The notes below the pieces were generated by a model, which saw only the letters and a list, made by a program, of their open reading frames with translations, made no database searches and was not told the DNA's origin. The position numbers were made by a program, and so were the translations under genes. This document shows positions 1-64,000 of a stretch of 64,000 nt of DNA, piece after piece. Every line of letters starts with the position of its first letter. Positions within the stretch are counted from its first letter, which is position 1. Source of the DNA: Streptomyces sp. NRRL F-5126 (GTDB lineage Bacteria > Actinomycetota > Actinomycetes > Streptomycetales > Streptomycetaceae); the NCBI RefSeq assembly GCF_000721265.1, contig NZ_JOFZ01000008.1, positions 248,001-312,000 of the forward strand, in the 5' to 3' direction.

Positions 1-1
1 G

Positions 2-238
2 GGCGGGGGCAGTGGCGGCAGTGCGGGCAGCGACACCGGTGGGGCGAGCGACAGTGGCGGCAGTGCGGGCAGCGACACCGGTGGGGCGAGCGACACGGGC
101 GGCAGCGCGGGCAGCGACACCGGCGGGGCGAGCGACAGCGGCGGCAGCGCGGGCAGCGCGGGCAGCGGCAGCGCGAACGGCGGCAGCGCGGGCGCCGGTC
201 CGACGGGCAAGGCGGTCGCGGGCACGCTCGGCGGCTGA
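2..238 (+). CDS. C-terminal end of a Gly/Ser/Ala/Asp-rich repeat protein (5' truncated)
   Basis: The open frame enters from the left edge and ends at TGA 236-238, giving 78 residues. They are a repeated 14-residue unit of the type GGSAGSDTGGASDS, present about three times and then degenerating into GSAGSGSANGGSAGAG before a short tail ending KAVAGTLGG. Such tails are usually flexible linkers or surface spacers. Frame choice rests on repeat regularity and on the absence of stops; another frame on the same strand reads Ala/Arg-rich and looks like an antisense-type shadow. No function can be assigned because the body of the protein lies outside the window. Confidence 0.55.
   Translation, partial: GGGSGGSAGSDTGGASDSGGSAGSDTGGASDTGGSAGSDTGGASDSGGSAGSAGSGSANGGSAGAGPTGKAVAGTLGG
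14..139 (+). repeat. Three tandem 42-bp direct repeats
   Basis: A 42-bp unit beginning GGCGGCAGTGCGGGCAGC is repeated head to tail at about 14-55, 56-97 and 98-139, with only third-position changes among copies. The unit is a multiple of three and encodes 14 residues of the Gly/Ser/Ala/Asp-rich tail, so copy-number change would preserve frame. A degenerate partial copy follows to about 170. Confidence 0.8.
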
Positions 239-279
239 CACGGCGGGACGCCCTGAGGGCGGCGCCCGCCCGTCCGGCG

Positions 280-1326
280 TCAGGACGTGAAGGCGTCCCG
301 TACCGCCTCGTACTCCTTCGTCCACCACACCGCGAGGGCCGAAACCGCCGCGAACTGCGGGTCGGCCCTGCGGTCGTGGCGCACGTAGCGCCAGCGCAGC
401 ACCCAGAAGTCGTTCAGCCGCTCCCACCACACCCGGTGCACGGCGGCCGCCAGCTCGTGCGCGTCCGCGCCGGCCGCCCGCCGGTACGCCGTCGCGTACG
501 CGCGCACCTTCGTCAGCGCCAGCTCCCCCGTCGGCCGGACGAAGAAGATCGCGGCGGCTCGCACGGCCTCCTCCGCGCGCGGCTGGACCGCGAGCCGGTC
601 CCAGTCCACGATCGCGGCGGGTTCCACGCCCCGGTACAGCAGGTTCAGCGGGTGGAAGTCGCCGTGCACCCAGCCGGTGGCGGGCTCGGCGCCGGGCGGC
701 GGCCTGCGGTGCGCGTGGCGTTCGAGCAGCTCCCTGCGCTCGACGAGGCGGTGGACCGCCAGCTCGTCGAAGGCGTCACCGGGGGAGCGCCCGCGCGCCA
801 GCGCCAGCAGCTCGGTGATCTCCTGGAACGTGCTGGCCGGGTCCCTGCTCCCGTGCGCGGCGCCCTGCGGCTGCGTGCCGCCCGTCACGCCGTCGCCCAT
901 CACATGGTCGAGGCAGGTGTGCACGAGGCCGAGCAGGCCGCCAAGGCGCCGCGAGGCGCGCACCGTGAGCTGCGCGCCGTCGCGGTGCCTGCCGTCGATC
1001 CAGGGGTGCAGCGCGTAGCAGCGGCCCCCGATGACGGCGACCGTGTCACCGCCCGCGCCCTGCACGGGCGGCGCGACCGGCACGCCGAGCTCCTGGAGGC
1101 GCTGGGTGGCGCGGTGCTGGCGGACGATCGCCTCGGGGTCGCCGTCCAGGTGGTGCTTGAGGAAGTACGCGCCGCGCGTGGTCGCGACCCGGTAGCCGCG
1201 GTTGAGCAGGCCCTGGGTGACCGGTTCGCACGAGACGGGTTCGCCCGCGATCCGGTAGCGGTGTAACAGGGCGCGCAGCGGCGGTCCTGGAACGGGTGGG
1301 ACGAGAGTTGCAGATGAGCACGGCAC
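280..1326 (-). CDS. Phosphotransferase of the APH/choline kinase family
   Basis: A 348-residue protein of the protein-kinase-like aminoglycoside phosphotransferase/choline kinase fold. The catalytic loop is seen as VHGDFHPLNLL and the metal-binding aspartate as AIVDWDRLAV, in the right order and spacing; an N-terminal FLKHH fits the ATP-contacting lysine of the small lobe. Family members phosphorylate hydroxyl groups of small molecules (aminoglycosides, homoserine, choline, sugars), and substrate cannot be told from sequence. The GTG start lies 4 nt after the stop of the upstream PNPOx-like gene, so the two are probably one transcript. Start is uncertain because no good ribosome site precedes it. 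Confidence 0.8.
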   Translation of the reverse strand: MPCSSATLVPPVPGPPLRALLHRYRIAGEPVSCEPVTQGLLNRGYRVATTRGAYFLKHHLDGDPEAIVRQHRATQRLQELGVPVAPPVQGAGGDTVAVIGGRCYALHPWIDGRHRDGAQLTVRASRRLGGLLGLVHTCLDHVMGDGVTGGTQPQGAAHGSRDPASTFQEITELLALARGRSPGDAFDELAVHRLVERRELLERHAHRRPPPGAEPATGWVHGDFHPLNLLYRGVEPAAIVDWDRLAVQPRAEEAVRAAAIFFVRPTGELALTKVRAYATAYRRAAGADAHELAAAVHRVWWERLNDFWVLRWRYVRHDRRADPQFAAVSALAVWWTKEYEAVRDAFTS

Positions 1327-1329
1327 GCG

Positions 1330-1803
1330 TCAGATGGTAGTTGACGCTGCGTGTTCGCCTGATCGCTCCCCGTCCGCGCGCTCTCCGGGCCGCCGGGGCA
1401 GCAGCCTGTGCACGGACGTCAGCTGGGGGATGATCCGCAGGTAGACGGCGTCGAACCGCTCGCCGTCGACGAGCAGCGGCTCGGGCCCGAACAGCGCGCT
1501 CTCCTCGTCCGTCGGCCGTACGGTCACCGCGGTGCCGATGCACTGGACCGACCACCGCGGCTCCGTGTCCGGCGCGCCGGCGCCGGGGGCCAGGTTGTCC
1601 GCGCCGTACGCGACGACGCTGCCGCTGCACGCGCGGTGATAGCCGAGCCCCGCGTGCATGCGCAGGAGCAGGGCGCCGGGCAGGACGACGTGGCGTGCGG
1701 GTGCGACGAACGGCATGGCACGCAGGGTCGCCGCGAGCCTTCCGTAGGGGACGCGCGCCAGGAGGGTGGTGGCCTCTGTGGCGTCGGGGGCTTCGGTGGG
1801 CAT
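1330..1803 (-). CDS. Pyridoxamine 5'-phosphate oxidase-like flavin-binding protein
   Basis: A 157-residue protein from ATG 1803 (a GTG 18 nt upstream is possible). It looks like the split beta-barrel PNPOx-like family: an N-terminal helix with LLARVPYGRLAATL, then strands LPGALLLRMH, SVVAYGADNL and a WSVQCIGTAVTV segment that in this family packs near the flavin or F420/haem cofactor. Members are small oxidoreductases or cofactor-binding proteins of unclear substrate. It is immediately upstream of the phosphotransferase gene on the same strand. Family assignment is moderately sure; cofactor and reaction are not known. Confidence 0.6.
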   Translation of the reverse strand: MPTEAPDATEATTLLARVPYGRLAATLRAMPFVAPARHVVLPGALLLRMHAGLGYHRACSGSVVAYGADNLAPGAGAPDTEPRWSVQCIGTAVTVRPTDEESALFGPEPLLVDGERFDAVYLRIIPQLTSVHRLLPRRPGERADGERSGEHAASTTI

Positions 1804-1900
1804 GTCACCACCCTGCGTCACCGATCCGCCGCTCCGACAGAGGAGACGGCCCCGAGAAGAGGGGCCGTAGGTCCCGAGTAAGCGGGGCCCGGCGTCCGCG

Positions 1901-2587
1901 TCAGCGCTTCTCCGCCTGGAGGCGCGCCACGTACGCGGCCGCCTGCGAGCGGCGTTCCATGCCCAGCTTGGACAGCAGCCCCGAGACGTAGTTCTTGATC
2001 GTCTTCTCGGCGAGGTGCAGCCGCTCGCCGATCACGCGGTTCGTCAGCCCCTCGCCGATCAGGTCGAGGATCTTGCGCTCCTGGTCCGTGAGCCCGGACA
2101 GCTTGTCGTTCGTGCGCGGGTTGTCGCCGTCCCGCAGCCGCTGGAGCACGCGTGCCGTGGCGACCGGGTCGAGCAGCGAGCGGCCTGCGGCGACGTCACG
2201 CACGGCCGTCAGCAGTTCGCTGCCGCGGATGGCCTTGAGCACGTAGCCGGACGCCCCGGCCATGATCGCGTCGAAGAGCGCCTCGTCGTCCGCGAACGAC
2301 GTCAGCATCAGGCACTTGATGTCCTCGTCGGCCGACCGGATCTCGCGGCAGACCTCGACGCCGCTGCCGTCAGGCAGGCGCACATCGAGCACCGCCACGT
2401 CAGGATGCGTCGCGGGGATGCGCACGAGCGCGTCGGCGGCCGTGGACGCCTCGCCCACGACCTCGATGTCCTCCTCGACGGACAGCAGCTCGTGGACGCC
2501 CCTCCGGACGACCTCGTGGTCGTCCAGCAGGAATACCGTAATTGCGCCTTTTCCTTCGGTTTCTCCCACAATCGAAGTGTCACACAT
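1901..2587 (-). CDS. NarL/LuxR-type response regulator
   Basis: A 228-residue two-component response regulator. The receiver domain (about residues 16-130) shows the acidic pair LLDDHEV, the phosphorylatable aspartate in VAVLDVRLPDG, the Thr/Ser switch in LMLTSFAD and the conserved lysine in GYVLKAI. The C-terminal LuxR-type helix-turn-helix is seen as LTDQERKILDLIGEGLTNRVIGERL followed by KTIKNYVSGLLSKLG. It resembles DevR/DosR-like actinobacterial regulators. No histidine kinase is adjacent, so it is an orphan here. It is divergent from bkdABC across a 320-bp gap with a palindrome, so control of that operon is plausible but unproven. GTG start with GGAAGGGG upstream. Confidence 0.88.
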   Translation of the reverse strand: MCDTSIVGETEGKGAITVFLLDDHEVVRRGVHELLSVEEDIEVVGEASTAADALVRIPATHPDVAVLDVRLPDGSGVEVCREIRSADEDIKCLMLTSFADDEALFDAIMAGASGYVLKAIRGSELLTAVRDVAAGRSLLDPVATARVLQRLRDGDNPRTNDKLSGLTDQERKILDLIGEGLTNRVIGERLHLAEKTIKNYVSGLLSKLGMERRSQAAAYVARLQAEKR

Positions 2588-2909
2588 TCACCCCTTCCCT
2601 GCCGCCGAAGCGCCGGGATAACGTGCCGTTGTCCCGGCAGCCTGCGAGGCTGTTGTCGATGCCCTGACCAGCGACTGCGTGCCCGGCCCTCCGATTTACT
2701 TGGAAATCCAAGGAAAATCGCAGGTCAACCAGGGTTTCGCGGTCAGGCTGCACTCTGGGTAACGTGCCTTTTCGAAGGTGCTCGCCGGGGCACCTGTCAC
2801 GTCTGGGCCCATCCGCCGCCGCACACACCCCGTGCGGCCGGGGACCCGGACGGAGCCGCACTGGTACCCGGCGGATCCCGGGTGGCCGGAAAGACGGAGG
2901 GACACGCAC
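2588..2909. other. Divergent promoter region between response regulator and bkd operon
   Basis: No gene fits here. The stretch is less GC-rich than its surroundings and should carry promoters for both flanking transcripts. Its main feature is the palindrome at 2699-2712. A strong ribosome site ACGGAGGGA lies at the right end, just before the E1alpha start. Confidence 0.6.
2693..2719. promoter_or_regulatory. Palindromic operator candidate upstream of bkdA
   Basis: A perfect 14-bp palindrome, CTTGGAAATCCAAG, at 2699-2712 is flanked by outer arms GATTT (2693-2697) and AAATC (2715-2719). It lies 190 bp before bkdA and 110 bp before the response regulator. Size and symmetry suit an Lrp/AsnC-type or other dimeric regulator; Bkd operons are commonly controlled by Lrp-like BkdR, but no such gene is in the window. 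Confidence 0.45.
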
Positions 2910-4199
2910 GTGACCGTGGAGAGCACCACCGCGCGGAAACCGCGAAGCGGTGAACCGGCGCAGACCGCCAAGGGCGGGCAGCCGCGCAAGAGCACCGGCA
3001 CCCGTGCCTCGGGGCAGCGCAAGGCCGCCGCTGGCGCCAAAGGCGCCAAGGCCGCCAAGGGCCGCGCCGCGAAGGCGGGAGCCGCGGCCGGCGAGCACCG
3101 CGAGGACGACCTCGTCCAGCTGCTCAGCCCCGACGGCGAGCGCATCGCGCGCCCCGACTACGACGACTACGTCGCCGACCTGACGCCCGACACGCTGCGC
3201 GGCCTGTACCGCGACATGGTGCTCACCCGCCGCTTCGACGGCGAGGCGACGTCACTCCAGCGCCAGGGCGAGCTGGGCCTGTGGGCCTCGCTGCTCGGCC
3301 AGGAGGCCGCGCAGATCGGCTCGGGCCGCGCCCTGGGTGACGACGACTACGTCTTCCCCACGTACCGGGAGCACGGCGTCGCCTGGTGCCGCGGCATCGA
3401 CCCGGTCAACCTCCTCGGCATGTTCCGGGGCGTCAACAACGGCGGCTGGGACCCCAACAGCAACAACTTCCACCTGTACACGATCGTCATCGGCTCGCAG
3501 ACCCTGCACGCCACCGGCTACGCCATGGGCGTCGCCAAGGACGGCGCGGGCTCCGCGGTGGTCGCGTACTTCGGCGACGGCGCCACCAGCCAGGGCGACG
3601 TCGCCGAGGCGTTCACGTTCTCGGCCGTCTACAACGCGCCGGTCGTGTTCTTCTGCCAGAACAACCAGTGGGCCATCTCCGAGCCCACGGAGCGCCAGAC
3701 CCGCGTGCCGCTCTACCAGCGCGCCCGCGGCTACGGCTTCCCCGGCGTGCGCGTCGACGGAAACGACGTGCTGGCCTGCCTGGCCGTCACCCGCGCCGCG
3801 CTCGAACACGCGCGCGGTGGCGAGGGCCCGATGATGGTCGAGGCGTTCACGTACCGGATGGGCGCGCACACCACCTCCGACGACCCGACGAAGTACCGCT
3901 CCGACGACGAGCGCGAGGCGTGGGCCGCGAAGGACCCGATCCTGCGGCTGCGCAGGTACCTGGAGCGCGAGGGGCACGCGGACGACGCCTTCTTCGCCGC
4001 CCTTGAGCAGGAGAGCGAGACCCTCGGGCAGCACGTGCGCGACACCGTGCGCGCCATGCCCGACCCGGACCCGATGGCGATCTTCGACAACGTCTACGCG
4101 GACGGCAGCTCGCAGGTGGACGAGGAGCGCAAGGCGTTCGCCGCCTACCAGGCATCGTTCGACGACGGCGCCGACGCGCAGGCCCAGGGGGGCGAGTGA
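2910..4199 (+). CDS. bkdA: Branched-chain 2-oxoacid dehydrogenase E1 alpha subunit
   Basis: Thiamine-diphosphate-dependent E1 alpha chain, 429 residues from GTG 2910, chosen because ACGGAGGGA lies 7 nt upstream. The TPP/Mg motif is clear: GDGATSQGD near residue 220 followed about 25 residues later by CQNNQWAIS. The E1 alpha-type segments TYREHGVAW, GSQTLHATGYAMG and YRMGAHTTSDDPTKYR are also present. It decarboxylates a 2-oxoacid and acylates the lipoyl group of E2. Streptomyces pyruvate dehydrogenase uses a homodimeric AceE, so a split E1 points to branched-chain substrates; a pyruvate or acetoin role is not excluded. The first 75 residues form an odd Lys/Ala-rich tail (KGAKAAKGRAAKAGA) not needed for the fold. 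First gene of a three-gene operon. Confidence 0.9.
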   Translation: MTVESTTARKPRSGEPAQTAKGGQPRKSTGTRASGQRKAAAGAKGAKAAKGRAAKAGAAAGEHREDDLVQLLSPDGERIARPDYDDYVADLTPDTLRGLYRDMVLTRRFDGEATSLQRQGELGLWASLLGQEAAQIGSGRALGDDDYVFPTYREHGVAWCRGIDPVNLLGMFRGVNNGGWDPNSNNFHLYTIVIGSQTLHATGYAMGVAKDGAGSAVVAYFGDGATSQGDVAEAFTFSAVYNAPVVFFCQNNQWAISEPTERQTRVPLYQRARGYGFPGVRVDGNDVLACLAVTRAALEHARGGEGPMMVEAFTYRMGAHTTSDDPTKYRSDDEREAWAAKDPILRLRRYLEREGHADDAFFAALEQESETLGQHVRDTVRAMPDPDPMAIFDNVYADGSSQVDEERKAFAAYQASFDDGADAQAQGGE

Positions 4200-4201
4200 C
4201 C

Positions 4202-5182
4202 ATGAGCGTGCAGAAACTCTCCCTGGCCAAGGCGGTCAACGAATCGCTGCGCAAGGCGCTGGAGACCGACCCCAAGGTCGTCGTCATGGGCGAGGACGTC
4301 GGAAAGCTCGGCGGTGTCTTCCGCGTCACGGACGGCCTGCAGAAGGACTTCGGCGAGGAGCGGGTCATCGACACCCCGCTGGCCGAGTCCGGCATCGTCG
4401 GCACGGCCATCGGGCTCGCGCTGCGCGGGTACCGTCCCGTCGTCGAGATCCAGTTCGACGGCTTCGTCTTCCCCGCGTACGACCAGATCGTCACGCAGCT
4501 CGCCAAGATGCACGCCCGCTCGCTCGGCACCGTGAAGATGCCCGTCGTCATCCGTATCCCGTACGGCGGCGGCATCGGCGCGGTCGAGCACCACAGCGAA
4601 TCGCCCGAGGCGCTGTTCGCGCACGTCGCCGGGTTGAAGATCGTCTCGCCTTCGAACGCGTCGGACGCGTACTGGATGATGCAGCAGGCCATCCAGACGG
4701 ACGACCCGGTGATCTTCTTCGAGCCGAAGCGGCGCTACTGGGACAGGGCCGACGTCGACACGGAGGCGATCCCGGGACCGCTGCACGGCGCGAAGGTCGT
4801 CCGCGAGGGCACTGACCTGACGCTCGCCGCGTACGGCCCCATGGTCAAGGTGTGCGTCGAGGCGGCCGCGGCCGCCGCGGAGGAGGGCAAGTCGCTGGAG
4901 GTCGTCGACCTGCGGTCGATGTCCCCCATCGACTTCGACACCCTCCAGGCGTCGGTGGAGCGCACCCGCCGCCTCGTGGTGGTGCACGAGGCACCCGTCT
5001 TCTACGGCTCGGGCGCGGAGATCGCCGCCCGGATCACGGAGCGGTGCTTCTACCACCTGGAGGCGCCGGTGCTGCGGGTCGGCGGGTTCCACTCGCCCTA
5101 CCCGCCGGCCCGCCTGGAGGACGAGTACCTGCCCGGCCTCGACCGGGTGCTCGACTCCGTCGACCGCTCGCTGGCGTACTGA
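4202..5182 (+). CDS. bkdB: Branched-chain 2-oxoacid dehydrogenase E1 beta subunit
   Basis: E1 beta chain, 326 residues, partner of the preceding alpha chain in an alpha2-beta2 enzyme. The family features VVVMGEDVGKLGGVF, DTPLAESGIVGTAIGLA, the EIQFDGFVFPAYDQI segment and VRIPYGGGIGAVEHHS are seen in order, and the C-terminal transketolase domain ends in LVVVHEAP and GGFHSPYPP. The start is ATG 4202, 9 nt after a GGGGGG ribosome site; GTG 4196, which overlaps the bkdA stop as GTGA, is the alternative. Both positions imply tight coupling to bkdA. The gene is followed 13 nt later by the E2 gene. Confidence 0.9.
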   Translation: MSVQKLSLAKAVNESLRKALETDPKVVVMGEDVGKLGGVFRVTDGLQKDFGEERVIDTPLAESGIVGTAIGLALRGYRPVVEIQFDGFVFPAYDQIVTQLAKMHARSLGTVKMPVVIRIPYGGGIGAVEHHSESPEALFAHVAGLKIVSPSNASDAYWMMQQAIQTDDPVIFFEPKRRYWDRADVDTEAIPGPLHGAKVVREGTDLTLAAYGPMVKVCVEAAAAAAEEGKSLEVVDLRSMSPIDFDTLQASVERTRRLVVVHEAPVFYGSGAEIAARITERCFYHLEAPVLRVGGFHSPYPPARLEDEYLPGLDRVLDSVDRSLAY

Positions 5183-5195
5183 GGAGAGCCGCACG

Positions 5196-6695
5196 ATGAC
5201 GACTGACACGTCCGCTGCCGCGGGCGCTCGCGAATTCAGGATGCCGGACGTGGGCGAGGGGCTCACGGAGGCGGAGATCCTCAAGTGGTACGTACAGCCC
5301 GGCGACTCCGTCACGGACGGCCAGGTGGTGTGCGAGGTGGAGACGGCGAAGGCCGCCGTCGAGCTGCCGATCCCCTACAACGGCGTGGTGCGCGCGCTGC
5401 ACTTCGAGGAGGGCACGACGGTCGACGTCGGCGCCCCGATCATCTCGGTGGCTGTGGCGGGCGCGGACGCGCCGGCTGCCCCTGAGGCGGCCGAGGCCGC
5501 GCAGGAGTCCGCCGAGTCCGGCGCCGCGGGGACGGAGGAGGCCGCCGCGGCCCCCGCCCGTACGCCCGTGCTCGTCGGCTACGGGGTGGCGGAGTCGTCC
5601 ACGAAGCGCAGGCCGCGGCGCGGTGCGACCACCGCGGCGGCGCCTGTGGCCCCGGCGGCGCCCGAGGCCCCGGCCGCGCCCGAGGCCCCGGCCGCGCCTG
5701 CCCCCGCACCCGAACCCGCCCCCTCGCCCGCTCCGGCCGGCGAGCGGCCGCTGGCCAAGCCGCCGGTGCGCAAGCTGGCGAAGGACCTGGGCGTCGACCT
5801 CGCGGCCGTCGTGCCGACCGGCTCCGACGGGATCATCACCCGCGACGACGTGCACGCGGCGGCCGCGCGGGCAGCGACGGGAACCGGCACCACGCCCGTA
5901 CCTGAACCCGAGCCCGCGCACGAGACCGCGCCCGAGTCGGCGGCTCCCGCCCGGGCGGCCGAGCAGCCCGCCGCGCCCGCGGCCCCCGCCGGGGCCCGCG
6001 AGACCCGGACGCCCATCAAGGGCGTGCGGAAGGCGACGGCGGCGGCCATGGTCGGCAGCGCCTTCACCGCGCCGCACGTCACGGAGTTCGTCACGGTCGA
6101 CGTGACGCGCACCGTGAAGCTCGTCGAGGAGCTCAAGTCCGACCGCGACATGGCGGGGCTGCGCGTCAACCCGCTGCTGCTCATCGCGCGTGCGCTGCTC
6201 GTCGCGATCAAGCGCAACCCGGGCATCAACGCCGCCTGGGACGAGGCGAACCAGGAGATCGTCCAGAAGCACTACGTGAACCTGGGCATCGCCGCCGCGA
6301 CCCCGCGCGGCCTGATCGTGCCGAACATCAAGGACGCGCACGAGCAGACGCTCCCGCAACTCGCCGCGTCGCTCGGCGACCTGGTGTCCACGGCGCGCGA
6401 GGGCCGCACGACCCCCGGCGCCATGCAAGGCGGCACGGTCACGATCACCAACGTCGGCGTCTTCGGCGTCGACTCGGGCACGCCCATCCTGAACCCCGGC
6501 GAGGCCGCGATCCTCGCGGTCGGCGCGATCAAGCCCCAGCCGTGGGTGCACAAGGGCAAGGTGAAGCCGCGTCAGGTCACCACGCTGGCGCTCTCCTTCG
6601 ACCACCGCCTGGTCGACGGCGAGCTCGGCTCGAAGGCGCTCGCCGACGTGGCGGCGATCCTGGAGCGCCCGAAGCGCCTGATCACCTGGGCGTAG
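5196..6695 (+). CDS. bkdC: Dihydrolipoamide acyltransferase E2 of branched-chain 2-oxoacid dehydrogenase
   Basis: E2 core subunit, 499 residues. A single lipoyl domain at residues 5-85 carries the lipoylated lysine K52 in ETAKAAVE. It is followed by long Ala/Pro/Glu-rich swinging linkers, a peripheral subunit-binding domain at about 185-222 (PVRKLAKDLGVDL, GIITRDDV), a second Ala/Pro linker, and the catalytic domain from about 270. The active-site HXXXDG is H470-R-L-V-D474-G. It transfers the acyl group from lipoamide to CoA. No E3 gene is adjacent, so the complex must borrow dihydrolipoamide dehydrogenase encoded elsewhere. Start ATG with GAGGAG upstream. Confidence 0.9.
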   Translation: MTTDTSAAAGAREFRMPDVGEGLTEAEILKWYVQPGDSVTDGQVVCEVETAKAAVELPIPYNGVVRALHFEEGTTVDVGAPIISVAVAGADAPAAPEAAEAAQESAESGAAGTEEAAAAPARTPVLVGYGVAESSTKRRPRRGATTAAAPVAPAAPEAPAAPEAPAAPAPAPEPAPSPAPAGERPLAKPPVRKLAKDLGVDLAAVVPTGSDGIITRDDVHAAAARAATGTGTTPVPEPEPAHETAPESAAPARAAEQPAAPAAPAGARETRTPIKGVRKATAAAMVGSAFTAPHVTEFVTVDVTRTVKLVEELKSDRDMAGLRVNPLLLIARALLVAIKRNPGINAAWDEANQEIVQKHYVNLGIAAATPRGLIVPNIKDAHEQTLPQLAASLGDLVSTAREGRTTPGAMQGGTVTITNVGVFGVDSGTPILNPGEAAILAVGAIKPQPWVHKGKVKPRQVTTLALSFDHRLVDGELGSKALADVAAILERPKRLITWA

Positions 6696-6702
6696 GCCCC
6701 CT

Positions 6703-6754
6703 GGGACAGCGGGGGCGGCAGGGGCGTGTCTCAGCCCTTGCCGCCCCCGTCCCA
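6703..6754. terminator. Hairpin terminator between convergent bkdC and thioesterase-like gene
   Basis: A GC-rich inverted repeat with left arm GCGGGGGCGGCAGGGGC (6709-6725) and right arm GCCCTTGCCGCCCCCGT (6734-6750) separated by 8 nt. The right arm overlaps the last codons of the opposing gene. No U-tract, as is usual in Streptomyces; it can serve both strands. Confidence 0.6.
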
Positions 6755-8014
6755 TTCGCCCGAGAGGTAGGCGAGGATCCGCGGCCACGCCCGTTCGCTC
6801 GCCGCTGCGTCCGCCGCCCTGCTGCCGCCCAGCCTGAGTCCGGTCCCGTTCGCGGACGGGCGGGTGCCGGTGGTGGGCGGGGTGTACGGGGACGTCCCCA
6901 CGCCGTGCCCCGCGCCGGCGTAGTCGAGCACGCGCACGGGGTACCGGTCGCCGTCGAGCCGCGCCTCGTCCCGCAGGCTCCGCGCATAGCGCGGCGACGC
7001 CCACACCTGGTCGTCGAGCCCGACGATGTCGAGGATCGGCCCGCTGACGTGTCCGAGCAGTACGGGGCCCTCGGCCACGGGCTTCCCTCCGAGCGTCCAG
7101 GCCGTCCCGCCGTGCGGGAAGCCCGGGTTGACGATGGAGGACCCCGAGAGGAGCACCGCGCCGTGCACGAGGCGCGGAAGGTGCTGCGCGAGCAGCAGCG
7201 CGGCCTCGCTGCCGCGTGATCCCCCGATTGCGACCAGCGACGACGGGTCGGCCGATGGCTGGGCCGCGAGCAGGCGCGCCGCGGTCGCGAAGTACTCGAT
7301 CGGCACGTCGCGCAGTTCCTTCGGCAGCCCCGGTTCGTCGAAGTAGGCCAGGGCGAGGGCGGGATGGCCGCGTGAGGCCAGCAGCGCCGCGTCCCAGACC
7401 GAGCTGTTGCCGCCCTCGCTGCCGCCGAACTCCAGCACGGGCGCGGCGCGCGGCGCTCCCTCGGGCGGCAGGAACAGCTCCCCGACGACGTGGTCGTGCG
7501 CCAGGGTCAGCTTCCTCGACCGCACACCGGGCGTGACCCACCTGCGGGTGAGCGTGCGGCTCGCGGCCGGGGCGCCCTGCTCCTTCGCGGTGAGGCGCAC
7601 CCGGTAGGCGGGAGAGCCGGCCTGCGGCAGGCCGCGGCCGAACGTGGTCGTGTCCGGGTCGCCCTTCGGGGGCACCATCGACCAGAACAGACCCATGCCG
7701 TCGGCCGTGTGGTACGTCCCCGAGACGGGCGCCTGCCCGTCCACGTCGACGGTGCCGTGACTGTCGGCGGTGAAGACGGCGTCGCCGTGCCACACGGAGC
7801 CGTCGGACGCGGTGGCCTCCGAGCGCACCGTGACGGTGCCGTACGTGGACAGGCCGGTGATCCGCAGGTGCACGGGCTGGTCGGCGAGCGCCGCCGCCCT
7901 GTCCACCCGGATCACGGGCCGCGTGCCGCCGCCCCCGCCGCTCGCGGAGGAGCACCCGGTGAGACCCGCCGAGACGACAGCGGCCGCGACGAGCCCTCGT
8001 ATCCAACGCTGCAT
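6731..8014 (-). CDS. Acyl-CoA thioesterase/BAAT-like lipoprotein
   Basis: A secreted lipoprotein starting at ATG 8014 (MQRWIRGLVAAAVV; an upstream start at 8023 would add three residues). The lipobox is LTGC with Cys about residue 20. After it come an N-terminal beta-sandwich domain (about 35-170) and an alpha/beta-hydrolase domain with nucleophile elbow GGSRGSEAA, an acidic residue in VGLDDQVW and the histidine in YAGAGHGVG. This layout matches acyl-CoA thioesterases and bile-acid-CoA:amino-acid N-acyltransferases; the nucleophile is Ser, as in thioesterases, rather than Cys. An extracytoplasmic place is odd for a CoA-ester enzyme, so the real substrate may be another acyl ester. It is divergent from the hemC-like gene. 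Confidence 0.8.
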   Translation of the reverse strand: MQRWIRGLVAAAVVSAGLTGCSSASGGGGGTRPVIRVDRAAALADQPVHLRITGLSTYGTVTVRSEATASDGSVWHGDAVFTADSHGTVDVDGQAPVSGTYHTADGMGLFWSMVPPKGDPDTTTFGRGLPQAGSPAYRVRLTAKEQGAPAASRTLTRRWVTPGVRSRKLTLAHDHVVGELFLPPEGAPRAAPVLEFGGSEGGNSSVWDAALLASRGHPALALAYFDEPGLPKELRDVPIEYFATAARLLAAQPSADPSSLVAIGGSRGSEAALLLAQHLPRLVHGAVLLSGSSIVNPGFPHGGTAWTLGGKPVAEGPVLLGHVSGPILDIVGLDDQVWASPRYARSLRDEARLDGDRYPVRVLDYAGAGHGVGTSPYTPPTTGTRPSANGTGLRLGGSRAADAAASERAWPRILAYLSGEWDGGGKG

Positions 8015-8023
8015 GCCAACCAA

Positions 8024-8569
8024 CCCCCCTGCCCCACGCGGCCGGTCATGCCGCGCGCTTCATTCTCGTCTCGGCACCACCGGGCGCAACAGGGGGTCGC
8101 GGGGGCAGCCGCGGGCAACCGCGGGGCAGCCGGGCGGCCGTGCCGGATATTCGATGGCATGTCGGGCGGCACGTAGGCACACTGGTTCGAGCAAGGCGCA
8201 CCCCGAAGGTCCGCCGGGACCGGGTCAGGCGCACCGCGGGGGACGGTGAGTCCCCGCTCGCGGCGCGCCTTGCGGGACAGCGCAGGCGAGCATCGCGCCG
8301 GGCCCACACGCCCGCCGCCGCGTCGTGCCGCCCGCGTGCTGTCCGGGGGCGGCCGCTTCGAGCGCGCATTCGCGCGGGCCGCCCCCTCCCCGCGCCTTCC
8401 CGAGGGGCAAGAGCTGTCAGCGAGACGCGTGAGGCTCCGGCCAGGACCGCCGGCCAAGGTGTCCGTCCGCGATGTAGTTCCTTTGGTGACAATCTGTCGG
8501 AAAGCGCGTGGTTTCGACGGACGTACGATGGGCCGCCAACAAGCCTGACACGGCGAGAGGTTGGCCTGG
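8024..8569. other. Long non-coding gap at the left edge of the hem-like cluster
   Basis: No credible gene in either direction: open frames here are Arg-rich and lack ribosome sites. The right end becomes less GC-rich (from about 8455) and should hold the promoter of the hemC-like gene, including GACAATCTGTC, an interrupted 4-bp inverted repeat at 8488-8498. The composition shift at about 8450 is a possible left border of the transferred cluster. Confidence 0.5.
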
Positions 8570-9502
8570 ATGAGTGATGTGGTACGCGTCGGTTCCCGAG
8601 CCAGCAGGCTGGCTCGGACGCAGGTCGCCGAGTGGCTCGCGCCTGTCGCCCGGCGACTTCCGGAGGTGACGTTCAAGCGACAGATCATCCTCGAAGGCGG
8701 GGACCGTGACCGTGTGACTTCGACCCTCGCCGAGGTTGCCAGGACAGCGGACGGCAGCGCCTTCTCCACGAACCAGGAAGCGGCATTGGTCACCGGGCAG
8801 GTTGATGTGATCGTGCACTCGCTCAAGGACCTCCCCACCTCCGTGCATCAGGGCACGATCCTTCTGACGACTCCAGGACCGCGTGAGGACGTACGCGACG
8901 TGCTGTGCGGATCGACGTTGGCAGGCCTCCGGAAAGGCGCACGGGTCGGCACTGGAGCACCGCGCCGCGTCGGCCAGCTTCTCGCCCTACGGCCGGACCT
9001 GGAGGTTGTGCCGGTTCGGGGGAACGTTCCCGGGCGGCTCGCCCGGACGACAAAGGGCAGCCTTGACGGGGTGATCCTTGCGGCAGCGGGCCTGCACCGC
9101 CTCGGCCTGATGCCGGAGGCCCATGAGGAGCTCGACCCCGCTGTCTTCCCTCCCTCTCCCGGTCAGGGCGCGCTCGGCATCCAGGTCCGTGCCGGCTCTC
9201 CAGTTGCCGCACTGCTGGCATGGACCGGAGACACACAGGTGGACGCATGCGTGCGAGCCGAGCGCGTACTGCTGGCCGAACTGCACGGAGGCTGCTCCGT
9301 CCCGGTCGGAGCCTGGTGCCGAGTCGAGCCTGGCGGTGCCCTGTCCCTCAGCGCCGCCGTGACCTCCAAGGACGGTGCCCAGCAGGTTACGGCGGCAGGA
9401 GAAGGACCGATCGACGACGCCGAAAAGCTCGGCGTGTCCATCGCGGCAGATCTCCTCGCTCAGGGCGCAGCCGACATCCTGAGGTCGATCAGGACGTTCT
9501 GA
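8570..9502 (+). CDS. Hydroxymethylbilane synthase-like protein (HemC paralogue)
   Basis: A 310-residue HemC-family protein; ATG 8570 is chosen because GAGAGG lies 9 nt upstream. Hydroxymethylbilane synthase links four porphobilinogens on a dipyrromethane cofactor. The cofactor-attaching cysteine is present (GGCSVPVG, C242, the E. coli number), as are the catalytic aspartate in HSLKDLP (D87), the substrate-binding arginines in GTGAPRRVGQL and VRGNVPGRL, and GSRASRLA near the N terminus. The active-site loop is changed: GGKGLFVKELE of normal HemC reads DGSAFSTNQEAAL, losing both lysines. So it may be active but differs from housekeeping HemC. It converges on a degenerate HemB-like gene with a 14-bp overlap of coding ends, and uses less biased codons than flanking genes. 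Confidence 0.85.
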   Translation: MSDVVRVGSRASRLARTQVAEWLAPVARRLPEVTFKRQIILEGGDRDRVTSTLAEVARTADGSAFSTNQEAALVTGQVDVIVHSLKDLPTSVHQGTILLTTPGPREDVRDVLCGSTLAGLRKGARVGTGAPRRVGQLLALRPDLEVVPVRGNVPGRLARTTKGSLDGVILAAAGLHRLGLMPEAHEELDPAVFPPSPGQGALGIQVRAGSPVAALLAWTGDTQVDACVRAERVLLAELHGGCSVPVGAWCRVEPGGALSLSAAVTSKDGAQQVTAAGEGPIDDAEKLGVSIAADLLAQGAADILRSIRTF

Positions 9503-10418
9503 GCTCGCGCGCGAGATCCAGGGCCCCGTAGGTGATGATCCGGGAGGCACCCGCACGCTTGAGAACCGTGTACGCCTCGATCAGGCCTTTCACGTCTCGC
9601 CTGCCGTCGTCGCGGCAGTCCGTCAGGCGCAGGTACTCGCCCGACACCGAAAACGGCACCAGAGGGACAGGGATCTTGTCCTTGAGGTGCACGAGGGTGT
9701 CAACGGTGTGGAGGGCCGGCTCGGTGAGGATCGCGTCCGCGCCCTCGTCGACCATCTCCCGCGCCACATGGACGGCCCGCTCGGGTCGGCCGGGATCGAT
9801 CTGGAACGCACGGGTGCCCGAGCGGGGAACAGCGCCCATCGATTGCCTGTACCCCTGGTAGAGGGACGACTCGAAGATCAGGTGCGGCATGACGCCCACC
9901 GCCTTGTGCCCTGCCGCGTCGAGTGCTTCACGGACGGCGCGAACGGATCCGGAGATCATCGCGGCGGGCCCGACGATATCCGCACCGGCGTCGGCCTGCA
10001 TCACAGCCTGGACAGTCAAGTTCGCGGTTGTTCTGGACAGGCCCATTCCCCCGCGTTCGTCGGTGAGCCAGCACTCGCCCGAGTCGTTGTGCGAGCAGAC
10101 GCACGTCTCCGTCATCACGAGCATGTCGGGAGCGGTCTTCTTGGCGGCAGCGATGGCACGGGACATGAGGCCGATGGGAGAAAAGCCCTGAGACGCCTGG
10201 GCGTCCCTGACCCTGGAGCCCGCGAAGATCTTCACCGATTTAACGCCGAGGGATTCGAGAGCCCGCACCGTATCGGGCACCTCACTCACGGTCAGTGTGG
10301 GCAACGGCCGTGGCCTTGTGTCGTCGTCTTCTCTCATCAGGAAGACCATGGACAGGTCGGCAGAGGTCAGCCCGGGAGCGTCGAGGAAGTTGCGTACGAC
10401 TGAGCGCTGGAGGGGCAA
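9489..10418 (-). CDS. HemB-like protein lacking both Schiff-base lysines
   Basis: A 309-residue porphobilinogen-synthase-fold protein. The TTG start at 10418 is fixed by a perfect AAGGAG ribosome site 6 nt upstream; longer readings begin in non-homologous sequence. Fold landmarks are MTETCVCSHNDSGECW (zinc-type cysteines), DAGADIVGPAAMISG, FSVSGEYLRL and GASRIITYGALDLA. However, the two catalytic lysines that bind 5-aminolevulinate are gone: the SAKFASSFYGPFR segment reads HLIFESSLYQGYR and the MVKPGMPYLD segment reads LTEPALHTVD. The active-site Asp in SAAMDG is also Ser (AAMISG). It therefore should not make porphobilinogen by the known mechanism. It is downstream of the ATPase gene and converges on the hemC-like gene. 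New catalytic, binding or regulatory roles are all possible. Confidence 0.85.
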   Translation of the reverse strand: MPLQRSVVRNFLDAPGLTSADLSMVFLMREDDDTRPRPLPTLTVSEVPDTVRALESLGVKSVKIFAGSRVRDAQASQGFSPIGLMSRAIAAAKKTAPDMLVMTETCVCSHNDSGECWLTDERGGMGLSRTTANLTVQAVMQADAGADIVGPAAMISGSVRAVREALDAAGHKAVGVMPHLIFESSLYQGYRQSMGAVPRSGTRAFQIDPGRPERAVHVAREMVDEGADAILTEPALHTVDTLVHLKDKIPVPLVPFSVSGEYLRLTDCRDDGRRDVKGLIEAYTVLKRAGASRIITYGALDLARELRTS

Positions 10419-10516
10419 TTGCTTCTCCTTGAGAGTCAAGGTGGGGGCCCGGCAGGTGTGACCGGGTGCGTGATGGCCCGCGCCTGACGCTGAGACCCCT
10501 CTGGTTAGAGCGGCGG

Positions 10517-10936
10517 TCAGCATGGCTGAGGCTCGCGCACGGACATCGAGGCGGGAACCTTGAACTCGACCCAGACGATCTTGCCGAGACCCTTCCGAGG
10601 CGCGGTCCCCCAGCCATCGGCGAGAGCGGCGACGAGCGTGAGACCGCGCCCGGACATATCGTCGTCGTCCGGTGATCGAAGTCGCGGCCGACTCTCGCAC
10701 GCGTCGTGCACTTCGATGCGCAGGACTCTCTCGTCCAGGGTCGCGCGTACGAGAAAGAGGCGACCAGCAGGGGTGCCGTGCTGCAGGGCATTCGTGGTCA
10801 GTTCGGAGACGCAGAGTGTGATGTCGTCGATGCGGTCACGGAACTGTTCGACGGGAAGCGCGTCGCGGATGAATGCTCGGGCATCGCCGATGGAAGCGGC
10901 CGCGCGGCTGAACCGGGTTTCACACGACTCAGCCAC
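10517..10936 (-). CDS. RsbW-like ATP-binding regulatory protein (HATPase_c_2)
   Basis: A 139-residue GHKL-fold ATPase like the anti-sigma factor kinases RsbW/SpoIIAB. The N box is seen as LCVSELTTNALQHG, the G1 box as VHDACESRP (normally D-x-G, here degenerate) and the G2 box as MSGRGLTLVAAL. Streptomyces have dozens of such stand-alone proteins; most have no known partner. It lies 98 bp upstream of the HemB-like gene on the same strand and is divergent from the TPR/HTH regulator, a pairing often seen in actinobacterial developmental loci. Likely cotranscribed with the HemB-like gene. Confidence 0.82.
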   Translation of the reverse strand: MAESCETRFSRAAASIGDARAFIRDALPVEQFRDRIDDITLCVSELTTNALQHGTPAGRLFLVRATLDERVLRIEVHDACESRPRLRSPDDDDMSGRGLTLVAALADGWGTAPRKGLGKIVWVEFKVPASMSVREPQPC

Positions 10937-11259
10937 GCGTCCTCATCTCCCTCCTGTTGAGGCGGCATCGCCAGAGGGAGGGGCGGCGGGCGGGCAAGTC
11001 GCCTGCGGCGGCGCATGATGGCGCGCCACATCCGGATTCAAGCCATGGGTCCACGGCAACAGGTCTCCTTGTAAGTCGTCGGCGGAAGCACGGGCGGCCC
11101 GCGCGGTGCGTCCGCGGGAGCAGATCCAAGGAACCGCTTCCTGTCCGGCGATACCAGAGCAGAATTGGGGCGGAGGCGGCGCAACGATGGGGCACACCCG
11201 TGCTCTGCCGGGGACAACGGTGTGCCGCGAAAACTGTGGACGGCTGGGGAGGAACGCCC
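10937..11259. other. Divergent promoter region of the ATPase and TPR/HTH regulator
   Basis: No gene seen. Contains the inverted repeat GGCACACC (11191-11198) and GGTGTGCC (11219-11226), exact 8-bp arms 20 nt apart, which could be an operator for the adjoining regulator or a leader hairpin. The strong ribosome site GGGGAGGA at 11246-11253 belongs to the regulator. Confidence 0.5.
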
Positions 11260-12423
11260 GTGGCGGTGAAAAGGCACGCACTCGTGCGGCGCCGTCGTGC
11301 TCTGGGCTACACCCAGGAGTCCCTTTCCGAAGCTCTCGGGGTCGAGCGTTCCACGGTCAGGCGCTGGGAGTCCGCCGAATCGAGCCCCCTTCCGTACCAA
11401 AGACCCCGCCTGGCGCGCCTCTTCCGGATCAGCACCGAGACGTTGGACGACCTGCTGACCGTGGCACCTACGGCTTCCAGCCGGACCGAGCGCGTGAGCC
11501 GCGCTCTGCGTAACCCGTCGGCAGTCGATCTCGTCGTGGCTGCGGAGATGCGCTCTGCAATGGGTGACCTGACAGGCCGATACGACACCGTCCCTTCGGC
11601 GGGACTCATCGCGGATGCCGGGCAACAGCTCCATCAGATCGCGCTCCTCGCCGATGAGGCGCCGGCCGGCCGCGTTCAGCGCGAACTGCGCTCCCTGCAA
11701 GCCGATGCGGCCATGCTCATGGGGCAGTTGGTCTGGGACGCGTCACAGCGGCGCGACCACGAGTCGGCGCGCGCCTACTACGCGCAGAGCGTGGAGTTGG
11801 CGCGCCACCTGCAGGACCCGGCGACTGAAGGACATGCTCTGCTACGCACCTGCTACATCGCCCTGTACGGAGCAAATGACCACCGGCAGGGACTCGAACT
11901 CGCCCTCCATGCGGCGCAGACCACCCGCAGGACCAGCCATGCCCTGTCGGGTCTCGCTCTCCTGCACGCTGCGGAGGCCCACGCGTTCCTGGGCGAACAC
12001 AGCGCATGCGAGAGCGCTCTGCTGGGTGCTGAAAAGCACCTCGAACGCTCTAACGGGACCGACGCCGGCTTCGAACTGTTCACTCCGACTCACTTCGGGC
12101 GCCTCGCGGGCTCTTGCTACCTGTCACTCGGAAACTACGACAAGGCACAACAGTTCTTACGGGACAGCGCTACGCGGATGGGAGGTCGCCGCAAGTCACG
12201 GGCGATCGTCCTGGGCAACCTGGCGCTGACCACGATCCGCCAGGGCGACCTCGATGCCGCACTCCCCGTGTTCAATGACGCCGTCGACGAGCTTCAGGGG
12301 ACTCGCGGAGGTGGTGGAATGAACCTGGTCTTCCGTGCCGCACGCGAACTGCGGCCCTGGCGCGGCGAGAACGCGGTACAGGAGGCGCAGGATCGTCTGA
12401 TGGCATTGATGGAGGCGGGATGA
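11260..12423 (+). CDS. XRE-type HTH / TPR-repeat regulator with a TTA codon
   Basis: A 387-residue protein from GTG 11260 with GGGGAGGA 6 nt upstream. Residues 3-60 form a lambda-repressor-type helix-turn-helix (RRRALGYTQESLSEALGVERSTVRRWESAES), and the remainder is helical with TPR-like repeats (ARAYYAQSVELARHL, LGNYDKAQQFLRDSA, QGDLDAALPVFNDAV). Proteins of this build are common in Streptomyces and often control a neighbouring gene set. Codon 300 (12157-12159) is TTA, so full translation should need the developmental tRNA encoded by bldA. The stop overlaps the next start as ATGA, coupling it to the cyclo-ligase-like gene. It is divergent from the ATPase/HemB-like unit and probably regulates the cluster; that is inference. 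Confidence 0.85.
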   Translation: MAVKRHALVRRRRALGYTQESLSEALGVERSTVRRWESAESSPLPYQRPRLARLFRISTETLDDLLTVAPTASSRTERVSRALRNPSAVDLVVAAEMRSAMGDLTGRYDTVPSAGLIADAGQQLHQIALLADEAPAGRVQRELRSLQADAAMLMGQLVWDASQRRDHESARAYYAQSVELARHLQDPATEGHALLRTCYIALYGANDHRQGLELALHAAQTTRRTSHALSGLALLHAAEAHAFLGEHSACESALLGAEKHLERSNGTDAGFELFTPTHFGRLAGSCYLSLGNYDKAQQFLRDSATRMGGRRKSRAIVLGNLALTTIRQGDLDAALPVFNDAVDELQGTRGGGGMNLVFRAARELRPWRGENAVQEAQDRLMALMEAG

Positions 12424-13166
12424 GGGAGCACCAGGTGTTCGCGGACGTGGATCGCGAGAAGCAGCAGGTGCGCGAGCATGTGTGGGATGTCCTCGACGCT
12501 GAGGGCGTCACTCACGACGACACCGTCCACGGGCGCATTCCGAACTTCAAGGGATCTCAGGAGGCCGCCGCCAGGCTCGCCGAGCTACCTGCTTGGAAGG
12601 ACGCCGCGGTGATCAAGTCCGTGCCCGACAAGGCCCAGCTTCCTGTCCGCGCCCTCGCGTTGTCCGAGGGCAAGACCGTCTTCATGGCCGTACCCAAGCT
12701 GGCGGACCTCCACCCCTTCTACCTGCTCGATCCCGCAGCGCTCACCGTCCCGCCGGCGGAAGCCGCCTCCAGCCGTGTCGCCGCCGATATCGCCCCCAAG
12801 GTGGGGGTGGACTCCCTCAGACCGGTGGACATGGTGGTGCTGGGCAGCGTGGCCGTGAACCGAGCCGGTGTACGGATCGGCAAGGGGGCCGGCTACTCCG
12901 ACCTGGAGTTCGCGTTCCTCACCGAGGCAGGACTGATCGGGGAGCACACTATCGTCGTCACCACCGTGCATGGGCTGCAGGTTCTCGACGACGACCTGCC
13001 TGCCACCGCGCATGATGTCGGCGTCGACGTGATCGTGACGCCCGAGCGGACCATCAGCTGCGCCGCGCCTCACCGGCCGTCCGGACTTGTTTGGGACCAC
13101 CTGGACAGCCGGAAGATCGCATCCATCCCGGTGCTCGCAGCCCGCGCACCGCGGGCCGGCATCTGA
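12420..13166 (+). CDS. 5-formyltetrahydrofolate cyclo-ligase-like protein
   Basis: A 248-residue member of the MTHFS superfamily. The phosphate/ATP-loop-like motif is GKGAGYSDLEFAF (about residues 156-168), matching GRGGGYYDR of true cyclo-ligases; DMVVLGSVAVNRAGVRIGKGAGY is the family's typical lead-in. Canonical enzymes (about 190 residues) convert 5-formyl-THF plus ATP to methenyl-THF; this longer version resembles the MTHFSD-like branch whose role is unknown. The ATG lies inside the stop of the regulator gene (ATGA), so it is translationally coupled and belongs functionally to the same cluster as the HemC/HemB-like genes. A pterin or formyl substrate is possible, not shown. Confidence 0.8.
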   Translation: MREHQVFADVDREKQQVREHVWDVLDAEGVTHDDTVHGRIPNFKGSQEAAARLAELPAWKDAAVIKSVPDKAQLPVRALALSEGKTVFMAVPKLADLHPFYLLDPAALTVPPAEAASSRVAADIAPKVGVDSLRPVDMVVLGSVAVNRAGVRIGKGAGYSDLEFAFLTEAGLIGEHTIVVTTVHGLQVLDDDLPATAHDVGVDVIVTPERTISCAAPHRPSGLVWDHLDSRKIASIPVLAARAPRAGI

Positions 13167-13262
13167 CCACCTGCTGGCGGCGGTGGGCGAAGAGCAGCGA
13201 TCTCCCGAGGGAACACGGTGGAGAGGAGATGCGGCCAAGGGCTGGCGCGCAGTCCGTCGTGC

Positions 13263-14108
13263 TCAGGCCCCGGCCACGCCCCCGTGGGCGAGCAGCCGCT
13301 CCAGGACGACCGCGACGCCGTCCTCGTCGTTGGACGCGGTGATCTCGTCGGCGACCGCGCGCAGTTCCTCGTGGGCGCCCGCCATCGCCACGCCGTGCCG
13401 TGCCCAGGCGAACATCGGGATGTCGTTGGGCATGTCGCCGAACGCGATGGCCTCGTCGGCGCGCACGCCGAGCCTGCGTGCCGCGAGGGAGAGGCCGCGT
13501 GCCTTCGTGAGGCCGACGGGCACCAGTTCCACCACGCCGGGGCCGGCCATCACCACGTCCGTCAGGCCGCCGACGGCGCCGCGCGCCTCGCGCGTGAGTT
13601 CGTCGTCGGTCAGCCGCGGGTGCTGCAGGTAGACCTTGTTGACGGGCGCGTCCCAGAACCGGGCCGTGTCGTCGACGACCGCCGCGTGGTCCGTCTTGCG
13701 CCCGCCCAGGACGTACCGCTCGTCCATCAGGACGGTGCCGTCCGTGCCGTCCTGGCTGACGGCGAGCGCCAGCGGGCCGAGGTCGGCCTCCACCTTGGCG
13801 ATCGCGAGACGCGCGACGGAGCGGTCGAGCGTCAGCGACGTCAGGAGCCTGCGCTCGCCCGCGTGGTAGAGCTGCGAGCCCTGGCCGCAGACCGCGAGGC
13901 CCTCGTAGCCGAGGTCGTCGAGTATGTCGCGCGTCCAGGGCACGGACCTGCCCGTGACGACGACGTGCGCGGCGCCGGCCCCGGCCACGGCGGCGAGCGC
14001 CGTGCGCGTGCGGGCCGAGACCGTGCCGTCCTCGCGCAGCAGAGTGCCGTCGAGGTCGGTCGCGACCAGCCGGTACGGGAACGGCGCCGCGCCGCGCTCG
14101 GTGCTCAC
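13263..14108 (-). CDS. HAD-superfamily (Cof-type) phosphatase
   Basis: A 281-residue haloacid-dehalogenase hydrolase of subfamily IIB. Motif I is ATDLDGTLL (D18 nucleophile, D20 acid/base), motif II the VVTGRS segment, and motif [12 protein letters not shown]; a C2-type cap lies between about residues 85 and 190. Such enzymes dephosphorylate sugar phosphates or flavin precursors. The GTG start overlaps the serS stop as GTGA, indicating translational coupling to serS; the pairing is conserved in many streptomycetes as far as I know, but the functional link is unclear. Confidence 0.87.
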
Positions 14109-15382
14109 TTGGCGACCGGCTCCAGGCGCTCGCGGCCGCCCAGGTAGGGCCGCAGCACCTCGGGGACCCAGATCGATCCGTCGGCCTGCTGGTGGTTCTC
14201 CAGGAGCGCCACGATCGTGCGCGTCACCGCGCAGAGCGTGCCGTTGAGCGTGGCGAGCGGCCTGACCTGCTTGCCGTCCCGCATCCGCACCGACAGCCTG
14301 CGCGCCTGGAACCCGTCGCAGTTCGACGTGGACGTCAGCTCGCGGTACTTGCCCTGCGTCGGGATCCACGCCTCGCAGTCGTACTTCCTCGACGCGGACG
14401 CGCCCAGGTCGCCCGAGGCCACGTCGATCACCTGGAAGGGCAGGCCGAGAGAGAGCAGCCACTCCTTCTCCCACTCAAGCAGCCGCAGGTGCTCTGCCTG
14501 CGCGTCCTCCGGCGTGGTGTACGAGAACATCTCCACCTTCTCGAACTGGTGGACCCGGAAGATGCCGCGGGTGTCCTTGCCGTACGTGCCCGCCTCGCGG
14601 CGGAAGCACGAGGAGTAGCCCGCGTAGCGCAGCGGCAGCCTGTCCGCGTCGATGATCTCGTCCATGTGGTACGCGGCAAGCGGCACCTCGGACGTGCCGA
14701 CGAGGTAGTAGTCGTCCTGCTCCAGGTGGTACACGTCCCCCGCGGCCTGGCCGAGGAAGCCCGTGCCCTCCATGGCCTGCGGGCGCACCAGCGCCGGGGT
14801 GATCATCGGCGTGAATCCGGCGGCCGTGGCCTGCGCGACGGCCGCGTTGACGAGCGCGAGCTCCAGCAGCGCGCCGATGCCCGTCAGGTAGTAGAAGCGG
14901 GATCCCGACACCTTGGCACCGCGCTCCATGTCGATGGCGCCGAGCGCCTCGCCGAGCTCCAGGTGGTCCTTCGGCTCGAACCCCTCCGCGCCGAAGTCGC
15001 GGATCGTGCCGTACGTCTCCAGGACCGTGAAGTCCTCCTCGCCGCCCACCGGCACGTCGGGGTGGACGACGTTGCCGAGCTGCAGGAGCAGCGCCCTGGC
15101 CTCCTCGTCGGCCTCGTGCTGCGCGGCGTCGGCGGCCTTCACGTCGGCCTTCAGCTGCTCGGCCTTCTTGAGCAGCTCGGCCTTCTCGTCCGGGGACGCC
15201 TTGGGGACGAGCTTGCCGAGCGACTTCTGCTCGGAGCGGAGCTCGTCGAAGCGGAGGCCGGACGACCTGCGGCGCTCGTCGGCGGAGAGCACGGCGTCGA
15301 CGAGGGCGACATCCTCTCCACGGGCGCGCTGGGAGGCACGGACACGGTCGGGGTCCTCACGGAGCAGGCGAAGGTCAATCAC
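14105..15382 (-). CDS. serS: Seryl-tRNA synthetase
   Basis: Class II aminoacyl-tRNA synthetase of 425 residues, the usual bacterial length, charging tRNA-Ser. The GTG start ([11 protein letters not shown]) gives the canonical N terminus, followed by the long coiled-coil tRNA-binding arm (about 30-105, rich in Lys/Glu/Ala). Motif 2 is seen as [31 protein letters not shown] and motif 3 as [18 protein letters not shown]; residues are broken across the text here only to indicate the boxes [14 protein letters not shown] and GTLCAVTR. The upstream region holds the DnaA-box cluster. Two tRNA-Ser genes lie later in the window. Confidence 0.97.
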
Positions 15383-15972
15383 CCGGCCAAGGCTACCGGT
15401 GGTCGCCGTCCCGGCCGACCTGATATCCACAGGGGAGGCGTTTTGTCTTTCTTGCCGGAATTAGAGGTGATTGCGCGGAGTGCCGGAAAATGATCATTGC
15501 TTGCGTCGACGTCGGTCAACGAGACGGCCCGAATTGCCCGGTCGGGGGTAGCGGGCCGCGTCTGCCTTGACCCACGTTCCCTGTGAGCGGGGGCACTTGG
15601 CGGGTCTTGTCCACAGAGGCCGTAACCTTTTCCAAAGTTATCCACAGGGCGGGGAAAGATTCTGTGGACAATGCCAATGATCATTTCCCGCGGGCGCTTC
15701 CAGTCGGACAAATCCACTTTCAAACCTGCAATTCCCACTCCTTCGGGTGGGAATGATGCCTCTGGGGAGACGGTCACCGGGAGTGAGGATGTTCATCCCT
15801 CCGCACATCCTGTGGACAGGGAAAGGGTGACTCCGGACATTTGTCGATGAAACGGTCCCGCGTTGTCGACTTGTCCTCAGGTCGAGACTCGGGGCTGTGG
15901 ATAACTGGCCGAGTTATCCACAGGCTCGGCGTTCCGGCGCCGAAGACACACGTGTCCGGCCTGCTCCGTCGC
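15383..15972. other. Gene-free spacer rich in DnaA boxes between serS and pheA
   Basis: About 590 bp without a gene, less GC-rich than its flanks. It contains at least eight DnaA-box-like 9-mers and a hairpin with exact arms ATTCCCAC (15731-15738) and GTGGGAAT (15747-15754) around a CCTTCGG-like turn. The serS promoter must also be here. TGATCA occurs twice (15491, 15679). Confidence 0.8.
15423..15922. promoter_or_regulatory. Cluster of DnaA boxes (datA-like titration site candidate)
   Basis: Five exact boxes: TTGTCCACA 15607-15615, TTATCCACA 15638-15646, TGTGGACAA 15663-15671, TGTGGATAA 15896-15904 and TTATCCACA 15914-15922. Three one-mismatch boxes: ATATCCACA 15423-15431, TGTGGACAG 15811-15819 and TTGTCCTCA 15871-15879. 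The last exact pair forms an inverted repeat with arms CTGTGGATAAC and GTTATCCACAG around 7 nt. Neither dnaA nor dnaN is nearby, so it is not the usual oriC. High-affinity DnaA-box clusters outside oriC that restrain initiation are described in S. coelicolor (one named D78); I believe but cannot verify that this is the equivalent. Confidence 0.8.
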
Positions 15973-16908
15973 TCAGGAGCGGCCGTCCTGGCTGCGTGCC
16001 AGCCACTCCGCGGCCTCGATGAAGTCCGCGTCCGACGTGCCGGCCCGCGGCGGCCGCGCGTCCGCCGGCGACACCCCGGCGCGCGGGTACGAGCCGAGGA
16101 AGCGCACCTGCGGGCAGATCCGCCGCAGCCCCATCAGTGCCTCCGAGACCCGGCGCTCGGTGACGTGGCCCTCCGCGTCGATGGCGAAGCAGTACTTCCC
16201 CATGCCCTCGCCGGTCGGCCGCGACTGGATCTGGATCAGGTTGACCCCGCGCACCGCGAACTCCTGGAGCAGGTCGAGCAGCGCGCCAGGCTGGTCCTCG
16301 CCCAGCCAGATGACCAGCGACGTCTTGTCGGCGCCCGTCCTGGCCGCCGGCCGGCCCGGGCGCCCGACGAGGACGAAGCGCGTGACCGCGTTCGCCGCGT
16401 CGTGGATCTCCGTGACCAGCGGTTCGAGGCCGTACGTGGCGGCGGCGAACACCCCCGCGAAGGCGCCGTCGTACTTGCCCTCGCGCACCAGGCGCGCGCC
16501 GTCCGCGTTCGAGGCGGCCGACTCCCAGGCGGCGTCCGGCAGATGGCCGCGCAGCCAGCCGCGCACCTGCGGCTGCGCCACCGGGTGGCCCGTCACCGTG
16601 CGCACCTCGGACAGGGCCGTGCCCGGCCGCACCAGCAGGGCGAACGTGATCGGCAGCAGGACCTCGCGGTAGATCATCAGCGGCTCGCCGCCGGTGAGTT
16701 CGTCGATGGTCGCGGTGACACCGCCCTCCACCGAGTTCTCGATCGCGGCGAACGCGCCCGCCGCCTCGCCCGCCCGCACGGCGTCGAACGCCGCCGGTAC
16801 GGACACCATCGGCGCGAGTTCCCTGGTGGCGGCTTCGGGGAGGGTGCGGAGGGCCGCTTCGGTGAAGGTGCCCTCGGGCCCGAGATACGTATAGCGCGTG
16901 GCCGACAT
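15973..16908 (-). CDS. pheA: Prephenate dehydratase
   Basis: Monofunctional prephenate dehydratase, 311 residues, converting prephenate to phenylpyruvate in phenylalanine synthesis. The catalytic domain (1-190) begins YLGPEGTFTEAAL and has the conserved AIENSVEGGV and the essential TRF motif in AVTRFVLVG. A C-terminal ACT domain (about 205-285) with GALLDLLQEFAVRGVNL and QIQSRP should bind phenylalanine for feedback control. It lies downstream of the copper/DyP genes on the same strand, separated by 73 bp, and its 3' end borders the DnaA-box spacer. Confidence 0.95.
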   Translation of the reverse strand: MSATRYTYLGPEGTFTEAALRTLPEAATRELAPMVSVPAAFDAVRAGEAAGAFAAIENSVEGGVTATIDELTGGEPLMIYREVLLPITFALLVRPGTALSEVRTVTGHPVAQPQVRGWLRGHLPDAAWESAASNADGARLVREGKYDGAFAGVFAAATYGLEPLVTEIHDAANAVTRFVLVGRPGRPAARTGADKTSLVIWLGEDQPGALLDLLQEFAVRGVNLIQIQSRPTGEGMGKYCFAIDAEGHVTERRVSEALMGLRRICPQVRFLGSYPRAGVSPADARPPRAGTSDADFIEAAEWLARSQDGRS

Positions 16909-16981
16909 GCGGCCACACTAGCGCTCGTCCCACCCCTCGGGCGGGGCCGTCCCGCCCGTCAGACGGGAGCCGTCCCGGCCG

Positions 16982-18322
16982 TCAGGACTCCATCAGCCGC
17001 TGCCCCACGTACTCGCCCTTCGCGGCGCCCGCCGGCACGGCGAAGAGACCGCTCGCCTCGTGCCTGATGAACGCCGACAGGGCGTCGCCCCGGTCGAGTT
17101 TGCGCTGCACCGGCACGAACCCCTTGAGCGGGTCGGCCTGCCAGGCGACGAACAGGAGCCCCGCGTCGGGCTTCCCGTCGCCGCGCAGGCCGTCGTTGTA
17201 CGAGTAGGACCTGCGCAGCATGGCCGCCCCGCCGTTCGTCGACGGCTGCGCGATGCGCGCGTGCGCGTCGGCCGGGATGACGAGCTCCCCGTCCGGGCCC
17301 TTCTTCGTCAGCGCCATCGCCGTGTCCTCGGTGCCGCCGGTGAGCGGCGCCCCGTTCGACTTGCGGCGGCCGATGACCTTCTCCTGCTTGCTGACGGGCA
17401 GGCTCTCCCAGTCGTCGAGGAGCATGCGGATGCGGCGCACCACCGCGTACGAGCCGTTCGCCATCCACGCGGGGCTGGCGAGCGTTCCGTGCGGCTTGCG
17501 CGGCACGAAGATCTCCTCGCCGAACCGCGGCTCGGACGGCTTCGGGTTGCCGGTGCCGTCGACCTGGCCCATCAGGTTGCGCATGGTCATGGGGTGCGCC
17601 GTGGCGCCGGGGGACCGGTTGAAGCCGCTCATCAGCCAGCGCACGCGCGCGGTGGACCCGGCCTCCTTCTGCAGCGCGCGCAGCGCGTGGAACGCGACGA
17701 GCGCGTCGTCCGAGCCGACCTGGATCCACAGGTCGCCGTTGCTGCGGGCCGGGTCGAGGTGGTCGGAGGAGAACGCGGGCAGCGGATCGAGCTGGACGGG
17801 CCGCTGCTTCACCAGGCCCGTGCGGTCGAAGAAGCTGCGGCCGAAGCCGAAGGTGATCGTCAGCGCGGCAGGGCCCTCGTCGAGGGCGACGTCGGTGTCG
17901 TGGCCCGGAGCCTGGCGCCCCTCGGTCAGGGGCGCCGCGCACGCCGTCCAGCGCCGCAGCAGCGCGATGGCCTGCGCGCGCCCGGCGCCCGGCGCGAGGT
18001 CGAAGGCGACGAGGTGGCCGACGGCCTGCATCGGCGTGGAGATGCCGGCCTGGTGGGTGCCGTGGAAGGGGACGGCGTCGGAGCCGAGGTGGGTCAGCGG
18101 TGTGGGCGCCGCGGGCCGCGTCGCGGCGTACGCGCCGATCCCGCCGCCCGCGCCGGCCACGAGTCCGCCGACCGCGCCCGCGCCCACCGCGCCGAGCACG
18201 CCGCGCCGGCTGACGCGCGCCCCGGACGCACGCGCGGCAGCCGGCGCGGGGTGTTCCTCCCTCTGCTGCCTGCCGCTTTCGTTCGTTCCCGCGCTGTTCG
18301 AGGTCTTCGAAGTGTCTGTCAC
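16982..18322 (-). CDS. Tat-exported Dyp-type (EfeB-like) haem peroxidase
   Basis: A 446-residue dye-decolourising peroxidase. The N terminus has a twin-arginine signal, ARVSRRGVLGAVGAGAVGG, around residue 40, so the enzyme is folded with haem before export. The catalytic aspartate lies in QVDGTGNPKP (the GXXDG-type motif), and the distal arginine and proximal histidine regions are near RRIRMLLDDWESL and the ferredoxin-like repeats. The set DyP peroxidase plus CopC/CopD, PCuAC, Sco and YcnI on one strand suggests joint extracytoplasmic copper/haem handling; in S. lividans a DyP partner of a copper oxidase acts in morphology, but that pair is a different context. Only 4 bp from copCD. Confidence 0.9.
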   Translation of the reverse strand: MTDTSKTSNSAGTNESGRQQREEHPAPAAARASGARVSRRGVLGAVGAGAVGGLVAGAGGGIGAYAATRPAAPTPLTHLGSDAVPFHGTHQAGISTPMQAVGHLVAFDLAPGAGRAQAIALLRRWTACAAPLTEGRQAPGHDTDVALDEGPAALTITFGFGRSFFDRTGLVKQRPVQLDPLPAFSSDHLDPARSNGDLWIQVGSDDALVAFHALRALQKEAGSTARVRWLMSGFNRSPGATAHPMTMRNLMGQVDGTGNPKPSEPRFGEEIFVPRKPHGTLASPAWMANGSYAVVRRIRMLLDDWESLPVSKQEKVIGRRKSNGAPLTGGTEDTAMALTKKGPDGELVIPADAHARIAQPSTNGGAAMLRRSYSYNDGLRGDGKPDAGLLFVAWQADPLKGFVPVQRKLDRGDALSAFIRHEASGLFAVPAGAAKGEYVGQRLMES

Positions 18323-18326
18323 TGGC

Positions 18327-20381
18327 TCAGCCGATCGTGATGTTCTTGTAGACAGTGGTCTCGTCGATGGCGGACGTCCTGACGGTCAGGGCGAGCTGCC
18401 AGCTGCCGGCGATGGGGACGCGGACGTGGTCCGCCGCCCAGTGGCCGGGTGCGAACCGGCTCGGCGTGATCGGCAGCGGGCCGATCCCGTGCGCCTTGAG
18501 CGTCAGGCTCGCCTTGACCTCGGGGACGTCGAGCGGCTTGCCGTCAGGGCCGTTGACGTAGACGTGCATGACGTTGTCGGCGCCCGTGCGCGCCGGATCC
18601 AGGTAGAACTGGAGCACGCCCTTGCCCTTGGGGCCGCCGGTGTCGAACGGGATGCTCAGGTCGACCGGGCCGTGCGCGTGGTGCATGGCGGCCGCCGAGG
18701 TGCCGGCCGGGCTCTTCGCCGCCGCCTCCGCCGTCCTGCCGGGCTCGGTGTCCGACAGGATCGTGGCGGCCACGAGCACGGCGACCGCGACCGCCGCCTC
18801 CGCGAGCACCGAGCGGCGCAGGCCGCCGCGCACCGGGTCGGCGTCGCGCAGCCGCTTCTCGCGTGCTGTCGCCACCGCCGCCCGCTGCCGCGCGAGTTGC
18901 GCCGCGCGCGCGTCCGACGCCCCCGGCGTACCGGATGTGCCTGACGTACCCGATGTGCCTGACGTATCCGGGCCGGCCTTGTCCGCGTCCACCGTGTCGG
19001 CGTCCGTCGTGTTCGTGGCCGCCGCGACCGGTACCGGCTCCGCCGGCCCCGTCTCCTCGGCGGCCTCCGCGCTCACGACGGCGGCAGGGGCCTGCGCCAG
19101 CCGCCGCGTCCACCGCCGCGAGAAGTACGCGATCGCCAGGATCACGGCGACGAGGCCGACCTTGATCAGCAGCAGCCGCCCGTACGTGGTGGAGCCAAGC
19201 GCCGTGAAGGAGCCGACCTGGCGCCACGACTGGTAGACGCCGCTCGCCACCACGGCCACGACGCTCCAGAACGCCAGCGCAGAGAACCGTCCCACCGCCC
19301 CGGCGTCGATCGACGGGACGCGGTAGAGCGAGACGAGCAGCGCCGCGAGGCCGCCGAGCCAGCACGCCACCGACAGCAGGTGCACCATGTCCACCGGCAT
19401 GGCGAGCCCGGTCTGGATGCCCGTCGACGCGTGCTCGCTGAGCGACCAGGTCGCCGCGAGGCCCGCCGCGACGACCGTGCCGCCCGCGCCGAGCCCGAAC
19501 GCCAGGTCCCTGCGCTCGCCCGCCGCGCTCTCCTCGCCGCGTCGCGCGTACGCGCCGAACAGCACCGCCACGAACACCGCCGCCGCCCCGAGCAGCAGCA
19601 GCCGGGAGACCAGCGCGGCGCCCTCCTTCGTCCCGAGCACCCCCTGGAGGCCGGTGAGGTCGAAGACGTCCACCAGCTTGCCCGACCCCGTGTACGGGGT
19701 GCGGAGCAGCAGCAGCGCCAGCGTCGACGCCGTGAACAGCAGCCACGCGCGCACCACGAGCCGTTGCAGCGGCCGCGCCGACGCCCCGCGCGGCCAGCAG
19801 ACCAGCACGAAGGCCGCCCCGCCGACCAGCAGCACGAATCCCGCGTACGAGAGGTACCGCGCCACCTGGTAGAGCACGCCGACGAGGCCGCCGCTCGACC
19901 CCTGCCCCGCGACCTTCGCACTCGTCTTGGACGGCGCGCCGACCGAGAAGGTGAAGGCACCCGACACGGGATGGGTGTCGGCGGAGATCGCCTGCCACGC
20001 CACCGTGTACGTGCCGTTCGGGACGGACGGGCGCAGCGCCGCGCGGTAGCTCGCGGTGGACTTGGTGGAGACGTCCGTGACCTTCCCGGTGTCCACACGC
20101 TTGTTGTCCGGTGACAGCACCCGGATCGCGTTCTTGCCGAGCGTGACCTGTTCGGAGAACGTGAGGGTGACCGCGCCGGGTGCCGTCGCCACCACCGCCC
20201 CGTCCTTGGGATCGCTGCCGGTCAGCGCCGCGTGGGCGGACGCCTTGCCGGCGAACGTCAGCAGCACGGCAGGGACGACCAGGCCGGCGACGAGCAGCAG
20301 CCGCAGCAGCGGCGTCGCGTACGTGCCGGCGGCGCGGCGGCGGTAACCGCCCGGCGGGGGTGGGGCGATGGCGGTGTTCAT
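18327..20381 (-). CDS. CopC-CopD fusion copper protein (YcnJ-like)
   Basis: A 684-residue fusion. A signal peptide (about 24-49) ends ASA, leaving H50 as the first residue of the CopC domain (HAALTGSDPKDGA...), the N-terminal copper ligand; a second ligand lies in SADTHPVSGAF. From about residue 165 come roughly eight membrane helices of the CopD type. A cytoplasmic-type low-complexity stretch with TSGTSGTSGTPG and a final transmembrane segment lead to a C-terminal beta domain (about 585-684). It is expected to import or hand over copper at the membrane. The DNA for the TSG repeats contains 15-bp direct repeats (about 18925-18975). Between PCuAC and DyP genes in one operon. Confidence 0.9.
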   Translation of the reverse strand: MNTAIAPPPPGGYRRRAAGTYATPLLRLLLVAGLVVPAVLLTFAGKASAHAALTGSDPKDGAVVATAPGAVTLTFSEQVTLGKNAIRVLSPDNKRVDTGKVTDVSTKSTASYRAALRPSVPNGTYTVAWQAISADTHPVSGAFTFSVGAPSKTSAKVAGQGSSGGLVGVLYQVARYLSYAGFVLLVGGAAFVLVCWPRGASARPLQRLVVRAWLLFTASTLALLLLRTPYTGSGKLVDVFDLTGLQGVLGTKEGAALVSRLLLLGAAAVFVAVLFGAYARRGEESAAGERRDLAFGLGAGGTVVAAGLAATWSLSEHASTGIQTGLAMPVDMVHLLSVACWLGGLAALLVSLYRVPSIDAGAVGRFSALAFWSVVAVVASGVYQSWRQVGSFTALGSTTYGRLLLIKVGLVAVILAIAYFSRRWTRRLAQAPAAVVSAEAAEETGPAEPVPVAAATNTTDADTVDADKAGPDTSGTSGTSGTSGTPGASDARAAQLARQRAAVATAREKRLRDADPVRGGLRRSVLAEAAVAVAVLVAATILSDTEPGRTAEAAAKSPAGTSAAAMHHAHGPVDLSIPFDTGGPKGKGVLQFYLDPARTGADNVMHVYVNGPDGKPLDVPEVKASLTLKAHGIGPLPITPSRFAPGHWAADHVRVPIAGSWQLALTVRTSAIDETTVYKNITIG

Positions 20382-20400
20382 GGCGTGTGGAGCCCCTCAC

Positions 20401-20931
20401 TCACTGCGCGGCGGCCGGCTGGTAGTTGGCCGCCTTGACGGGAACGTTGACCTTGATCGCGCCTGTCTTCCGGAAGTGCAGTTCGAGAGCGATGTGCCGG
20501 CCCTCCTTGAGCGGCTTCTTCACGCCCATCAGCATGATGTGGTTTCCACCGCGCGCCAGGTCGAGCGTGCCGCCCGCCGGCACGTCGAAGGACTTCACCT
20601 CCACCATCCGGTCGTTGACGGTCTTGTGTATGGACACCTCGCCCGACACGGGACTCGTGACGGACGTGAGGGTGTCGTCGCCCCCGCCGGTGTTCTTGAC
20701 GACGAGGAACGCGGCCGCCAGGTCGCCGACGGGCTGCGGCACGTACGCGCCGTCCACGGTGAGGTGCGGTTTCCCGCCGGCGGCCGGGTGCGCGGACGCC
20801 GTGGCCGACGCCGGCGCCTCGGGCGCGTGCGCCTTCGCGTCGGCGGCCGACGAGCCGTCGGAGCATGCGGTGAGCGTCAGGCCGGCCGCGGCGAGCACGC
20901 AGGCCAGGGCGAGGGGAGCGCGGCGGATCAC
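20401..20931 (-). CDS. PCu(A)C copper chaperone lipoprotein
   Basis: A 176-residue lipoprotein (lipobox LTAC) with a PCuAC cupredoxin-like domain. The Cu(I) site is seen as a His in SIHKTVNDRM, then M-x21-H-x-M ending NHIMLM. PCuAC works with Sco proteins to build the CuA/CuB centres of cytochrome oxidase. The GTG start overlaps the Sco gene stop as GTGA, so the two are translationally coupled, which fits partnership. Confidence 0.92.
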   Translation of the reverse strand: MIRRAPLALACVLAAAGLTLTACSDGSSAADAKAHAPEAPASATASAHPAAGGKPHLTVDGAYVPQPVGDLAAAFLVVKNTGGGDDTLTSVTSPVSGEVSIHKTVNDRMVEVKSFDVPAGGTLDLARGGNHIMLMGVKKPLKEGRHIALELHFRKTGAIKVNVPVKAANYQPAAAQ

Positions 20932-21608
20932 AGCTTCTCCCCCTTGATGATCTTCGGCAGGGCCTTGGCGTACTGCTGGGCCGTGGTGGTCGACCCGAAC
21001 AGCAGGTAGCCGCCGTTGGTCTTCGGCGAGAAGGCGACGACCTGCGCGCCGTGGCTGGATTCGATCGTGCCGTCCTTCTTCTTCACCGGCGGGGAGATGC
21101 CGATGCCGATCGACCGCGCCGCCGCCTGGATCTTCTTGAAGTCGCCGGTGAGGCCGATGAACGACGGGTCGCCCGCCGCCGGCAGCCACTTGCCGAGTTG
21201 GGCGGGGGTGTCGCGCTCCGGGTCGGTGGTGATGAACACGACCCGCAGCTTGGCCTGCTCGGCCTTGGTCAGGGCCTTCCTCGCGATGCCGAGGTTGCTC
21301 ATCGTCAGGGGGCAGATGTCGGGGCAGTGCGTGTAGCCGAAGTAGAGCAGGGTCGGCTTGTTCTTCGTCTCCGCGCGGAGGTCGAACTTCTTGCCGTGCG
21401 TGTCCGTCAGGACAATGTCCGGCTTCGTGAACGGCGGGTCGAGGACGGTCGCGGCGCCGGGCTTCTGGGCCCCGGACACGTCGGCGACCGACGAGGACTT
21501 CGCCTTCGGCTTGGCGTTCGCGTCCGACGAGCCGGACCCGCAGGCGGTGAGGGTGAGAGCGGCGGCCGCCACGAGGGCCGCGGCCGCGGTGAGCTGCTTC
21601 TTGTGCAT
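20928..21608 (-). CDS. Sco1/SenC-type copper chaperone lipoprotein
   Basis: A 226-residue lipoprotein (ATG 21608; lipobox LTAC) with a thioredoxin-like Sco domain. The copper site CxxxC is in GYTHCPDICPLTM and the third ligand is the histidine of ESSHGAQVVAF near residue 180. Sco proteins deliver copper or reduce the CuA cysteines of cytochrome c oxidase; in S. lividans and S. coelicolor Sco is also needed for copper-dependent development. Lies between the YcnI and PCuAC genes. Confidence 0.95.
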   Translation of the reverse strand: MHKKQLTAAAALVAAAALTLTACGSGSSDANAKPKAKSSSVADVSGAQKPGAATVLDPPFTKPDIVLTDTHGKKFDLRAETKNKPTLLYFGYTHCPDICPLTMSNLGIARKALTKAEQAKLRVVFITTDPERDTPAQLGKWLPAAGDPSFIGLTGDFKKIQAAARSIGIGISPPVKKKDGTIESSHGAQVVAFSPKTNGGYLLFGSTTTAQQYAKALPKIIKGEKL

Positions 21609-21780
21609 GGGTCTTTCCTGGGAAAGTGCGGGGGAAAAGCGAATATGGGGTTTGACCGGTGCGCGCCGCGTGCCGAGGCCAGGCGTGCCCGGGTGCCCGG
21701 CACGCCACGACGGCGGCGCGGTCCGCGGGGCGGCCACGCCGGGCCGCGTCCGCTCACGCCGCCGCGCGGCGCCGTACGGG

Positions 21781-22608
21781 TCAGGCGCTGCGGCGCCGGC
21801 CGATCAGCACGCCGCACGCCACACCCGCGGCGCCGATGACGATGCCGACGATGCCGAGCACGCGCGCGAGGGTGTCGGAGCCGTCCGAGGCGGACGAGGA
21901 GGCCTGGGCCGTCCCGCTCTTGCCGGAGGAGTCCGAGGCGTTCGAGGCGCTGGAGGAGCCGGACGAGCCCTTCGCCGAGGAGCCGCTCCCCGAGTCAGCG
22001 GCGGGCGCCGCGGTCAGCTTGAGCGTGGGCGCCGGGTTCTCGGGTTCGGGGGCGCCCGGCTTCTGCACCTCGATCCAGCGCACGACCTCGTTGTTGCTGT
22101 ACGTCTGGAGGGCCTTGAAGGTGACCTGGTCCGCGTTCTTCGGCAACGTGGCGACCGAGACGGGGAACAGCTGGAACTCGCCCACGGGGATGCCGCCGGC
22201 AGCGCTGCCGCCGCTGCTCTTGTCCGCGGTCCAGGTGACCTTGCTGACCGCCTCGGTGACCTTGCTGCCGTACAGCTCGACCGGCTTGGAGAGCTTCGAC
22301 TTGGTGATGTCGATCTTCCAGCCCGGCACCGGCTCCGGCATCACGGACGCGAGCGGGGTGTCGGTCGGGAAGTCCACTTCGAGCTTGGTGGTCGTGGCGT
22401 TGTCGCGCTCGTTGGGGACCTTGAAGTCGACGACGGCGGAGCCGCCCTTCACCGCGTCGCCCTCCGGATGCACGGTGACGTGCGCCGACGCGGTGCCCGC
22501 GAGCACGAGCACGGCGGAGCCGGCGAGGCCGCCCACGACGGCGGCGCGCTTCACGCCGCGCCTCGCGGTCGGGGCCACCTGGGCGGGGGTCTTCACAGCT
22601 TGGAACAC
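21781..22608 (-). CDS. YcnI-family (DUF1775) copper-binding membrane-anchored protein
   Basis: A 275-residue protein from GTG 22608 (GGAG 6 nt upstream). The signal peptide ends ASA before HVTVHPEGDAVKGG, leaving an N-terminal histidine that binds Cu(II) as in B. subtilis YcnI. The DUF1775 beta-sandwich runs to about residue 200; then a Ser/Gly-rich stalk and a C-terminal membrane helix with RRRSA anchor. Likely a copper chaperone acting with the neighbouring CopC-CopD, Sco and PCuAC proteins. Confidence 0.92.
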   Translation of the reverse strand: MFQAVKTPAQVAPTARRGVKRAAVVGGLAGSAVLVLAGTASAHVTVHPEGDAVKGGSAVVDFKVPNERDNATTTKLEVDFPTDTPLASVMPEPVPGWKIDITKSKLSKPVELYGSKVTEAVSKVTWTADKSSGGSAAGGIPVGEFQLFPVSVATLPKNADQVTFKALQTYSNNEVVRWIEVQKPGAPEPENPAPTLKLTAAPAADSGSGSSAKGSSGSSSASNASDSSGKSGTAQASSSASDGSDTLARVLGIVGIVIGAAGVACGVLIGRRRSA

Positions 22609-22709
22609 AGGACACTCCACGGGGGGTGAGGTGGTACGGGAGCGACGTGCGGTCGCACGTCGGCACCGCGACGCCGCCCCGTCCGCCATGGACGAGCGCC
22701 TGCGTCGCG

Positions 22710-23609
22710 TCATGCGGCGAGCGCGAACGCCGCCGGGGGCCCGCGCCTGATGACCGTGTGCTGGAGTGTGTGTGCCGGGGGGCCCGGCGGTGTGTCGTAC
22801 GGGAGCGGAGCGCGGCCCGCGCCGCCGTCCAGGTGGGTGGGCAGACCGGCGAGCAGGTGCCGTACGAGGGCGAGCGCGCCGCGCAGAGCGCGCAGTTGCG
22901 CCGCGTCGGTGAGCGTCTCGCGCATCTCGCCGAGCCCGTGCGCGCCCTGCGCGGAGAGCCGGCCGATGCGCAGCAGCGCGAGGTCGCCCCGGCGCAGCAG
23001 CCACCCCGTGGCCAGCGCGGCCAGGACGTGGCCGAGGATCATGGGGACGGAGGGCAGCAGCCCCGCACACTGGGACGAGAAGGCCGTCCCGGATGTGAGG
23101 CCCATTCCCGGCATGCCGGCCATCCCGGACACGGTGTGTGCCTGCGCCAGTGCCGCGCCGCCGCCCGTCCCCGACACCACGTCGGCGGCCGGGACATGGG
23201 CGTTGGCGAGGATGCGCCGTGCGTCCGCGGGGCTGAGGGACGCGGCGCCCGCGCCGCACAGCAGCTTGGCCGCGGTGCGCACGATCGCGTCGCCGCCCGC
23301 CACGTGTACCGGCATGGGCGCGGAGGCCCGCTGCTGCGCGAGGACGAACAGGCTGTGCAGGCCGAGCTGCCCCGCCGTCAGCGCGACGACGACGGTGGGC
23401 GTCGAGCGCGGCCGCCCCGCCAGGGGCGCCGCCACGGCGAACACCGCGAGGAATCCGGCCACCACCGCCCACCACGGCACGGGCGCGCAGGCCGCCATCG
23501 CGTGCCCCATCGCGGACAGCACGGCGCAGACCGCGGCGAACACCGCGGCCCTGAACAGCCGAGCGCCGGCAGCGGCGCGCGCGACGGGATGCATGGCGGT
23601 GCCCATCAT
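22710..23609 (-). CDS. Met/His-bearing integral membrane protein of the copper operon
   Basis: A 299-residue membrane protein I cannot name. Five or so hydrophobic segments are visible (LFRAAVFAAVCAVLSAM, VPWWAVVAGFLAVFAVAA, ALTAGQLGLHSLFVLA, MILGHVLAALATGWLL). Between the third and last lies a probable outside loop with HTVSGMAGMPGMGLTSG, whose His and spaced Met residues resemble Cu(I)-binding motifs. It is the first gene of the strand's copper set, 101 bp before YcnI, supporting a metal role. ATG 23609 is used; ATG 23594 is an alternative. Confidence 0.75.
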   Translation of the reverse strand: MMGTAMHPVARAAAGARLFRAAVFAAVCAVLSAMGHAMAACAPVPWWAVVAGFLAVFAVAAPLAGRPRSTPTVVVALTAGQLGLHSLFVLAQQRASAPMPVHVAGGDAIVRTAAKLLCGAGAASLSPADARRILANAHVPAADVVSGTGGGAALAQAHTVSGMAGMPGMGLTSGTAFSSQCAGLLPSVPMILGHVLAALATGWLLRRGDLALLRIGRLSAQGAHGLGEMRETLTDAAQLRALRGALALVRHLLAGLPTHLDGGAGRAPLPYDTPPGPPAHTLQHTVIRRGPPAAFALAA

Positions 23610-23828
23610 CGCACTGCGCCCGCGGCGCCAGTGGGGCAGGTCCACATGCGGACAGGCGTGGCGCGGAGCCCGGCTCGTGGCGCGGCGCCGGGCACGGCGC
23701 GGCCCATACACGGCCGGTGCGTCCCACGCGTCGGCCGAACGAGCGCTTTCCCGCGCGGCCCCCGCTTACGCCGGAGTGCGAGGGGCAATACGTAACGGTA
23801 TGTCGAGCCGCGGCCAGGAGGCTGGAGC

Positions 23829-24278
23829 ATGAGCATCTGGTGGTCTCTGCACTTGCGGCGCGAAGCGGCAAGCGTCCCGCTCGCGCGCCGCCTGCTGCTC
23901 GGCGCGATGGACACGGCCGGTGTCGACCCGGACATCTCCTTCGACCTGTCGGTCGCGCTCACGGAGGCGTGTGCCAACGCCGTGGAGCACGGCGGTTACG
24001 GCCCCGCGGACAGCGGCGGCTACCGCGTCACCGCGTACCTGGACGGCGAGAAGTGCCGTATCGAGGTCGCCGACTCGGGGCCCGGGTTCCCGCGCAGACG
24101 GGTCGTCAGGCCGTCGGCCCGCCCGCCCTCCTTGACGGCGGAGAGCGGGCGCGGCCTCGGCCTGATCGAGCAGCTCGCCGACCACGTCGACTTCACCGGC
24201 GGCCCCGGACACGGCGCGGTGGTCAGCTTCGACAAGACCCTGAAGTGGCGCGAGGACGCCCTGCTCGGAGCGGTGTGA
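23829..24278 (+). CDS. RsbW-like ATP-binding protein (anti-sigma factor kinase type)
   Basis: A 149-residue HATPase_c_2 protein. The N box is LSVALTEACANAVEHGG, the G1 box VADSGPGF and the G2 box ESGRGLGLIEQL, all well preserved, unlike the copy in the hem-like cluster. It is probably a serine kinase or anti-sigma factor in a partner-switching pathway, but no sigma factor or anti-anti-sigma gene is adjacent. AGGAGG precedes the ATG. Divergent from the copper operon. Confidence 0.88.
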   Translation: MSIWWSLHLRREAASVPLARRLLLGAMDTAGVDPDISFDLSVALTEACANAVEHGGYGPADSGGYRVTAYLDGEKCRIEVADSGPGFPRRRVVRPSARPPSLTAESGRGLGLIEQLADHVDFTGGPGHGAVVSFDKTLKWREDALLGAV

Positions 24279-24308
24279 CCGCCGAGCGGAGCGTCCTCGT
24301 CCCGTTGC

Positions 24309-24382
24309 GGGCCCTTCGCGTACGGGCCCTTCGCGTACGGGCCCGTTGCGTACGGGCCACCCGCGTGCGGGCCCCTCGCCTG
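24309..24382. repeat. Five 15-bp tandem repeats between convergent genes
   Basis: Units GGGCCCTTCGCGTAC (24309-24323), an identical copy (24324-24338), then GGGCCCGTTGCGTAC, GGGCCACCCGCGTGC and a partial GGGCCCCTCGCC. They fill the 109-bp gap between convergent stops. GGGCCC is itself palindromic, so the array can fold and may help end transcription. Confidence 0.75.
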
Positions 24383-24387
24383 TGCGG

Positions 24388-25860
24388 TCAGGCCGTGCGC
24401 AGCCCGGCCAGCCAGGTCTCGACCTCGGCCGAGGCGCGCGGCAGACCCGCGGAGAGGTTGCGGTTGCCGTCGGCCGTCACGAGGATGTCGTCCTCGATCC
24501 TGACGCCGATCCCGCGGTACTCCTCCGGCACCGTCAGGTCGTCGGCCTGGAAGTACAGGCCGGGCTCCACCGTCAGGCACATGCCGGGCTCGAGCGTGCC
24601 GTCCGCGTAGACCTCGCGGCGCGCGACCGCGCAGTCGTGGACGTCGAGGCCGAGCATGTGGCCCGTGCCGTGCAGGGTCCAGCGGCGCTGCAGCCCCAGT
24701 TCGAGCACCTTCTCCACGGGGCCTTCGAGCAGCCCCCACTCCACGAGCCGCTCGGCGAGCACGCGCTGCGCGGCGTCGTGGAAGTCGCGGTACTTCGCGC
24801 CCGGCGTGACCGCCGCGATGCCGGCCTCCTGCGCCTCGTACACCGCGTCGTAGATCTTGCGCTGGAGAGGCGTGAAGCTGCCGTCGACGGGCAGGGTGCG
24901 CGTCACGTCGGCCGTGTACAGCGTGTCCGTCTCGACTCCGGCGTCGAGCAGCAGCAGGTCGCCCGCGCGCACCCGGCCGTCGTTGCGCACCCAGTGCAGG
25001 GTCGTCGCGTGCGGTCCTGAGGCGCAGATCGAGCCGTAGCCGACGTCGTTGCCCTCGATGCGGGCGCGCAGGAAGAACGTTCCCTCGATGTAGCGCTCGC
25101 CGCGTGTCTCGGCCTCGGCGCGGTCGAGTACGCGTGCCACGTCCTCGAAGCCGCGCACCGTCGAGTCGACGGCCTTCCGCAGCTCGCCGATCTCGAACTC
25201 GTCCTTGACCGCGCGCGCCTCGGAGAGGAAGGAGCGCAGCTCCTCGTCGCGCTCGGCCGTCACCTTGTCGGTGAGCGACGCCTCGACGCCCGCGTCGTGG
25301 CCGCGCACGACACGGACCGGGCCCGACGCCTGCGACAGCGCGTCCGCGAGCGTGCGCACGTCCTTCGCCGGGACGCCGAGCAGCTGCTCCGCCTCGGCGA
25401 GCGAGTGCCTGCGGCCCACCCACAGCTCGCCCTGGCCGTCGAGCCAGAACTCGCCGTTGCCGCGGTCCGAGCGCGGCAGCAGGTAGACCGTCGCGTCGTG
25501 GCCCGAGGCGCCCGCGGGCTCAAGGACGAGGACGCCGTCCTGCGTCTGGTCGCCGGTGAGGTACGCGTACTCGGTCGATGCGCGGAAGGGGTACTCCGTG
25601 TCGTTCGACCGCGTCCTGAGGTTGCCCGCGGGCACCACGAGCCGCTCGCCGGGGAAGCGCGCGGACAGGGCGGCGCGGCGCGCGGCCGTCTGCCCGGCCT
25701 GGGGGAGCGGGGCGAGGCCGCGCAGCTCGGTGTCGGCCCAGCCGCTCTTCATGTTCTCCGCGAGTTCGTCCGACACGGCGGCATACAGTCCGTTCTTCCG
25801 CTGCTTGATCGGCTTGTCGTCGGGGGTGCCAGGGGTCTCCTGGCCGGGCTCGTCCGCCAC
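24388..25860 (-). CDS. pepP: Xaa-Pro aminopeptidase (aminopeptidase P)
   Basis: A 490-residue M24B metallopeptidase removing N-terminal residues preceding proline. An N-terminal AMP_N domain (about 55-200) is followed by the pita-bread domain. All five metal ligands are visible: Asp in LLLDAGVE, Asp in YTADVTR, His in GTGHMLGLDVHD, Glu in TVEPGLYF and Glu in VRIEDDIL. Length fits the family. The GTG start is accepted because MADEPGQETP is typical and no better site exists. Predicted cytoplasmic. Confidence 0.95.
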   Translation of the reverse strand: MADEPGQETPGTPDDKPIKQRKNGLYAAVSDELAENMKSGWADTELRGLAPLPQAGQTAARRAALSARFPGERLVVPAGNLRTRSNDTEYPFRASTEYAYLTGDQTQDGVLVLEPAGASGHDATVYLLPRSDRGNGEFWLDGQGELWVGRRHSLAEAEQLLGVPAKDVRTLADALSQASGPVRVVRGHDAGVEASLTDKVTAERDEELRSFLSEARAVKDEFEIGELRKAVDSTVRGFEDVARVLDRAEAETRGERYIEGTFFLRARIEGNDVGYGSICASGPHATTLHWVRNDGRVRAGDLLLLDAGVETDTLYTADVTRTLPVDGSFTPLQRKIYDAVYEAQEAGIAAVTPGAKYRDFHDAAQRVLAERLVEWGLLEGPVEKVLELGLQRRWTLHGTGHMLGLDVHDCAVARREVYADGTLEPGMCLTVEPGLYFQADDLTVPEEYRGIGVRIEDDILVTADGNRNLSAGLPRASAEVETWLAGLRTA

Positions 25861-25998
25861 GTCTTCTCCTCGCTGCGACCACCGGCTCTCGGGTGCGACA
25901 CCGGTCGTTTCGCTTCCATCGTAAGGAAGCGCACATGTGTACAGAACCGTCCGGCCCTGTGAGCAATGTCGGTGACCGGGACGGTCGACCGGGGGCGG

Positions 25999-27486
25999 TC
26001 ACTCGAAGCGGACGGCCAGCAGCACGATGTCCTCCGTGCCGGGGCCCGCACCCGCGGGCTCGTGCGCCACGCCGGCGTCGGCCAGCACCGTGCGCACGAC
26101 GTGCTCGGCGACGGCCGCCGGGTCGTCCCGTACGGCGGCGGGCACGCTGGCGGCCGCCGCGTGCAGCCGCGCGTACGCGCGGTCCATCGGGTCGCCCGTG
26201 CGCCGCAGCAGCCCGTCGGTGTACAGCAGCACCGTTTCGCCCGGCGCGGGCGCCAGCTCCACGCTCGGCGCCTCCCAGCAGCTGAGCATCCCCAGCGGGG
26301 CCGAGAGCGTCGTCTCGACGTACTCGCACCTGCGGTCGCCGACCAGCAGCGGTGGCGCGTGCCCCGCGCCCGCGAGGACGACGCGGCGCGTGGCGGGCTC
26401 CGCGAACGCGAACAGCGCGGTGGCCGTCCGCGCCGGCTCGGTGAGCGTGAGCAGCATCTCCAGGTCGGACAGGACGGCGACCGGGTCCTCGCCCTCCATC
26501 ACCGCGTACGCGCGCAGCGAGGCGCGCAGCCTGCCCATCGCCGCGACGGCCGCGGGCCCCGACCCGCTGACGGAGCCGACGGCGAGGCCGAGCGCGCCCT
26601 CGGGCAGCGGCAGCGCGTCGTAGAAGTCCCCTCCGCCCAGCGGTCCGGTGCGGTGGCACACCGCCATCCGCACGCCGGGCACGGACGGCAGGCGCGACGG
26701 CAGCAGCTCGTCGGCGACGGCGGCCAGGCGCGCGCGTGCGCGCTCCAGCTCCACGAGGCGGGCCAGGTGCTCGCCCGCGTACCGGGAGTAGAGGCCGGCG
26801 AGGTGGCGTGCGCGCTCGTCGGGCTCGGCCGGCTCGTCGTACAGCCACATCACGGCACCGAGCCGCGGCGGCCGCTCGCCGGCCGGTTCGCCCGCCGTGT
26901 TGGTCTCGGGGTCGGCCACCAGCGGCACCGCGTACGTGGCGGCGAAGCCGAGCCGCGTGGCGACGTCGCGCAGCCGGGAGCGGGCCGCGGCGCCGGAAGC
27001 CTGGCCGGACACGGGGCCGGCCGGGGCGCCGGACGCGGGCCCGGCGAACAGGTCGGGGCACGCGATCGCCTCGGGGCGTGCGCCCGGCGCCGCCCGCCCC
27101 GCGTCATCGAGCAGCGCGCCGTACCCGGTGGCGGAGCGCGGCACGGTCTCCAGATGGCCGAGGTCGGACCGGGACAGGCCGAGGCCGACGGTGGTGCGCG
27201 GTCCAAGACCGTCGGCGGGGTCGAGGACGACGAGGCCGCGGCGCGCACCCACGAGGGCGGCGCCCGCGCGCAGCAGTTCGGGGAGTGCCGCGTCGAGGTG
27301 GTCCGTGCGCGCCAGGCGCTCGGTCAGCTCGTGCAGCGTGGTGAGGTCGGACACCCAGCCGGCGAGCCGGTCCTGGATGAGGACGACCGGGGGCGCCTGG
27401 AGGTCGTCGAGCGGAGGGGTAGCGTGAGCGGGGGCGGGGACGACGGAATTGATTCCAGCCACTTTCGGCATGTGTGGAGCGCTCAT
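25999..27486 (-). CDS. GAF-SpoIIE protein phosphatase
   Basis: A 495-residue PP2C-type serine phosphatase. A GAF-like sensor domain occupies about 45-240; the SpoIIE domain (about 275-490) shows GGGDFYDALPL, the glycine-rich VGSVSGSGPAAVAAMG, ETVLLYTDGLLRR and GTEDIVLLAV. In some active relatives VGDVSG has Asp where this one has Ser (VGSVSG), which may weaken metal binding. These enzymes dephosphorylate anti-anti-sigma factors, reversing RsbW-like kinases; three such kinases are elsewhere in the window but none adjacent. ATG 27486 has GGAAGG 9 nt upstream. Confidence 0.87.
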   Translation of the reverse strand: MSAPHMPKVAGINSVVPAPAHATPPLDDLQAPPVVLIQDRLAGWVSDLTTLHELTERLARTDHLDAALPELLRAGAALVGARRGLVVLDPADGLGPRTTVGLGLSRSDLGHLETVPRSATGYGALLDDAGRAAPGARPEAIACPDLFAGPASGAPAGPVSGQASGAAARSRLRDVATRLGFAATYAVPLVADPETNTAGEPAGERPPRLGAVMWLYDEPAEPDERARHLAGLYSRYAGEHLARLVELERARARLAAVADELLPSRLPSVPGVRMAVCHRTGPLGGGDFYDALPLPEGALGLAVGSVSGSGPAAVAAMGRLRASLRAYAVMEGEDPVAVLSDLEMLLTLTEPARTATALFAFAEPATRRVVLAGAGHAPPLLVGDRRCEYVETTLSAPLGMLSCWEAPSVELAPAPGETVLLYTDGLLRRTGDPMDRAYARLHAAAASVPAAVRDDPAAVAEHVVRTVLADAGVAHEPAGAGPGTEDIVLLAVRFE

Positions 27487-28119
27487 GGCAGCCGACCTTC
27501 CGGGCGGCGCGTTTCGCTCAATAGCATCGCAAACCCCCATGTCATTCTGCGCGGCCATCAATGTACCCACATGTACACGCACAACTCGGGCAATGTCCAG
27601 CATGATGCCCGTGGCACTGTGGATGTCTGGCATACTCTCGAAGTTGACCGAAAAACAGCCCCTGCGGCAGGTTTTGCGGTCGACTGAACTCGCTCGAGAA
27701 GGGTTCTTTCCGGGACCTGGGGGAAGCAGACGGCCCCGGGGAGGCGTTCTCCCGAGCGTCATTCCGTACGCGATGGGTACGTAAATGGTGACGGACAGGG
27801 GCAGTTGGGGCTCCGCGGAACCTCGCGGCGGCAGCCCGGCGTCCTGACAGCCGGGGCCGGTACGCCACCTGTCCCCTCGGAGTGGCGAGAACGCACGCAC
27901 AGCACAGCGGGACAGCAGCAAGCGCCTTGCGCGCGCCACAGTTCGCCGGATGTCCGGGTCCGTTCCCTTCCCTGACGCGGGGCGTGTCCCCGCGGGGGCG
28001 GCGGAGCCCCGAAATCACCGGCACGTCCACGCACGCATGTGGACGGCGGAGCGGCACACGCGCACGGCGCCAGTCAGTGTCATGTGGACTCGGCGTTCAA
28101 CGGAAAGGAACGAGCGCTC
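27487..28119. other. Divergent spacer before the primase-fold gene
   Basis: No gene seen. The left part is unusually AT-containing for this genome (27500-27680) and should hold the phosphatase promoter, including an inverted pair TGTAC (27562-27566) and GTACA (27573-27577) with 6 nt between. The right part is GC-rich leader for the next gene. Confidence 0.5.
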
Positions 28120-28797
28120 ATGCGCGAGATCCTCGGAAGGCGGCGCAGGCTCCGGCTCAGGCGCAAGGGGATGCCTGCCCCGGTCGATGCCGCGCTCACC
28201 TGCTCCGCGTGGAGATGGCCGGTGCTGCCCGGCGCGGCCCTCAGGCCCGCCGGCCGCGGGACCCGCGGCACGGGCTGCTCCTGCCCCGACCTCGAATGCG
28301 CGGTGCCGGGCGCGCACCCCTTCGACCCGGGCCTGCTCGCGGCGACCACCGACGAGCGCATGATCCGGTGGTGGTGGTCCAAGCGCCCGACCGCGCCCGT
28401 CCTGCTGGCCACGGGCGGCAGCGCGCCCTGCGCGGTCAGCCTCCCCGCCGTCGCGGGCCCGCGGGCGCTCGCCGCGCTCGACGAGGCGGGCATGCGGCTC
28501 GGCCCCGTCGTGGCGACGCCGACCCGCTGGTCGGTCCTCGTCGCCCCGTACGGCCTCGAACGCCTCGGCGACCTCCTCTACGAGAAGGCGTGGGTGCCCA
28601 GTTCGCTGCGCTTCCACGGGGAGGGCGGTTACCTGGTGCTACCGCCCTCGGAGGCCGTGGGCGGTCAGGCGCGCTGGGAACGCGGCCCGCTGCCGGGCTC
28701 CTCGGCGCCCTGGCTGCCGGACGTGGAGGCCGTCGTGGACGCGTTGGTGGAGGCGAGTACGAGCGCCCCCGACGGCGGCAGCAGACTCGCCTACTGA
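28120..28797 (+). CDS. Primase/polymerase-fold protein lacking catalytic residues
   Basis: A 225-residue protein resembling the N-terminal bifunctional primase/polymerase (AEP) domain of actinobacterial proteins. Compared with the intact copy at 47112-47996, the fold landmarks align (CSWRWPVLP-type start, a Cys cluster CSCPDLECAVPGAHP, RMIRWWW, GGYLVLPPS) but the chemistry is missing: the GIDLD metal pair corresponds to AVSLPAVAG, the SGGRH strand to PTRWSVLV, and the DVRGAGGYLV aspartate to FHGEGGYLV. So it is likely a non-catalytic nucleic-acid or nucleotide-binding protein. ATG 28120 follows GGAAAGGA. Confidence 0.7.
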   Translation: MREILGRRRRLRLRRKGMPAPVDAALTCSAWRWPVLPGAALRPAGRGTRGTGCSCPDLECAVPGAHPFDPGLLAATTDERMIRWWWSKRPTAPVLLATGGSAPCAVSLPAVAGPRALAALDEAGMRLGPVVATPTRWSVLVAPYGLERLGDLLYEKAWVPSSLRFHGEGGYLVLPPSEAVGGQARWERGPLPGSSAPWLPDVEAVVDALVEASTSAPDGGSRLAY

Positions 28798-29280
28798 GAT
28801 GTACTGAACAAAATGCAATTGCACGGGCCGCCCGTGCCGATGGCCGCGTCTGCGGGAATTCCCCGAAATCCGCGCGGGCGGCACCCGGGCGTCCGGCGCG
28901 CGCGACGGCGTGTGACAGGCGGGCGGTGGGCGGACGGCCGCCGACCCGGCCCAGGTCAGCGCCGTGTGCGGGGAGTTGGCGTCCCGGGGCCCGCACAGCG
29001 GGCACACAGTCAACCGCCCGGGAAACCGCAGGTAAAAGCAGGTGAACGCGGGTAAACCGGAGCAATGGCGGGCCCGCGCCTGAACGCAAAGGCCCGGTCG
29101 CTGGCGACGGGGGATGCACCAGCGACCGGGCTTCTAGAACGGTAACAAGAGATCGGCCGTTAGCAAATTCGATCAGAGAAATCGGGCCGTCTTATTACGT
29201 GGGACGTAGGCGCCGGACGCGTGGCGTGTGATGCGGATCACGCGCGACGGCGCCGGAGCGGCCCCCTTCGTCGCTCAGCG
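28798..29280. other. Convergent gap with terminator hairpin
   Basis: About 480 bp between convergent genes with no credible frame. Apart from the hairpin at 29092-29131, it shows loosely repeated CAGGTAAA/CAGGTGAA/GGGTAAAC words near 29030-29055 and a comparatively AT-rich stretch at 29140-29200. Confidence 0.5.
29092..29133. terminator. Strong hairpin terminator
   Basis: Perfect 13-bp arms GCCCGGTCGCTGG (29092-29104) and CCAGCGACCGGGC (29119-29131) around a 14-nt loop, with flanking AA upstream and TT downstream. It lies between the primase-fold gene and the SEC-C gene and can terminate either strand. Confidence 0.75.
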
Positions 29281-30231
29281 TCAGCTCAGCGTCACCTGGC
29301 GGTTCGTCAGGCCGCCGCGCGCCCGCCGCTCCTCACCCGTGAGCGGCGCGTCGGCCGCCAGCGCCCCGGCCAGCCGCTCCGCGAACGCGGCCGCGGGCTT
29401 CTCGCACTCCTGCGCCCCCATCCCGGCCGGCAGGTCCCACACCGGCACGGTCAGTCCGTGCGCCCGGAAGGACCCGACGAGCCGCGTCCCCTCGCCCAGC
29501 GACGACGTCCCGGCCGCGTGCAGCCTGGCGAGCGCGTCGAGCAGCTTCTCCTCGGCGTGCGGCATGACCCAGCGCAGGTGGTTCTTCTCCGGCGTCTCGC
29601 ACCAGTACGCGGCCTCGGAGCCGGACAGCAGGACGGTGGGGATCGCCGCCTCGTTCGCCCGCTCAAGGGACGCCGCGACCTCGGGCGTCGCGTTCTCGGC
29701 GTCCGGCACCCAGAACTCGAAGCCCTGGTGGACGGCCGGCGTGAAGTCGGCCTCCAGGTCGAGCAGGTCCTGCAGCCTGGGCCCGTCGCCCTCCACGCGC
29801 CTGGCCGCGACCGGGTTGCCCGGCTCCGCGGTCAGCGCCCGCTTCAGGGTGTCGGCGAGGTCGCGGCTGAGGTCGCCGGACGCCGTGTCGTTCTGCAGCG
29901 CGAGCAGCACGGAGCCGTCGTCGCGCCGCAGCGCGGGCCACGCCATCGGCAGCACCGTCGCGAGCGTCACGGACGGCACGTCCGCGGGCAGTCCGCCCTT
30001 CAGCGCCAGCGCGGCGGTCGCCGCCGGCACCAGCTCGCGCATGGCGACCCAGTGCGGCTCCCCCGCAAGCCCCTCGAACGGGCGATGCACCAGCTCGGTC
30101 GCCGCGTGCGAGGCCGCGCGCCCGTGGCACGCCTTGTAACGCCGCCCGGAACCGCAGGGGCAGGGCTCACGGGGCCCAACCACCGGAACGGGTCCGTCCG
30201 TGAGCTGCGCCTTCTTCTGCTTCTTGGCCAT
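29281..30231 (-). CDS. DUF5926-like protein with N-terminal SEC-C zinc motif
   Basis: A 316-residue protein. Residues 22-36 hold a SEC-C motif, PCPCGSGRRYKACHG, the zinc-binding CxCxSGxxxxxCHG known from the C terminus of SecA and from many small accessory proteins. The rest is the actinobacterial DUF5926 region, mixed alpha/beta, with no catalytic signature I recognise. It starts MAKKQKKAQ, basic, suggesting nucleic-acid or ribosome contact. Cytoplasmic. Function unknown. Confidence 0.82.
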   Translation of the reverse strand: MAKKQKKAQLTDGPVPVVGPREPCPCGSGRRYKACHGRAASHAATELVHRPFEGLAGEPHWVAMRELVPAATAALALKGGLPADVPSVTLATVLPMAWPALRRDDGSVLLALQNDTASGDLSRDLADTLKRALTAEPGNPVAARRVEGDGPRLQDLLDLEADFTPAVHQGFEFWVPDAENATPEVAASLERANEAAIPTVLLSGSEAAYWCETPEKNHLRWVMPHAEEKLLDALARLHAAGTSSLGEGTRLVGSFRAHGLTVPVWDLPAGMGAQECEKPAAAFAERLAGALAADAPLTGEERRARGGLTNRQVTLS

Positions 30232-30918
30232 GGTGGGGTGTCTCCCGGTCGCTGCGGCGGTGCGAATGCAGACGGTGAGCCTAGCCGCTGCGGGCGCACC
30301 GGGGAGCGGGCCGCGCGGGCTGTACGGGCTGTGCGGGGGCGGGGGTGGGGTGCCGCGACGCGGCGCTCACGCGGGGGCCTGCCCCGGGTGGGGGATCGGG
30401 TCCGGGCCGCCCGGGCGGCCGGGGCGACGGGGCTGCGCCGGGCGACCTGCTGATGGCGGGCGGCGTGCGACGGCGATGGGGTGCGACGGCGATGGGGTGC
30501 GAGGCGCCCGGGTCATCCTGTGCGCGCGGTCCGGGGCGACGCGGCGTGCGGTGGTCACCCCGGCGGCGGCCGGGCGGTGGGCCGCCGACGGGCGACGGGC
30601 CCCGGCGGGGCCGGTCAGTTGCCGACGTGGCGGGTGGCCGTGCACCGCATCCGCAGGTCGGCCGCGGGCGGGCGGGTGCGACGCGGCCGGTGCGACGGTG
30701 CACAACGGACCGGTTGGTCGGCCTCCGGCCGGGAGTCTCGGGTGGCCTCGCCGTCTTCGCGGCGGGGAGCGAGGGACGGCGGGTCGCCCGGGGCGGTGGG
30801 ACGGGGAGGAGGGCGGACGCGGCCCGTAGCCCGGTACGCCCCTGTGCGGCCAGTGCGGCCCGTGGGTCAGATGCGGCCCGTGAGGCAGTGCGGCCCGTGG
30901 GGCAGTGCGGCCCGTGGG
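30232..30918. other. Gene-poor 690-bp spacer with short repeats
   Basis: Very GC-rich; frames here are compositional only. It contains a duplicated 15-bp word GGTGCGACGGCGATG near 30466-30500 and the four-copy array at 30854-30923. No RNA gene recognised. Confidence 0.5.
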
Positions 30919-30923
30919 TCAGA
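30854..30923. repeat. Four 17-18-bp tandem repeats
   Basis: Units TGCGGCCCGTGGGTCAGA (30854-30871), TGCGGCCCGTGAGGCAG (30872-30888), TGCGGCCCGTGGGGCAG (30889-30905) and TGCGGCCCGTGGGTCAGA (30906-30923). The last copy includes the stop codon of the ATP-binding protein, so the array has grown outward from the gene's end. Confidence 0.75.
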
Positions 30924-31368
30924 TGCGCGCGTCCGGGGCCGTGAGGCGGGCCCAGACCGTCACTTCGCCCGAGGCGCTGTCGCGGACCCCCCAGTCCTTC
31001 GCGAGCGCGGTGATGATGGTGAGCCCCCGGCCGCCGCGTGCCGTCACCGAGGGCCGTGCCGGGACAGGGCGCGTGGGACCACCGCCGTCCGTCACCTCGA
31101 CCGTCAGGCCCCCCGCCGTATCGACCCGCCACGCGGCTCTTATGCCGCCGTCGCCGCGCTCCGACCGCCGCAGCGGCCTGCCGTGCCGGCAGGCGTTGCT
31201 CAGCAGCTCGGAGAGGATCAGCTCGGCATCCTCCACGACCGTGTCCGAAACGCCGCTGCCGCTCAGCTGCTCGCGCATGCGGTGCCGCGCCTCGCCCACG
31301 CCCGATGGGCCGTGGGACACCGCGACGCCCGACGACGCCGGTACTTCCTGCACCCCTGTGACCGCCAT
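30919..31368 (-). CDS. RsbW-like ATP-binding regulatory protein
   Basis: A 149-residue HATPase_c_2 protein from ATG 31368, chosen because GGGAGG lies 7 nt upstream; a longer reading to 31494 has no ribosome site. The N box is LILSELLSNACRHG, the G1 box VTDGGGPT and the G2 box ARGGRGLTIITALA. Third stand-alone anti-sigma-kinase-like ATPase of the window. Partner unknown. Confidence 0.87.
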   Translation of the reverse strand: MAVTGVQEVPASSGVAVSHGPSGVGEARHRMREQLSGSGVSDTVVEDAELILSELLSNACRHGRPLRRSERGDGGIRAAWRVDTAGGLTVEVTDGGGPTRPVPARPSVTARGGRGLTIITALAKDWGVRDSASGEVTVWARLTAPDARI

Positions 31369-31534
31369 CCCGAGACCTCCCTTCGCCCACGCCACGGGTT
31401 GGATGCCCCGACCGTCTGGGCCGGAAACCGGCCACCGGGCAGCCTTTGACGCACTCGTGACATTCGGACACGGAGCGAACGCGCCGGGGCACAATCCGCC
31501 AAGCCACCACGTACGACCTGCGGTTTTTAACCCG

Positions 31535-32356
31535 TTACGAGGCGATTCGTCCCAATTGCCGCAGGACCTGTTTCGGCCGGTTCGTGATGATCGCCTCGAC
31601 CCCGAGCCGCACGCACAGCTCCACGTCCTCCGGCTCGTTCACCGTCCACACGTGGACGCGGTGCCCGGCGCGGTGCAGCCGGGCGATGTAGCCGGGATGG
31701 CTGCGCACGATCCGCATCCCGGGCCCCGCGATCCGCGCGCCCGCGGGCAGGCGCCCGTCCCGCAGCCGCGGCGAGATGTACTGCATCAGGTAGACGGTCG
31801 GCAGCTGCGGCGACGCACGCGCGACGCGGTGCAGCGAGCGCGCCGAGAACGACATGATCCGCACGGTGGACTCCCCCGGCGCGGGCTGCGCGAGCCCGAA
31901 CCGTCCGAGCGTCTCGAGCAGCCGCGCCTCCACCTGGCCCGCCCAGCGGGTCGGGTGCTTGGTCTCCACCGCGAGCTGCACCGGCCTGCCCGCGTCCGCG
32001 ACCAGCTCAAGCAGGCGTTCGAGCGTCAGCACCGACGTGTGGCCGGGGTCGCGGTACTCCGGGCTCTCCTCGCTCGTCGCGTACGCGGGGCTCTTCTTCC
32101 ACGTGCCGAAGTCGAGGGCGGAGAGGTCCGAGAGTTCCAGTGCGGACACCGCGCCGCGGCCGTTGGATGTACGGTTCACCCGGCGGTCGTGCACGCATAC
32201 GAGATGACCGTCGGCCGTGAGCCGTACGTCGCACTCCAGGGCGTCCGCGCCGTCCTCGATGGCCTTCATGTACGCGGCGAGGGTGTGCTCCGGCGCGTCC
32301 TCCGAGGCTCCCCGGTGGGCGACGACCTGAATGCTGTGCTGGCGGGTTTGGCTCAC
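31535..32356 (-). CDS. Glycerophosphodiester phosphodiesterase
   Basis: A 273-residue GDPD-family TIM barrel. The catalytic start is VVAHRGASEDAPEHTLAA (His-Arg pair), with the metal-binding ALECDVRLTADGHLVCVHDRRVNRTSNG (Glu, Asp and second catalytic His) and the later LAVETKHP and VWTVNEPEDV. It hydrolyses glycerophosphodiesters to glycerol 3-phosphate. No signal peptide is seen, so this copy is cytoplasmic, unlike secreted GlpQ. GTG 32356 fits the family N terminus; the ribosome site is weak. Confidence 0.93.
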   Translation of the reverse strand: MSQTRQHSIQVVAHRGASEDAPEHTLAAYMKAIEDGADALECDVRLTADGHLVCVHDRRVNRTSNGRGAVSALELSDLSALDFGTWKKSPAYATSEESPEYRDPGHTSVLTLERLLELVADAGRPVQLAVETKHPTRWAGQVEARLLETLGRFGLAQPAPGESTVRIMSFSARSLHRVARASPQLPTVYLMQYISPRLRDGRLPAGARIAGPGMRIVRSHPGYIARLHRAGHRVHVWTVNEPEDVELCVRLGVEAIITNRPKQVLRQLGRIAS

Positions 32357-32596
32357 CGCGTCATGGTCCCACCGTGACGGGGCAAGAGGCCGTACGGGCG
32401 GACCCACCGGCCGGTCGGCTCGAAGTGCGTCCTCTTTGTCCGAAGTAAAAGATGGCCAAAAGACGCACAGGTCCTGCTTACAGTGGCCCGACGTGCCGTG
32501 GGTAAGGGTTAACCCCGACACTTGCACAGCGGGACGTTTGCAGCGGGACGCCTGCCGACGACAGACGCGGAACGTGGAACCGAGGAGTAAAGAGCT

Positions 32597-34348
32597 GTGA
32601 GCACCGAGAACGAGGGCACTGCGGGCGAGGGCACGGAACGCCCCGCCACCCAGTCCGTACCTCCGGGGCCGGACGCCGCTCCTGACGGCGCCGCCGCTCG
32701 CGAGGCCACTCCGACGGCGGAGATCCCCCGCACGAACTCACCGGACGTCTCGTCCTCGTCCCCTTCTTCCCCCTCCGGTTCCCCCGCGGACGCATCCGGG
32801 GCTCCCGCGGACCGGGCAGCCACTCCCGCCGAGGGAGGCGACTCCCCCGCGGCGGCCCCGGCCTCCCCTGCGCCCTCGCCGGCGCCCGCGGCCCCGGCCC
32901 CGGCCCCCGGCCCGTACGCGAAGAACGAGCCGCCCACATCCGCGTCGCACGAGCAGGCGCCCTACGGCGCCTACGGGCAGGCGTCGGGCGGCGCCACCCC
33001 GCCCCCACCGAACCAGCCCCCGGCCGGCGGCTGGCCCCCGCCCGCCCCGCCCGCCTACCCCGCTTACGGGGCCCCCGGCGGCCAGGGCTACGGGGGCAGC
33101 GGCGGCTTCGGCGGCCCCGAAGGGCCCGGCGACCACGGCGGCGGCCCCGTCTGGGGCGCGCCCGAGCCCCAGCCCCCGCAGCGCGGCGGCCGCATCAGGG
33201 GCGGCCTGATCGCCGCGGTCATCGTCGGCGCGCTCGTCGCGGGCGGCATCGGCGGCGGCATCGGCTACTGGGCCGCGTCGAGCAGCGACGACGGCGGCGT
33301 CGGCTCGACGACGGTCGCCGCGGCCGACCTGCCCAAGGGCAAGGCGGCAGCCGGCTCGGTGGCCGCGGTCGCCCACAACTCGCTCCCGAGCGTCGTCACC
33401 ATCGACGCGACGAACGGCAACGGCAGCGGCGACACGGGCACCGGCTTCATCTTCGACAAGCAGGGCCACATCCTCACGAACAACCACGTGGTCGCGGACG
33501 CGGCGAGTGGCGGCAAGCTGACCGCCACGTTCTCGAACGGCAAGAAGTACACGGCGAAGGTCGTCGGCCGGGCCCAGGGCTACGACGTCGCCGTCATCAA
33601 GCTGGTGAACGCGCCCTCGGGCCTCAAGCCGCTGCCGCTCGGCAACTCCGACAAGGTCCAGGTCGGCGATGCGACGATCGCGATCGGCGCGCCCTTCGGC
33701 CTGTCCAACACGGTCACCACCGGCATCATCAGCGCCGAGCACCGGCCGGTCGTCTCGGGTGACGAGAGCGGCAACAGCACCTCGTACATGAGCGCGCTGC
33801 AAACCGACGCGTCCATCAACCCCGGCAACTCCGGCGGCCCGCTGCTCGACGCGCGCGGCGCGGTCATCGGCATCAACTCGGCGATCCAGCCGGGCGGCGG
33901 TGGCGGTGGCGGCGGCCTCGGCGGCAGCAGCAGCCAGCCGGGCTCGGTGGGCCTCGGCTTCGCGATCCCGATCAACCAGGCGGCCGGCGTCGCCCAGCAG
34001 CTGATCAAGACGGGCCAGCCGGTCTACCCGATCATCGGCGCCACGGTCACCATGGACTCCGGCCAGCAGCAGGGCGACCAGGGCGGCAACGGCGCGGTCA
34101 TCGCCTCCCAGGGCGTCGGCGGCAGCCAGGCGGTCACACCGGGCGGCCCCGCCGCGAAGGCGGGCCTGCGGTCGGGCGACGTGATCACGAAGTTCGACGG
34201 CACCGCGATCGACAGCGGCCCCACGCTGATCAGCGAGATCTGGACGCACAAGCCGGGCGACCAGGTCAAGCTGACGTACCAGCGCGACGGCCAGAGCCAC
34301 ACGGTGCAGGTGACGCTGGGCTCCCGCAAGGGCGACAGCAACAACTGA
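32597..34348 (+). CDS. HtrA/DegP-like membrane serine protease with PDZ domain
   Basis: A 583-residue protease. About 200 N-terminal residues are disordered and rich in Pro/Ala/Gly, facing the cytoplasm; one membrane helix (LIAAVIVGALVAGGIGGGIGYW, about 203-225) follows. The trypsin-like domain has His in NNHVVAD (about 297), Asp in YDVAVIKL and Ser in NPGNSGGPLL (about 411). A C-terminal PDZ domain (about 490-575) contains PAAKAGLRSGDVITKFDG. It should degrade or refold misfolded extracytoplasmic proteins. GTG start with AGGAG 9 nt upstream. Upstream DNA holds GGGTTAACCC at 32506-32515. Confidence 0.93.
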   Translation: MSTENEGTAGEGTERPATQSVPPGPDAAPDGAAAREATPTAEIPRTNSPDVSSSSPSSPSGSPADASGAPADRAATPAEGGDSPAAAPASPAPSPAPAAPAPAPGPYAKNEPPTSASHEQAPYGAYGQASGGATPPPPNQPPAGGWPPPAPPAYPAYGAPGGQGYGGSGGFGGPEGPGDHGGGPVWGAPEPQPPQRGGRIRGGLIAAVIVGALVAGGIGGGIGYWAASSSDDGGVGSTTVAAADLPKGKAAAGSVAAVAHNSLPSVVTIDATNGNGSGDTGTGFIFDKQGHILTNNHVVADAASGGKLTATFSNGKKYTAKVVGRAQGYDVAVIKLVNAPSGLKPLPLGNSDKVQVGDATIAIGAPFGLSNTVTTGIISAEHRPVVSGDESGNSTSYMSALQTDASINPGNSGGPLLDARGAVIGINSAIQPGGGGGGGGLGGSSSQPGSVGLGFAIPINQAAGVAQQLIKTGQPVYPIIGATVTMDSGQQQGDQGGNGAVIASQGVGGSQAVTPGGPAAKAGLRSGDVITKFDGTAIDSGPTLISEIWTHKPGDQVKLTYQRDGQSHTVQVTLGSRKGDSNN

Positions 34349-34360
34349 CGAGGACGGCCC

Positions 34361-34395
34361 CGGGCCCCGCGTCCCCACCGGGGGCGCGGGGCCCG
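34361..34395. terminator. Hairpin terminator between convergent htrA-like and dipZ-like genes
   Basis: Arms CGGGCCCCGCGTCCCC (34361-34376) and GGGGGCGCGGGGCCCG (34380-34395) form 15 of 16 pairs around a tiny loop. Placed between two convergent stops, suitable for both. Confidence 0.72.
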
Positions 34396-34441
34396 CGTGT
34401 TGAGCGCCGGGGCAGTTCCGCCGCAGGCGCCCGGCGACCCC

Positions 34442-36094
34442 TCACCCGAAGGTGAACGAATACGCGCTCAGCCCCGGCGACAGCTTCACTTCGAGAGTCC
34501 CGCTCGTCGGGCTGTCCCCGTGCACGACGGTGTAGATGTCCGGCGCCCCCGACACCGTCTGCGTCGTGGTCCTGCCGTCGAGCGTGGTGGTGATCGTCCC
34601 CGTACCGCTGACGTCGAGATAGACGTCGTCCGCCGAGAACGCGAGCTTGATCGCCGCGTCCTTCTTCGCCGTCAGGGACTCCTTGCCGACGGACCAGGTG
34701 CCGTCAAGCGCGAACGCGTTGCCCGGCACGGACGACGGTGCCGTGAACCGGCGCACGCCCTCGGAGAGCCGCCCGTCCACGAAGGACCCCGCACGCTCGG
34801 AGCCGAGGTACGTCTCGGGCGTCAAGTCCTGGTCGGTCGGCGTCGTGTCCGCTACGTGCGTGGCGGGCGGCAGGTGCACACCCGGGTGCGCGGCCGTCAG
34901 CAGCTGCCGGATCAGCCGCTCGCTCGTGTCGTACTCGCCCTCGCCGACCGCCACATGGCGCACCTCGCCCTTGGCGTCGATCAGGTACTCGGCGGGCCAG
35001 GAGTCGTTGCCGAAGCTGTTCCAGGTGGTGAACTTGTTGTCGAGCGCGATGGGATAGCGCATGTGCAGCCGCTTCGCCCCGGCGCGGACGTTGGCCGGCA
35101 CGTGCTCGAAGGCGTACTCGGGCGCGTGGACACCCACGACGACGAGCCCGTCCTTCTCATACTCCTGGTACCAGGCGTTGAGGTGCGGGATCGCCCGCTG
35201 GCAGTTGATGCACGAGTACGCCCAGAAGTCGACGAGCACGACCTTGCCCTTGAGCGCGCTCGCGGGCAGGGGCTTGCCGCCGGGGGTGTTGAACCACTGC
35301 TGGATGCCGGAGATCGCGGGCGCCTTGCCGCAGTCCGCGAGGTCGGGGGACGGCAGCATCGCGCAGTGCTGCAGCCCGGCGGCCTGCTCCTGCCCCAGCG
35401 CGCCGACGGCACCCGACTTGTCGAGCGCCTGGTTGAGTCGGCCCGTGTAGTCGGGCACGGCCCGCTGGAGCGCGTCGGTGACGTTGAAGGTGAGCGCCAC
35501 GGCCAGCCCGATCACGACGAGGCCCGCCACGAACCGCACCCGGCGCTGCCGCTCGCGGAACACCTTGACCCGCTCGGCGACGCCGCGGCCCGCGAGCGCG
35601 AAGAACAGCAGCGGCGCCGCGGTGCCGACGGCGAACGCCAGCGTCAGGGCGACGGTCCCGGCCCCGACGCGGTGCGTGGCGCCGGCGACGGTGATCGCGG
35701 CGAGCACGGGCCCCGCGCATGGCACGTAGACAGCGCCGAGCGCGAGCCCCAGCACGAAGTCGCCGCGCTCGCCCCTCACCCGCCGCTGCCCGATCCGCGC
35801 GAAGGGCCGCTCCAGCAGGTCCTGCACGCGGGGGAACATCATGGCGACGCCGAGCACCACGAGCACCACGAGCCCGGCCCACCGGATGATGTCCTGCGGC
35901 ACGGGCAGGGCGCTGACGACGAGCGTCCCGAGCAGCGTGAACACGCTGAAGCTGACCGCGAGCCCGGCGACGACGAGATACGGCCGCCGCCGCACGCCAC
36001 CCGTCATGAAGACGACGGGCAGCACGGGAAGGACGCAGGGGGAGATCCCGGTGACGAATCCGCCGACAAGTCCGATGAGTACCAAAGTGAGCAC
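34442..36094 (-). CDS. dipZ: DipZ-type CcdA-TlpA fusion, cytochrome c biogenesis/thiol-disulfide exchange
   Basis: A 550-residue fusion. The first 235 residues form a CcdA-like transmembrane electron channel with its cysteine signatures SPCVLPVLP and YVPCAGPVL and six or so helices. The second part is a TlpA-like thioredoxin domain outside the membrane with CxxC in [15 protein letters not shown] (about residue 295). The C-terminal 140 residues form a carbohydrate-module-like beta domain typical of DipZ. It carries reducing power to extracytoplasmic thiols. With the copper operon upstream in the window it could support oxidase assembly. GTG start gives the normal N terminus. Confidence 0.93.
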
Positions 36095-36434
36095 GGACTC
36101 ACGCTAGTTCGGCGCGCGGCGTCCCGGGACCGCCAGGCTGCCCGTACGGCCATGTTTCACCAAACGGTAAGGACCCGCAGGACTCAGCCCTGGCCGTCGT
36201 CCTCACGCCGATACCGCCGAGACCCGTTCCGCCGGACGCCGGGTCATCCCCGGCCGCCGCCCCGAACGGCCCCGGAAGCACTCTGTGCGGCGTCACCGGC
36301 AGCCCTGGACACTCCCTCGACGGACTGGCCGACGCACTCACCAACGCCCTTCCCCGCCCCCTGGCCCCCAGCCCCCGCCCGGCATCACCAGAACCGCCAT
36401 AAAACGGACGATCGCCCCGCGCGCCGTGAAGAGC
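36095..36434. other. Spacer upstream of the MerR-type promoter
   Basis: About 340 bp without a credible gene; Pro/Arg-rich frames are compositional. It separates the divergent dipZ gene from the promoter at 36435. Confidence 0.5.
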
Positions 36435-36465
36435 TTGACCTGGAGTGCACTCCAGGTCCTACGTT
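36435..36465 (+). promoter_or_regulatory. MerR-family promoter/operator with 19-bp spacer
   Basis: A -35 box TTGACC (36435-36440), a 19-bp spacer (36441-36459) and a -10 box TACGTT (36460-36465). Superimposed on it is a perfect 22-bp palindrome at 36437-36458 with half-site GACCTGGAGTG. Overlong 19-bp spacing with a dyad between the boxes is the hallmark of MerR-activated promoters, where the regulator twists the DNA. It drives the gene starting at 36502. No MerR gene is in the window near it. Confidence 0.88.
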
Positions 36466-36501
36466 CTCGGGCAGCCCCTGCCGCGACAACGAAGGACGAG
36501 C

Positions 36502-36930
36502 ATGAGCGACGAAACCCCCGCCCGCGCCACGACCGCCGAGACCCGCGAGGACCGCTTCGAGCGCGGCATGGAGGTGCTGGACAGCGTCGACGGCGAGGTG
36601 GGCCGCAAGGTCGTCGACTCCCTGGCCGATGTCTCCCCGGAACTCGGCCACCAGGTGGTCGCCTGGGCGTTCGGCGACATCTACAGCCGCCCGGGCCTGG
36701 CCCCACGCGACCGCCAGTTGGTGACGCTAGGCATGCTGACGGCCCTCGGCGGCTGCGAACCGCAACTGGAGGTGCACATCAACGCGGCCCTCAACGTCGG
36801 CCTGACCCCGGACGAAGTGGTCGAGGCCCTGCTCCACGCGTCGGTCTACTGCGGCATGCCCAGGGCCCTGAACGCCACGGCGGTGGCCAAGAAGGTCTTC
36901 GCAACGCGAGGCACCCACCCCATCACGTGA
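36502..36930 (+). CDS. Carboxymuconolactone decarboxylase family (AhpD-like) protein
   Basis: A 142-residue CMD-family protein. The family core appears as RDRQLVTLGMLTALGGCEPQLEVHINAALNVGL, with motifs HINAALN and EALLHASVYCGMPRALNA. The AhpD CxxC is not present: cysteines are single (GGCEP, VYCGMP), so it is more like the decarboxylase branch than the thiol peroxidase branch. Placed behind a MerR-type promoter, it probably answers a small-molecule or redox signal. GAAGGACGAG precedes the ATG. Confidence 0.85.
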   Translation: MSDETPARATTAETREDRFERGMEVLDSVDGEVGRKVVDSLADVSPELGHQVVAWAFGDIYSRPGLAPRDRQLVTLGMLTALGGCEPQLEVHINAALNVGLTPDEVVEALLHASVYCGMPRALNATAVAKKVFATRGTHPIT

Positions 36931-37024
36931 CGCCAGGACCGCGCACGCGGCCGAAGGCCACCACCACGAGGACGCACCACACGTTAAGCTGTGCCTGCCC
37001 CACTGCAGGCAAGTCGCGGGGCAA

Positions 37025-37111
37025 GGTGGGTTGCCCGAGCGGCCTAAGGGAACGGTCTTGAAAACCGTCGAGGCGGCAACGTCTCCGTGGGTTCAAATCC
37101 CACACCCACCG
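37025..37111 (+). tRNA. tRNA-Ser (anticodon UGA)
   Basis: A class II tRNA of 87 nt. The acceptor arms GGTGGGT (37025-37031) and ACCCACC (37104-37110) pair perfectly with discriminator G; the anticodon stem ACGGT/ACCGT encloses loop CTTGAAA with anticodon TGA; a long variable arm follows; the T arm is GTGGG-TTCAAAT-CCCAC. CCA is not encoded (GCA follows). Reads UCA and related serine codons. Confidence 0.95.
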
Positions 37112-37118
37112 CAGGTGA

Positions 37119-37153
37119 ACGGCCCCTGACCAGCTAAGACGGTCGGGGGCCGT
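37119..37153 (+). terminator. Terminator of tRNA-Ser(UGA)
   Basis: Inverted repeat ACGGCCCCTGACC (37119-37131) and GGTCGGGGGCCGT (37141-37153) with one wobble, 9-nt loop, starting 8 nt after the tRNA. Confidence 0.75.
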
Positions 37154-37294
37154 CGTCATGACCTGTACCCGTCCGGCATTGCTGTGCTCCTGCTTTCCCT
37201 CTCCATCAGGCACGGATGGGGGTGCACGGGGGCACGGGGCAACGCGCCTGTTGCACCATTCCCACGGGGCGGCCCGTCCCGACACAATGTCGCG

Positions 37295-38656
37295 ATGATG
37301 CTGATCAATCACGACTACCGGAGGCTGTGGGCGGGCCAGTTGGTGTCGCAGTCCGGCGACTTCGTCTTCAGCACGACGTTGTCGCTCTGGATCGGCACGG
37401 TCTTGCTGAAGAACACGTCGTACGCCCCCGCAGGCGTCTCGGCACTCGTAGCGGTCGTAGCCGTGGGCACGCTGACCGTCGGGCCGCTCGCCGGAGTGTT
37501 CGTCGATCGATGGGATCGCCGGCGCACCATGCTCGCGGCGGATCTTGCACGGGCAGCGCTCGTCGCGGTGCTGACGGTGCTGGCCTTCCTGCCCGTCGGG
37601 ACTGTGCCGGAGACCGGTCTCCTCGTGGCCGCGTACTCGACGGTGCTGCTCACTACGTGCGCCGCCCAGTTCTTCAACCCGGCCCGGTTCGCCCTCATCG
37701 GCGACGTGGTCGGTTCGCAGGACAGGGCGAGGGCCGCCGGTATCGGTCAGGCCACTCAGGCCATCGCCGGCATCGCCGGGCCGCCACTGGCAGCGCCCCT
37801 GTTGTTCACGATCGGTGTGCAGTGGGCGCTACTGCTCAATTCGCTCTCATTCTTGGCGTCCTTCGCCGCCATACGCGCCGTGCGTCCACCTGCCCGGCCC
37901 GCGACCGCCGCTGCCCCTGGAGCCGGGCGGGGGTTCGCAGGTTTTGCCGCGGAGTTGACCGCTGGCCTACGGCTCGTAGCCGCCAGCCGCACGGTCACCG
38001 TGCTGATCACGACGGTCGTCCTGGTCACCGTTGGCGCCGATGCCCTCAACTCTCTCAACGTGTTCTTCGTGTCCGACAACCTCCACGCGGCCTCGCGCTG
38101 GTACGGGACGCTGGAGATGGCGATGGGTTTCGGGCTGATAGCCGGTGCGCTGCTGGCGACCCGGCTGGCGGACCGGATCGGTGCGCGGCGTGTCTTCTCG
38201 CTGGGGCTGCTGCTGACCGGGGTCGGTATCGTCGTGTATTCACGGCTTGGCTCGCTGGGCCTCGCGCTCATCACGTTGACGGTTGTCGGCCTGCCGCTCG
38301 CGGCGGTCAACACCGCCCTCACCCCCATCCTCCTGGCAGAAGTCCCTCGCTCACACCTCGGCCGGGTCATCGCGGTATGCAATCCATGCCAGCAGATCGG
38401 CGCGCTGGTCGGCGTATCACTGGCCGGCTGGCTCGCCAGCGGCCCCCTGCGCGACTTCCACTCGAGCCCCGCAGGACTGCACCTCGGCCGGATCGACACG
38501 ATCTTCACGGCGGCTGGACTTCTGGTGATTGCCGGAGGGGCGTACGCGGCTGTGGCGCTACGTTCCGGGCACCGGACTCTGGTCGAGGACCGTCCCGGCC
38601 ACGACCCGGAACGGGGCTCCGGGGCCGACACTCTCCAGGACACCGGCCCGGCCTGA
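37295..38656 (+). CDS. Major facilitator superfamily efflux transporter
   Basis: A 453-residue MFS protein with about 12 membrane helices. The loop 2-3 motif is seen as GPLAGVFVDRWDRRRTMLAAD, and the second half repeats it as ATRLADRIGARRVFSLG. The layout matches the MFS_3/EntS-like drug or metabolite exporters common in actinobacteria. Substrate unknown. ATG at 37295 or 37298; no clear ribosome site. It starts 180 bp after tRNA-Ser, at the edge of an accessory stretch, and its codon bias is a little weaker than that of core genes. Confidence 0.85.
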   Translation: MMLINHDYRRLWAGQLVSQSGDFVFSTTLSLWIGTVLLKNTSYAPAGVSALVAVVAVGTLTVGPLAGVFVDRWDRRRTMLAADLARAALVAVLTVLAFLPVGTVPETGLLVAAYSTVLLTTCAAQFFNPARFALIGDVVGSQDRARAAGIGQATQAIAGIAGPPLAAPLLFTIGVQWALLLNSLSFLASFAAIRAVRPPARPATAAAPGAGRGFAGFAAELTAGLRLVAASRTVTVLITTVVLVTVGADALNSLNVFFVSDNLHAASRWYGTLEMAMGFGLIAGALLATRLADRIGARRVFSLGLLLTGVGIVVYSRLGSLGLALITLTVVGLPLAAVNTALTPILLAEVPRSHLGRVIAVCNPCQQIGALVGVSLAGWLASGPLRDFHSSPAGLHLGRIDTIFTAAGLLVIAGGAYAAVALRSGHRTLVEDRPGHDPERGSGADTLQDTGPA

Positions 38657-38699
38657 GCACGGCGACGAACATCCGAGGGCGCAACGGTGAGGACAGCCC

Positions 38700-38898
38700 C
38701 AGTTCGGATGCTTACACCTGGTTGCAGGACTCGCTCTTCGCCGAGTCATGGCAGCAGGTCGTGGATGTGGTGGCCGAGGCCGATCGATTCGGGCTCCTCG
38801 CCATCCACGGCCTGATGGCCGCTGCCGCGCACCGGCTCGGCCACGCGAGCCTGCGCGTAGCTACCCGGCATTACGCCCGTCCGGCGGCCCGGTCGTGA
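38700..38898 (+). pseudogene. Remnant of a tyrosine recombinase C terminus
   Basis: A 65-codon open stretch ending at TGA 38896-38898 with no start of its own. Its end, AAAAHRLGHASLRVATRHYARP, matches the C-terminal active-site box of phage/ICE integrases: HxLGH followed about ten residues later by the nucleophilic tyrosine. The domain's upstream catalytic Arg and core-binding region are absent. The remnant lies 1.6 kb from a tRNA-Ser gene, the usual landing site of such elements. The end overlaps the opposite-strand gene by 28 bp. Assignment rests on about 20 residues only. Confidence 0.5.
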
Positions 38899-39395
38899 CG
38901 ACCAGATGGCGGGGTCGGAGGCGGCGTCGTCGTGGGGTCTTCCCCGGCGAGTTTGCCGGCGAGCCGCTGTATCGCCGATCGGATGCCGTGTCCGTAGGCG
39001 TCATCGTTGAGCGCGTCGAGGTGCTCTTGGGCCTGGGCCAGGTGCGCGCGGGCCTGCGCGATGTCTTCGAGTTTGTGGAAGTCCGCGGCGAGGTTGAGGT
39101 GCAGGGACGGGTGGAACCCGCGGATGGCCAGGGAGGAGTCATGCTGCTTGGCCCGGTCGTCGGTGATCGATGCGGCGGCGTCCAAGGCACGCAGATCCCA
39201 GGCCAGTTCGTCCCGTAGGTTTTGCTGGAGATCGGCCATGTAGTGGGCGAGGACGCAGCGGTGGAACGGGTCGCCGTCCGAGGCGATTTCCGCCCAGATC
39301 TCGGTGAACCGCTGCCGGGCACCATCGAGGTCGCCCGCCTGCTGCAGTGCCATGGCTTCCTCGATGCGCTTCATGGTCCTGTCCTCGGTGGTCAC
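38871..39395 (-). CDS. Small helical (TPR-like) hypothetical protein
   Basis: A 174-residue protein, alpha-helical throughout, with TPR-like pairs (RIEEAMALQQAGDLDGARQRF, ADLQQNLRDELAWDLRAL, LAADFHKLEDIAQARAHLAQA). The tail is Pro/Thr-rich. Proteins with this N terminus occur widely in streptomycetes as far as I recall, with no known role; they may count as workload or scaffold adaptors. ATG 39395; ATG 39374 also possible. Confidence 0.65.
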   Translation of the reverse strand: MTTEDRTMKRIEEAMALQQAGDLDGARQRFTEIWAEIASDGDPFHRCVLAHYMADLQQNLRDELAWDLRALDAAASITDDRAKQHDSSLAIRGFHPSLHLNLAADFHKLEDIAQARAHLAQAQEHLDALNDDAYGHGIRSAIQRLAGKLAGEDPTTTPPPTPPSGRHDRAAGRA

Positions 39396-39917
39396 GGCAG
39401 CCTCTCCGTCGCTTGTCGGTGATTGCGAGGAAGCGTAGGGGCAGCCAGTGACAATGACCGGGACCGGACCAGTTTCCCTCGGAAGCGAACCTCGCAGAGA
39501 TCAAAGTGCTCCTCCAGCGCGGAACTGATCAGGAGTGGCGGCACACGGAGGAAGCCTGCGTCACGGAAGCTTGGCTGACCACCGAGGGTGGTTGACCCCA
39601 CCGGACCCCGTACCGCGTGCATGCCCCAACGGGCGGGGATCCGGGGGGAACCACGGCGTTCGACCGGCGCGGAACTGTCCCATGACCAGAGGGAGCTGTG
39701 GGGTGCCAGGGTGCGCACACGGGGGCTTAGGGGTGTGGGTCGGGTGACGGGGGCGTGGAGGGGGTTGGGGGCGGTGTGAGGGGAGCGGTCCCGGGTGCGG
39801 TGCGGACCGCCGGGGTGTGGTGGGGTTCCTGCAACCGCTCGGTCCTCGGGCCTGTCGTAGCGGGGGACAGACGCAGACGCGAGAGCTGTGGTCGGCATGC
39901 GTGAGGAGTGGACAGCC
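39396..39917. other. Gene-free spacer with G-rich tract
   Basis: No gene seen in about 520 bp. It holds a small hairpin ACCACC-GAG-GGTGGT at 39577-39591 and a strand-asymmetric G-rich run (about 39720-39785) with many blocks of three to five Gs, which could fold into a G-quadruplex. The ribosome site GAGGAG for the next gene is at the right end. Confidence 0.5.
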
Positions 39918-40604
39918 ATGGCAGGACCGGAGTTGGGGAAGAGGGCCACGGGGCTGCTGGCCGCGGGCGCGCTGCTGGCGGCGGCGCCGCTGATGGCCGC
40001 CTGCGGCGGGGATTCCGACAGCGCCTCGGGCGCCGCGTCCCCGTCCGCCTCGGCGAGTGTGTCGAGCAGCCCGTCCGATTCGTCCGGCTCCGGCTCCGAC
40101 TCCGGGGCCGGCGGCGAATCGGGAACGCCGGCGGACGGCCAGTCCACGGCCTCGGGCGTAGTCGCATCCTGGGTCAGTGCGGTCATCGCCAAGGACGCCA
40201 AGCAGGTCTGCCGGCTGTCCGTGGCGCCGGGCAGCAAGTCGGACCCGAAGCCCGCCACTGCCCAGACCTGCACCGAGGCCACGCTGAAGCAACTGGAGGT
40301 CGGGCTGCCGAGCATGAGCGAGGCCTTCAGCCCGAAGGGCAGCTCGGGCACGCCGCAGGTGCAGGTGGACGCGCCCGAGCCGAAGGGCGATTCGGTGACC
40401 GTTCCCTCCGTGAAGATCAAGGTCGACGGGCAGCGGCTCCGGGCGATCCTGGTGTCCCGCTCAAAGGGCGTGGAAACCAAGTCGTTCAGGGCCAAGGCGA
40501 AGGCCGACCGTATCGACGGCAAGTGGTACATCGGCGACTTCGACATGGGCTCCAGCGGGTCCCAAACGATCCAGCCGAAGCCGCAGAAGACGCAGGGTCG
40601 GTGA
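39918..40604 (+). CDS. Secreted lipoprotein with Ser/Gly linker
   Basis: A 228-residue lipoprotein from ATG 39918 (GAGGAG 9 nt upstream). Lipobox MAAC, Cys about 22, then about 45 residues of Ser/Gly/Asp/Ala linker and a globular domain with two cysteines (KQVCRLSV, AQTCTEA) and an NTF2-like lumazine-binding look (VASWVSAVIAKDAKQVC, KADRIDGKWYIGDFD). Function not known. It is in the accessory stretch with two other small lipoproteins. Confidence 0.8.
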   Translation: MAGPELGKRATGLLAAGALLAAAPLMAACGGDSDSASGAASPSASASVSSSPSDSSGSGSDSGAGGESGTPADGQSTASGVVASWVSAVIAKDAKQVCRLSVAPGSKSDPKPATAQTCTEATLKQLEVGLPSMSEAFSPKGSSGTPQVQVDAPEPKGDSVTVPSVKIKVDGQRLRAILVSRSKGVETKSFRAKAKADRIDGKWYIGDFDMGSSGSQTIQPKPQKTQGR

Positions 40605-40731
40605 GCGGGGGCCCTCGGCAGGTGAAGACGGGGGCTGCGCTTGGTCCGCAGAGGGCCAACGGGCGATGAGTGATCCCATGATGGCTCTGGCCGCAGGGCG
40701 GAGGAGCGGGGCGCGCACTCAGTACCGCGGG

Positions 40732-41319
40732 TCAGTGGCCGCCACTGGGGATGTCGCAGCCGGAGTGGTCGGGGTAGCCGCCGAAGGCGTGCGCTTGCGT
40801 GACGTCGCGGCTCATGGTGCCCTCGACGCACACCGGGGAGGCATTGACCTCGACAAGGAAGCTCACCCCGGTAGGACCGTTCTGATACGACTCCACCGAG
40901 TCGGCGGGGTAACCAAGGCCGGTGAGCGCGCTGCGGGTGCTTGCCGGGGCGAAGTCGCCGCGCTTGCGCAGCGGTTCGAGCGCCTTCTCGATACGGCCGA
41001 CGGCCGCGAGTCCGTCGCAGCGGCTCTGCCCGTACAGGGGGAAGGGGATCCGGAACCCATGGTTCTCGGCGTAATGGTCGCCCGGCGCGGCCGAAACCGA
41101 ATTGGCCGAGGTCGTCGGTGTGGGCGTGGCCGTCTCCCCGGGGCACGGGAAGTTCGCCGGCGTGCTCGGCGTCGATATCCCGGTCGGTGTGGGGTGGCTG
41201 CTCCGGTACGCGTCGCCGGCGCTCTCCGGTCGCTGCGTTCCGCAGCCTGCCGTCAGTAGGGCAAGCATCGCCAGCGGCAGTGCCCCGCGCTGGACCTTCA
41301 TCGTCCTGGTCACCGTCAT
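40732..41319 (-). CDS. Small secreted lipoprotein
   Basis: A 195-residue lipoprotein (ATG 41319; ATG 41301 possible). Lipobox LTAGC with Cys near residue 26; a Thr/Pro/Ser-rich linker to about 65; then a domain with four cysteines (FPCPGE, SRCDGL, SPVCVEG, SGCDIP) likely forming two disulfides. I do not recognise the family. Convergent with the preceding lipoprotein gene. Confidence 0.72.
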   Translation of the reverse strand: MTVTRTMKVQRGALPLAMLALLTAGCGTQRPESAGDAYRSSHPTPTGISTPSTPANFPCPGETATPTPTTSANSVSAAPGDHYAENHGFRIPFPLYGQSRCDGLAAVGRIEKALEPLRKRGDFAPASTRSALTGLGYPADSVESYQNGPTGVSFLVEVNASPVCVEGTMSRDVTQAHAFGGYPDHSGCDIPSGGH

Positions 41320-41406
41320 GTACCGATCATTGCCTACGGCGGCGGTGACCATCCTGAGTCGTCCTACTTAGGTCGGTGGTTCGGTTTCACCGGGCAGAGC
41401 TCGCGG

Positions 41407-41739
41407 TCAGCTCATGCACGAGCCCTCCTCCGGGGCGTCCTCCCAGGTGTGTTGCTCGGTGTGGCCGACGAACAGGCAGCAGCCCTCGCCGTCAGGTCCG
41501 GGGGCAGAAATCTGGCAGTCCGGCAGGACGATCAGGTCCACCTCGGACTTCCCCTGCCAGCGAAGCCACAGCGCCGTCCCGTACTCGTCCAGGTCACCGA
41601 TCAGGCCGAAGTGTTCGGTGTCCTCGCCGTGCGTGGGCAACTGGCACCGCACGGCCCTGTCGACGCACTCCGCTGCCGACCTCTCCCGCGCTTCCCGCGC
41701 CACGTTCAACGGCACCGAGCGCCAGTGCGTGCAGCGCAT
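41407..41739 (-). CDS. Hypothetical small acidic protein, coupled to upstream gene
   Basis: A 110-residue protein starting at ATG 41739 whose A is also the last base of the preceding gene's TGA (TGATG overlap). It contains hydrophobic strands in a mostly polar sequence (FGLIGDLDEYGTALWLRW, VDLIVLPDCQI) and five cysteines. Family not recognised. Second gene of a two-gene unit divergent from a TPR/HTH regulator, so probably controlled by it. Confidence 0.6.
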   Translation of the reverse strand: MRCTHWRSVPLNVAREARERSAAECVDRAVRCQLPTHGEDTEHFGLIGDLDEYGTALWLRWQGKSEVDLIVLPDCQISAPGPDGEGCCLFVGHTEQHTWEDAPEEGSCMS

Positions 41740-41951
41740 CACGACACCGTCCGGATGGACGCGACCGAGTACCGCTGCCGCCGCACGCACCGGCGACAGG
41801 CACACGGTGGGTAGCGGCCCGGGTTGTCCGGGACCAGTGGATCGGCCCCCACGCGCACCTCCGTGAGAGGCCCCCACGTCCGTCCGGAGTCCTGGGAGAC
41901 CCGTAGCGTCATCCGTACGTCGTCCTGTCCGTTCGCCATGGTCAGGAGCAT
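41739..41951 (-). CDS. Hypothetical small protein, first gene of unit facing the regulator
   Basis: A 70-residue protein (ATG 41951 or 41939). The N-terminal half, MTLRVSQDSGRTWGPLTEVR, carries a BNR/Asp-box-like SxDxGxTW motif as in sialidase repeats. The second half ends NPGRYPPCACRRCVRRQR, a CxCxxC-type basic cysteine cluster. Too short for an enzyme. The palindrome at 41988-42004 lies just upstream, within its promoter. Confidence 0.6.
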   Translation of the reverse strand: MLLTMANGQDDVRMTLRVSQDSGRTWGPLTEVRVGADPLVPDNPGRYPPCACRRCVRRQRYSVASIRTVS

Positions 41952-41987
41952 CGCGATGCGCGGGCTCGGCCAGAAAGGCCAAGCGGA

Positions 41988-42004
41988 TTACCCAACGTGG
42001 GTAA
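41988..42004. promoter_or_regulatory. Palindromic operator between divergent small-gene unit and TPR/HTH regulator
   Basis: TTACCCAACGTGGGTAA: exact 7-bp arms TTACCCA/TGGGTAA around ACG. It lies 37 bp before the 41951 start and 59 bp before the regulator start at 42063, so one bound dimer could control both promoters. Best guess for the binding protein is the adjacent XRE-type regulator. Confidence 0.72.
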
Positions 42005-42062
42005 TATCACTCTTGGTTCGCCAATGTCAGCTATCCGTAGTCGTCATTCCGGAGCGTCTCCG

Positions 42063-43385
42063 ATGCCCAAGCCACCTCGCTCGAAGGAACTCCCGGTCGG
42101 CCTGCTCACGGATCCAGCAATGATCGGGGCGTGCCGGGCCAGAGACTTCGGCCGTATCTTCAAGCTGCTAAAAGCCCGAGCGGGTATCTATCCGTCGATG
42201 ATCGCGCGCCGCTGCGACCTCACCCCGAGCCGTGTGGGCGAAGTGATCGCCGGACGAAGACAGTTGTTGCACATGGACGTGATCGAGCGGATCTCGGACG
42301 GCCTGCACATCCCCGGGCACATGCTCGGCCTTGCCCGGCGCGCCTGGGAGGCGCCCGCCGGTCTGACGGTCACGCCCCGAGAACCGACCGAGGAACCGAC
42401 CCCGCCGGACGAGCCGCTGACCGCCGCGCTGCCAGGAGCCGATGTGGACAGCATCCTCGCTCTCGCGGCCGAGCGGGATCTCAGCCCGTCGACGTTGGAC
42501 GCACTGCATTCATCGATCGCGGACTACTGGCGCCGGGACGACGAGCACGGTGGCGAGTCCTTACGGCCGGCGGTCGTCGGCCAGCTCCGCTACGTCGTCG
42601 ATCTCCTCAAGGAACAGCAGCCCGCTCCCTTGCGGGACGGCCTGCACAGCATCGCGGCCGAGTTGGCCAGGCTGACCGGCTGGACCTACTTCGACGCACG
42701 CCAATACAACCAGGCGCGCGCCTACTTCACCGAATCCCTTGCCCTGGCCAAGGCCATCGGCGACCACACGTTCATGGCCAACGTCCTCGCCTGCATGAGC
42801 CTGCAGGCCACCTACCAGGACAAGCCCGGCGACGCCCTCGCACTCGTCAACGCGGCACAGGACCAGGCCAGAGCGCTCCTGGGGACGACACCGCGCGTAC
42901 TGGCCATGCTCGCGATGCGTGAGGCCTTCGCCCACGCCACGCTGGTCGACCACGATGCGACCCACATCGCGATCTCTGAAGCTCACACCCACTTCGGCCG
43001 GATCAGTACCGGCGATCCCGACCCGGCCTGGGTCGCTTACTTCAACGAGCCGAAGCTCATCGTGGACACCGGCATCGCGCACGGCCGCCTGGGCGAAGCC
43101 GCCCTTGCCGAGCCCCTCATCGCGGAAGCCCTCCGCCGAGAGGAGCGGACGAACCACCGGGGCCGCGCCTTTCACGCCTTCTGGCTCGCGCGGACCCAAC
43201 TCCAGCGCGGCAAACTCGACGAAGCGTGTCACACGGCCATGGACGCCCTGGTTCCGGCGGCTGCCGTCAGCTCGCAACGAGTCGTCGGCCACCTTCGGGA
43301 GTTCCACGCGCAGTTGGAGCCGTTCCGCCGGGAACCGGCCGTGGTGGCGTACGAGGCCAAGCTTCGGGACGTACTGCCCGGCTGA
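42063..43385 (+). CDS. XRE-type HTH / TPR regulator with a TTA codon
   Basis: A 440-residue protein from ATG 42063 (GGAG 8 nt upstream). A helix-turn-helix sits near residues 28-85 (IYPSMIARRCDLTPSRVGEVIAGRR), then a Pro-rich linker, then a TPR-rich C-terminal domain (ARQYNQARAYFTESLALAKAI, DKPGDALALVNAAQ, RGKLDEACHTAMDAL). Codon 167 (42561-42563) is TTA, making it a bldA-dependent gene candidate. It is divergent from two tiny genes across a palindrome and convergent with a Nudix gene whose stop is 1 bp away. Regulators of this type in Streptomyces are often paired with Nudix genes. Confidence 0.85.
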   Translation: MPKPPRSKELPVGLLTDPAMIGACRARDFGRIFKLLKARAGIYPSMIARRCDLTPSRVGEVIAGRRQLLHMDVIERISDGLHIPGHMLGLARRAWEAPAGLTVTPREPTEEPTPPDEPLTAALPGADVDSILALAAERDLSPSTLDALHSSIADYWRRDDEHGGESLRPAVVGQLRYVVDLLKEQQPAPLRDGLHSIAAELARLTGWTYFDARQYNQARAYFTESLALAKAIGDHTFMANVLACMSLQATYQDKPGDALALVNAAQDQARALLGTTPRVLAMLAMREAFAHATLVDHDATHIAISEAHTHFGRISTGDPDPAWVAYFNEPKLIVDTGIAHGRLGEAALAEPLIAEALRREERTNHRGRAFHAFWLARTQLQRGKLDEACHTAMDALVPAAAVSSQRVVGHLREFHAQLEPFRREPAVVAYEAKLRDVLPG

Positions 43386-43386
43386 G

Positions 43387-43920
43387 TCAGCGGATCGCCT
43401 CGTCCATGAGCAGGTAGAGCAGCCCGACGAGGGACCCGCTGCTGACGACCTCGCGTCGGTCGATCATGCCCCGCACGTCGGCCAGCGGTATCCACTCGAT
43501 CCTGTCCGACTCGTTCTTCTCGGTCGGCGGACCCACGTACGTCGCCCCATCGGCCCGGAAGATGTGGTGCTGGGAATCGGTGATGCCGTTGGCCGGCTCG
43601 GCGTAGATCAGGGGCTCGACCGGGTCGGGCCGCCAACCGGTCTCCTCCAGCACCTCTCGGGCAGCAGCCTCAGCCGGCGTCTCCCCCTCCTCGACCAGCC
43701 CCATGGGCAGCTCCCACGCCCACGCGTTCGTGATGAAGCGGTGCCGCCACATCATCAGGACCTCGCGCCGTTCGTTGATAACAGCGGCCACGGCCAGGTG
43801 CCGTAGCTTGACGACGTGGTGCTCCCAGCGATTCCCGTCCGGCGTCTCGACGTCGGTGAGCCAGAGGTTCACCCAGCTGTTCTCGTAGATCGGACGTTCC
43901 CCGTGGATCTTCCACTGCAT
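43387..43920 (-). CDS. Nudix hydrolase
   Basis: A 177-residue Nudix-fold pyrophosphohydrolase. The Nudix box is complete: GLVEEGETPAEAAAREVLEE followed by TGW, matching GX5EX7REUXEEXGU. Upstream VVKLRHLAVAAVINERREVLM and the length resemble ADP-ribose/nucleotide-sugar pyrophosphatases, but the substrate is unknown. ATG 43920. It converges on the TTA-bearing regulator with 1 bp between stops. Confidence 0.92.
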   Translation of the reverse strand: MQWKIHGERPIYENSWVNLWLTDVETPDGNRWEHHVVKLRHLAVAAVINERREVLMMWRHRFITNAWAWELPMGLVEEGETPAEAAAREVLEETGWRPDPVEPLIYAEPANGITDSQHHIFRADGATYVGPPTEKNESDRIEWIPLADVRGMIDRREVVSSGSLVGLLYLLMDEAIR

Positions 43921-44189
43921 CGCTGCCGCCCCTCTCGATCGGCTTCCAGGATCGCAGGGATCGGCTTGGGAGTAGGCGGGAAGTGCTTGGCGATCGTATG
44001 TGAGTACTACGTGCCGAACTTGATCACGCAGGAGTACCCGCCGGGTCGTGCGTCTGCCTGCGCGTGAGCCTCCGCCTCGGGTATGTCGCCCGTAGACTCC
44101 CAGCTCTGAGAGGCGAGTTCGGGCCGTTGAGCTGCGAGCGCCGCATGGCGGAGTTGGATGCAGAGAACGCCGCGACGAGAGAGGTGGGT

Positions 44190-44555
44190 ATGCCGCAGAC
44201 CGAGGGTGCACGACTGTTTCGGGTGACCTGGATCGCGGGGGTCCGTCAGCACTTCCAGGGGGAGCCGAAGGTCGGCTACGTCACGCCGTGGGACGACACC
44301 CCGCAGTGGGAGCGCGAGGCGGCCGGCTCCGTTTACGAGCAGGTCCGTCACTTCGTCGAGATCAGCCACGGCACAACGTCGCGACTGTCCCGCGAGCAGA
44401 AGAGCCGCTTCGTCGCGACGTGCTGGACCGCTCAGATGTTCAAGCACTTCGGGGATCCGAAGCCCGGCTACGTGGCCGACTGGCCCGACCTGCCGTCTTG
44501 GCAGCAGGAGACCGACGCGGACATCTTCGAGGCCATCGAGAAGTCGTTGAGCTGA
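44190..44555 (+). CDS. Small protein with internal duplication
   Basis: A 121-residue protein from ATG 44190 (GAGAGG 6 nt upstream; ATG 44145 possible). Two halves repeat the same pattern: WIAGVRQHFQGEPKVGYVTPW...PQWEREAAGSVYEQV and WTAQMFKHFGDPKPGYVADW...PSWQQETDADIFEAI. The shared signature is W-x-A-x3-[RK]HF-G-[ED]PK-x-GYV-x2-W. Rich in Trp/Tyr/acidic residues, cytoplasmic. I do not recognise the family; the repeated unit may be a binding module, perhaps for a partner found twice. Confidence 0.68.
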   Translation: MPQTEGARLFRVTWIAGVRQHFQGEPKVGYVTPWDDTPQWEREAAGSVYEQVRHFVEISHGTTSRLSREQKSRFVATCWTAQMFKHFGDPKPGYVADWPDLPSWQQETDADIFEAIEKSLS

Positions 44556-44649
44556 TCGCAGGCGCGCCCTGGCCCTCGGGGGCGTAACTTTCCCGTGTTT
44601 ACTGTCTCGTGCGCGACGCGCGGCCGTCGCACTCGGCCTCGGGGGAAAC

Positions 44650-45033
44650 ATGCTCATGCGCAGATGGAAGCCGGTTCTCGTCGTCCTGCTGCTCGCAGGT
44701 GTGAGTGCCTGCACCGCTTCATCCCGGCCGAGCGAGCCCGACCACGGCGCTGGACAGCAGACAGCCTCTGCCCAGCCCACCGACACATCGGCGGGCGTGC
44801 GCATTGATATGCCGTTCGATGGGAGCACCTTCATCGGCGGGAACGCCGCAGGTGTCCGCGCGCAGATCGACACGGAGGCACATCCCGTCAGCTTCGTCGA
44901 CGTCAGCGGGCGGCACCGTGACGTCACCGACGAGGCCGACTGGAAGGTCTGCGCGCAGGAGCCGTCCAAGGGCGGCCAGGCGAACGGTCAGGCCGTCGTC
45001 TTCGGTGTCGTCATGACCGGTGAGCGCTGCTGA
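44650..45033 (+). CDS. Small lipoprotein
   Basis: A 127-residue lipoprotein (ATG 44650 or 44656) with lipobox VSAC, a polar Ser/Thr/Gln linker and an 75-residue domain containing VRIDMPFDGSTFIGGNAAG and two cysteines (KVCAQEP, GERC) able to form one disulfide. The domain start resembles PASTA-like or Ig-like extracytoplasmic modules but is too short to be sure. Third lipoprotein of the accessory stretch. Confidence 0.7.
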   Translation: MLMRRWKPVLVVLLLAGVSACTASSRPSEPDHGAGQQTASAQPTDTSAGVRIDMPFDGSTFIGGNAAGVRAQIDTEAHPVSFVDVSGRHRDVTDEADWKVCAQEPSKGGQANGQAVVFGVVMTGERC

Positions 45034-45152
45034 GAACGGCTATCGAGCTGCGTCGGGCCAATGTGGGAGAGTCAGGGTGCGGGCGTGGGGCGAGGCAAGG
45101 TCCCGCGAGCCGCCTCCCGGTCAACGGGCACGCGTGGCAGGCCAGGCACGCG

Positions 45153-45584
45153 CTACGCGTCCCCGAAGCGCAGTACGAAGCGTCGCTGCCAGGGCGTTTC
45201 CACCGCGCGGTGGTGGTAGCGCCGGCGGACGTACGCCACGGCTTCGTCCGGCGGGACCCCGTCGAGGACAGCCATGCATGCCAGGGCTGTTCCCGTCCGT
45301 CCCCGCCCGCCGCCGCACGCGACCTCGACGCGTGCGTTCCGTGCCCGGGTCAGCGCCTCCGCCAATACCTCCCGGGCTTCCCGGCGGTCCTTGGGGAGGC
45401 GGAAGTCGGGCCACCGCAGCCAGCGGGCTTCCCATTCCGTGCGGGGAGGCCGCTTACCGAGCAGGTAGACCGCGAAGGACGGTGCCGGTCCCGCGGGCAA
45501 CGGGTGGCGCAAACCCCGGCCGCGTACCAGCGCGCCCGAGGGCAACCGCAGGATCCCGTCCGTCGAGTCCCACTTCTCGCCCAT
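45153..45584 (-). CDS. Protein-tyrosine-phosphatase-like protein
   Basis: A 143-residue protein with the cysteine phosphatase loop VACGGGRGRTGTALA, that is CX5R followed by Thr, and a downstream DEAVAYVRRRYH helix typical of compact dual-specificity/PTP-like enzymes in actinobacteria. The general acid loop may be in WPDFRLPKDRRE (the WPD motif is literally present). It should hydrolyse phosphotyrosine or another phosphate ester in the cytoplasm. Starts MGEKWDSTDG. Confidence 0.82.
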   Translation of the reverse strand: MGEKWDSTDGILRLPSGALVRGRGLRHPLPAGPAPSFAVYLLGKRPPRTEWEARWLRWPDFRLPKDRREAREVLAEALTRARNARVEVACGGGRGRTGTALACMAVLDGVPPDEAVAYVRRRYHHRAVETPWQRRFVLRFGDA

Positions 45585-45802
45585 GCGGGCAGCCTATCGG
45601 GGGTTCATGCGCGGCAGAGGCCGTCGGGTGGCGCTACCCGACGTGTGCGTGACGTGACCGAAAGTGCACCGGTTTCGACGAGTCGTCAGCGGCCGGTCGG
45701 GTCGCCGGACGCGAGCGGGGTGAGCGGCGCGCGAGGCGCGCGGCTTCGACCTGCGGTGATGTGGGCGTGATCAGAATTCTTGCGATTAATCCCGGTTTGT
45801 GT

Positions 45803-45826
45803 GGTTTTGAGGCTGTGAGTGGATAC
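45803..45826 (+). promoter_or_regulatory. Possible SigB-type stress promoter
   Basis: GGTT at 45803-45806, 14 nt, then GGATAC at 45821-45826. This fits the S. coelicolor SigB consensus GNNT-N14-16-GGGTAY with one mismatch. It lies 36 bp before the start of the PRC/DUF2382 gene, a class often stress-induced. Inferred from pattern only. Confidence 0.4.
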
Positions 45827-45861
45827 CCGGTGCTCGAACCGCGAACCAAGGAGGAATCGCG

Positions 45862-46887
45862 ATGATCACACAGGCACAGATCCCCGCGGTCCTGGACCAC
45901 CCCGTCTACGATTCCGGCGGGAACAAGATCGGCAGCGCGAAGCACGTCTTCTACGACGACGCCACGGGGAATCCCGAGTGGGTCACCGTGAAGACCGGGA
46001 TGTTCGGCTCGAGCGAGTCCTTCATCCCCACGCACGACGCCAGTCTCGTCCAGGACCACCTGGAAGTCCCCTACGGGAAGGACCAGATCAAGGACGCGCC
46101 CAACGTCGACATCGACGCCGGCGGGCACCTCTCCGAGCAGGAAGAGCACCGCCTGTACAAGTACTACGGCCTCGATGGCGGCCTCGACGACCGGCAGGGC
46201 GGCAAGCACGCCAAGACCGGTGGCGGCCCGGACGCCAAGGGCGGCATGGCCGCCATGGGCGGTGCCGGTGCCGTGGGCGCGGCCGGTGCGGCAGGGACGG
46301 CGAACCGGCGTGACTCCGCCGCGGAAGCGGGCAGCGCGGGCACCGCGGCCATGGCCCCCGGCGACGCCTCGGCGCTCGACCTGGACAAGGAGGCCATGGG
46401 CAGGGACACGGCGAGCCGCGGCCCCACCAGCACCGCGCGTGCCGACGAGCGAGCCGAGGACATCGCCATGACACGCTCCGAGGAGCACATGACGGTCGGC
46501 ACCGAGCGCCACGAGTCCGCCAGGGCCAGGCTGCACAAGTACGTGGTCACCGAGGAGGAGCAGCAGACCATCCCCGTGCGCCACGAGGAAGTGCGTGTCG
46601 TACGCGAGCCGATCACCGCGGAGAACCGCGACGCCGCCATGCGGGGCGCCGACATCTCCGAGGCCGACCACGAGGTCACGCTGCACGAGGAGCGCCCGGT
46701 GGTCGAGATGCACACCGAGCCCGTGGAGCGCGTCCGGCTGACCACCGAGGAGAAGGTCGAGCAGCAGACCGTCAGCGGCACCGTGCGCAAGGAGCGCATC
46801 GAGGCCGAGACGGAGGCTCCGGACGGGACGAAGGGGCACGTGTCCGGCCAGGATCGCGGTGGCCGCGGCGGGATGCCCCGGTCCTGA
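45862..46887 (+). CDS. PRC-barrel and DUF2382 (YsnF/AvaK-like) stress protein
   Basis: A 341-residue protein. The PRC-barrel domain (1-110) opens with VLDHPVYDSGGNKIGSAKH; a Gly/Ala/Met-rich linker (about 120-200) follows; DUF2382 (about 215-325) shows MTRSEEHMTVGTERHESAR, RLHKYVVTEEEQQTIPVRHEEV and the repeated EERPVVEMHTEPVERVRL. Proteins of this pair are general-stress proteins in actinobacteria, possibly binding membranes or nucleic acids; enzymatic activity is not expected. AAGGAGG precedes the ATG. Confidence 0.9.
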   Translation: MITQAQIPAVLDHPVYDSGGNKIGSAKHVFYDDATGNPEWVTVKTGMFGSSESFIPTHDASLVQDHLEVPYGKDQIKDAPNVDIDAGGHLSEQEEHRLYKYYGLDGGLDDRQGGKHAKTGGGPDAKGGMAAMGGAGAVGAAGAAGTANRRDSAAEAGSAGTAAMAPGDASALDLDKEAMGRDTASRGPTSTARADERAEDIAMTRSEEHMTVGTERHESARARLHKYVVTEEEQQTIPVRHEEVRVVREPITAENRDAAMRGADISEADHEVTLHEERPVVEMHTEPVERVRLTTEEKVEQQTVSGTVRKERIEAETEAPDGTKGHVSGQDRGGRGGMPRS

Positions 46888-46977
46888 CCGGTCCTGACGC
46901 GATCGAGTCGGGTCGACCGGGAGGCGGCCCGCCGGGCAGCCGCCCGGCCGACCCGACTGTGCGTACGGTCAGTGGAA

Positions 46978-47018
46978 CGGCGTGGGCCGCGACGTGTTGG
47001 ACGTCGCGGCCCACGCCG
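46978..47018. terminator. Very strong hairpin between convergent genes
   Basis: An 18-bp perfect stem with core arms CGTGGGCCGCGACGT (46981-46995) and ACGTCGCGGCCCACG (47001-47015) around loop GTTGG, extended by three more pairs on the outside. It sits between the PRC gene stop and the primase/polymerase gene stop. Confidence 0.8.
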
Positions 47019-47111
47019 CTGCCACGAGAGAGCGGAGAGGGCGGAGAGTGCACGGTCGTCATGGGGCCCGTGGCGGCGCGCCGCCCCCCGGCCGCGCGCC
47101 GCCGCGTGTGC

Positions 47112-47996
47112 TCACCGCCCCCGCGTCAGCCGTGACGCCGAGGCGATCGTCGCCCGCGCCTCCTGCTCGGTGAGCCCGGTGTGCAGCGCCGCCTCGACCA
47201 GCGTCTCCGCGAGCGCGTCGCCGAAACCGTGCTCGTACGCGCGGCACGCGGCCCAGAACAGGCGCGTGTTGCGCTGCCCCTCGTGTGCCGCGAGTACGAA
47301 GTGCACCAGGCCCTCGCCCTGCCGTGACGGGCGGCCCGGCCGCGGGTGCCCGTGGCGCGCCGGTGGCGTCAGGAGACGCAGCAGCGCGCGCGGGCAGGCC
47401 GCGGGCCGCAGGTCCGCCGTCCCGCCGGCGAGGCGGTACGCGCCGCGCGCGGTGACCGAGCCGGGGCCGACGAGGTAGCCGCCCGCGCCCCGTACGTCGA
47501 TGCCGGGCGCGAGGCGGCCGGCGGAGTTCGGCACGACCACGTTGGGCGGCCCGCTCAGCCAGATGTGGCGGCCGCCGCTCGGGGTGAGCACCGTGACGGT
47601 CTCCGGCAGCGTGAAGAGGTGCTCGAACGCGAGCTGCTGGAGTGCGGCCACGGAGTCGGGCGTGGTGCCCTCCGCCGGCTCGTAGCCGCTGATGTCGAGG
47701 TCGATGCCGATCAGGTTGTACGGGGGGCGCCCGCACGCGATCCCGTACCCGGTCGCCCACGGCGCCGCGGCGAACAGGGCACGTACGGCCTCGGTGTCGG
47801 TGGTCGCGTCGTACACGCCGTGGCCGGGCAGGCCGCACTCGCCGCGGCACAGGACCGGTTCCGGCTGGCCTCGGTGGGGCGAGCGCAGCGCGGGGAGCTT
47901 GGTGGGGGACAGGGGGAAGACGGGGAGCCCGCGCTCGGCGGCGGACAGCGCGTGCGCGAGAGCCAGGGCGGCGGTGTGCCTGACGGTGGTGGCCAT
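47112..47996 (-). CDS. Bifunctional DNA primase/polymerase (AEP) domain protein
   Basis: A 294-residue prim-pol protein. Residues 15-200 form the archaeo-eukaryotic primase domain: FPLSPTKLPAL, a Cys/His set (VLCRGECGLPGHGVYDATTD), GYGIACGRPP, the metal-binding pair in IGIDLDISG, TPSGGRHIWLSG with the catalytic His, and the third acid in GIDVRGAGGYLVGPGS. The C-terminal 70 residues are a helical region with GQRNTRLFWAACRAYEHG as in mobile-element primases. No helicase or plasmid genes surround it, so it is a chromosomal copy that may act in repair or priming. Compare the dead homologue at 28120. Confidence 0.88.
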   Translation of the reverse strand: MATTVRHTAALALAHALSAAERGLPVFPLSPTKLPALRSPHRGQPEPVLCRGECGLPGHGVYDATTDTEAVRALFAAAPWATGYGIACGRPPYNLIGIDLDISGYEPAEGTTPDSVAALQQLAFEHLFTLPETVTVLTPSGGRHIWLSGPPNVVVPNSAGRLAPGIDVRGAGGYLVGPGSVTARGAYRLAGGTADLRPAACPRALLRLLTPPARHGHPRPGRPSRQGEGLVHFVLAAHEGQRNTRLFWAACRAYEHGFGDALAETLVEAALHTGLTEQEARATIASASRLTRGR

Positions 47997-48374
47997 GTCT
48001 CCTATGTTCGCACGAACGTTCGAAGCGGCGGAAGAGATATTCGATTGTCTGTTCGTTTAAGTCGTCGGTTCGCGGTCGACGGCACGCCGATGTGCGGGTG
48101 GATCGCCGGAAATCTGCCGGAACGGTTCACCCCGTGCGCGGCGGGGTCCCGGGCCGGTCGCGCGCCTCGGGAGCGGGCCCGCCGAGTCGTGATGGGGGTT
48201 TATCGACAAGTCCTCACGCTTGCGAGGGAATCCCCCCGTCCGGGCTGGTTCGCCAGGGATTCGGTGGGCAATTCTGATCTCGCGACGTCGGGATCAACTT
48301 CCGAGGCGGCCGGCCAACTGCCTCGGGAAAAGCAGCACTTCAAGCAGCACATCGTGTCTCTGGAGGAAATCGAA
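47997..48374. other. Divergent spacer between primase gene and small secreted protein gene
   Basis: No gene seen. Contains CGAACGTTCG near 48012-48021 and an AT-richer zone (48030-48065), probably the primase promoter. GGAGG at 48362-48366 belongs to the next gene. Confidence 0.5.
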
Positions 48375-48686
48375 ATGGCAAGCATCCGCACCGCGCGCGT
48401 CATCGCCGCTGTTGCCGCACTCCCTCTCGCTGCTGCGCTGTTCACGGGGGTCGCCTCGGCTGACAACGGCAGTATCGCCGGCCACGGATCGAACGCGACG
48501 GTCGCGACGCTGTCCGGCAGCGGCGTGGGGCACAACAACTACGGCAACTCGACCACCACCCAGCAGGTGGCGACGGGTGCCGGCGCGTCCAACCAGAACA
48601 ACACCGCCAACGTCATCGGCTCGGCGTTCACCGCCATCGACCAGCACAACGAGAACGTCACGGTGGCCTTCCACCACCTGTGGTGA
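48375..48686 (+). CDS. Small secreted Asn/Ser/Gly-rich protein
   Basis: A 103-residue protein with an N-terminal signal peptide (RVIAAVAALPLAAALFTGVASA, cleavage after ASA) and a mature part of about 73 residues rich in Asn, Ser, Gly and Thr, without cysteine: GHGSNATVATLSGSGVGHN, NSTTTQQVATGAGASNQNN, then a hydrophobic-aromatic end FTAIDQHNENVTVAFHHLW. The polar-repeat look recalls rodlin/chaplin-like surface proteins of aerial hyphae, but it does not match either family. GGAGG 8 nt before the ATG indicates strong translation. Confidence 0.75.
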   Translation: MASIRTARVIAAVAALPLAAALFTGVASADNGSIAGHGSNATVATLSGSGVGHNNYGNSTTTQQVATGAGASNQNNTANVIGSAFTAIDQHNENVTVAFHHLW

Positions 48687-49050
48687 CCGGCCAGGTCCGG
48701 CAGGGGGAACAGGGGAACCGATCGGACTGGTGAGACAGACCGATCAGATCGATCAGACCGATGAGACCGATCGGGCTGATCGGGCTGATCGGGGCATGAC
48801 CGAGCGGTGAGACGCGGCGGTCTGCGCGGCGGAGTGCGAGAGCCTCCGGCAGGTGCGGGAGCACCACGCGCAGGCCGTCGCGGCTTCGTGTCGTCCCCCG
48901 TCACCGCTCAGGGGCGACCCTGATGACGCCCGCGTACCGCCCTCCACCCGTAGGAGGTGGGGCCCGCCCGGGCCCTACACCCTGAGGGGGAGGGCGCTTC
49001 GCGACCTGGGGCCGATCCCCGCGGAGGCCGCCGCTCATAGCGTGGAGCAC
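48687..49050. other. Spacer with 9-bp repeats before the sigma factor gene
   Basis: About 360 bp without a gene. The left part contains the 9-bp array (48742-48795). The right part is GC-rich leader for the sigma factor; GTGGAGCAC lies directly before its ATG. Confidence 0.5.
48742..48795. repeat. Six 9-bp tandem repeats (GATCRGRYY type)
   Basis: GATCAGATC, GATCAGACC, GATGAGACC, GATCGGGCT, GATCGGGCT, GATCGGGGC in exact 9-bp register. The array starts 55 bp after the stop of the small secreted protein gene. Confidence 0.8.
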
Positions 49051-49599
49051 ATGACCACGCCTGTCCGTACGAGCGCTTCCAGGGCCACGAGCCACGGCCA
49101 CGCGCCCTACGCGTCCTTCTCCTCGTACATGCGGGCGCGGGGGCCCGTCCTCCTGCGCACCGCCCGATCCCTCACCGCCAACCCCCTGGACGCGGAGGAC
49201 CTGCTCCAGACCGCGCTCACCAAGACGTACGTCGCCTGGGACCGCATCGAGGACCATCGCGCCCTCGACGGCTACGTGCGGCGGGCACTCGTCAACACCA
49301 GGACGTCGCAGTGGCGCAAACGCAAGGTGGACGAGTTCGCGTGCGACGAGGTGCCGGAGCCGGGTGCCGTCCACGACGTCGACCTGGCCGATCGCCAGGT
49401 GCTGCACGACGCGATGTGGCGCGCGATCAGCCGGCTGCCGGCCCGGCAGCGCGCGATGGTCGTCCTGCGGTACTACGAGGACCTGAGCGAGGCACGGACC
49501 GCCGAGGTGCTGGGGGTCTCCGTCGGCACCGTCAAGAGCGCGGTCTCGCGCGCCCTGGGCAAGCTCCGCGAGGACCCGGAACTCGCGCCCGTACGCTGA
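49051..49599 (+). CDS. SigE-family ECF RNA polymerase sigma factor
   Basis: A 182-residue ECF sigma factor. Region 2 is seen as FSSYMRARGPVLLRTARSLTANPLDAEDLLQTALTKTYVAWDRI (broken motif boxes: DAEDLLQTA, KTYVAWDRI), region 4 as RLPARQRAMVVLRYYEDLS and the HTH VLGVSVGTVKSAVSRALGKLR. It belongs to the large SigE-family (SIG41-like) set of small actinobacterial sigma factors. No anti-sigma gene is adjacent. ATG 49051. Confidence 0.9.
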   Translation: MTTPVRTSASRATSHGHAPYASFSSYMRARGPVLLRTARSLTANPLDAEDLLQTALTKTYVAWDRIEDHRALDGYVRRALVNTRTSQWRKRKVDEFACDEVPEPGAVHDVDLADRQVLHDAMWRAISRLPARQRAMVVLRYYEDLSEARTAEVLGVSVGTVKSAVSRALGKLREDPELAPVR

Positions 49600-49837
49600 C
49601 ACCCCCAGAGGGAGCCACGCCCGCGTGGATCCGCACGCAGCGTGACGCGCCCTCGCCCGTGCGTCACTGTCCACCTCTGCGCCCTGCCCCGCGCGCCGCG
49701 TGAGCCCGGTTTCCGCGGGCCAAACACCCATACGCCTACTCTTGGGTAGTGACTTTTCCGCCGGTGTCCGAGCAGAATCCGAGCATCCCCCGCAGCCGCC
49801 ACCCGGCGCCGTGGAACCACCCCCTCGGGAGGACGCC

Positions 49838-51505
49838 GTGCTGAGCACGATGCAGGACGTACCGCTGACCGTGACCCGCATCCTCAGGCACGGCATGACG
49901 ATCCACGCCAGTTCCCGGATCGTCACCTGGACCGGGGACGGCGAGCCGCGGCGGCGGTCCTTCGCCGAGGTCGGCGGGCGCGCCGTCCAGCTGGCCTCGG
50001 CGCTGCGCGAGGACCTGGGCGTGACGGACGACGAGCGTGTCGCAACCCTCATGTGGAACAACGCCGAGCACGTGGAGGCGTACCTCGCCATCCCGGCCAT
50101 GGGTGCCATCCTCCACACCCTCAACCTGCGGCTGCCGGCCGAGCAGTTGATCTACATCGCGAACCACGCAGAAGACCGCGTGATCATCATCAACGGGTCG
50201 CTGCTGCCCCTGCTCGCGCCGGCCCTCCCGCACCTGCCGACCGTCGAGCACGTCATCGTCAGCGGCCCCGGCGACCGCTCGGTGCTGGCCGACGCGGACG
50301 CGCAGGTGCACGACTACGACGAGCTGCTCGCCCGGCACTCACCGGACTTCGACGCGTTCGACTGGCCGGATCTGGACGAGCGCACGGCCGCCGCCATGTG
50401 CTACACGTCCGGCACGACGGGCGACCCCAAGGGCGTCGTCTTCTCGCACCGCTCCGTCTACCTGCACTCCCTGCAGGCGAACACCACGGCGGCGCTCGGC
50501 CTCACCGAGCGGGACCTGGCGCTGATCGTCGTGCCGCAGTTCCACGTGAACGCGTGGGGCGTGCCGCACGCGGCCTTCATGGTCGGCGCGAACATGCTGA
50601 TGCCCGACCGCTTCCTGCAGCCCGCGCCGCTCGCCGACATGATCGAGCAGGAACGTCCCACCTACGCCGCTGCTGTGCCCACCATCTGGCAGGGCCTGCT
50701 CGCCGAGGTGACCGAGCACCCCAGGGACCTGACGTCGATGGCCCGCGTCACCATCGGAGGCTCCGCCTGCCCGCCGTCGCTGATGGCCGCGTACGACAAG
50801 CTCGGTGTCCGGCTCCTGCACGCCTGGGGCATGACGGAGACGTCGCCGCTCGGCACCACGTCGTTCCCGCCGGCCGGGCTCACCCCGGAGGAGGAGTGGC
50901 CCTACCGGGTGACCCAGGGCCGCTTCCCCGTCGGGATCGAGGCGCGGCTCGCGGGCCCGAGCGGCGAGTTCCTGCCCTGGGACAACGAGTCGGCGGGCGA
51001 GCTCGAGGTGCGCGGCCCCTGGGTGGCCCGCGCCTACTACGGCGGCGGCGACGGCCAGGAGCTGACGCCCGAGGACAAGTTCAGCCCGGACGGCTGGCTG
51101 CGCACCGGGGACGTCGGGGTGATCAGCCCGGACGGGTACCTGACGCTGACGGACCGCGCGAAGGACGTCATCAAGTCGGGCGGCGAGTGGATCTCCAGCG
51201 TCGAGCTGGAGAACGTGCTGATGGGGCACCCGTCGGTGGCGGAGGCCGCGGTGGTGGCCGTCCCGGACGGCAGGTGGGGGGAGCGCCCGCTGGCGACGGT
51301 CGTCCTCAAGGAGGGTGTGTCGGCCGACTGCCCCGAGCTGTACACGGAGTTGAAGGACTTCCTGGCGGAGCGCGTCGCGCGGTGGCAGCTGCCGGAGCGG
51401 TGGGCGCTCGTGGAGTCGGTGCCGAAGACGAGCGTCGGCAAGTTCGACAAGAAGGTGATCAGGCGCCAGTACGCCAACGGCGAGCTGGACGTGACGCAGC
51501 TGTAG
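49838..51505 (+). CDS. Acyl-CoA synthetase (AMP-forming, long-chain fatty acid type)
   Basis: A 555-residue ANL-superfamily adenylating enzyme that activates a fatty acid to acyl-AMP and then acyl-CoA. The P-loop motif is MCYTSGTTGDPKGVVFSHRS, motif A5 is HAWGMTETSP, A7 is GWLRTGDVGVI, and A8 ends SGGEWISSVELEN; the catalytic lysine of A10 is in PKTSVGKFDKK. GTG 49838 is chosen because GGGAGG lies 5 nt upstream. It is followed by a flavin/F420-type protein gene 46 bp downstream on the same strand. Confidence 0.94.
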   Translation: MLSTMQDVPLTVTRILRHGMTIHASSRIVTWTGDGEPRRRSFAEVGGRAVQLASALREDLGVTDDERVATLMWNNAEHVEAYLAIPAMGAILHTLNLRLPAEQLIYIANHAEDRVIIINGSLLPLLAPALPHLPTVEHVIVSGPGDRSVLADADAQVHDYDELLARHSPDFDAFDWPDLDERTAAAMCYTSGTTGDPKGVVFSHRSVYLHSLQANTTAALGLTERDLALIVVPQFHVNAWGVPHAAFMVGANMLMPDRFLQPAPLADMIEQERPTYAAAVPTIWQGLLAEVTEHPRDLTSMARVTIGGSACPPSLMAAYDKLGVRLLHAWGMTETSPLGTTSFPPAGLTPEEEWPYRVTQGRFPVGIEARLAGPSGEFLPWDNESAGELEVRGPWVARAYYGGGDGQELTPEDKFSPDGWLRTGDVGVISPDGYLTLTDRAKDVIKSGGEWISSVELENVLMGHPSVAEAAVVAVPDGRWGERPLATVVLKEGVSADCPELYTELKDFLAERVARWQLPERWALVESVPKTSVGKFDKKVIRRQYANGELDVTQL

Positions 51506-51551
51506 GAGCCGTTCCAGCCGTCTTGGCCGCCACCCGTTCGAGGAGAGATAC

Positions 51552-51977
51552 GTGAACGATCCCTGGAGCCTGTTCGGTACGACGCCCACCGGCGCCCTCG
51601 TCACGCGCAAGCGCGACGGCGGGCCGCAGCTGTCGAACGTCTCCTACCTGTGGGACCCGGGGGCGCGCTCGCTGCTGATCTCGGTGACGGACGACCGGGC
51701 CAAGACCCGCAACCTGCGGCGCGACCCGCGCGCGAGCTTCTACGTGACGAGTCCCGACTTCGGCGCGTACGCGGTCGGCGAGGGCGTCGCGGAACTCGGC
51801 GCCGTCGCCCTCGCACCGGACGACGCGTCGGCCGACGCCCTCGTCGCGCAGTACCGGGCGCTGCGCGGCGAACACCCCGACTGGGCCGAGTTCCGTGCGG
51901 CGATGGTGGACGAGCGGCGGCTGCTGGTCCGGCTGCCGTTGACTTACGCGTACGGGTGGGTGCCGGACGGGCGTTGA
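51552..51977 (+). CDS. PNPOx-like F420/FMN-dependent protein
   Basis: A 141-residue split beta-barrel protein like actinobacterial PPOX-class F420-dependent enzymes. Typical segments: WSLFGTTPTGALVTRKRDGGPQLSNVSYLWDP in broken form (GALVTRKRDG, PQLSNVSYL), SLLISVTDDRAKTRNLRRDPRASFYV (cofactor phosphate contact by RAKTRNLRRDPR) and a C-terminal YGWVPDGR. Reaction unknown; family members reduce small molecules using F420H2. GAGGAGAG precedes the GTG. Probably cotranscribed with the acyl-CoA synthetase. Confidence 0.85.
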   Translation: MNDPWSLFGTTPTGALVTRKRDGGPQLSNVSYLWDPGARSLLISVTDDRAKTRNLRRDPRASFYVTSPDFGAYAVGEGVAELGAVALAPDDASADALVAQYRALRGEHPDWAEFRAAMVDERRLLVRLPLTYAYGWVPDGR

Positions 51978-52014
51978 CGGCCGGATGCGTTGACGGCCGG
52001 GCGCGCCGCGTGGG

Positions 52015-55000
52015 TCAGTTCGTGCCGATCTTCGCCAGGAGGTCGACGATGCGCGCCTGGACTTCGTCGCTCGTGGACCTTTCGGCCAGGAACAGGACCG
52101 TCTCGCCCGACGCCAGCCGCGGCAGCTCCGCCGCGTCGATGCCGACCGACGTGTAGACGACGAGGGGCGTGCGGTTCAACTGGCCGTTCGCGCGCAGCCA
52201 GTCGATGATCCCGGCGCGCCTGCGCCGTACCCGCATGAGGTCCATGACCACGAGGTTCGGCCGCATCTGGCCGGCGAGCGCCACGGCCTGGCCGTCCTCC
52301 ACCGCGCGGGCAACCTGCATGCCGCGCCGTTCCAGCGTGTCCGTCAGCGCGAGCGCGATCTCCTCGTGCTCCTCGATGAGCAGCACGCGCGGCGGGTGCT
52401 GCTCGCTGTCGCGCGGGGCGAGCGCCTTGAGCAGCACGGCCGGGTCGGCGCCGTACGCGGCCTCGCGGTTGGCCTGGCCGAGCCCCGCCGTCACCAGGAC
52501 GGGGACCTCGGCCGCCACGGCGGCCTGGCGCAGCGACTGGAGCGCGGTGCGGGTGATCGGCCCGGTCAGCGGGTCGACGAACAGGGCGGCGGGGAACGCG
52601 GCGATCTGCGCGTCGACCTCTTCGCGCGAGTGCACGACGACGGGCCGGTAGCCCCGGTCGCTCAGCGCCTGCTGCGTGGAGACGTCGGGAGCGGGCCAGA
52701 CCAGCAGGCGGCGCGGGTTGTCCAGCGGCTCGGGCGGCAACTCGTCGTCGACGGGGATCGGCTGGGGACGGTTGGCCACCTCGACCGCGCCGCCGGGGCC
52801 GTCCAGCGGCTCCGGGCCCTCGGCGCCGTCGTCCGGCGCGCCGATGGCGTACGAACGGCCTGCCGGGTTCTGCGTGTGCGCCTGCGCGGCGGGACGGCCC
52901 TGGGACGGATCGGGGGTGGCCGGGGTGGCGGGCGGCTGGGGCCGCTGCTGGGAGTGGGGCTGGGAGTGCGGGTGCGACCCGGTGCCGGCGCCGGGGCTTG
53001 AGGCCTGCTCCGTGCGGTTGCCCAGCTTGCGCCTGCGGTTCGCGGGGGCAGGACCCGTGCCCTGGCCGCCGTGCGGCTGCGCCGGGCGGGCGAACGGCAC
53101 GCCCTGCCCGAGCGTGCGCACGCTGAACGCCCGGCCCTGGGTGTCGCGCCCGGTGGCGGTCCCGGCGGGCGGTGTCTCGTCCGGCAGCGGCTGCGCGACG
53201 GGCCGCGGCCGGTGCGCGCCCGCGGGCCCCTGCTGCCCGGGGTCCTGCCGTCCGGCACCCGGGAGCGGGTGCGGCTGGGGCGGCGTGTGGTCCTCGTCGG
53301 GCGCGGTGCGGGCGGCGTCGTGTCGGCCGGGCAGGGAGTCGTCGGCGTGGACCTGGTCCGCGGCGGCCGGGGGCAGCGCGAACGTCGGGCGTCCGTTCTC
53401 GGCGGGGGGAGCGGTGGCGGGTTCGGCGGGATGCTCCTGGGCCTGGCCGAGCGCGCGGCGCGCACGGCGTCCCGTCGGCTGCTGCTGTTGCACGGCGTCC
53501 GCCGCTTGAGCCGTCTGAGCCGTCTGAGCCGCTTGCGGCGTCACGCCGTACGCCTGCTGGCCGTAGCCGTGCGCGAAGTCATCCTGCGCGGAGCTCCCGT
53601 GTGCGCCGTGTGCGCCGTGCGCGGGCACGCCCTGCGCGCCGGCCGGCACGGGCGCGAGCGCCGGGGCGTCCGCGGGCGCCGGCTGAGGGGCGATCGGCCC
53701 CGCGGGCAGCGCGGGCAGGGCGTTCTGCGCGCCCGCCGCTGCCTGTGCGGCGTGGTGGCGTGCGGGCACGCCCTGCGGCGGGACGGCCGTCCCGCGCCTG
53801 TTGCCCGTGGCGCCGCGCGACGGGACGACGGCGCCGCTCTCGGTGCTGCTCGGCCTGCCGCGACGGCGCCCGGTTCCCGAGCCCTGGCCGCCCGCGGTGG
53901 CACCACCCGCGCCGGCGCCGGTCGTACCCGTCCCGACTTCACCCGTCCCGGCGTCACCGCCACCGGCCTGCGTGCCGTCGTCGGCCGCCGGGCGCGCCCT
54001 GCGCCGTCCCGTCGGCTGCTCCGCGGGCGCCTCGTCGGCCGCGGACGCGAGGAACGCGTCGGTGGACGCGCGCCGCGCGCGCCGCCGCCCGCGTCCGCCG
54101 TTGCTGCCGCCCGCGGTCGTGCCGGGGGCGCCCGTCGCCTCCTGGTACGGCGTGGCCTGCTGCGCCTGCACCGTGCCGCCGCCCTCGCCGAGCGGCAGTT
54201 CGAGGACGAAGGCGCGACCGTTCGTCCCCGGCACCTGGTGCGTCTGCAGCACTCCGCCGTGCGCCCGCACGATGCCGGCGACGAGCGGCTCGTGCACCGG
54301 GTCGCCGCCCGCGAAGGGCCCGCGCACCTCGATCCGTACGACGCTGTCGCGCTGCGCCGCGGCCACCACGATCGTCGAGTCGACGTACCCGCCTGCCTGC
54401 GCCGGCACCTGCTGGCGCGTGCGGCCCGTGGCGTCCACGCCCGCGACGTCCGCGATCAGGTGCGCCAGCGCCGTCGCGAGGCGGCCGGGGTCGACCTCGG
54501 CCTCGATGGCCGGGGCGTGCACCGCGAACTGCGCCCGGCCGGGGCCGATCAGCTCGACCGCGCCGTCGACGCCCGCCGCGACGACCCCGTCGAGCATGAC
54601 CTTCACCTTGGTCAGCCGCTCCGTGCCCGCGTCGAGGCGCTGGTAGCCGAGCACGTTGTCGACGAGCGTCGTCATGCGCGCGTATCCGGCGGCGAGGTGG
54701 TGGAGGATCTGGTTGGCCTCGGGCCACAGCTGCCCGGCCGGGTCCGCGGCCAGCGCGGACAGTTCGCCGCGCAGCTCGTCGAGCGGCCCGCGCAGCGCCT
54801 CGCCGAGCACGGCGGTCAGCTGTGCGTGGCGCGCCGAGACGAACGCGACGCGCTCGGACAGCTCCTCGATCTCCGCCGCGTACCGGTCGCTGCGGTCGGC
54901 CAGTTCGGCCGCCGCGGCCTCCTCGGTCTCGCGCAGCCGCTCCGTGAGCCGCTCCTCGACCTCCGTGCGCTCGCCGGTCAGCCGCCGCTCCGTCGCGTCG

Positions 55001-55902
55001 AGTTCCGCGGTCAGCCGCCCGGTCTCGCTCCGCAGCTCGGCGGCCGCCTCGTCCCTGGCCGCCTTGAGCTCGTCGGCGTGGCTCTTGACCAGCTCCTCGT
55101 GGGCGCGCCGGTCGGTGAAGGTCATCACGGCGCCGACGAGCTGGTCGCCGTCGCGCACGGGCGCGGTCGTCAGGTCGACGGGTACGGCCGAGCCGTTCTT
55201 TGCCCACAGCACCTGCCCGCGCACCCGGTGCTTGCGGCCGGAGCGGAGCGTGTCGGCGAGCGGCGACTCGTCGTAGGGGAACGGGTCGCCGTTGGGCCGC
55301 GAGTGCAGGATGAGTGTGTGCAGTTCGCGGCCGCCGAGGTCGGTGGCGCGGAAGCCGAGGATCTGCGCGGCCGCCGGGTTGACGAGGACGACGCGCCCGT
55401 CGGTGTCCGTGCCGACGACGCCCTCGGACGCCGCCCGCAGGATCATCTCCGTCTGCCGCTGGGAACGGGCCAGTTCCGCCTCGGTGTCGACGGTCCCGGC
55501 GAGGTCCCTGACGACGAGCATCAGCAACTCGTCGCCGGTGTAGCCGCCGTGCGGCTCGCGGTACGCGTCGCGCCCGTCCTCCAGGCCCGCGCTCGTCACC
55601 TCGACGGGGAACTCGGCGCCGTCCGTGCGGCGTGCGGCCATGCGTGTCGGCTTCGTACGGCCGCGTGCGTCGGTGGACTCGGGGCGGCGCATCGAGCCGG
55701 GGATGAGCTTCGAGTCGAACTCCGGCAGCAGGTCGAGCAGGCCGCGGCCGACGAGCGCGGTGCCGGGCGCCTCGAACATCTCCAGCGCGATGGCGTTGGC
55801 GTTGACGACGGTGCCGTTCGCGTTGACGAGGACGAGGCCGTCGGGCAGGGCGTCGAGTATGGCTGCGAGGCGAGCAGCGCCTCGGGATGGCCTGCTGCTC
55901 AC
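52015..55902 (-). CDS. Large PAS-domain sensor protein with degenerate kinase core and receiver-like C terminus
   Basis: About 1,295 residues from GTG 55902 (ATG 55956 is an alternative adding 18). In order: PAS 1 (about 10-125, AILDALPDGLVLVNANG), PAS 2 (145-260, ILRAASEGVVGTDTDGRVVLVN), a charged coiled coil (265-385), a dimerisation region where the H box reads VLGEALRGPLDELRG with no histidine, a degenerate GHKL domain ending LELPLGEGGG, about 430 residues of Pro/Gln/Ala/Gly-rich linker with basic RRRAR patches, a receiver-like domain without a clear aspartate pocket, and a final receiver-like domain (RVLLIEEHEE, LVVMDLM). It cannot autophosphorylate on His in the standard way, so it is probably a scaffold or signal integrator. 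Confidence 0.8.
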   Translation of the reverse strand: MSSRPSRGAARLAAILDALPDGLVLVNANGTVVNANAIALEMFEAPGTALVGRGLLDLLPEFDSKLIPGSMRRPESTDARGRTKPTRMAARRTDGAEFPVEVTSAGLEDGRDAYREPHGGYTGDELLMLVVRDLAGTVDTEAELARSQRQTEMILRAASEGVVGTDTDGRVVLVNPAAAQILGFRATDLGGRELHTLILHSRPNGDPFPYDESPLADTLRSGRKHRVRGQVLWAKNGSAVPVDLTTAPVRDGDQLVGAVMTFTDRRAHEELVKSHADELKAARDEAAAELRSETGRLTAELDATERRLTGERTEVEERLTERLRETEEAAAAELADRSDRYAAEIEELSERVAFVSARHAQLTAVLGEALRGPLDELRGELSALAADPAGQLWPEANQILHHLAAGYARMTTLVDNVLGYQRLDAGTERLTKVKVMLDGVVAAGVDGAVELIGPGRAQFAVHAPAIEAEVDPGRLATALAHLIADVAGVDATGRTRQQVPAQAGGYVDSTIVVAAAQRDSVVRIEVRGPFAGGDPVHEPLVAGIVRAHGGVLQTHQVPGTNGRAFVLELPLGEGGGTVQAQQATPYQEATGAPGTTAGGSNGGRGRRRARRASTDAFLASAADEAPAEQPTGRRRARPAADDGTQAGGGDAGTGEVGTGTTGAGAGGATAGGQGSGTGRRRGRPSSTESGAVVPSRGATGNRRGTAVPPQGVPARHHAAQAAAGAQNALPALPAGPIAPQPAPADAPALAPVPAGAQGVPAHGAHGAHGSSAQDDFAHGYGQQAYGVTPQAAQTAQTAQAADAVQQQQPTGRRARRALGQAQEHPAEPATAPPAENGRPTFALPPAAADQVHADDSLPGRHDAARTAPDEDHTPPQPHPLPGAGRQDPGQQGPAGAHRPRPVAQPLPDETPPAGTATGRDTQGRAFSVRTLGQGVPFARPAQPHGGQGTGPAPANRRRKLGNRTEQASSPGAGTGSHPHSQPHSQQRPQPPATPATPDPSQGRPAAQAHTQNPAGRSYAIGAPDDGAEGPEPLDGPGGAVEVANRPQPIPVDDELPPEPLDNPRRLLVWPAPDVSTQQALSDRGYRPVVVHSREEVDAQIAAFPAALFVDPLTGPITRTALQSLRQAAVAAEVPVLVTAGLGQANREAAYGADPAVLLKALAPRDSEQHPPRVLLIEEHEEIALALTDTLERRGMQVARAVEDGQAVALAGQMRPNLVVMDLMRVRRRRAGIIDWLRANGQLNRTPLVVYTSVGIDAAELPRLASGETVLFLAERSTSDEVQARIVDLLAKIGTN

Positions 55903-56189
55903 GACGAACGTTCCTCCCTGACCCACTGCGCTTTGCGGACCTGCCGCGAGGCCCATCTTGCCTGCCGGGGCCCGGCCTGTCACGGGAGGGAGTCTACGGT
56001 CTTGGGATGTCCGGGCGACGGGGGATCGAGGATGTGCGGACGGCGTGCGGGCCGTGCCGGAGCGGCGCGACAGGATCGTCATGGCGTGCGCACGCCGCCT
56101 CCACGCCTGCTCGCGCCCGCGTGCGCCGGTGGGATCCAGGGGCGCTCGCCGACGCGTCGTCCGCGAGGCGTTCGCCCCGCGTTCGCCCG

Positions 56190-56675
56190 TCAGCCGAGGG
56201 ACGGCAGCACGGGCACGAGCGCGTGCCAGCGGGCGGTCTCGCACCCGTTGCGCCGGTCGAAGGCGGCGTCGACGGCGCGGCCGCGCCAGGTGCCGGTGAT
56301 GTGCGCGGTGGCGGGCCCGCCGTAGATCTGCGTGCACATCCGGCCTGCGGGCACGGGGGCGAAGGGGTCGGCGCCGTCGCGGTCGAGTACGCCGAGCCGG
56401 TCGCACGCCTCGGCCGCGCGCGGGTGCGTGCCGCCGGCGGGTGCGCACCGCAGTTCGTACGTCGCCGACGGCACGGAGCCCGACGGGTCGGACACGGTGA
56501 CGGTGAGCGCGGTGGCGGGCTCGGCGCCGGGCGTGGCGGCGGACGCGCCGGGCGCGAGGGCGACGAGGCCCGCGAGCGCCAGCGGCACGAGGGAGGCGAC
56601 GGGGGTGACGCGGACAGAGCGGACAGAGGGGACGCAGGGAACGAGGGATGCGAGGCGACGCACGCGAGGCAGCAA
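56190..56675 (-). CDS. Subtilisin inhibitor-like (SSI) secreted protease inhibitor
   Basis: A 161-residue precursor with a long signal peptide (cleavage after ASA near residue 46) and an SSI domain. The four cysteines fall at the SSI positions (ELRCAPAGGTHP, AEACDRL, RMCTQIYGG, NGCETARW), making two disulfides. The reactive-site loop reads MCTQIYGG where albogriseolus SSI reads MCPMVYDP, so P1 is Gln and P1' Ile, instead of the usual Met, Lys or Arg. Targets are secreted subtilisin- or trypsin-like proteases. Start uncertain: shorter GTG starts exist. Strand and place are next to the PAS sensor gene, in the same direction. Confidence 0.88.
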   Translation of the reverse strand: MLPRVRRLASLVPCVPSVRSVRVTPVASLVPLALAGLVALAPGASAATPGAEPATALTVTVSDPSGSVPSATYELRCAPAGGTHPRAAEACDRLGVLDRDGADPFAPVPAGRMCTQIYGGPATAHITGTWRGRAVDAAFDRRNGCETARWHALVPVLPSLG

Positions 56676-56858
56676 GGCAACTCCAGCAGGGCGGGATCCC
56701 GGACACTCACCCCTACCAACGCAGCAGCGCCCGCGACGTTGCGCTTGGCAAGCGCTTTGCCATGCCGACGGCCCGCCCGGTACGGTGTGGAGCGATTGGT
56801 GAGCGCGCCCCTGGGTGTGCCATCATCTTCACAAGCCGCCCTCGCATGCGTGGGCGCT

Positions 56859-56949
56859 GGAGGCGTCGCCTAGTCCGGTCTATGGCGCCGCACTGCTAAT
56901 GCGGTTTGGGTCTTAAAGCCCATCGAGGGTTCAAATCCCTCCGCCTCCG
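56859..56949 (+). tRNA. tRNA-Ser (anticodon GCU)
   Basis: A class II tRNA of 91 nt: acceptor arms GGAGGCG (56859-56865) and CGCCTCC (56942-56948), discriminator G; anticodon stem CCGCA/TGCGG with loop CTGCTAA, anticodon GCT; long variable arm; T loop TTCAAAT. CCA not encoded. Reads AGC/AGU serine codons. Confidence 0.95.
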
Positions 56950-56957
56950 CACCTTGA

Positions 56958-56994
56958 TCAGGGAGTTCGGCCCGTCGTGGGCTGGGCTCCCTGA
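56958..56994 (+). terminator. Terminator of tRNA-Ser(GCU)
   Basis: Outer arms TCAGGGAG (56958-56965) and CTCCCTGA (56987-56994) pair exactly, with an inner GCCC/GGGC stem. It starts 8 nt after the tRNA. Confidence 0.7.
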
Positions 56995-57021
56995 GTCGCG
57001 TTCAGGACCTCTTCGGCGAAA

Positions 57022-57441
57022 TCAACCGGACGCGACGGCACGCTCCAGCAAGGGCTTGAGCTGCCGCAGTTCGTCGTCGCTGAGCCCCGCGAGAGGGGTC
57101 TTCTCCAGCGCCGTCCGCACCAGCTCGTCGCGCACACGGCGGCCCTTGCCGGTCAGGAGCAGTACGCGGGAGCGGCGGTCGGCCGGGTCCACGGCGCGCT
57201 CCACCAGACCGCGGTCGGTGAGCTGGTTGGTGATGAAGGACAGATTCGGCGCGTTGCAGTACAGGCGCTCGGCCATCACCTTCATCGAGGGGGGCGGCTC
57301 GGCCGGGTCGAGCACCCACAGCGCCTGGAACGTCGCCGGCGTCAGGTTGTGCGCGGTCAGTGCCTGCCCGAGGAGGTCGTTGGTCCGCATCCAGATGTCG
57401 TGGATGGCGGCAACCACCGCGGTGAGCTCGGGCGTGGACAT
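57022..57441 (-). CDS. MarR-family transcriptional regulator
   Basis: A 139-residue winged-helix regulator (ATG 57441; ATG 57450 possible). The HTH region is PPPSMKVMAERLYCNAPNLSFITNQLTDRGLVER and the wing contains DPADRRSRVLLLTGKGRRV, the classical D-x-R-x-x-R-V-L-x-T-x-K-G MarR signature. It is divergent from an SDR gene, and two copies of a 15-bp palindrome lie between them, so it most likely represses itself and the SDR gene until a small ligand binds. Confidence 0.93.
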   Translation of the reverse strand: MSTPELTAVVAAIHDIWMRTNDLLGQALTAHNLTPATFQALWVLDPAEPPPSMKVMAERLYCNAPNLSFITNQLTDRGLVERAVDPADRRSRVLLLTGKGRRVRDELVRTALEKTPLAGLSDDELRQLKPLLERAVASG

Positions 57442-57460
57442 GTGTCCCATCCTACCTATC

Positions 57461-57518
57461 CTTCGAGTCTCGAAGGATCGTGCTAGCGTCGACATCGAAT
57501 GTACTTCGAGACTCGAAG
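57461..57518. promoter_or_regulatory. Two palindromic MarR operators in the MarR/SDR divergent promoter
   Basis: CTTCGAGTCTCGAAG (57461-57475) and CTTCGAGACTCGAAG (57504-57518): exact 6-bp arms CTTCGA/TCGAAG with a 3-nt centre, centres 43 bp apart (about four helical turns, same DNA face). The second is next to the SDR ribosome site; the first overlaps the MarR leader. Confidence 0.88.
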
Positions 57519-57535
57519 CACTGGAGGAGGATCGG

Positions 57536-58354
57536 GTGAAGAACGACGGCTATCGCGGCCTGACCGCGCTCGTCACGGGCGCGTCCAAAGGGCTGGGACG
57601 TGCGTACGCGCTGGAGCTCGCGCGCCGGGGAGCGCGGGTGATCCTCCTGGCCCGCTCGGACGGCGACCTGCGGGAGCTCGCGGCCCAGATACGGGAACGG
57701 CACGGCGGTCAGGAGGCCGAGGTGATCACCGGCGACCTGTCCACCCCGGAAGGCCCTCAGCGGATCCTGCGGGAGCTGCGCGACCGCGGCCCGGCCGTCG
57801 ACCTGCTGATCAACAACGCCGGCGCGGGCAGCGCGGGCCCCTTCCTCGCCCGCCCCATCGAGCCGCAGCTGCGCTCCGTCGGGCTCAACGTCAGCGGCTT
57901 GCTCGCGCTGACCCACGCGATCGGCGCGGACATGGTCGCCCGCGGCTCGGGCGGCATCATCAACGTGTCGTCCACGGCGGCCTTCCAGCCCATGCCCTAC
58001 CAGGCCAGCTATGCGGCGACCAAGGCCTTCGTGCTCTCCTTCACCGAGGCGCTCGCCGAGGAGCTGCGCGGCACCGGCGTCCACGTCATGGCCGCGCACC
58101 CCGGCGCGATCGCCACGGGCTTCTTCGACGGCACCACTGCCACGATCCACCCCCGGGCCGCAGACAAGCCGGCCACCGTGGCGGCCCGCACGCTGGACGA
58201 CTACGCCAGGCGACGCCCGGTCTCCTACCCGGGGCGCCCCGTCAACCGCGCCCTGACCTGGCCCGGACGCCTGCTGCCGCGCACCGTGACGGCGCGGGTG
58301 GCGGGTAGCCTCAACCGCCGGCTGCGCCTGCACGAGACGGTCGACGTCGCGTAG
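57536..58354 (+). CDS. Short-chain dehydrogenase/reductase
   Basis: A 272-residue classical SDR. The NAD(P) motif is TGASKGLGRAYA, the structural motif is NNAGAGSAG and the catalytic set is Ser in INVSSTAA and YAATK (Tyr-x3-Lys). The R after the first Gly-rich loop (ARSDGDL) favours NADPH. Substrate unknown. GTG start follows GGAGGAGG by 5 nt. Controlled, by context, by the divergent MarR regulator. Confidence 0.93.
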   Translation: MKNDGYRGLTALVTGASKGLGRAYALELARRGARVILLARSDGDLRELAAQIRERHGGQEAEVITGDLSTPEGPQRILRELRDRGPAVDLLINNAGAGSAGPFLARPIEPQLRSVGLNVSGLLALTHAIGADMVARGSGGIINVSSTAAFQPMPYQASYAATKAFVLSFTEALAEELRGTGVHVMAAHPGAIATGFFDGTTATIHPRAADKPATVAARTLDDYARRRPVSYPGRPVNRALTWPGRLLPRTVTARVAGSLNRRLRLHETVDVA

Positions 58355-58495
58355 GGCGGCGCGGGGGCTCCCGGCCGCTGAAGAGGCACTGTTTCCGCAG
58401 GTCACCCGGGTGGCAGTAACGGATTTCACCTGGAGCCGCAGGTCATGTAAAGTTGTCCTCGCACCGCAGGAGGGACACAAGATCCCGCCGGGCGA

Positions 58496-58568
58496 GCACT
58501 CGTAGCTTAACGGATAGAGCATCTGACTACGGATCAGAAGGTTGGGGGTTCGAATCCCTCCGAGTGCA
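58496..58568 (+). tRNA. tRNA-Arg (anticodon ACG)
   Basis: A 73-nt tRNA: acceptor arms GCACTCG (58496-58502) and CGAGTGC (58561-58567), discriminator A; anticodon stem TCTGA/TCAGA with loop CTACGGA, anticodon ACG, whose A34 is normally deaminated to inosine to read CGU/CGC/CGA; T loop TTCGAAT. CCA not encoded. Confidence 0.96.
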
Positions 58569-58578
58569 CATAGGTCAA

Positions 58579-58610
58579 GGGCCCCGAGATTCGTATCGGG
58601 GTCCTTTTCG
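58579..58610 (+). terminator. Rho-independent terminator of tRNA-Arg
   Basis: GGCCCCGA and TCGGGGTCC pair around an 8-nt loop, with one bulged T, followed by TTTT. One of the few hairpin-plus-T-run terminators in the window. Confidence 0.75.
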
Positions 58611-58842
58611 TTGCCCGTACGGAGACGGTCCCACCCATCCTTGAAGGCGTCATGATTCGGTTGGCGTCCGCCGAACGCCGTCCCAGACAACATGAGAGGC
58701 ACCGGCGTTTAGAGCCGACAGCGCAGCCCTTGACGCCTCTCGGTCATCGGCAGCCAGCAGCTGTTCCAGTTGTTCCCGCTGCATGTGGCAGCAACGCCTC
58801 CCAGACGGGGCGAGTGGCACTCGTCAGACGGGCTTGTGAGCG

Positions 58843-59409
58843 TCACGCGTCGTGATGGTCGCCGCGTTGCGGAGGCCCGGCCTTTCCGCGCGCGTCCGCG
58901 CGCCGGTCTCCCGAGCGGGGAGGCGCGACGCGCGGGTGGGGCGCGTAGCGGCGGTGCAGCGAGCGCAGCTGGAACAACTGCTTGTCGAAAACGCTTCTTT
59001 CGGCGGGGCCCATCCACGGCACCGGCAGCGAGACGCTGGAGCCGTCGCGCAACTTGGCCTCGACGCGCAGTTCCGTACTACGGGTCCGCCATCCGACATC
59101 ATTCATTTGCAGGTCCTCGAAGCGGGCGATGTCCGCCCATGCAAGGCGCCGCCACCGTGCCACCGCGCGGTACCGCAATCCGTCCGGGCCCGCCTCCACC
59201 CGCCGCCTGAACAGTCCGACCGCGCCACCGACCACTGACGCGCCCACGATCAGGGAAATGATCTCGAACGTCTGGGCGTCCGGAGCGCCGAGGCCTGCCG
59301 CGACCCCCGCCGCGACCGCGGCCAGCGCGGCGAACGCTGTCCACCAGCGTGCGGATCTCCCCTGCCACCGCAACGACAACTCAGCATGACTGTCCACCTG
59401 TGTGATCAT
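58843..59409 (-). CDS. PH-domain-containing membrane protein
   Basis: A 188-residue protein with two N-terminal membrane helices (about 22-42 and 48-66; ARWWTAFAALAAVAAGVAAG, FEIISLIVGASVVGGAVG) and a bacterial PH domain (about 70-150) with LRYRAVARWRRLAWADIARFE and ELRVEAKLRDGSSVSLP. The C terminus is basic and disordered. Typical actinobacterial small membrane PH protein of unknown role. Confidence 0.82.
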   Translation of the reverse strand: MITQVDSHAELSLRWQGRSARWWTAFAALAAVAAGVAAGLGAPDAQTFEIISLIVGASVVGGAVGLFRRRVEAGPDGLRYRAVARWRRLAWADIARFEDLQMNDVGWRTRSTELRVEAKLRDGSSVSLPVPWMGPAERSVFDKQLFQLRSLHRRYAPHPRVAPPRSGDRRADARGKAGPPQRGDHHDA

Positions 59410-59476
59410 GTCACCGGTCGTTTCCGGCCGGTAGGTCGCGGGTTCGCGCGCGATCTCGTCACGTTGGCGCGGCCCG

Positions 59477-60688
59477 TCAGGCGGAGGCCTCCGCGGGTGT
59501 CTCCGCCGGGGCCGGCTGCGGCTGCTCGACGCGGTGCCGGCGGGCCGGGATGCCGAGCGTCGGGTTGGCGACGCCCCAGGCCGCGCCCTTGCAGACCACC
59601 TCCTTGTAGAAGGCGGCAGGCCGCCCGGTCAGGGCCGCCTTGACGGCTCGGTCGTCGGCCGTGACGTACTGGATGATGCCTTCCTTGCGGCCCAGCGAGA
59701 TGCACTGGTTGTAGTAGCGCGGGGCCGTGCTCGGGAGCTTGCGGCCGGTGAGCCGTGCCGCGATGGCGTCCGCCGCCTGCCAGGCCATGGGGACGCCGGA
59801 CGCGCACGACATGCGCAGCGGCTTGTCGCCGGGGCCCATCGCCATGGCCGCGTCGCCGACGGCGTACACGTCGGGGTGGGAGGCCGAGCGCATGGTCGCG
59901 TCGACCACGATCTGGCCCGTGCCGGTGGTCTCCAGGGCGGTGGCCTCGGCGATCGGGTGGACCGCGAAGCCGGTGGCCCACACGGTGACGGCGGACGGGA
60001 GGGATGCGCCGTCGGCCGTGGTGACCCGGTCGGCCGCCACGTCGGTGACCGCCGTGTGCTCGTGCACGGCGATGCCCAGCTTGCCGCAGACCTTCCGCAG
60101 ATGCGCGCGGCCCTTGGGGGAGAGCCAGTCGCCGAGTTCGCCCCTGGCGACGAGAGCGACGTCGAGGTCCGTGCGGGTCTCGGCGATCTCGGTCGCGGCC
60201 TCGACGCCGGTGAGGCCGGCGCCGACGACGACCACGGTCCCGCCGGCGTCCAGGGCCGCCAGGCGCTCGCGCAGCCGGAGCGCGCCGGGGCGGCTCGCGA
60301 TCTCGTGCGCGTGCTCGGCGGTGCCGGGGACTCCCTGGGTGTTCCAGCCGCTGCCGAGGGCGTAGACGAGGGTGTCGTACGGCAGTTCCTCGGTGCCGGC
60401 GCCCGCCGCGCCGGCACCGTTGACGGTGACGGCGCGGCGGGCGACGTCGACGCCGGTGACGTTCGCGACCCTCAACTCGACGCCGCTGCCCGCGAACATC
60501 TCCCGCAGCGGCCGCGGCCGCAGGTCCTGGCCGACCGCGATCTGGTGCATCCGCACCCGCTCGACGAAGTCGGGCGCGGCGTTGACGAGGGTGATGGCGA
60601 CGTCCTCGCCGTGCAGCCGCTTGGCGAGGCGCCCGGCGGCGGTGGCTCCGGCGTATCCGGCTCCGATGACGATGATGCGGTGCTGCAT
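59477..60688 (-). CDS. FAD-dependent NAD(P)H oxidoreductase (NDH-2-like)
   Basis: A 403-residue two-dinucleotide-fold flavoprotein. The FAD motif is IIVIGAGYAGATAA at residue 5, the NAD(P) motif VVVVGAGLTGVEAATEIAE near 165, and the second FAD motif HPDVYAVGDAAM near 290. No CxxC redox pair or long C-terminal membrane anchor is present, so it is closer to type II NADH dehydrogenase/AIF-like enzymes than to disulfide reductases. It is 88 bp downstream of an ECF41 sigma factor gene on the same strand; ECF41 factors commonly control such an adjacent oxidoreductase. Confidence 0.88.
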   Translation of the reverse strand: MQHRIIVIGAGYAGATAAGRLAKRLHGEDVAITLVNAAPDFVERVRMHQIAVGQDLRPRPLREMFAGSGVELRVANVTGVDVARRAVTVNGAGAAGAGTEELPYDTLVYALGSGWNTQGVPGTAEHAHEIASRPGALRLRERLAALDAGGTVVVVGAGLTGVEAATEIAETRTDLDVALVARGELGDWLSPKGRAHLRKVCGKLGIAVHEHTAVTDVAADRVTTADGASLPSAVTVWATGFAVHPIAEATALETTGTGQIVVDATMRSASHPDVYAVGDAAMAMGPGDKPLRMSCASGVPMAWQAADAIAARLTGRKLPSTAPRYYNQCISLGRKEGIIQYVTADDRAVKAALTGRPAAFYKEVVCKGAAWGVANPTLGIPARRHRVEQPQPAPAETPAEASA

Positions 60689-60775
60689 GTCCTGGCTCCT
60701 GTCTCGCGCGGATTCGCCCCTTGAACCGGGCAGCGCGCCGTTTCCTGACAGGAAGGTCGTGTGATGCGTGTCACG

Positions 60776-61717
60776 TCAGGTACGGAACAGGGGCTCCCCG
60801 TGGTCGGCGGCCGCCCACCGCCGGGTCGCGCGTTCCAGCTTGTCCGGGTTGACCTGGGCACGGCACGCGGCGATGCCCTCGCCGGTGACCTCAAGGCACA
60901 TGACGGCGATGATCCGGCCCTCTACGAGCGCCACGACGGCCGGCACACCGTTGGCGGTCGTCGCGTAGACCTCGTAGGCACCGCCCGCGAGGGCGAGCTG
61001 GGCCTTGCCCGGCTTGAACAGGCCGCGCAGGTACTTCGCGACCGCGATGGCGCCCTCGAACGCCTTGGCGCGGGCCGGCACCTTCCCGCCGCCGTCGCCG
61101 ATCGCGACCGCGTCGTCGGTGAGCAGCCGTACGAGCGGCTCGGTCCTTCCGCTGGTGGCGGCCGCGAGGAACTCCTCGACGATCCGCCGCGCGGCGGCCT
61201 CGTCGACCTCGGTGCGCGTCTTGCCGTCCGAGACGTGCTTCCCGGCCCGATGGAAGATCTGCTGGCTGGCGGCCTCGGTGATGTCGAGGATCTCGGCGAT
61301 CTGCCGGTGCGGGTAGGCGAACGCCTCCCGCAGCACGTACACCACACGCTCGTTGGGGGACAGGCGCTCCATGAGGGTGAGGACCGCGTACGAGACGGAT
61401 TCGCGCTGCTCGGCGGTGTCGGCGGGGCCGAGCATCGGGTCGCCGGCGAGCAGCGGCTCGGGCAGCCACTGGCCCACATAGGTCTCGCGCCGGGCGCGGG
61501 CCGAGGTGAGCTGGTTGAGGCACAGGTTGGTGAGGACCTTCGTCAGCCAGGCCTCGGGGACCTCGATGCGGTCGACGTCGGCGGCCTGCCAGCGCAGGAA
61601 CGTGTCCTGCACGGCGTCCTCGGCGTCGCTCGCCGAGCCGAGTAGGCGGTAGGCGATGGCCTGCAGGCGGGGCATGGAGGCCTCGAACCGGTCCGCATGG
61701 TTCCTGGTCAGCGCCAT
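60776..61717 (-). CDS. ECF41-family sigma factor (SigJ-like) with SnoaL-type C-terminal domain
   Basis: A 313-residue ECF sigma factor from ATG 61717. Region 2 (ADRFEASMPRLQAIAYRLLGSASDAEDAVQDTF in outline; box SDAEDAVQDTF) and region 4 (LSPNERVVYVLREAF, EILDITEAASQQIFHRA) are followed by a SnoaL/NTF2-like domain (about 195-300). The ECF41 marks are all present: YVGQWLPEPLL between regions, DGGGKVPA in the SnoaL domain and NPDKL near the end. In this family the C-terminal domain, not a separate anti-sigma factor, tunes activity. Adjacent to the oxidoreductase it probably controls. Confidence 0.93.
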   Translation of the reverse strand: MALTRNHADRFEASMPRLQAIAYRLLGSASDAEDAVQDTFLRWQAADVDRIEVPEAWLTKVLTNLCLNQLTSARARRETYVGQWLPEPLLAGDPMLGPADTAEQRESVSYAVLTLMERLSPNERVVYVLREAFAYPHRQIAEILDITEAASQQIFHRAGKHVSDGKTRTEVDEAAARRIVEEFLAAATSGRTEPLVRLLTDDAVAIGDGGGKVPARAKAFEGAIAVAKYLRGLFKPGKAQLALAGGAYEVYATTANGVPAVVALVEGRIIAVMCLEVTGEGIAACRAQVNPDKLERATRRWAAADHGEPLFRT

Positions 61718-61788
61718 GGCCCGGATACTAGCGCTCGCGGCGCGCGAGGGCGCCCGGGTTCCGGTGGCCTGACGGCTCCTGGCCTCCG

Positions 61789-62529
61789 TCAGGAGCGCGG
61801 TGAACGGAGGAGGCGTGGGGCGAGAGGCGTCTCCACCGCCTCGTCGCCCTCGCGCGTGACCCGGTACGCCAGGGCGTCGGGGACTTCGGCGACGGCCCCG
61901 GTCAGCTCCGTCCCGTGGTAGACGAGCCCCACCCCGTCGCCGGTGCAGTGCGTCTCCGGGAGAGTGCCGGCCGCCACCAGCTCGTGCACCAGGCGGCGCC
62001 GTCCTGGGTCGCTGTCGTAGTGCACGCCGTTGCCGTACGGGAGGAGGCCGAGGCCGTTCGTCACGGGGCGCAGCTCGGGACCGTACGAGTCCGTCGTGCC
62101 GCCCTCGTACCAGCAGATCGAGCCCGCGCTCACGCCGCTGAGCACGACGCCGGCCCGCCATGCGCGGCGCAGGATCCCGTCGAGGCCGTGGACCCGCCAG
62201 ACGGCCAGCAGGTTGGCGACCGAGCCGCCCATCACCCAGACGACGTCCTGCTCCATGACCGCGCCCTCGATGTCGTCCATGTTGGGCATGGGGAAGAGCT
62301 GGAGCGGCGTCATGTCGAAGCCGGCCACGCGGGCGGCCTCGGCGGCCCTGGCCGTGAAGGCCTCCGCGTCGCCGATCGCCGTCCCGACGTACATGACACG
62401 GGGCCTGCGGCCGTGCGCGCCGGAGAGTTCGACGGCGTGGTGCACCAGGGCGCCGAAGGCGACCGCCGTCCGGCGGCCCTGGCGCAGGCCGCCGGAGGTG
62501 GCGAGGACGGTGGGCTGCGGGGCTGTCAT
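61789..62529 (-). CDS. Peptidase E (S51 family, class I glutamine amidotransferase-like)
   Basis: A 246-residue S51-type protein. The nucleophile elbow is LSGVSAGSICWYEGG, preceded by VWVMGGSVANLLAVW; the histidine is probably in NGVHYDSDPGRR. Peptidase E cleaves Asp-Xaa dipeptides; cyanophycinases share the fold. ATG 62529. Stand-alone gene, divergent from the DUF2797 gene. Confidence 0.88.
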   Translation of the reverse strand: MTAPQPTVLATSGGLRQGRRTAVAFGALVHHAVELSGAHGRRPRVMYVGTAIGDAEAFTARAAEAARVAGFDMTPLQLFPMPNMDDIEGAVMEQDVVWVMGGSVANLLAVWRVHGLDGILRRAWRAGVVLSGVSAGSICWYEGGTTDSYGPELRPVTNGLGLLPYGNGVHYDSDPGRRRLVHELVAAGTLPETHCTGDGVGLVYHGTELTGAVAEVPDALAYRVTREGDEAVETPLAPRLLRSPRS

Positions 62530-62587
62530 GACGGGCGAGCTTAGCGAGCACGGCTGATTGTCAGTGGTGGCCCCTACGCTCGGAGAG

Positions 62588-63658
62588 GTGTCGGACACAT
62601 GGCGGTGTGCCGGACTGCGGTGGAGTGGTGGCGTCGACGGCTGCCCTGCCGGGCCCGGACTGGTCTGGGAGTTCCACGGAGCCTGGGAGTTCCACGGAAC
62701 TCGGGAGTCCCACGAAGAGGTGGGGGAGAACGGGGGTGCGTATGGCGGGAGGCATAGCGGCGCCGGGCCCGGTGGTGGGCCCGGCGGAGCAGCGGGGCGC
62801 GTGAGCGCCCTGGCGTACGGACGCGAGCTGGGGTTTCACGCCGTCGGTACGCGCCGGTGCACCGGCGCGGGACGCGGGCGCTGCCCCCTCGCGGCCGAGG
62901 TGCCGGCCCGGAGCACGGGGGCCCAGTGTCCCGAGTGTGCGCGCCTCGACCGTATGCGCTCCGTCGCCGCCGACACGATGGCCGACGATCCGCGTCCCTA
63001 CCGCGTCTATCTGGCGTGGTTCGGTCCGGGGATGCGGAAAGTCGGCATCACCGCGGAGGCGCGCGGCTCCGCCCGGCTGCTCGAGCAGGGCGCCATCGCC
63101 TTCAGCTGGCTCGGCCGCGGCCCGCTGATGGCGGCGCGCCGCACGGAGGAGCTGCTGCGTGCCGCGCTCGGGGTGCCGGACCGTATCCCGTACGCGGCCA
63201 AGCGCGCGGCGCGTGCCGGGCTGCCGCCGCGGCCCGAGCGCGCCGCCGCGCTGGCGGAGCTGCACGCCCGCGCGGTGGCGCTGCCGGGCTGGCCGGAGTC
63301 GCTGGAGCGGGCTCCGTTCGCCCCCGTCGACCACGCGGCCGTGTTCGGCCTCGAAGACGGGGCGGGTACGGGTGCGGGCGGTGGCGGCGGCCTGCCGCCG
63401 GCAGCGGTGGTGACGGAGCTGGTGGCGGGCGGGTCCATCGCGGGACGCCTGGTCGCGGCGGCCGGCCCCGACCTGCACGTGGACGTCGAGGGTGAGGGCG
63501 TCGTCGTGGTGGACACCCGGCTGATGAAGGGGTGGCGGCTGGGGCATACGGGGCAGCAGTCGGGGCGCGGGGGAAGTGAGGGACGCGAGGGGCGCGGGTC
63601 GTGGCTCGACCTGCCGGTACGGCAGGTGCGTGGCGACGTGCAGGACGGACTGTTCTGA
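62588..63658 (+). CDS. DUF2797 family protein
   Basis: A 356-residue protein from GTG 62588 (start chosen because TWRCAGLRW is the family N terminus; the ribosome site is poor). Four cysteines in RRCTGAG, GRCPLAA and CPECARLD likely bind zinc. The conserved core YRVYLAWFGPGMRKVGIT and ARLLEQGAIAFSWLGRGPLMAARRTEELLR look GIY-YIG-like (KVGIT, R, E), so a nuclease-related fold is possible. An in-frame repeat insertion WEFHGAWEFHGTRESHEE (about residues 27-45) is unusual. Function unknown. Confidence 0.8.
   Translation: MSDTWRCAGLRWSGGVDGCPAGPGLVWEFHGAWEFHGTRESHEEVGENGGAYGGRHSGAGPGGGPGGAAGRVSALAYGRELGFHAVGTRRCTGAGRGRCPLAAEVPARSTGAQCPECARLDRMRSVAADTMADDPRPYRVYLAWFGPGMRKVGITAEARGSARLLEQGAIAFSWLGRGPLMAARRTEELLRAALGVPDRIPYAAKRAARAGLPPRPERAAALAELHARAVALPGWPESLERAPFAPVDHAAVFGLEDGAGTGAGGGGGLPPAAVVTELVAGGSIAGRLVAAAGPDLHVDVEGEGVVVVDTRLMKGWRLGHTGQQSGRGGSEGREGRGSWLDLPVRQVRGDVQDGLF
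62668..62718 (+). repeat. Three imperfect 18-bp repeats inside the DUF2797 gene
   Basis: TGGGAGTTCCACGGAGCC, TGGGAGTTCCACGGAACT and CGGGAGTCCCACGAAGAG in register, coding WEFHGA, WEFHGT and RESHEE. The unit is a multiple of three. Confidence 0.75.
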
Positions 63659-63706
63659 GGCCAGGGCCTTGTGGACACTTTCGGGGTGTGCGCCGAGAGT
63701 GGGGCC

Positions 63707-64000
63707 ATGAGCGATCAAGGGGTGGACGAGCGGGCCGCCGTGCGGGCGTTCCGTGAGCGTGCCGGGCTGCCAGGCCTGATCGACGTGCACACGCACTTCA
63801 TGCCGGACCGCGTGCTGCGCAAGGTGTGGGCGTACTTCGACAGCGCGGGTCCGCTCGTGGGGCGCGTGTGGCCGATCACCTATCGGCAGGAGGAGGACGA
63901 ACGCGTCGCGCTGCTGCGGGGGTTCGGCGTGCGCGCGTTCACATCGATGATCTACCCGCACAAGCCGGGCATGGCCGAGTGGCTCAACGGCTGGGCCGCC
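63707..64000 (+). CDS. Amidohydrolase-family protein (3' truncated)
   Basis: The first 98 codons of a gene that runs off the right edge. The N terminus has LPGLIDVHTHFMPDRVLRKVW, the H-x-H metal motif at the end of strand 1 in amidohydrolase-2 (ACMSD/dihydroorotase-like) TIM barrels, then YRQEEDERVALLRGFGVRAFTSMIYPHKPGMAEWLNGW, consistent with actinobacterial metal-dependent hydrolases. Product and substrate cannot be fixed from this part. Confidence 0.8.
   Translation, partial: MSDQGVDERAAVRAFRERAGLPGLIDVHTHFMPDRVLRKVWAYFDSAGPLVGRVWPITYRQEEDERVALLRGFGVRAFTSMIYPHKPGMAEWLNGWAA

Follow-up and report, generated by a model that had tools for sequence, protein, structure and literature searches.

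The window analyzed here is a stretch of 64,000 nucleotides from Streptomyces sp. NRRL F-5126. All five reading frames that the first-pass annotation had placed in one compact unit are present, and the features of the locus are as follows.

8570..9502, plus strand: HemC*, a hydroxymethylbilane-synthase paralogue of 310 aa (module A)
9489..10418, minus strand: HemB*, a porphobilinogen-synthase-like protein of 309 aa without either Schiff-base lysine (module A)
9489..9502: 14 bp shared by the convergent HemC* and HemB* genes at their 3' ends
10517..10936, minus strand: RsbW-like ATPase of 139 aa (PF13581), the divergent member of module B
11260..12423, plus strand: NsdA-family XRE-TPR regulator of 387 aa, with HTH_3 and TPR_12 (module B)
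12157..12159, plus strand: TTA (rare leucine) codon, codon 300 of the XRE-TPR regulator
12420..13166, plus strand: 5-formyltetrahydrofolate cyclo-ligase-like (5-FCL-like) protein of 248 aa (module B)

The details of this layout described before were reproduced: a 546-bp gap on the left (8024-8569) that follows a BAAT-type gene at 6731-8023, the overlap of the HemC* and HemB* stop ends, the ATGA overlap between the regulator and the 5-FCL-like gene (12420-12423), a single TTA codon in the regulator gene and no HemA, HemD or HemL within the five-gene unit. HemB* starts with TTG, at a place where its homologues have Met (25-sequence alignment), and the RsbW-like gene lies upstream of it on the same strand. 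The host's own hemA-hemC-hemD-hemB is located elsewhere in the genome (G000:C14, L040) and the HemB/HemC pair stands apart from an ordinary haem operon, as had been proposed. The compact unit of five holds as a description of position and does not hold for evolution, where the genes are two modules, A (HemB* and HemC*) and B (RsbW/XRE-TPR/5-FCL-like).

To the right of the locus, the HAD and serS genes are syntenic in four relatives. To the left of this flank the genes of the four differ, barring one match at 32%, and because of this difference in gene content no clean empty insertion site was found among them. In S. montanisoli the distance from an E2 gene to HemC* is 483 bp, which leaves no room for the BAAT gene placed there in the window.

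We compared 36 named genome loci containing HemB*, with flanks of up to 10 kb, some ended by contig ends. S. montanisoli encodes all five proteins, 93-96% identical to those of the window, and it is the only one of the 36, and a near relative, that has both the XRE-TPR and the 5-FCL genes besides the window; among the loci examined, modules A and B adjoin in these two only. A single five-gene unit was rejected, with module B found without A elsewhere and none of the 35 other HemB* loci having the module B pair, and one five-gene biosynthetic cluster does not recur in unrelated genomes. The first-pass annotation had considered that no other genome might keep the genes together. This is so for the five outside that near relative, while the two-gene HemB*/HemC cassette is conserved in unrelated genomes.

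HemB* matches PF00490 at 194.6 bits and falls under the curated equivalog cut-off NF006762 (193.9 bits vs 297). Its AlphaFold2 model (pLDDT 91.5) has the TIM-barrel ALAD fold, with 1b4e as best PDB match (Foldseek TM 0.87, E 2.3e-27). Porphobilinogen synthase is the textbook double-Schiff-base enzyme. We scored the residue states in 121 sequences, the window plus 120 listed matches, and the earlier claim of a chemically changed HemB was borne out, both Schiff-base lysines being absent in 121/121. At the P site (which we take to be E. coli K246/247) there is Glu in all of them, the A-site lysine (presumably E. coli K194/195) falls in a gap in all, and in the 25-sequence alignment the A-site strand has no Lys. 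The active-site Asp that precedes the first Zn cysteine is likewise Glu in 121/121. Retained are the Zn-type cysteine triad, the active-site Tyr and the conserved carboxylate-site Arg and Gln; the column of the second carboxylate Arg was misaligned (mostly gaps) in the 121-sequence scoring, and this residue, R204, was taken from the 25-sequence alignment, in which it is invariant (25/25). The replacement set is itself conserved, Glu105, Glu234 and Lys64 for Lys/Lys/Asp with an A site without Lys. The switch is correlated: Asp to Glu, loss of the A-site Lys, P-site Lys to Glu and a new Lys on strand 2 occur together in 39 of the 41 non-canonical sequences, and the switch is absent from all 103 canonical ones. 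In the tree, one long branch (100/100) sets the HemB* group apart from ordinary HemB. HemB* and the host HemB are 31-33% identical, and the metal-site residues of the host enzyme are C-D-C, in contrast to the cysteine triad of HemB*. The dN/dS was 0.16-0.25 for HemB* and 0.13-0.23 for HemC*, the most distant pair being near saturation at silent sites.

HemC* looks catalytically intact from its residues. It exceeds the curated equivalog cut-off TIGR00212 (228.6 bits vs 164, on the longest frame), and R10, K86, D87, R132, R133, R150, R156, R177 and C242 are invariant in 25 aligned HemCs, with roles that we assume from E. coli HemC. The retained cofactor cysteine (C242) and the altered active-site loop had both been noticed before and were confirmed by alignment, the loop at residues ~45-66, which differ from the host's ordinary HemC. 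The genome holds two other HemC paralogues.

HemB*-type queries reached 42 loci. HemB* scored as intact in 32 of them and is broken or incomplete in nine; in another (L005), it is a single 309-residue match in an open frame. In every intact locus (32/32) a HemC gene was found at 3 kb or less. A HemC of the HemC* type (at least 48% identity) was present in 32 of the 36 named loci, convergent with HemB* in all 32 and with a stop overlap of 4-14 bp in 27. Other arrangements were HemC->HemB on the Streptomonospora phiM2, which its record describes as a plasmid (no published paper on phiM2 was found), HemB->HemC with overlapping genes (L105), HemB->methyltransferase->HemC (L106) and HemC->NUDIX->HemB (L030). 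On a Rhizobium conjugative plasmid the order is HemB*->hemC-><-hemB, the last being the plasmid's own lysine-bearing hemB, a supply gene seen once. The clover symbiont R. brockwellii CC275e carries a HemB* copy. An extra hemA, also seen once, lies beside HemB* in Actinomadura alba as one of three GlutR copies. HemB*/HemC pairing survives gene rearrangement. The distances of HemB* and HemC* are correlated (r 0.86, 0/2000 permutations, 29 loci, with shared species history still included). Among the matches listed for 150 Streptomyces genomes, seven had HemC* and five of these seven showed an ordinary HemB match only; HemC* can therefore persist alone, and the idea that HemC* always comes paired with HemB* was rejected. 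The cassette is patchy, being found at >50% identity in 3/150 of these genomes, one a fragment and one incomplete, among the matches listed. Family clustering of the 36 loci gave no widely recurring tailoring or transport family. Apart from HemC and HemB, the families met most often were RsbW-like (8), ABC ATPase (7, scattered) and XRE regulator (6), and NUDIX genes appeared in three loci.

A phage origin was rejected, as the nine matches in a phage collection were all <36% identical and had a hemB annotation or none, and a scan of viral contigs gave none. Full-text searches of open-licence PMC papers, most of them limited to Streptomyces, listed no description of such HemB/HemC paralogues or gene clusters.

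Module B has the order RsbW<- | ->XRE-TPR->5-FCL-like. The regulator scores above the NsdA subfamily cut-off NF053720 (152.5 bits vs 75, on the longest frame), and a TTA codon, at varying positions, is also present in five of six examined relatives. The 5-FCL-like protein matches PF01812 at 92.6 bits, is under the curated equivalog cut-off TIGR02727 (34.8 bits vs 84.9) and carries an invariant GKGAGYSD stretch, which we take to resemble the motif of the 5-FCL family; a structure search found no close solved structure for it. The 5-FCL gene is accompanied by the XRE-TPR gene at 15 of the 16 other 5-FCL matches, with no HemB* or HemC* within the ~3.7-kb stretches around them. Six such stretches of 17-18 kb likewise had neither, and five of the six showed the divergent RsbW gene in the same arrangement as the window. 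A profile search of the five window proteins gave no DUF397 (bldB-type) domain.

The pyrrole-derived product proposed in the first-pass annotation stays the best reading, now restricted to module A. We give an even chance to module A being a mobile accessory cassette that acts on a porphyrin-pathway metabolite and makes or alters a non-haem pyrrole, starting from ALA or porphobilinogen (PBG). The products of HemC* and HemB* would act together and the cassette would move horizontally. From the residues we infer a changed chemistry for HemB*: it would have stopped making PBG by the double Schiff-base route, would bind ALA, PBG or a related di-acid beside Zn, and would catalyse another kind of condensation or modification, perhaps through a Schiff base formed at the relocated Lys64. 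HemC*, which has the residues by which E. coli HemC deaminates PBG and links it on the dipyrromethane cofactor, would build PBG and/or what HemB* produces into a short, linear oligopyrrole or some other non-haem pyrrole. ALA or PBG would be supplied by the host, and some versions may bring their own supply, such as the hemA of Actinomadura alba and the lysine-bearing hemB of the Rhizobium plasmid. The RsbW/XRE-TPR/5-FCL genes would be a separate regulatory module that came to lie beside the cassette and may drive HemB*, located 98 bp downstream of rsbW. A bolder version, which we put forward only tentatively, is that HemB* might be a new enzyme class on the PBG-synthase scaffold, with a catalytic lysine that has shifted from strand 6 onto strand 2 (Lys64 with Glu105/Glu234 and Zn), forming with HemC the core of an undescribed mobile pyrrole/oligopyrrole pathway in Actinomycetota and Rhizobium.

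A binding or regulatory role of HemB* would fit the same conservation. As a catalytically dead PBG synthase, it could sense ALA or PBG and tune HemC* or the host HemB (e.g. in mixed oligomers), the pair diverting or buffering tetrapyrrole flux, and the loss of the Schiff-base lysines with ligand-binding residues and fold retained, together with the pairing with HemC, would agree with that. However, Actinomycetota and Rhizobium have both fixed identical replacements (Glu, Glu and Lys) and kept the three Zn-type cysteines, which would not be expected of a merely dead HemB*. We regard this reading as rather improbable. Less probable still is that mobile elements carry the pair as a weapon or for self-protection, for example as a pyrrole antimetabolite that targets haem synthesis in rivals or as a product used in defence. 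The plasmid locations (phiM2, Rhizobium), the patchy distribution and a MobA/VirD2-type relaxase gene close to the module speak for it; PF03432 was confirmed for this gene at L004, L018 and L102, and similarity assigns those at L007 and L012 to the same family. Yet the five proteins gave PADLOC matches limited to the HTH-only RmrA, on which a known defence system was rejected, no widely recurring exporter or immunity family was present in the 36 loci and the viral-contig scan gave none.

The first-pass annotation had also suggested that the five genes jointly form a precursor-sensing developmental switch. Their conservation in S. montanisoli is in its favour, as is a same-strand RsbW-like gene 2.5 kb or less upstream of HemB* in 13/36 loci, detected with a profile partly trained on these loci that gave two matches elsewhere in them. 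The link to development has the type of regulator as its sole basis, though, and the separation of the modules, with none of the other XRE-TPR/5-FCL pairs beside HemB*/HemC* in the stretches examined and S. montanisoli the exception among HemB* loci, had already weakened this idea, which seems to us quite unlikely. Zur-regulated HemB2 paralogues are described as back-up haem enzymes for metal stress (PMC2770081), a role proposed for paralogous hemB in Pseudomonas. That back-up has lost the Zn cysteines, whereas here the extra copy has the triad and the host enzyme C-D-C; with the PBG-making lysines absent from HemB* as well, a back-up role here is highly improbable.

The preferred reading, a pyrrole cassette, gives these genes a wider interest. 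The lysines have been dropped, their replacements fixed and a HemC partner kept, and therefore unrecorded chemistry on ALA or PBG is suggested by this conserved lysine-less sister group, always with HemC in the intact loci examined; the group probably points to pyrrole metabolites of an unknown class. The residue signature, T-E-T-C-x-C with no K ahead of SSxY and E-P instead of K-P, would permit genome mining and would correct annotations, because the relatives of HemB*, where named in the match listing, are mostly 'hypothetical protein', with porphobilinogen synthase and delta-aminolevulinic acid dehydratase as occasional names. The plasmid form from Rhizobium, which brings a hemB along, offers a compact test case.

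There are known systems similar to each part of the locus. The abaA and whiJ types presumably consist of an RsbW-like protein and an XRE-type regulator. In the abaA/whiJ/bldB-type regulatory clusters described for Streptomyces (PMC10294661), an RsbW-like ATPase adjoins an XRE-type regulator, although that of the window is of the NsdA family. The COG0212 5-FCL paralogues (Pribat et al., 2011, as cited in PMC5041015) share PF01812 with the 5-FCL-like protein, which differs in failing TIGR02727 and in a start that overlaps the end of the XRE-TPR regulator gene. Hydroxymethylbilane synthase (HemC, PF01379/PF03900) shares with HemC* the cut-off score, Cys242 and the Asp and Arg residues, but HemC* neighbours HemB* instead of hemA/hemD, has an altered loop and is an extra paralogue. 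Finally, porphobilinogen synthase (HemB/ALAD, PF00490) resembles HemB* in fold, Zn-type cysteines and active-site Tyr, Arg and Gln, and has both catalytic lysines and the Asp, in contrast to the Glu and strand-2 Lys of HemB*.

The five reading frames lie where the first-pass annotation had placed them, and the 546-bp gap to their left, the 14-bp overlap of the convergent hem-like coding ends, the ATGA overlap of the regulator and cyclo-ligase-like genes and the TTA codon in the regulator are all present as claimed. Their grouping as a single cluster was not borne out. Two genes form what we call module A:

8570-9502, forward strand: HemC*, a hydroxymethylbilane-synthase paralogue
9489-10418, reverse strand: HemB*, a porphobilinogen-synthase-like protein without the Schiff-base lysines

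Module B is an RsbW-like gene (reverse strand) divergent from an XRE-TPR regulator and a 5-FCL-like gene (both forward). We searched the HemB-like protein against 5.8 billion proteins and used the best 120 of at least 1732 matches. We aligned 24 of these with the window protein and used the alignment to fetch 36 named genome loci, which were searched for the other four proteins. HemC* (at least 48% identity) was present in 32 of the 36, and outside the window the XRE-TPR and 5-FCL pair accompanied HemB* only in S. montanisoli (1/36). Matches to the 5-FCL-like protein occurred in 15 of 121 Streptomyces genomes, at 17 places including the window's, with an XRE-TPR gene directly upstream in 16 (15 of 16 without the window's); HemB* and HemC* were absent from all 16 other stretches, each up to about 3.7 kb. 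They were likewise found in none of the six stretches fetched with 17-18 kb. In five of these the regulator is preceded by a divergently oriented RsbW gene, and one has neither RsbW nor regulator. Among the loci examined, all five families thus occur together only in the window and S. montanisoli. The HemB*/HemC* pair and the XRE-TPR/5-FCL pair each recur, the latter with neither HemB* nor HemC* in the other stretches examined. Because of the divergent RsbW gene in five of six module B stretches, the window rsbW is assigned to this module by arrangement.

The window rsbW also precedes HemB* in the same orientation. This layout, within 2.5 kb, appeared in 13 of the 36 loci versus two RsbW hits elsewhere in them, an enrichment that leans on its own training set, since the profile was trained on 11 of those genes plus the window's. 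HemB* may have a regulatory tie to RsbW-type genes. The window regulator belongs to the NsdA family. The 5-FCL-family protein falls below the cyclo-ligase equivalog cut-off and resembles solved 5-FCL structures only marginally. TTA codons are common in Streptomyces regulators; here they were found, at varying positions, in five of six other regulators examined, including that of S. montanisoli, consistent with bldA-dependent control.

Residue states were compared with the host's ordinary HemB in 121 sequences (the window's and the best 120 of at least 1732 matches). That the HemB-like protein is chemically changed was supported, both Schiff-base lysines being gone in all 121: the P-site lysine is replaced by Glu and the A-site lysine is absent. 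The Asp preceding the first Zn cysteine is Glu, also in 121/121. The first and second Zn cysteines are invariant and the third is kept in 120/121; Arg (PFR), Gln, Tyr (LTY) and Tyr/Phe (SGEY) are each found in 121/121, and a Lys two residues ahead of the active-site Phe in 118/121. The metal site of the host's ordinary HemB reads Cys-Asp-Cys, so HemB* did not arise from that enzyme by recent duplication.

We also classified 144 sequences: 23 of the 120 earlier matches plus the window protein, newly listed matches minus one near-copy, the Rhizobium pair, the HemBs of two further genomes and the host HemB. They split cleanly into 39 with the Glu/no-Lys/Glu/Lys pattern, one whose P site carries Gln (locus L106), one other (protein match P0142) and 103 canonical. 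P0142 represents a third state without both lysines: it retains the Asp, lacks a Lys both at the A site and on strand 2, and has Gln at the P site. A midpoint-rooted tree took in every one of the 41 non-canonical sequences and 42 of the 103 canonical ones (40 randomly drawn; nine long rows flagged). In it, one branch parted the two groups with 100/100 support and in 100% of 200 bootstrap trees, its stem measuring about 1.5 changes per column. The AlphaFold2 model of HemB* (pLDDT 91.5, pTM 0.90) has strands at 62-67, 101-103, 180-183 and 231-234, which places residues 64, 105, 182 and 234 on or just past barrel strands, and the 50 Foldseek matches listed were all ALAD structures. Lys64 would face the active site, judging by its position two residues ahead of the conserved Phe.

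HemB*-type queries reached 42 loci; HemB* was scored intact in 32 of them, always with a HemC neighbour within 3 kb (32/32). In nine HemB* was broken or incomplete, with HemC or a remnant kept in eight and none in L035; L005 was counted in neither group. The two genes converge in 32 of the 36 loci, overlapping by 4-14 bp in 27; the other convergent loci show a 40-bp overlap (one), a 313-bp gap (Actinomadura alba) or a damaged HemB* (three). Other orders were HemC to HemB* on the Streptomonospora plasmid phiM2, overlapping HemB* to HemC in L105, HemC to NUDIX to HemB* in Microtetraspora, HemB to methyltransferase (PF13578) to HemC in L106, and, on the Rhizobium brockwellii conjugative plasmid pRltCC275eA, HemB* to hemC with a lysine-bearing hemB converging on them. 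A GMC oxidoreductase gene (L122, 11202-12887) adjoins the Rhizobium cassette. L106 (G284, 7215-9753) is a second cassette type, joining its HemB, which lacks the lysines and carries Gln in the P site, to the methyltransferase and to a HemC that shares 80% identity with the copy on contig C7 of the window's genome; L047 (G066) has a methyltransferase 63% identical to that of L106 and an incomplete HemB. NUDIX genes recur beside extra HemC genes:

L008, 11896-12498: NUDIX, PF00293
L011, 11910-12485: NUDIX, by similarity
L030, 9480-9989: NUDIX, PF00293
L105, about 6696-7139: NUDIX, by similarity

Across 29 loci the distance matrices of HemB* and HemC* correlated with r 0.86, a value reached in 0 of 2000 permutations (shared species history is included in it). 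Against S. montanisoli, the closest named locus (serS 98.6% identical), dN/dS was 0.23 for HemC*, 0.25 for HemB*, 0.12 for RsbW, 0.16 for the regulator, 0.20 for 5-FCL and 0.12 for serS; against three further species it was 0.13-0.20 for HemC* and 0.16-0.20 for HemB*.

Among the matches listed, HemB* above 50% identity occurred in three of the 150 Streptomyces genomes searched, as a fragment in one and incomplete in another; across the class, three of 394 genomes, counting the window's, reached the strict threshold. HemC* reached threshold in seven of the 150, again among the matches listed; five of these (G010, G023, G025, G035 and G147) had one ordinary HemB match only and no HemB* near HemC*, so HemC* does not need HemB*. 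In L102, one of these five cases, HemC* is itself truncated. Relaxase genes lie near module A in L004, L018 and L102 (PF03432) and, by similarity, in L007 and L012.

The window (G000:C8:248001-312000) belongs to a genome of 7.18 Mb with three HemC matches: the window's, one on contig C14 (L040) inside an ordinary hemA-hemC-hemD-hemB operon, and one on C7 (L039) with no HemB adjoining on inspection by eye. A BAAT-type gene (PF04775, PF08840; 6731-8023) stands between the E2 gene and HemC* and was matched in three of 25 other relatives; in S. montanisoli the spacing from E2 gene to HemC* is just 483 bp. This gene is a second change at the site.

We infer that the cassette could serve an accessory pathway that converts ALA/PBG into a non-haem pyrrole; the main rival reading makes HemB* a non-catalytic subunit. 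The tie of the cassette to the haem-precursor pathway is strengthened by precursor genes, each seen once. In A. alba a glutamyl-tRNA reductase gene, one of three in the genome, is divergent from HemB*, with a class-III aminotransferase (PF00202; HemL-like by eye only) 2.4 kb beyond it, and the Rhizobium cassette carries its own lysine-bearing HemB. Besides A. alba, the rest of the 36 loci gave no strong hemA match. Among the papers listed by full-text searches of open-licence PMC articles, none described the HemB* clade or the HemB*/HemC pairing. In 13 of the 36 loci HemC* is accompanied by a divergent second HemC that most resembles the C7 type. In 25 aligned HemCs, comprising HemC*, this second adjacent type and the host copies, the residues needed by E. 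coli HemC are invariant.
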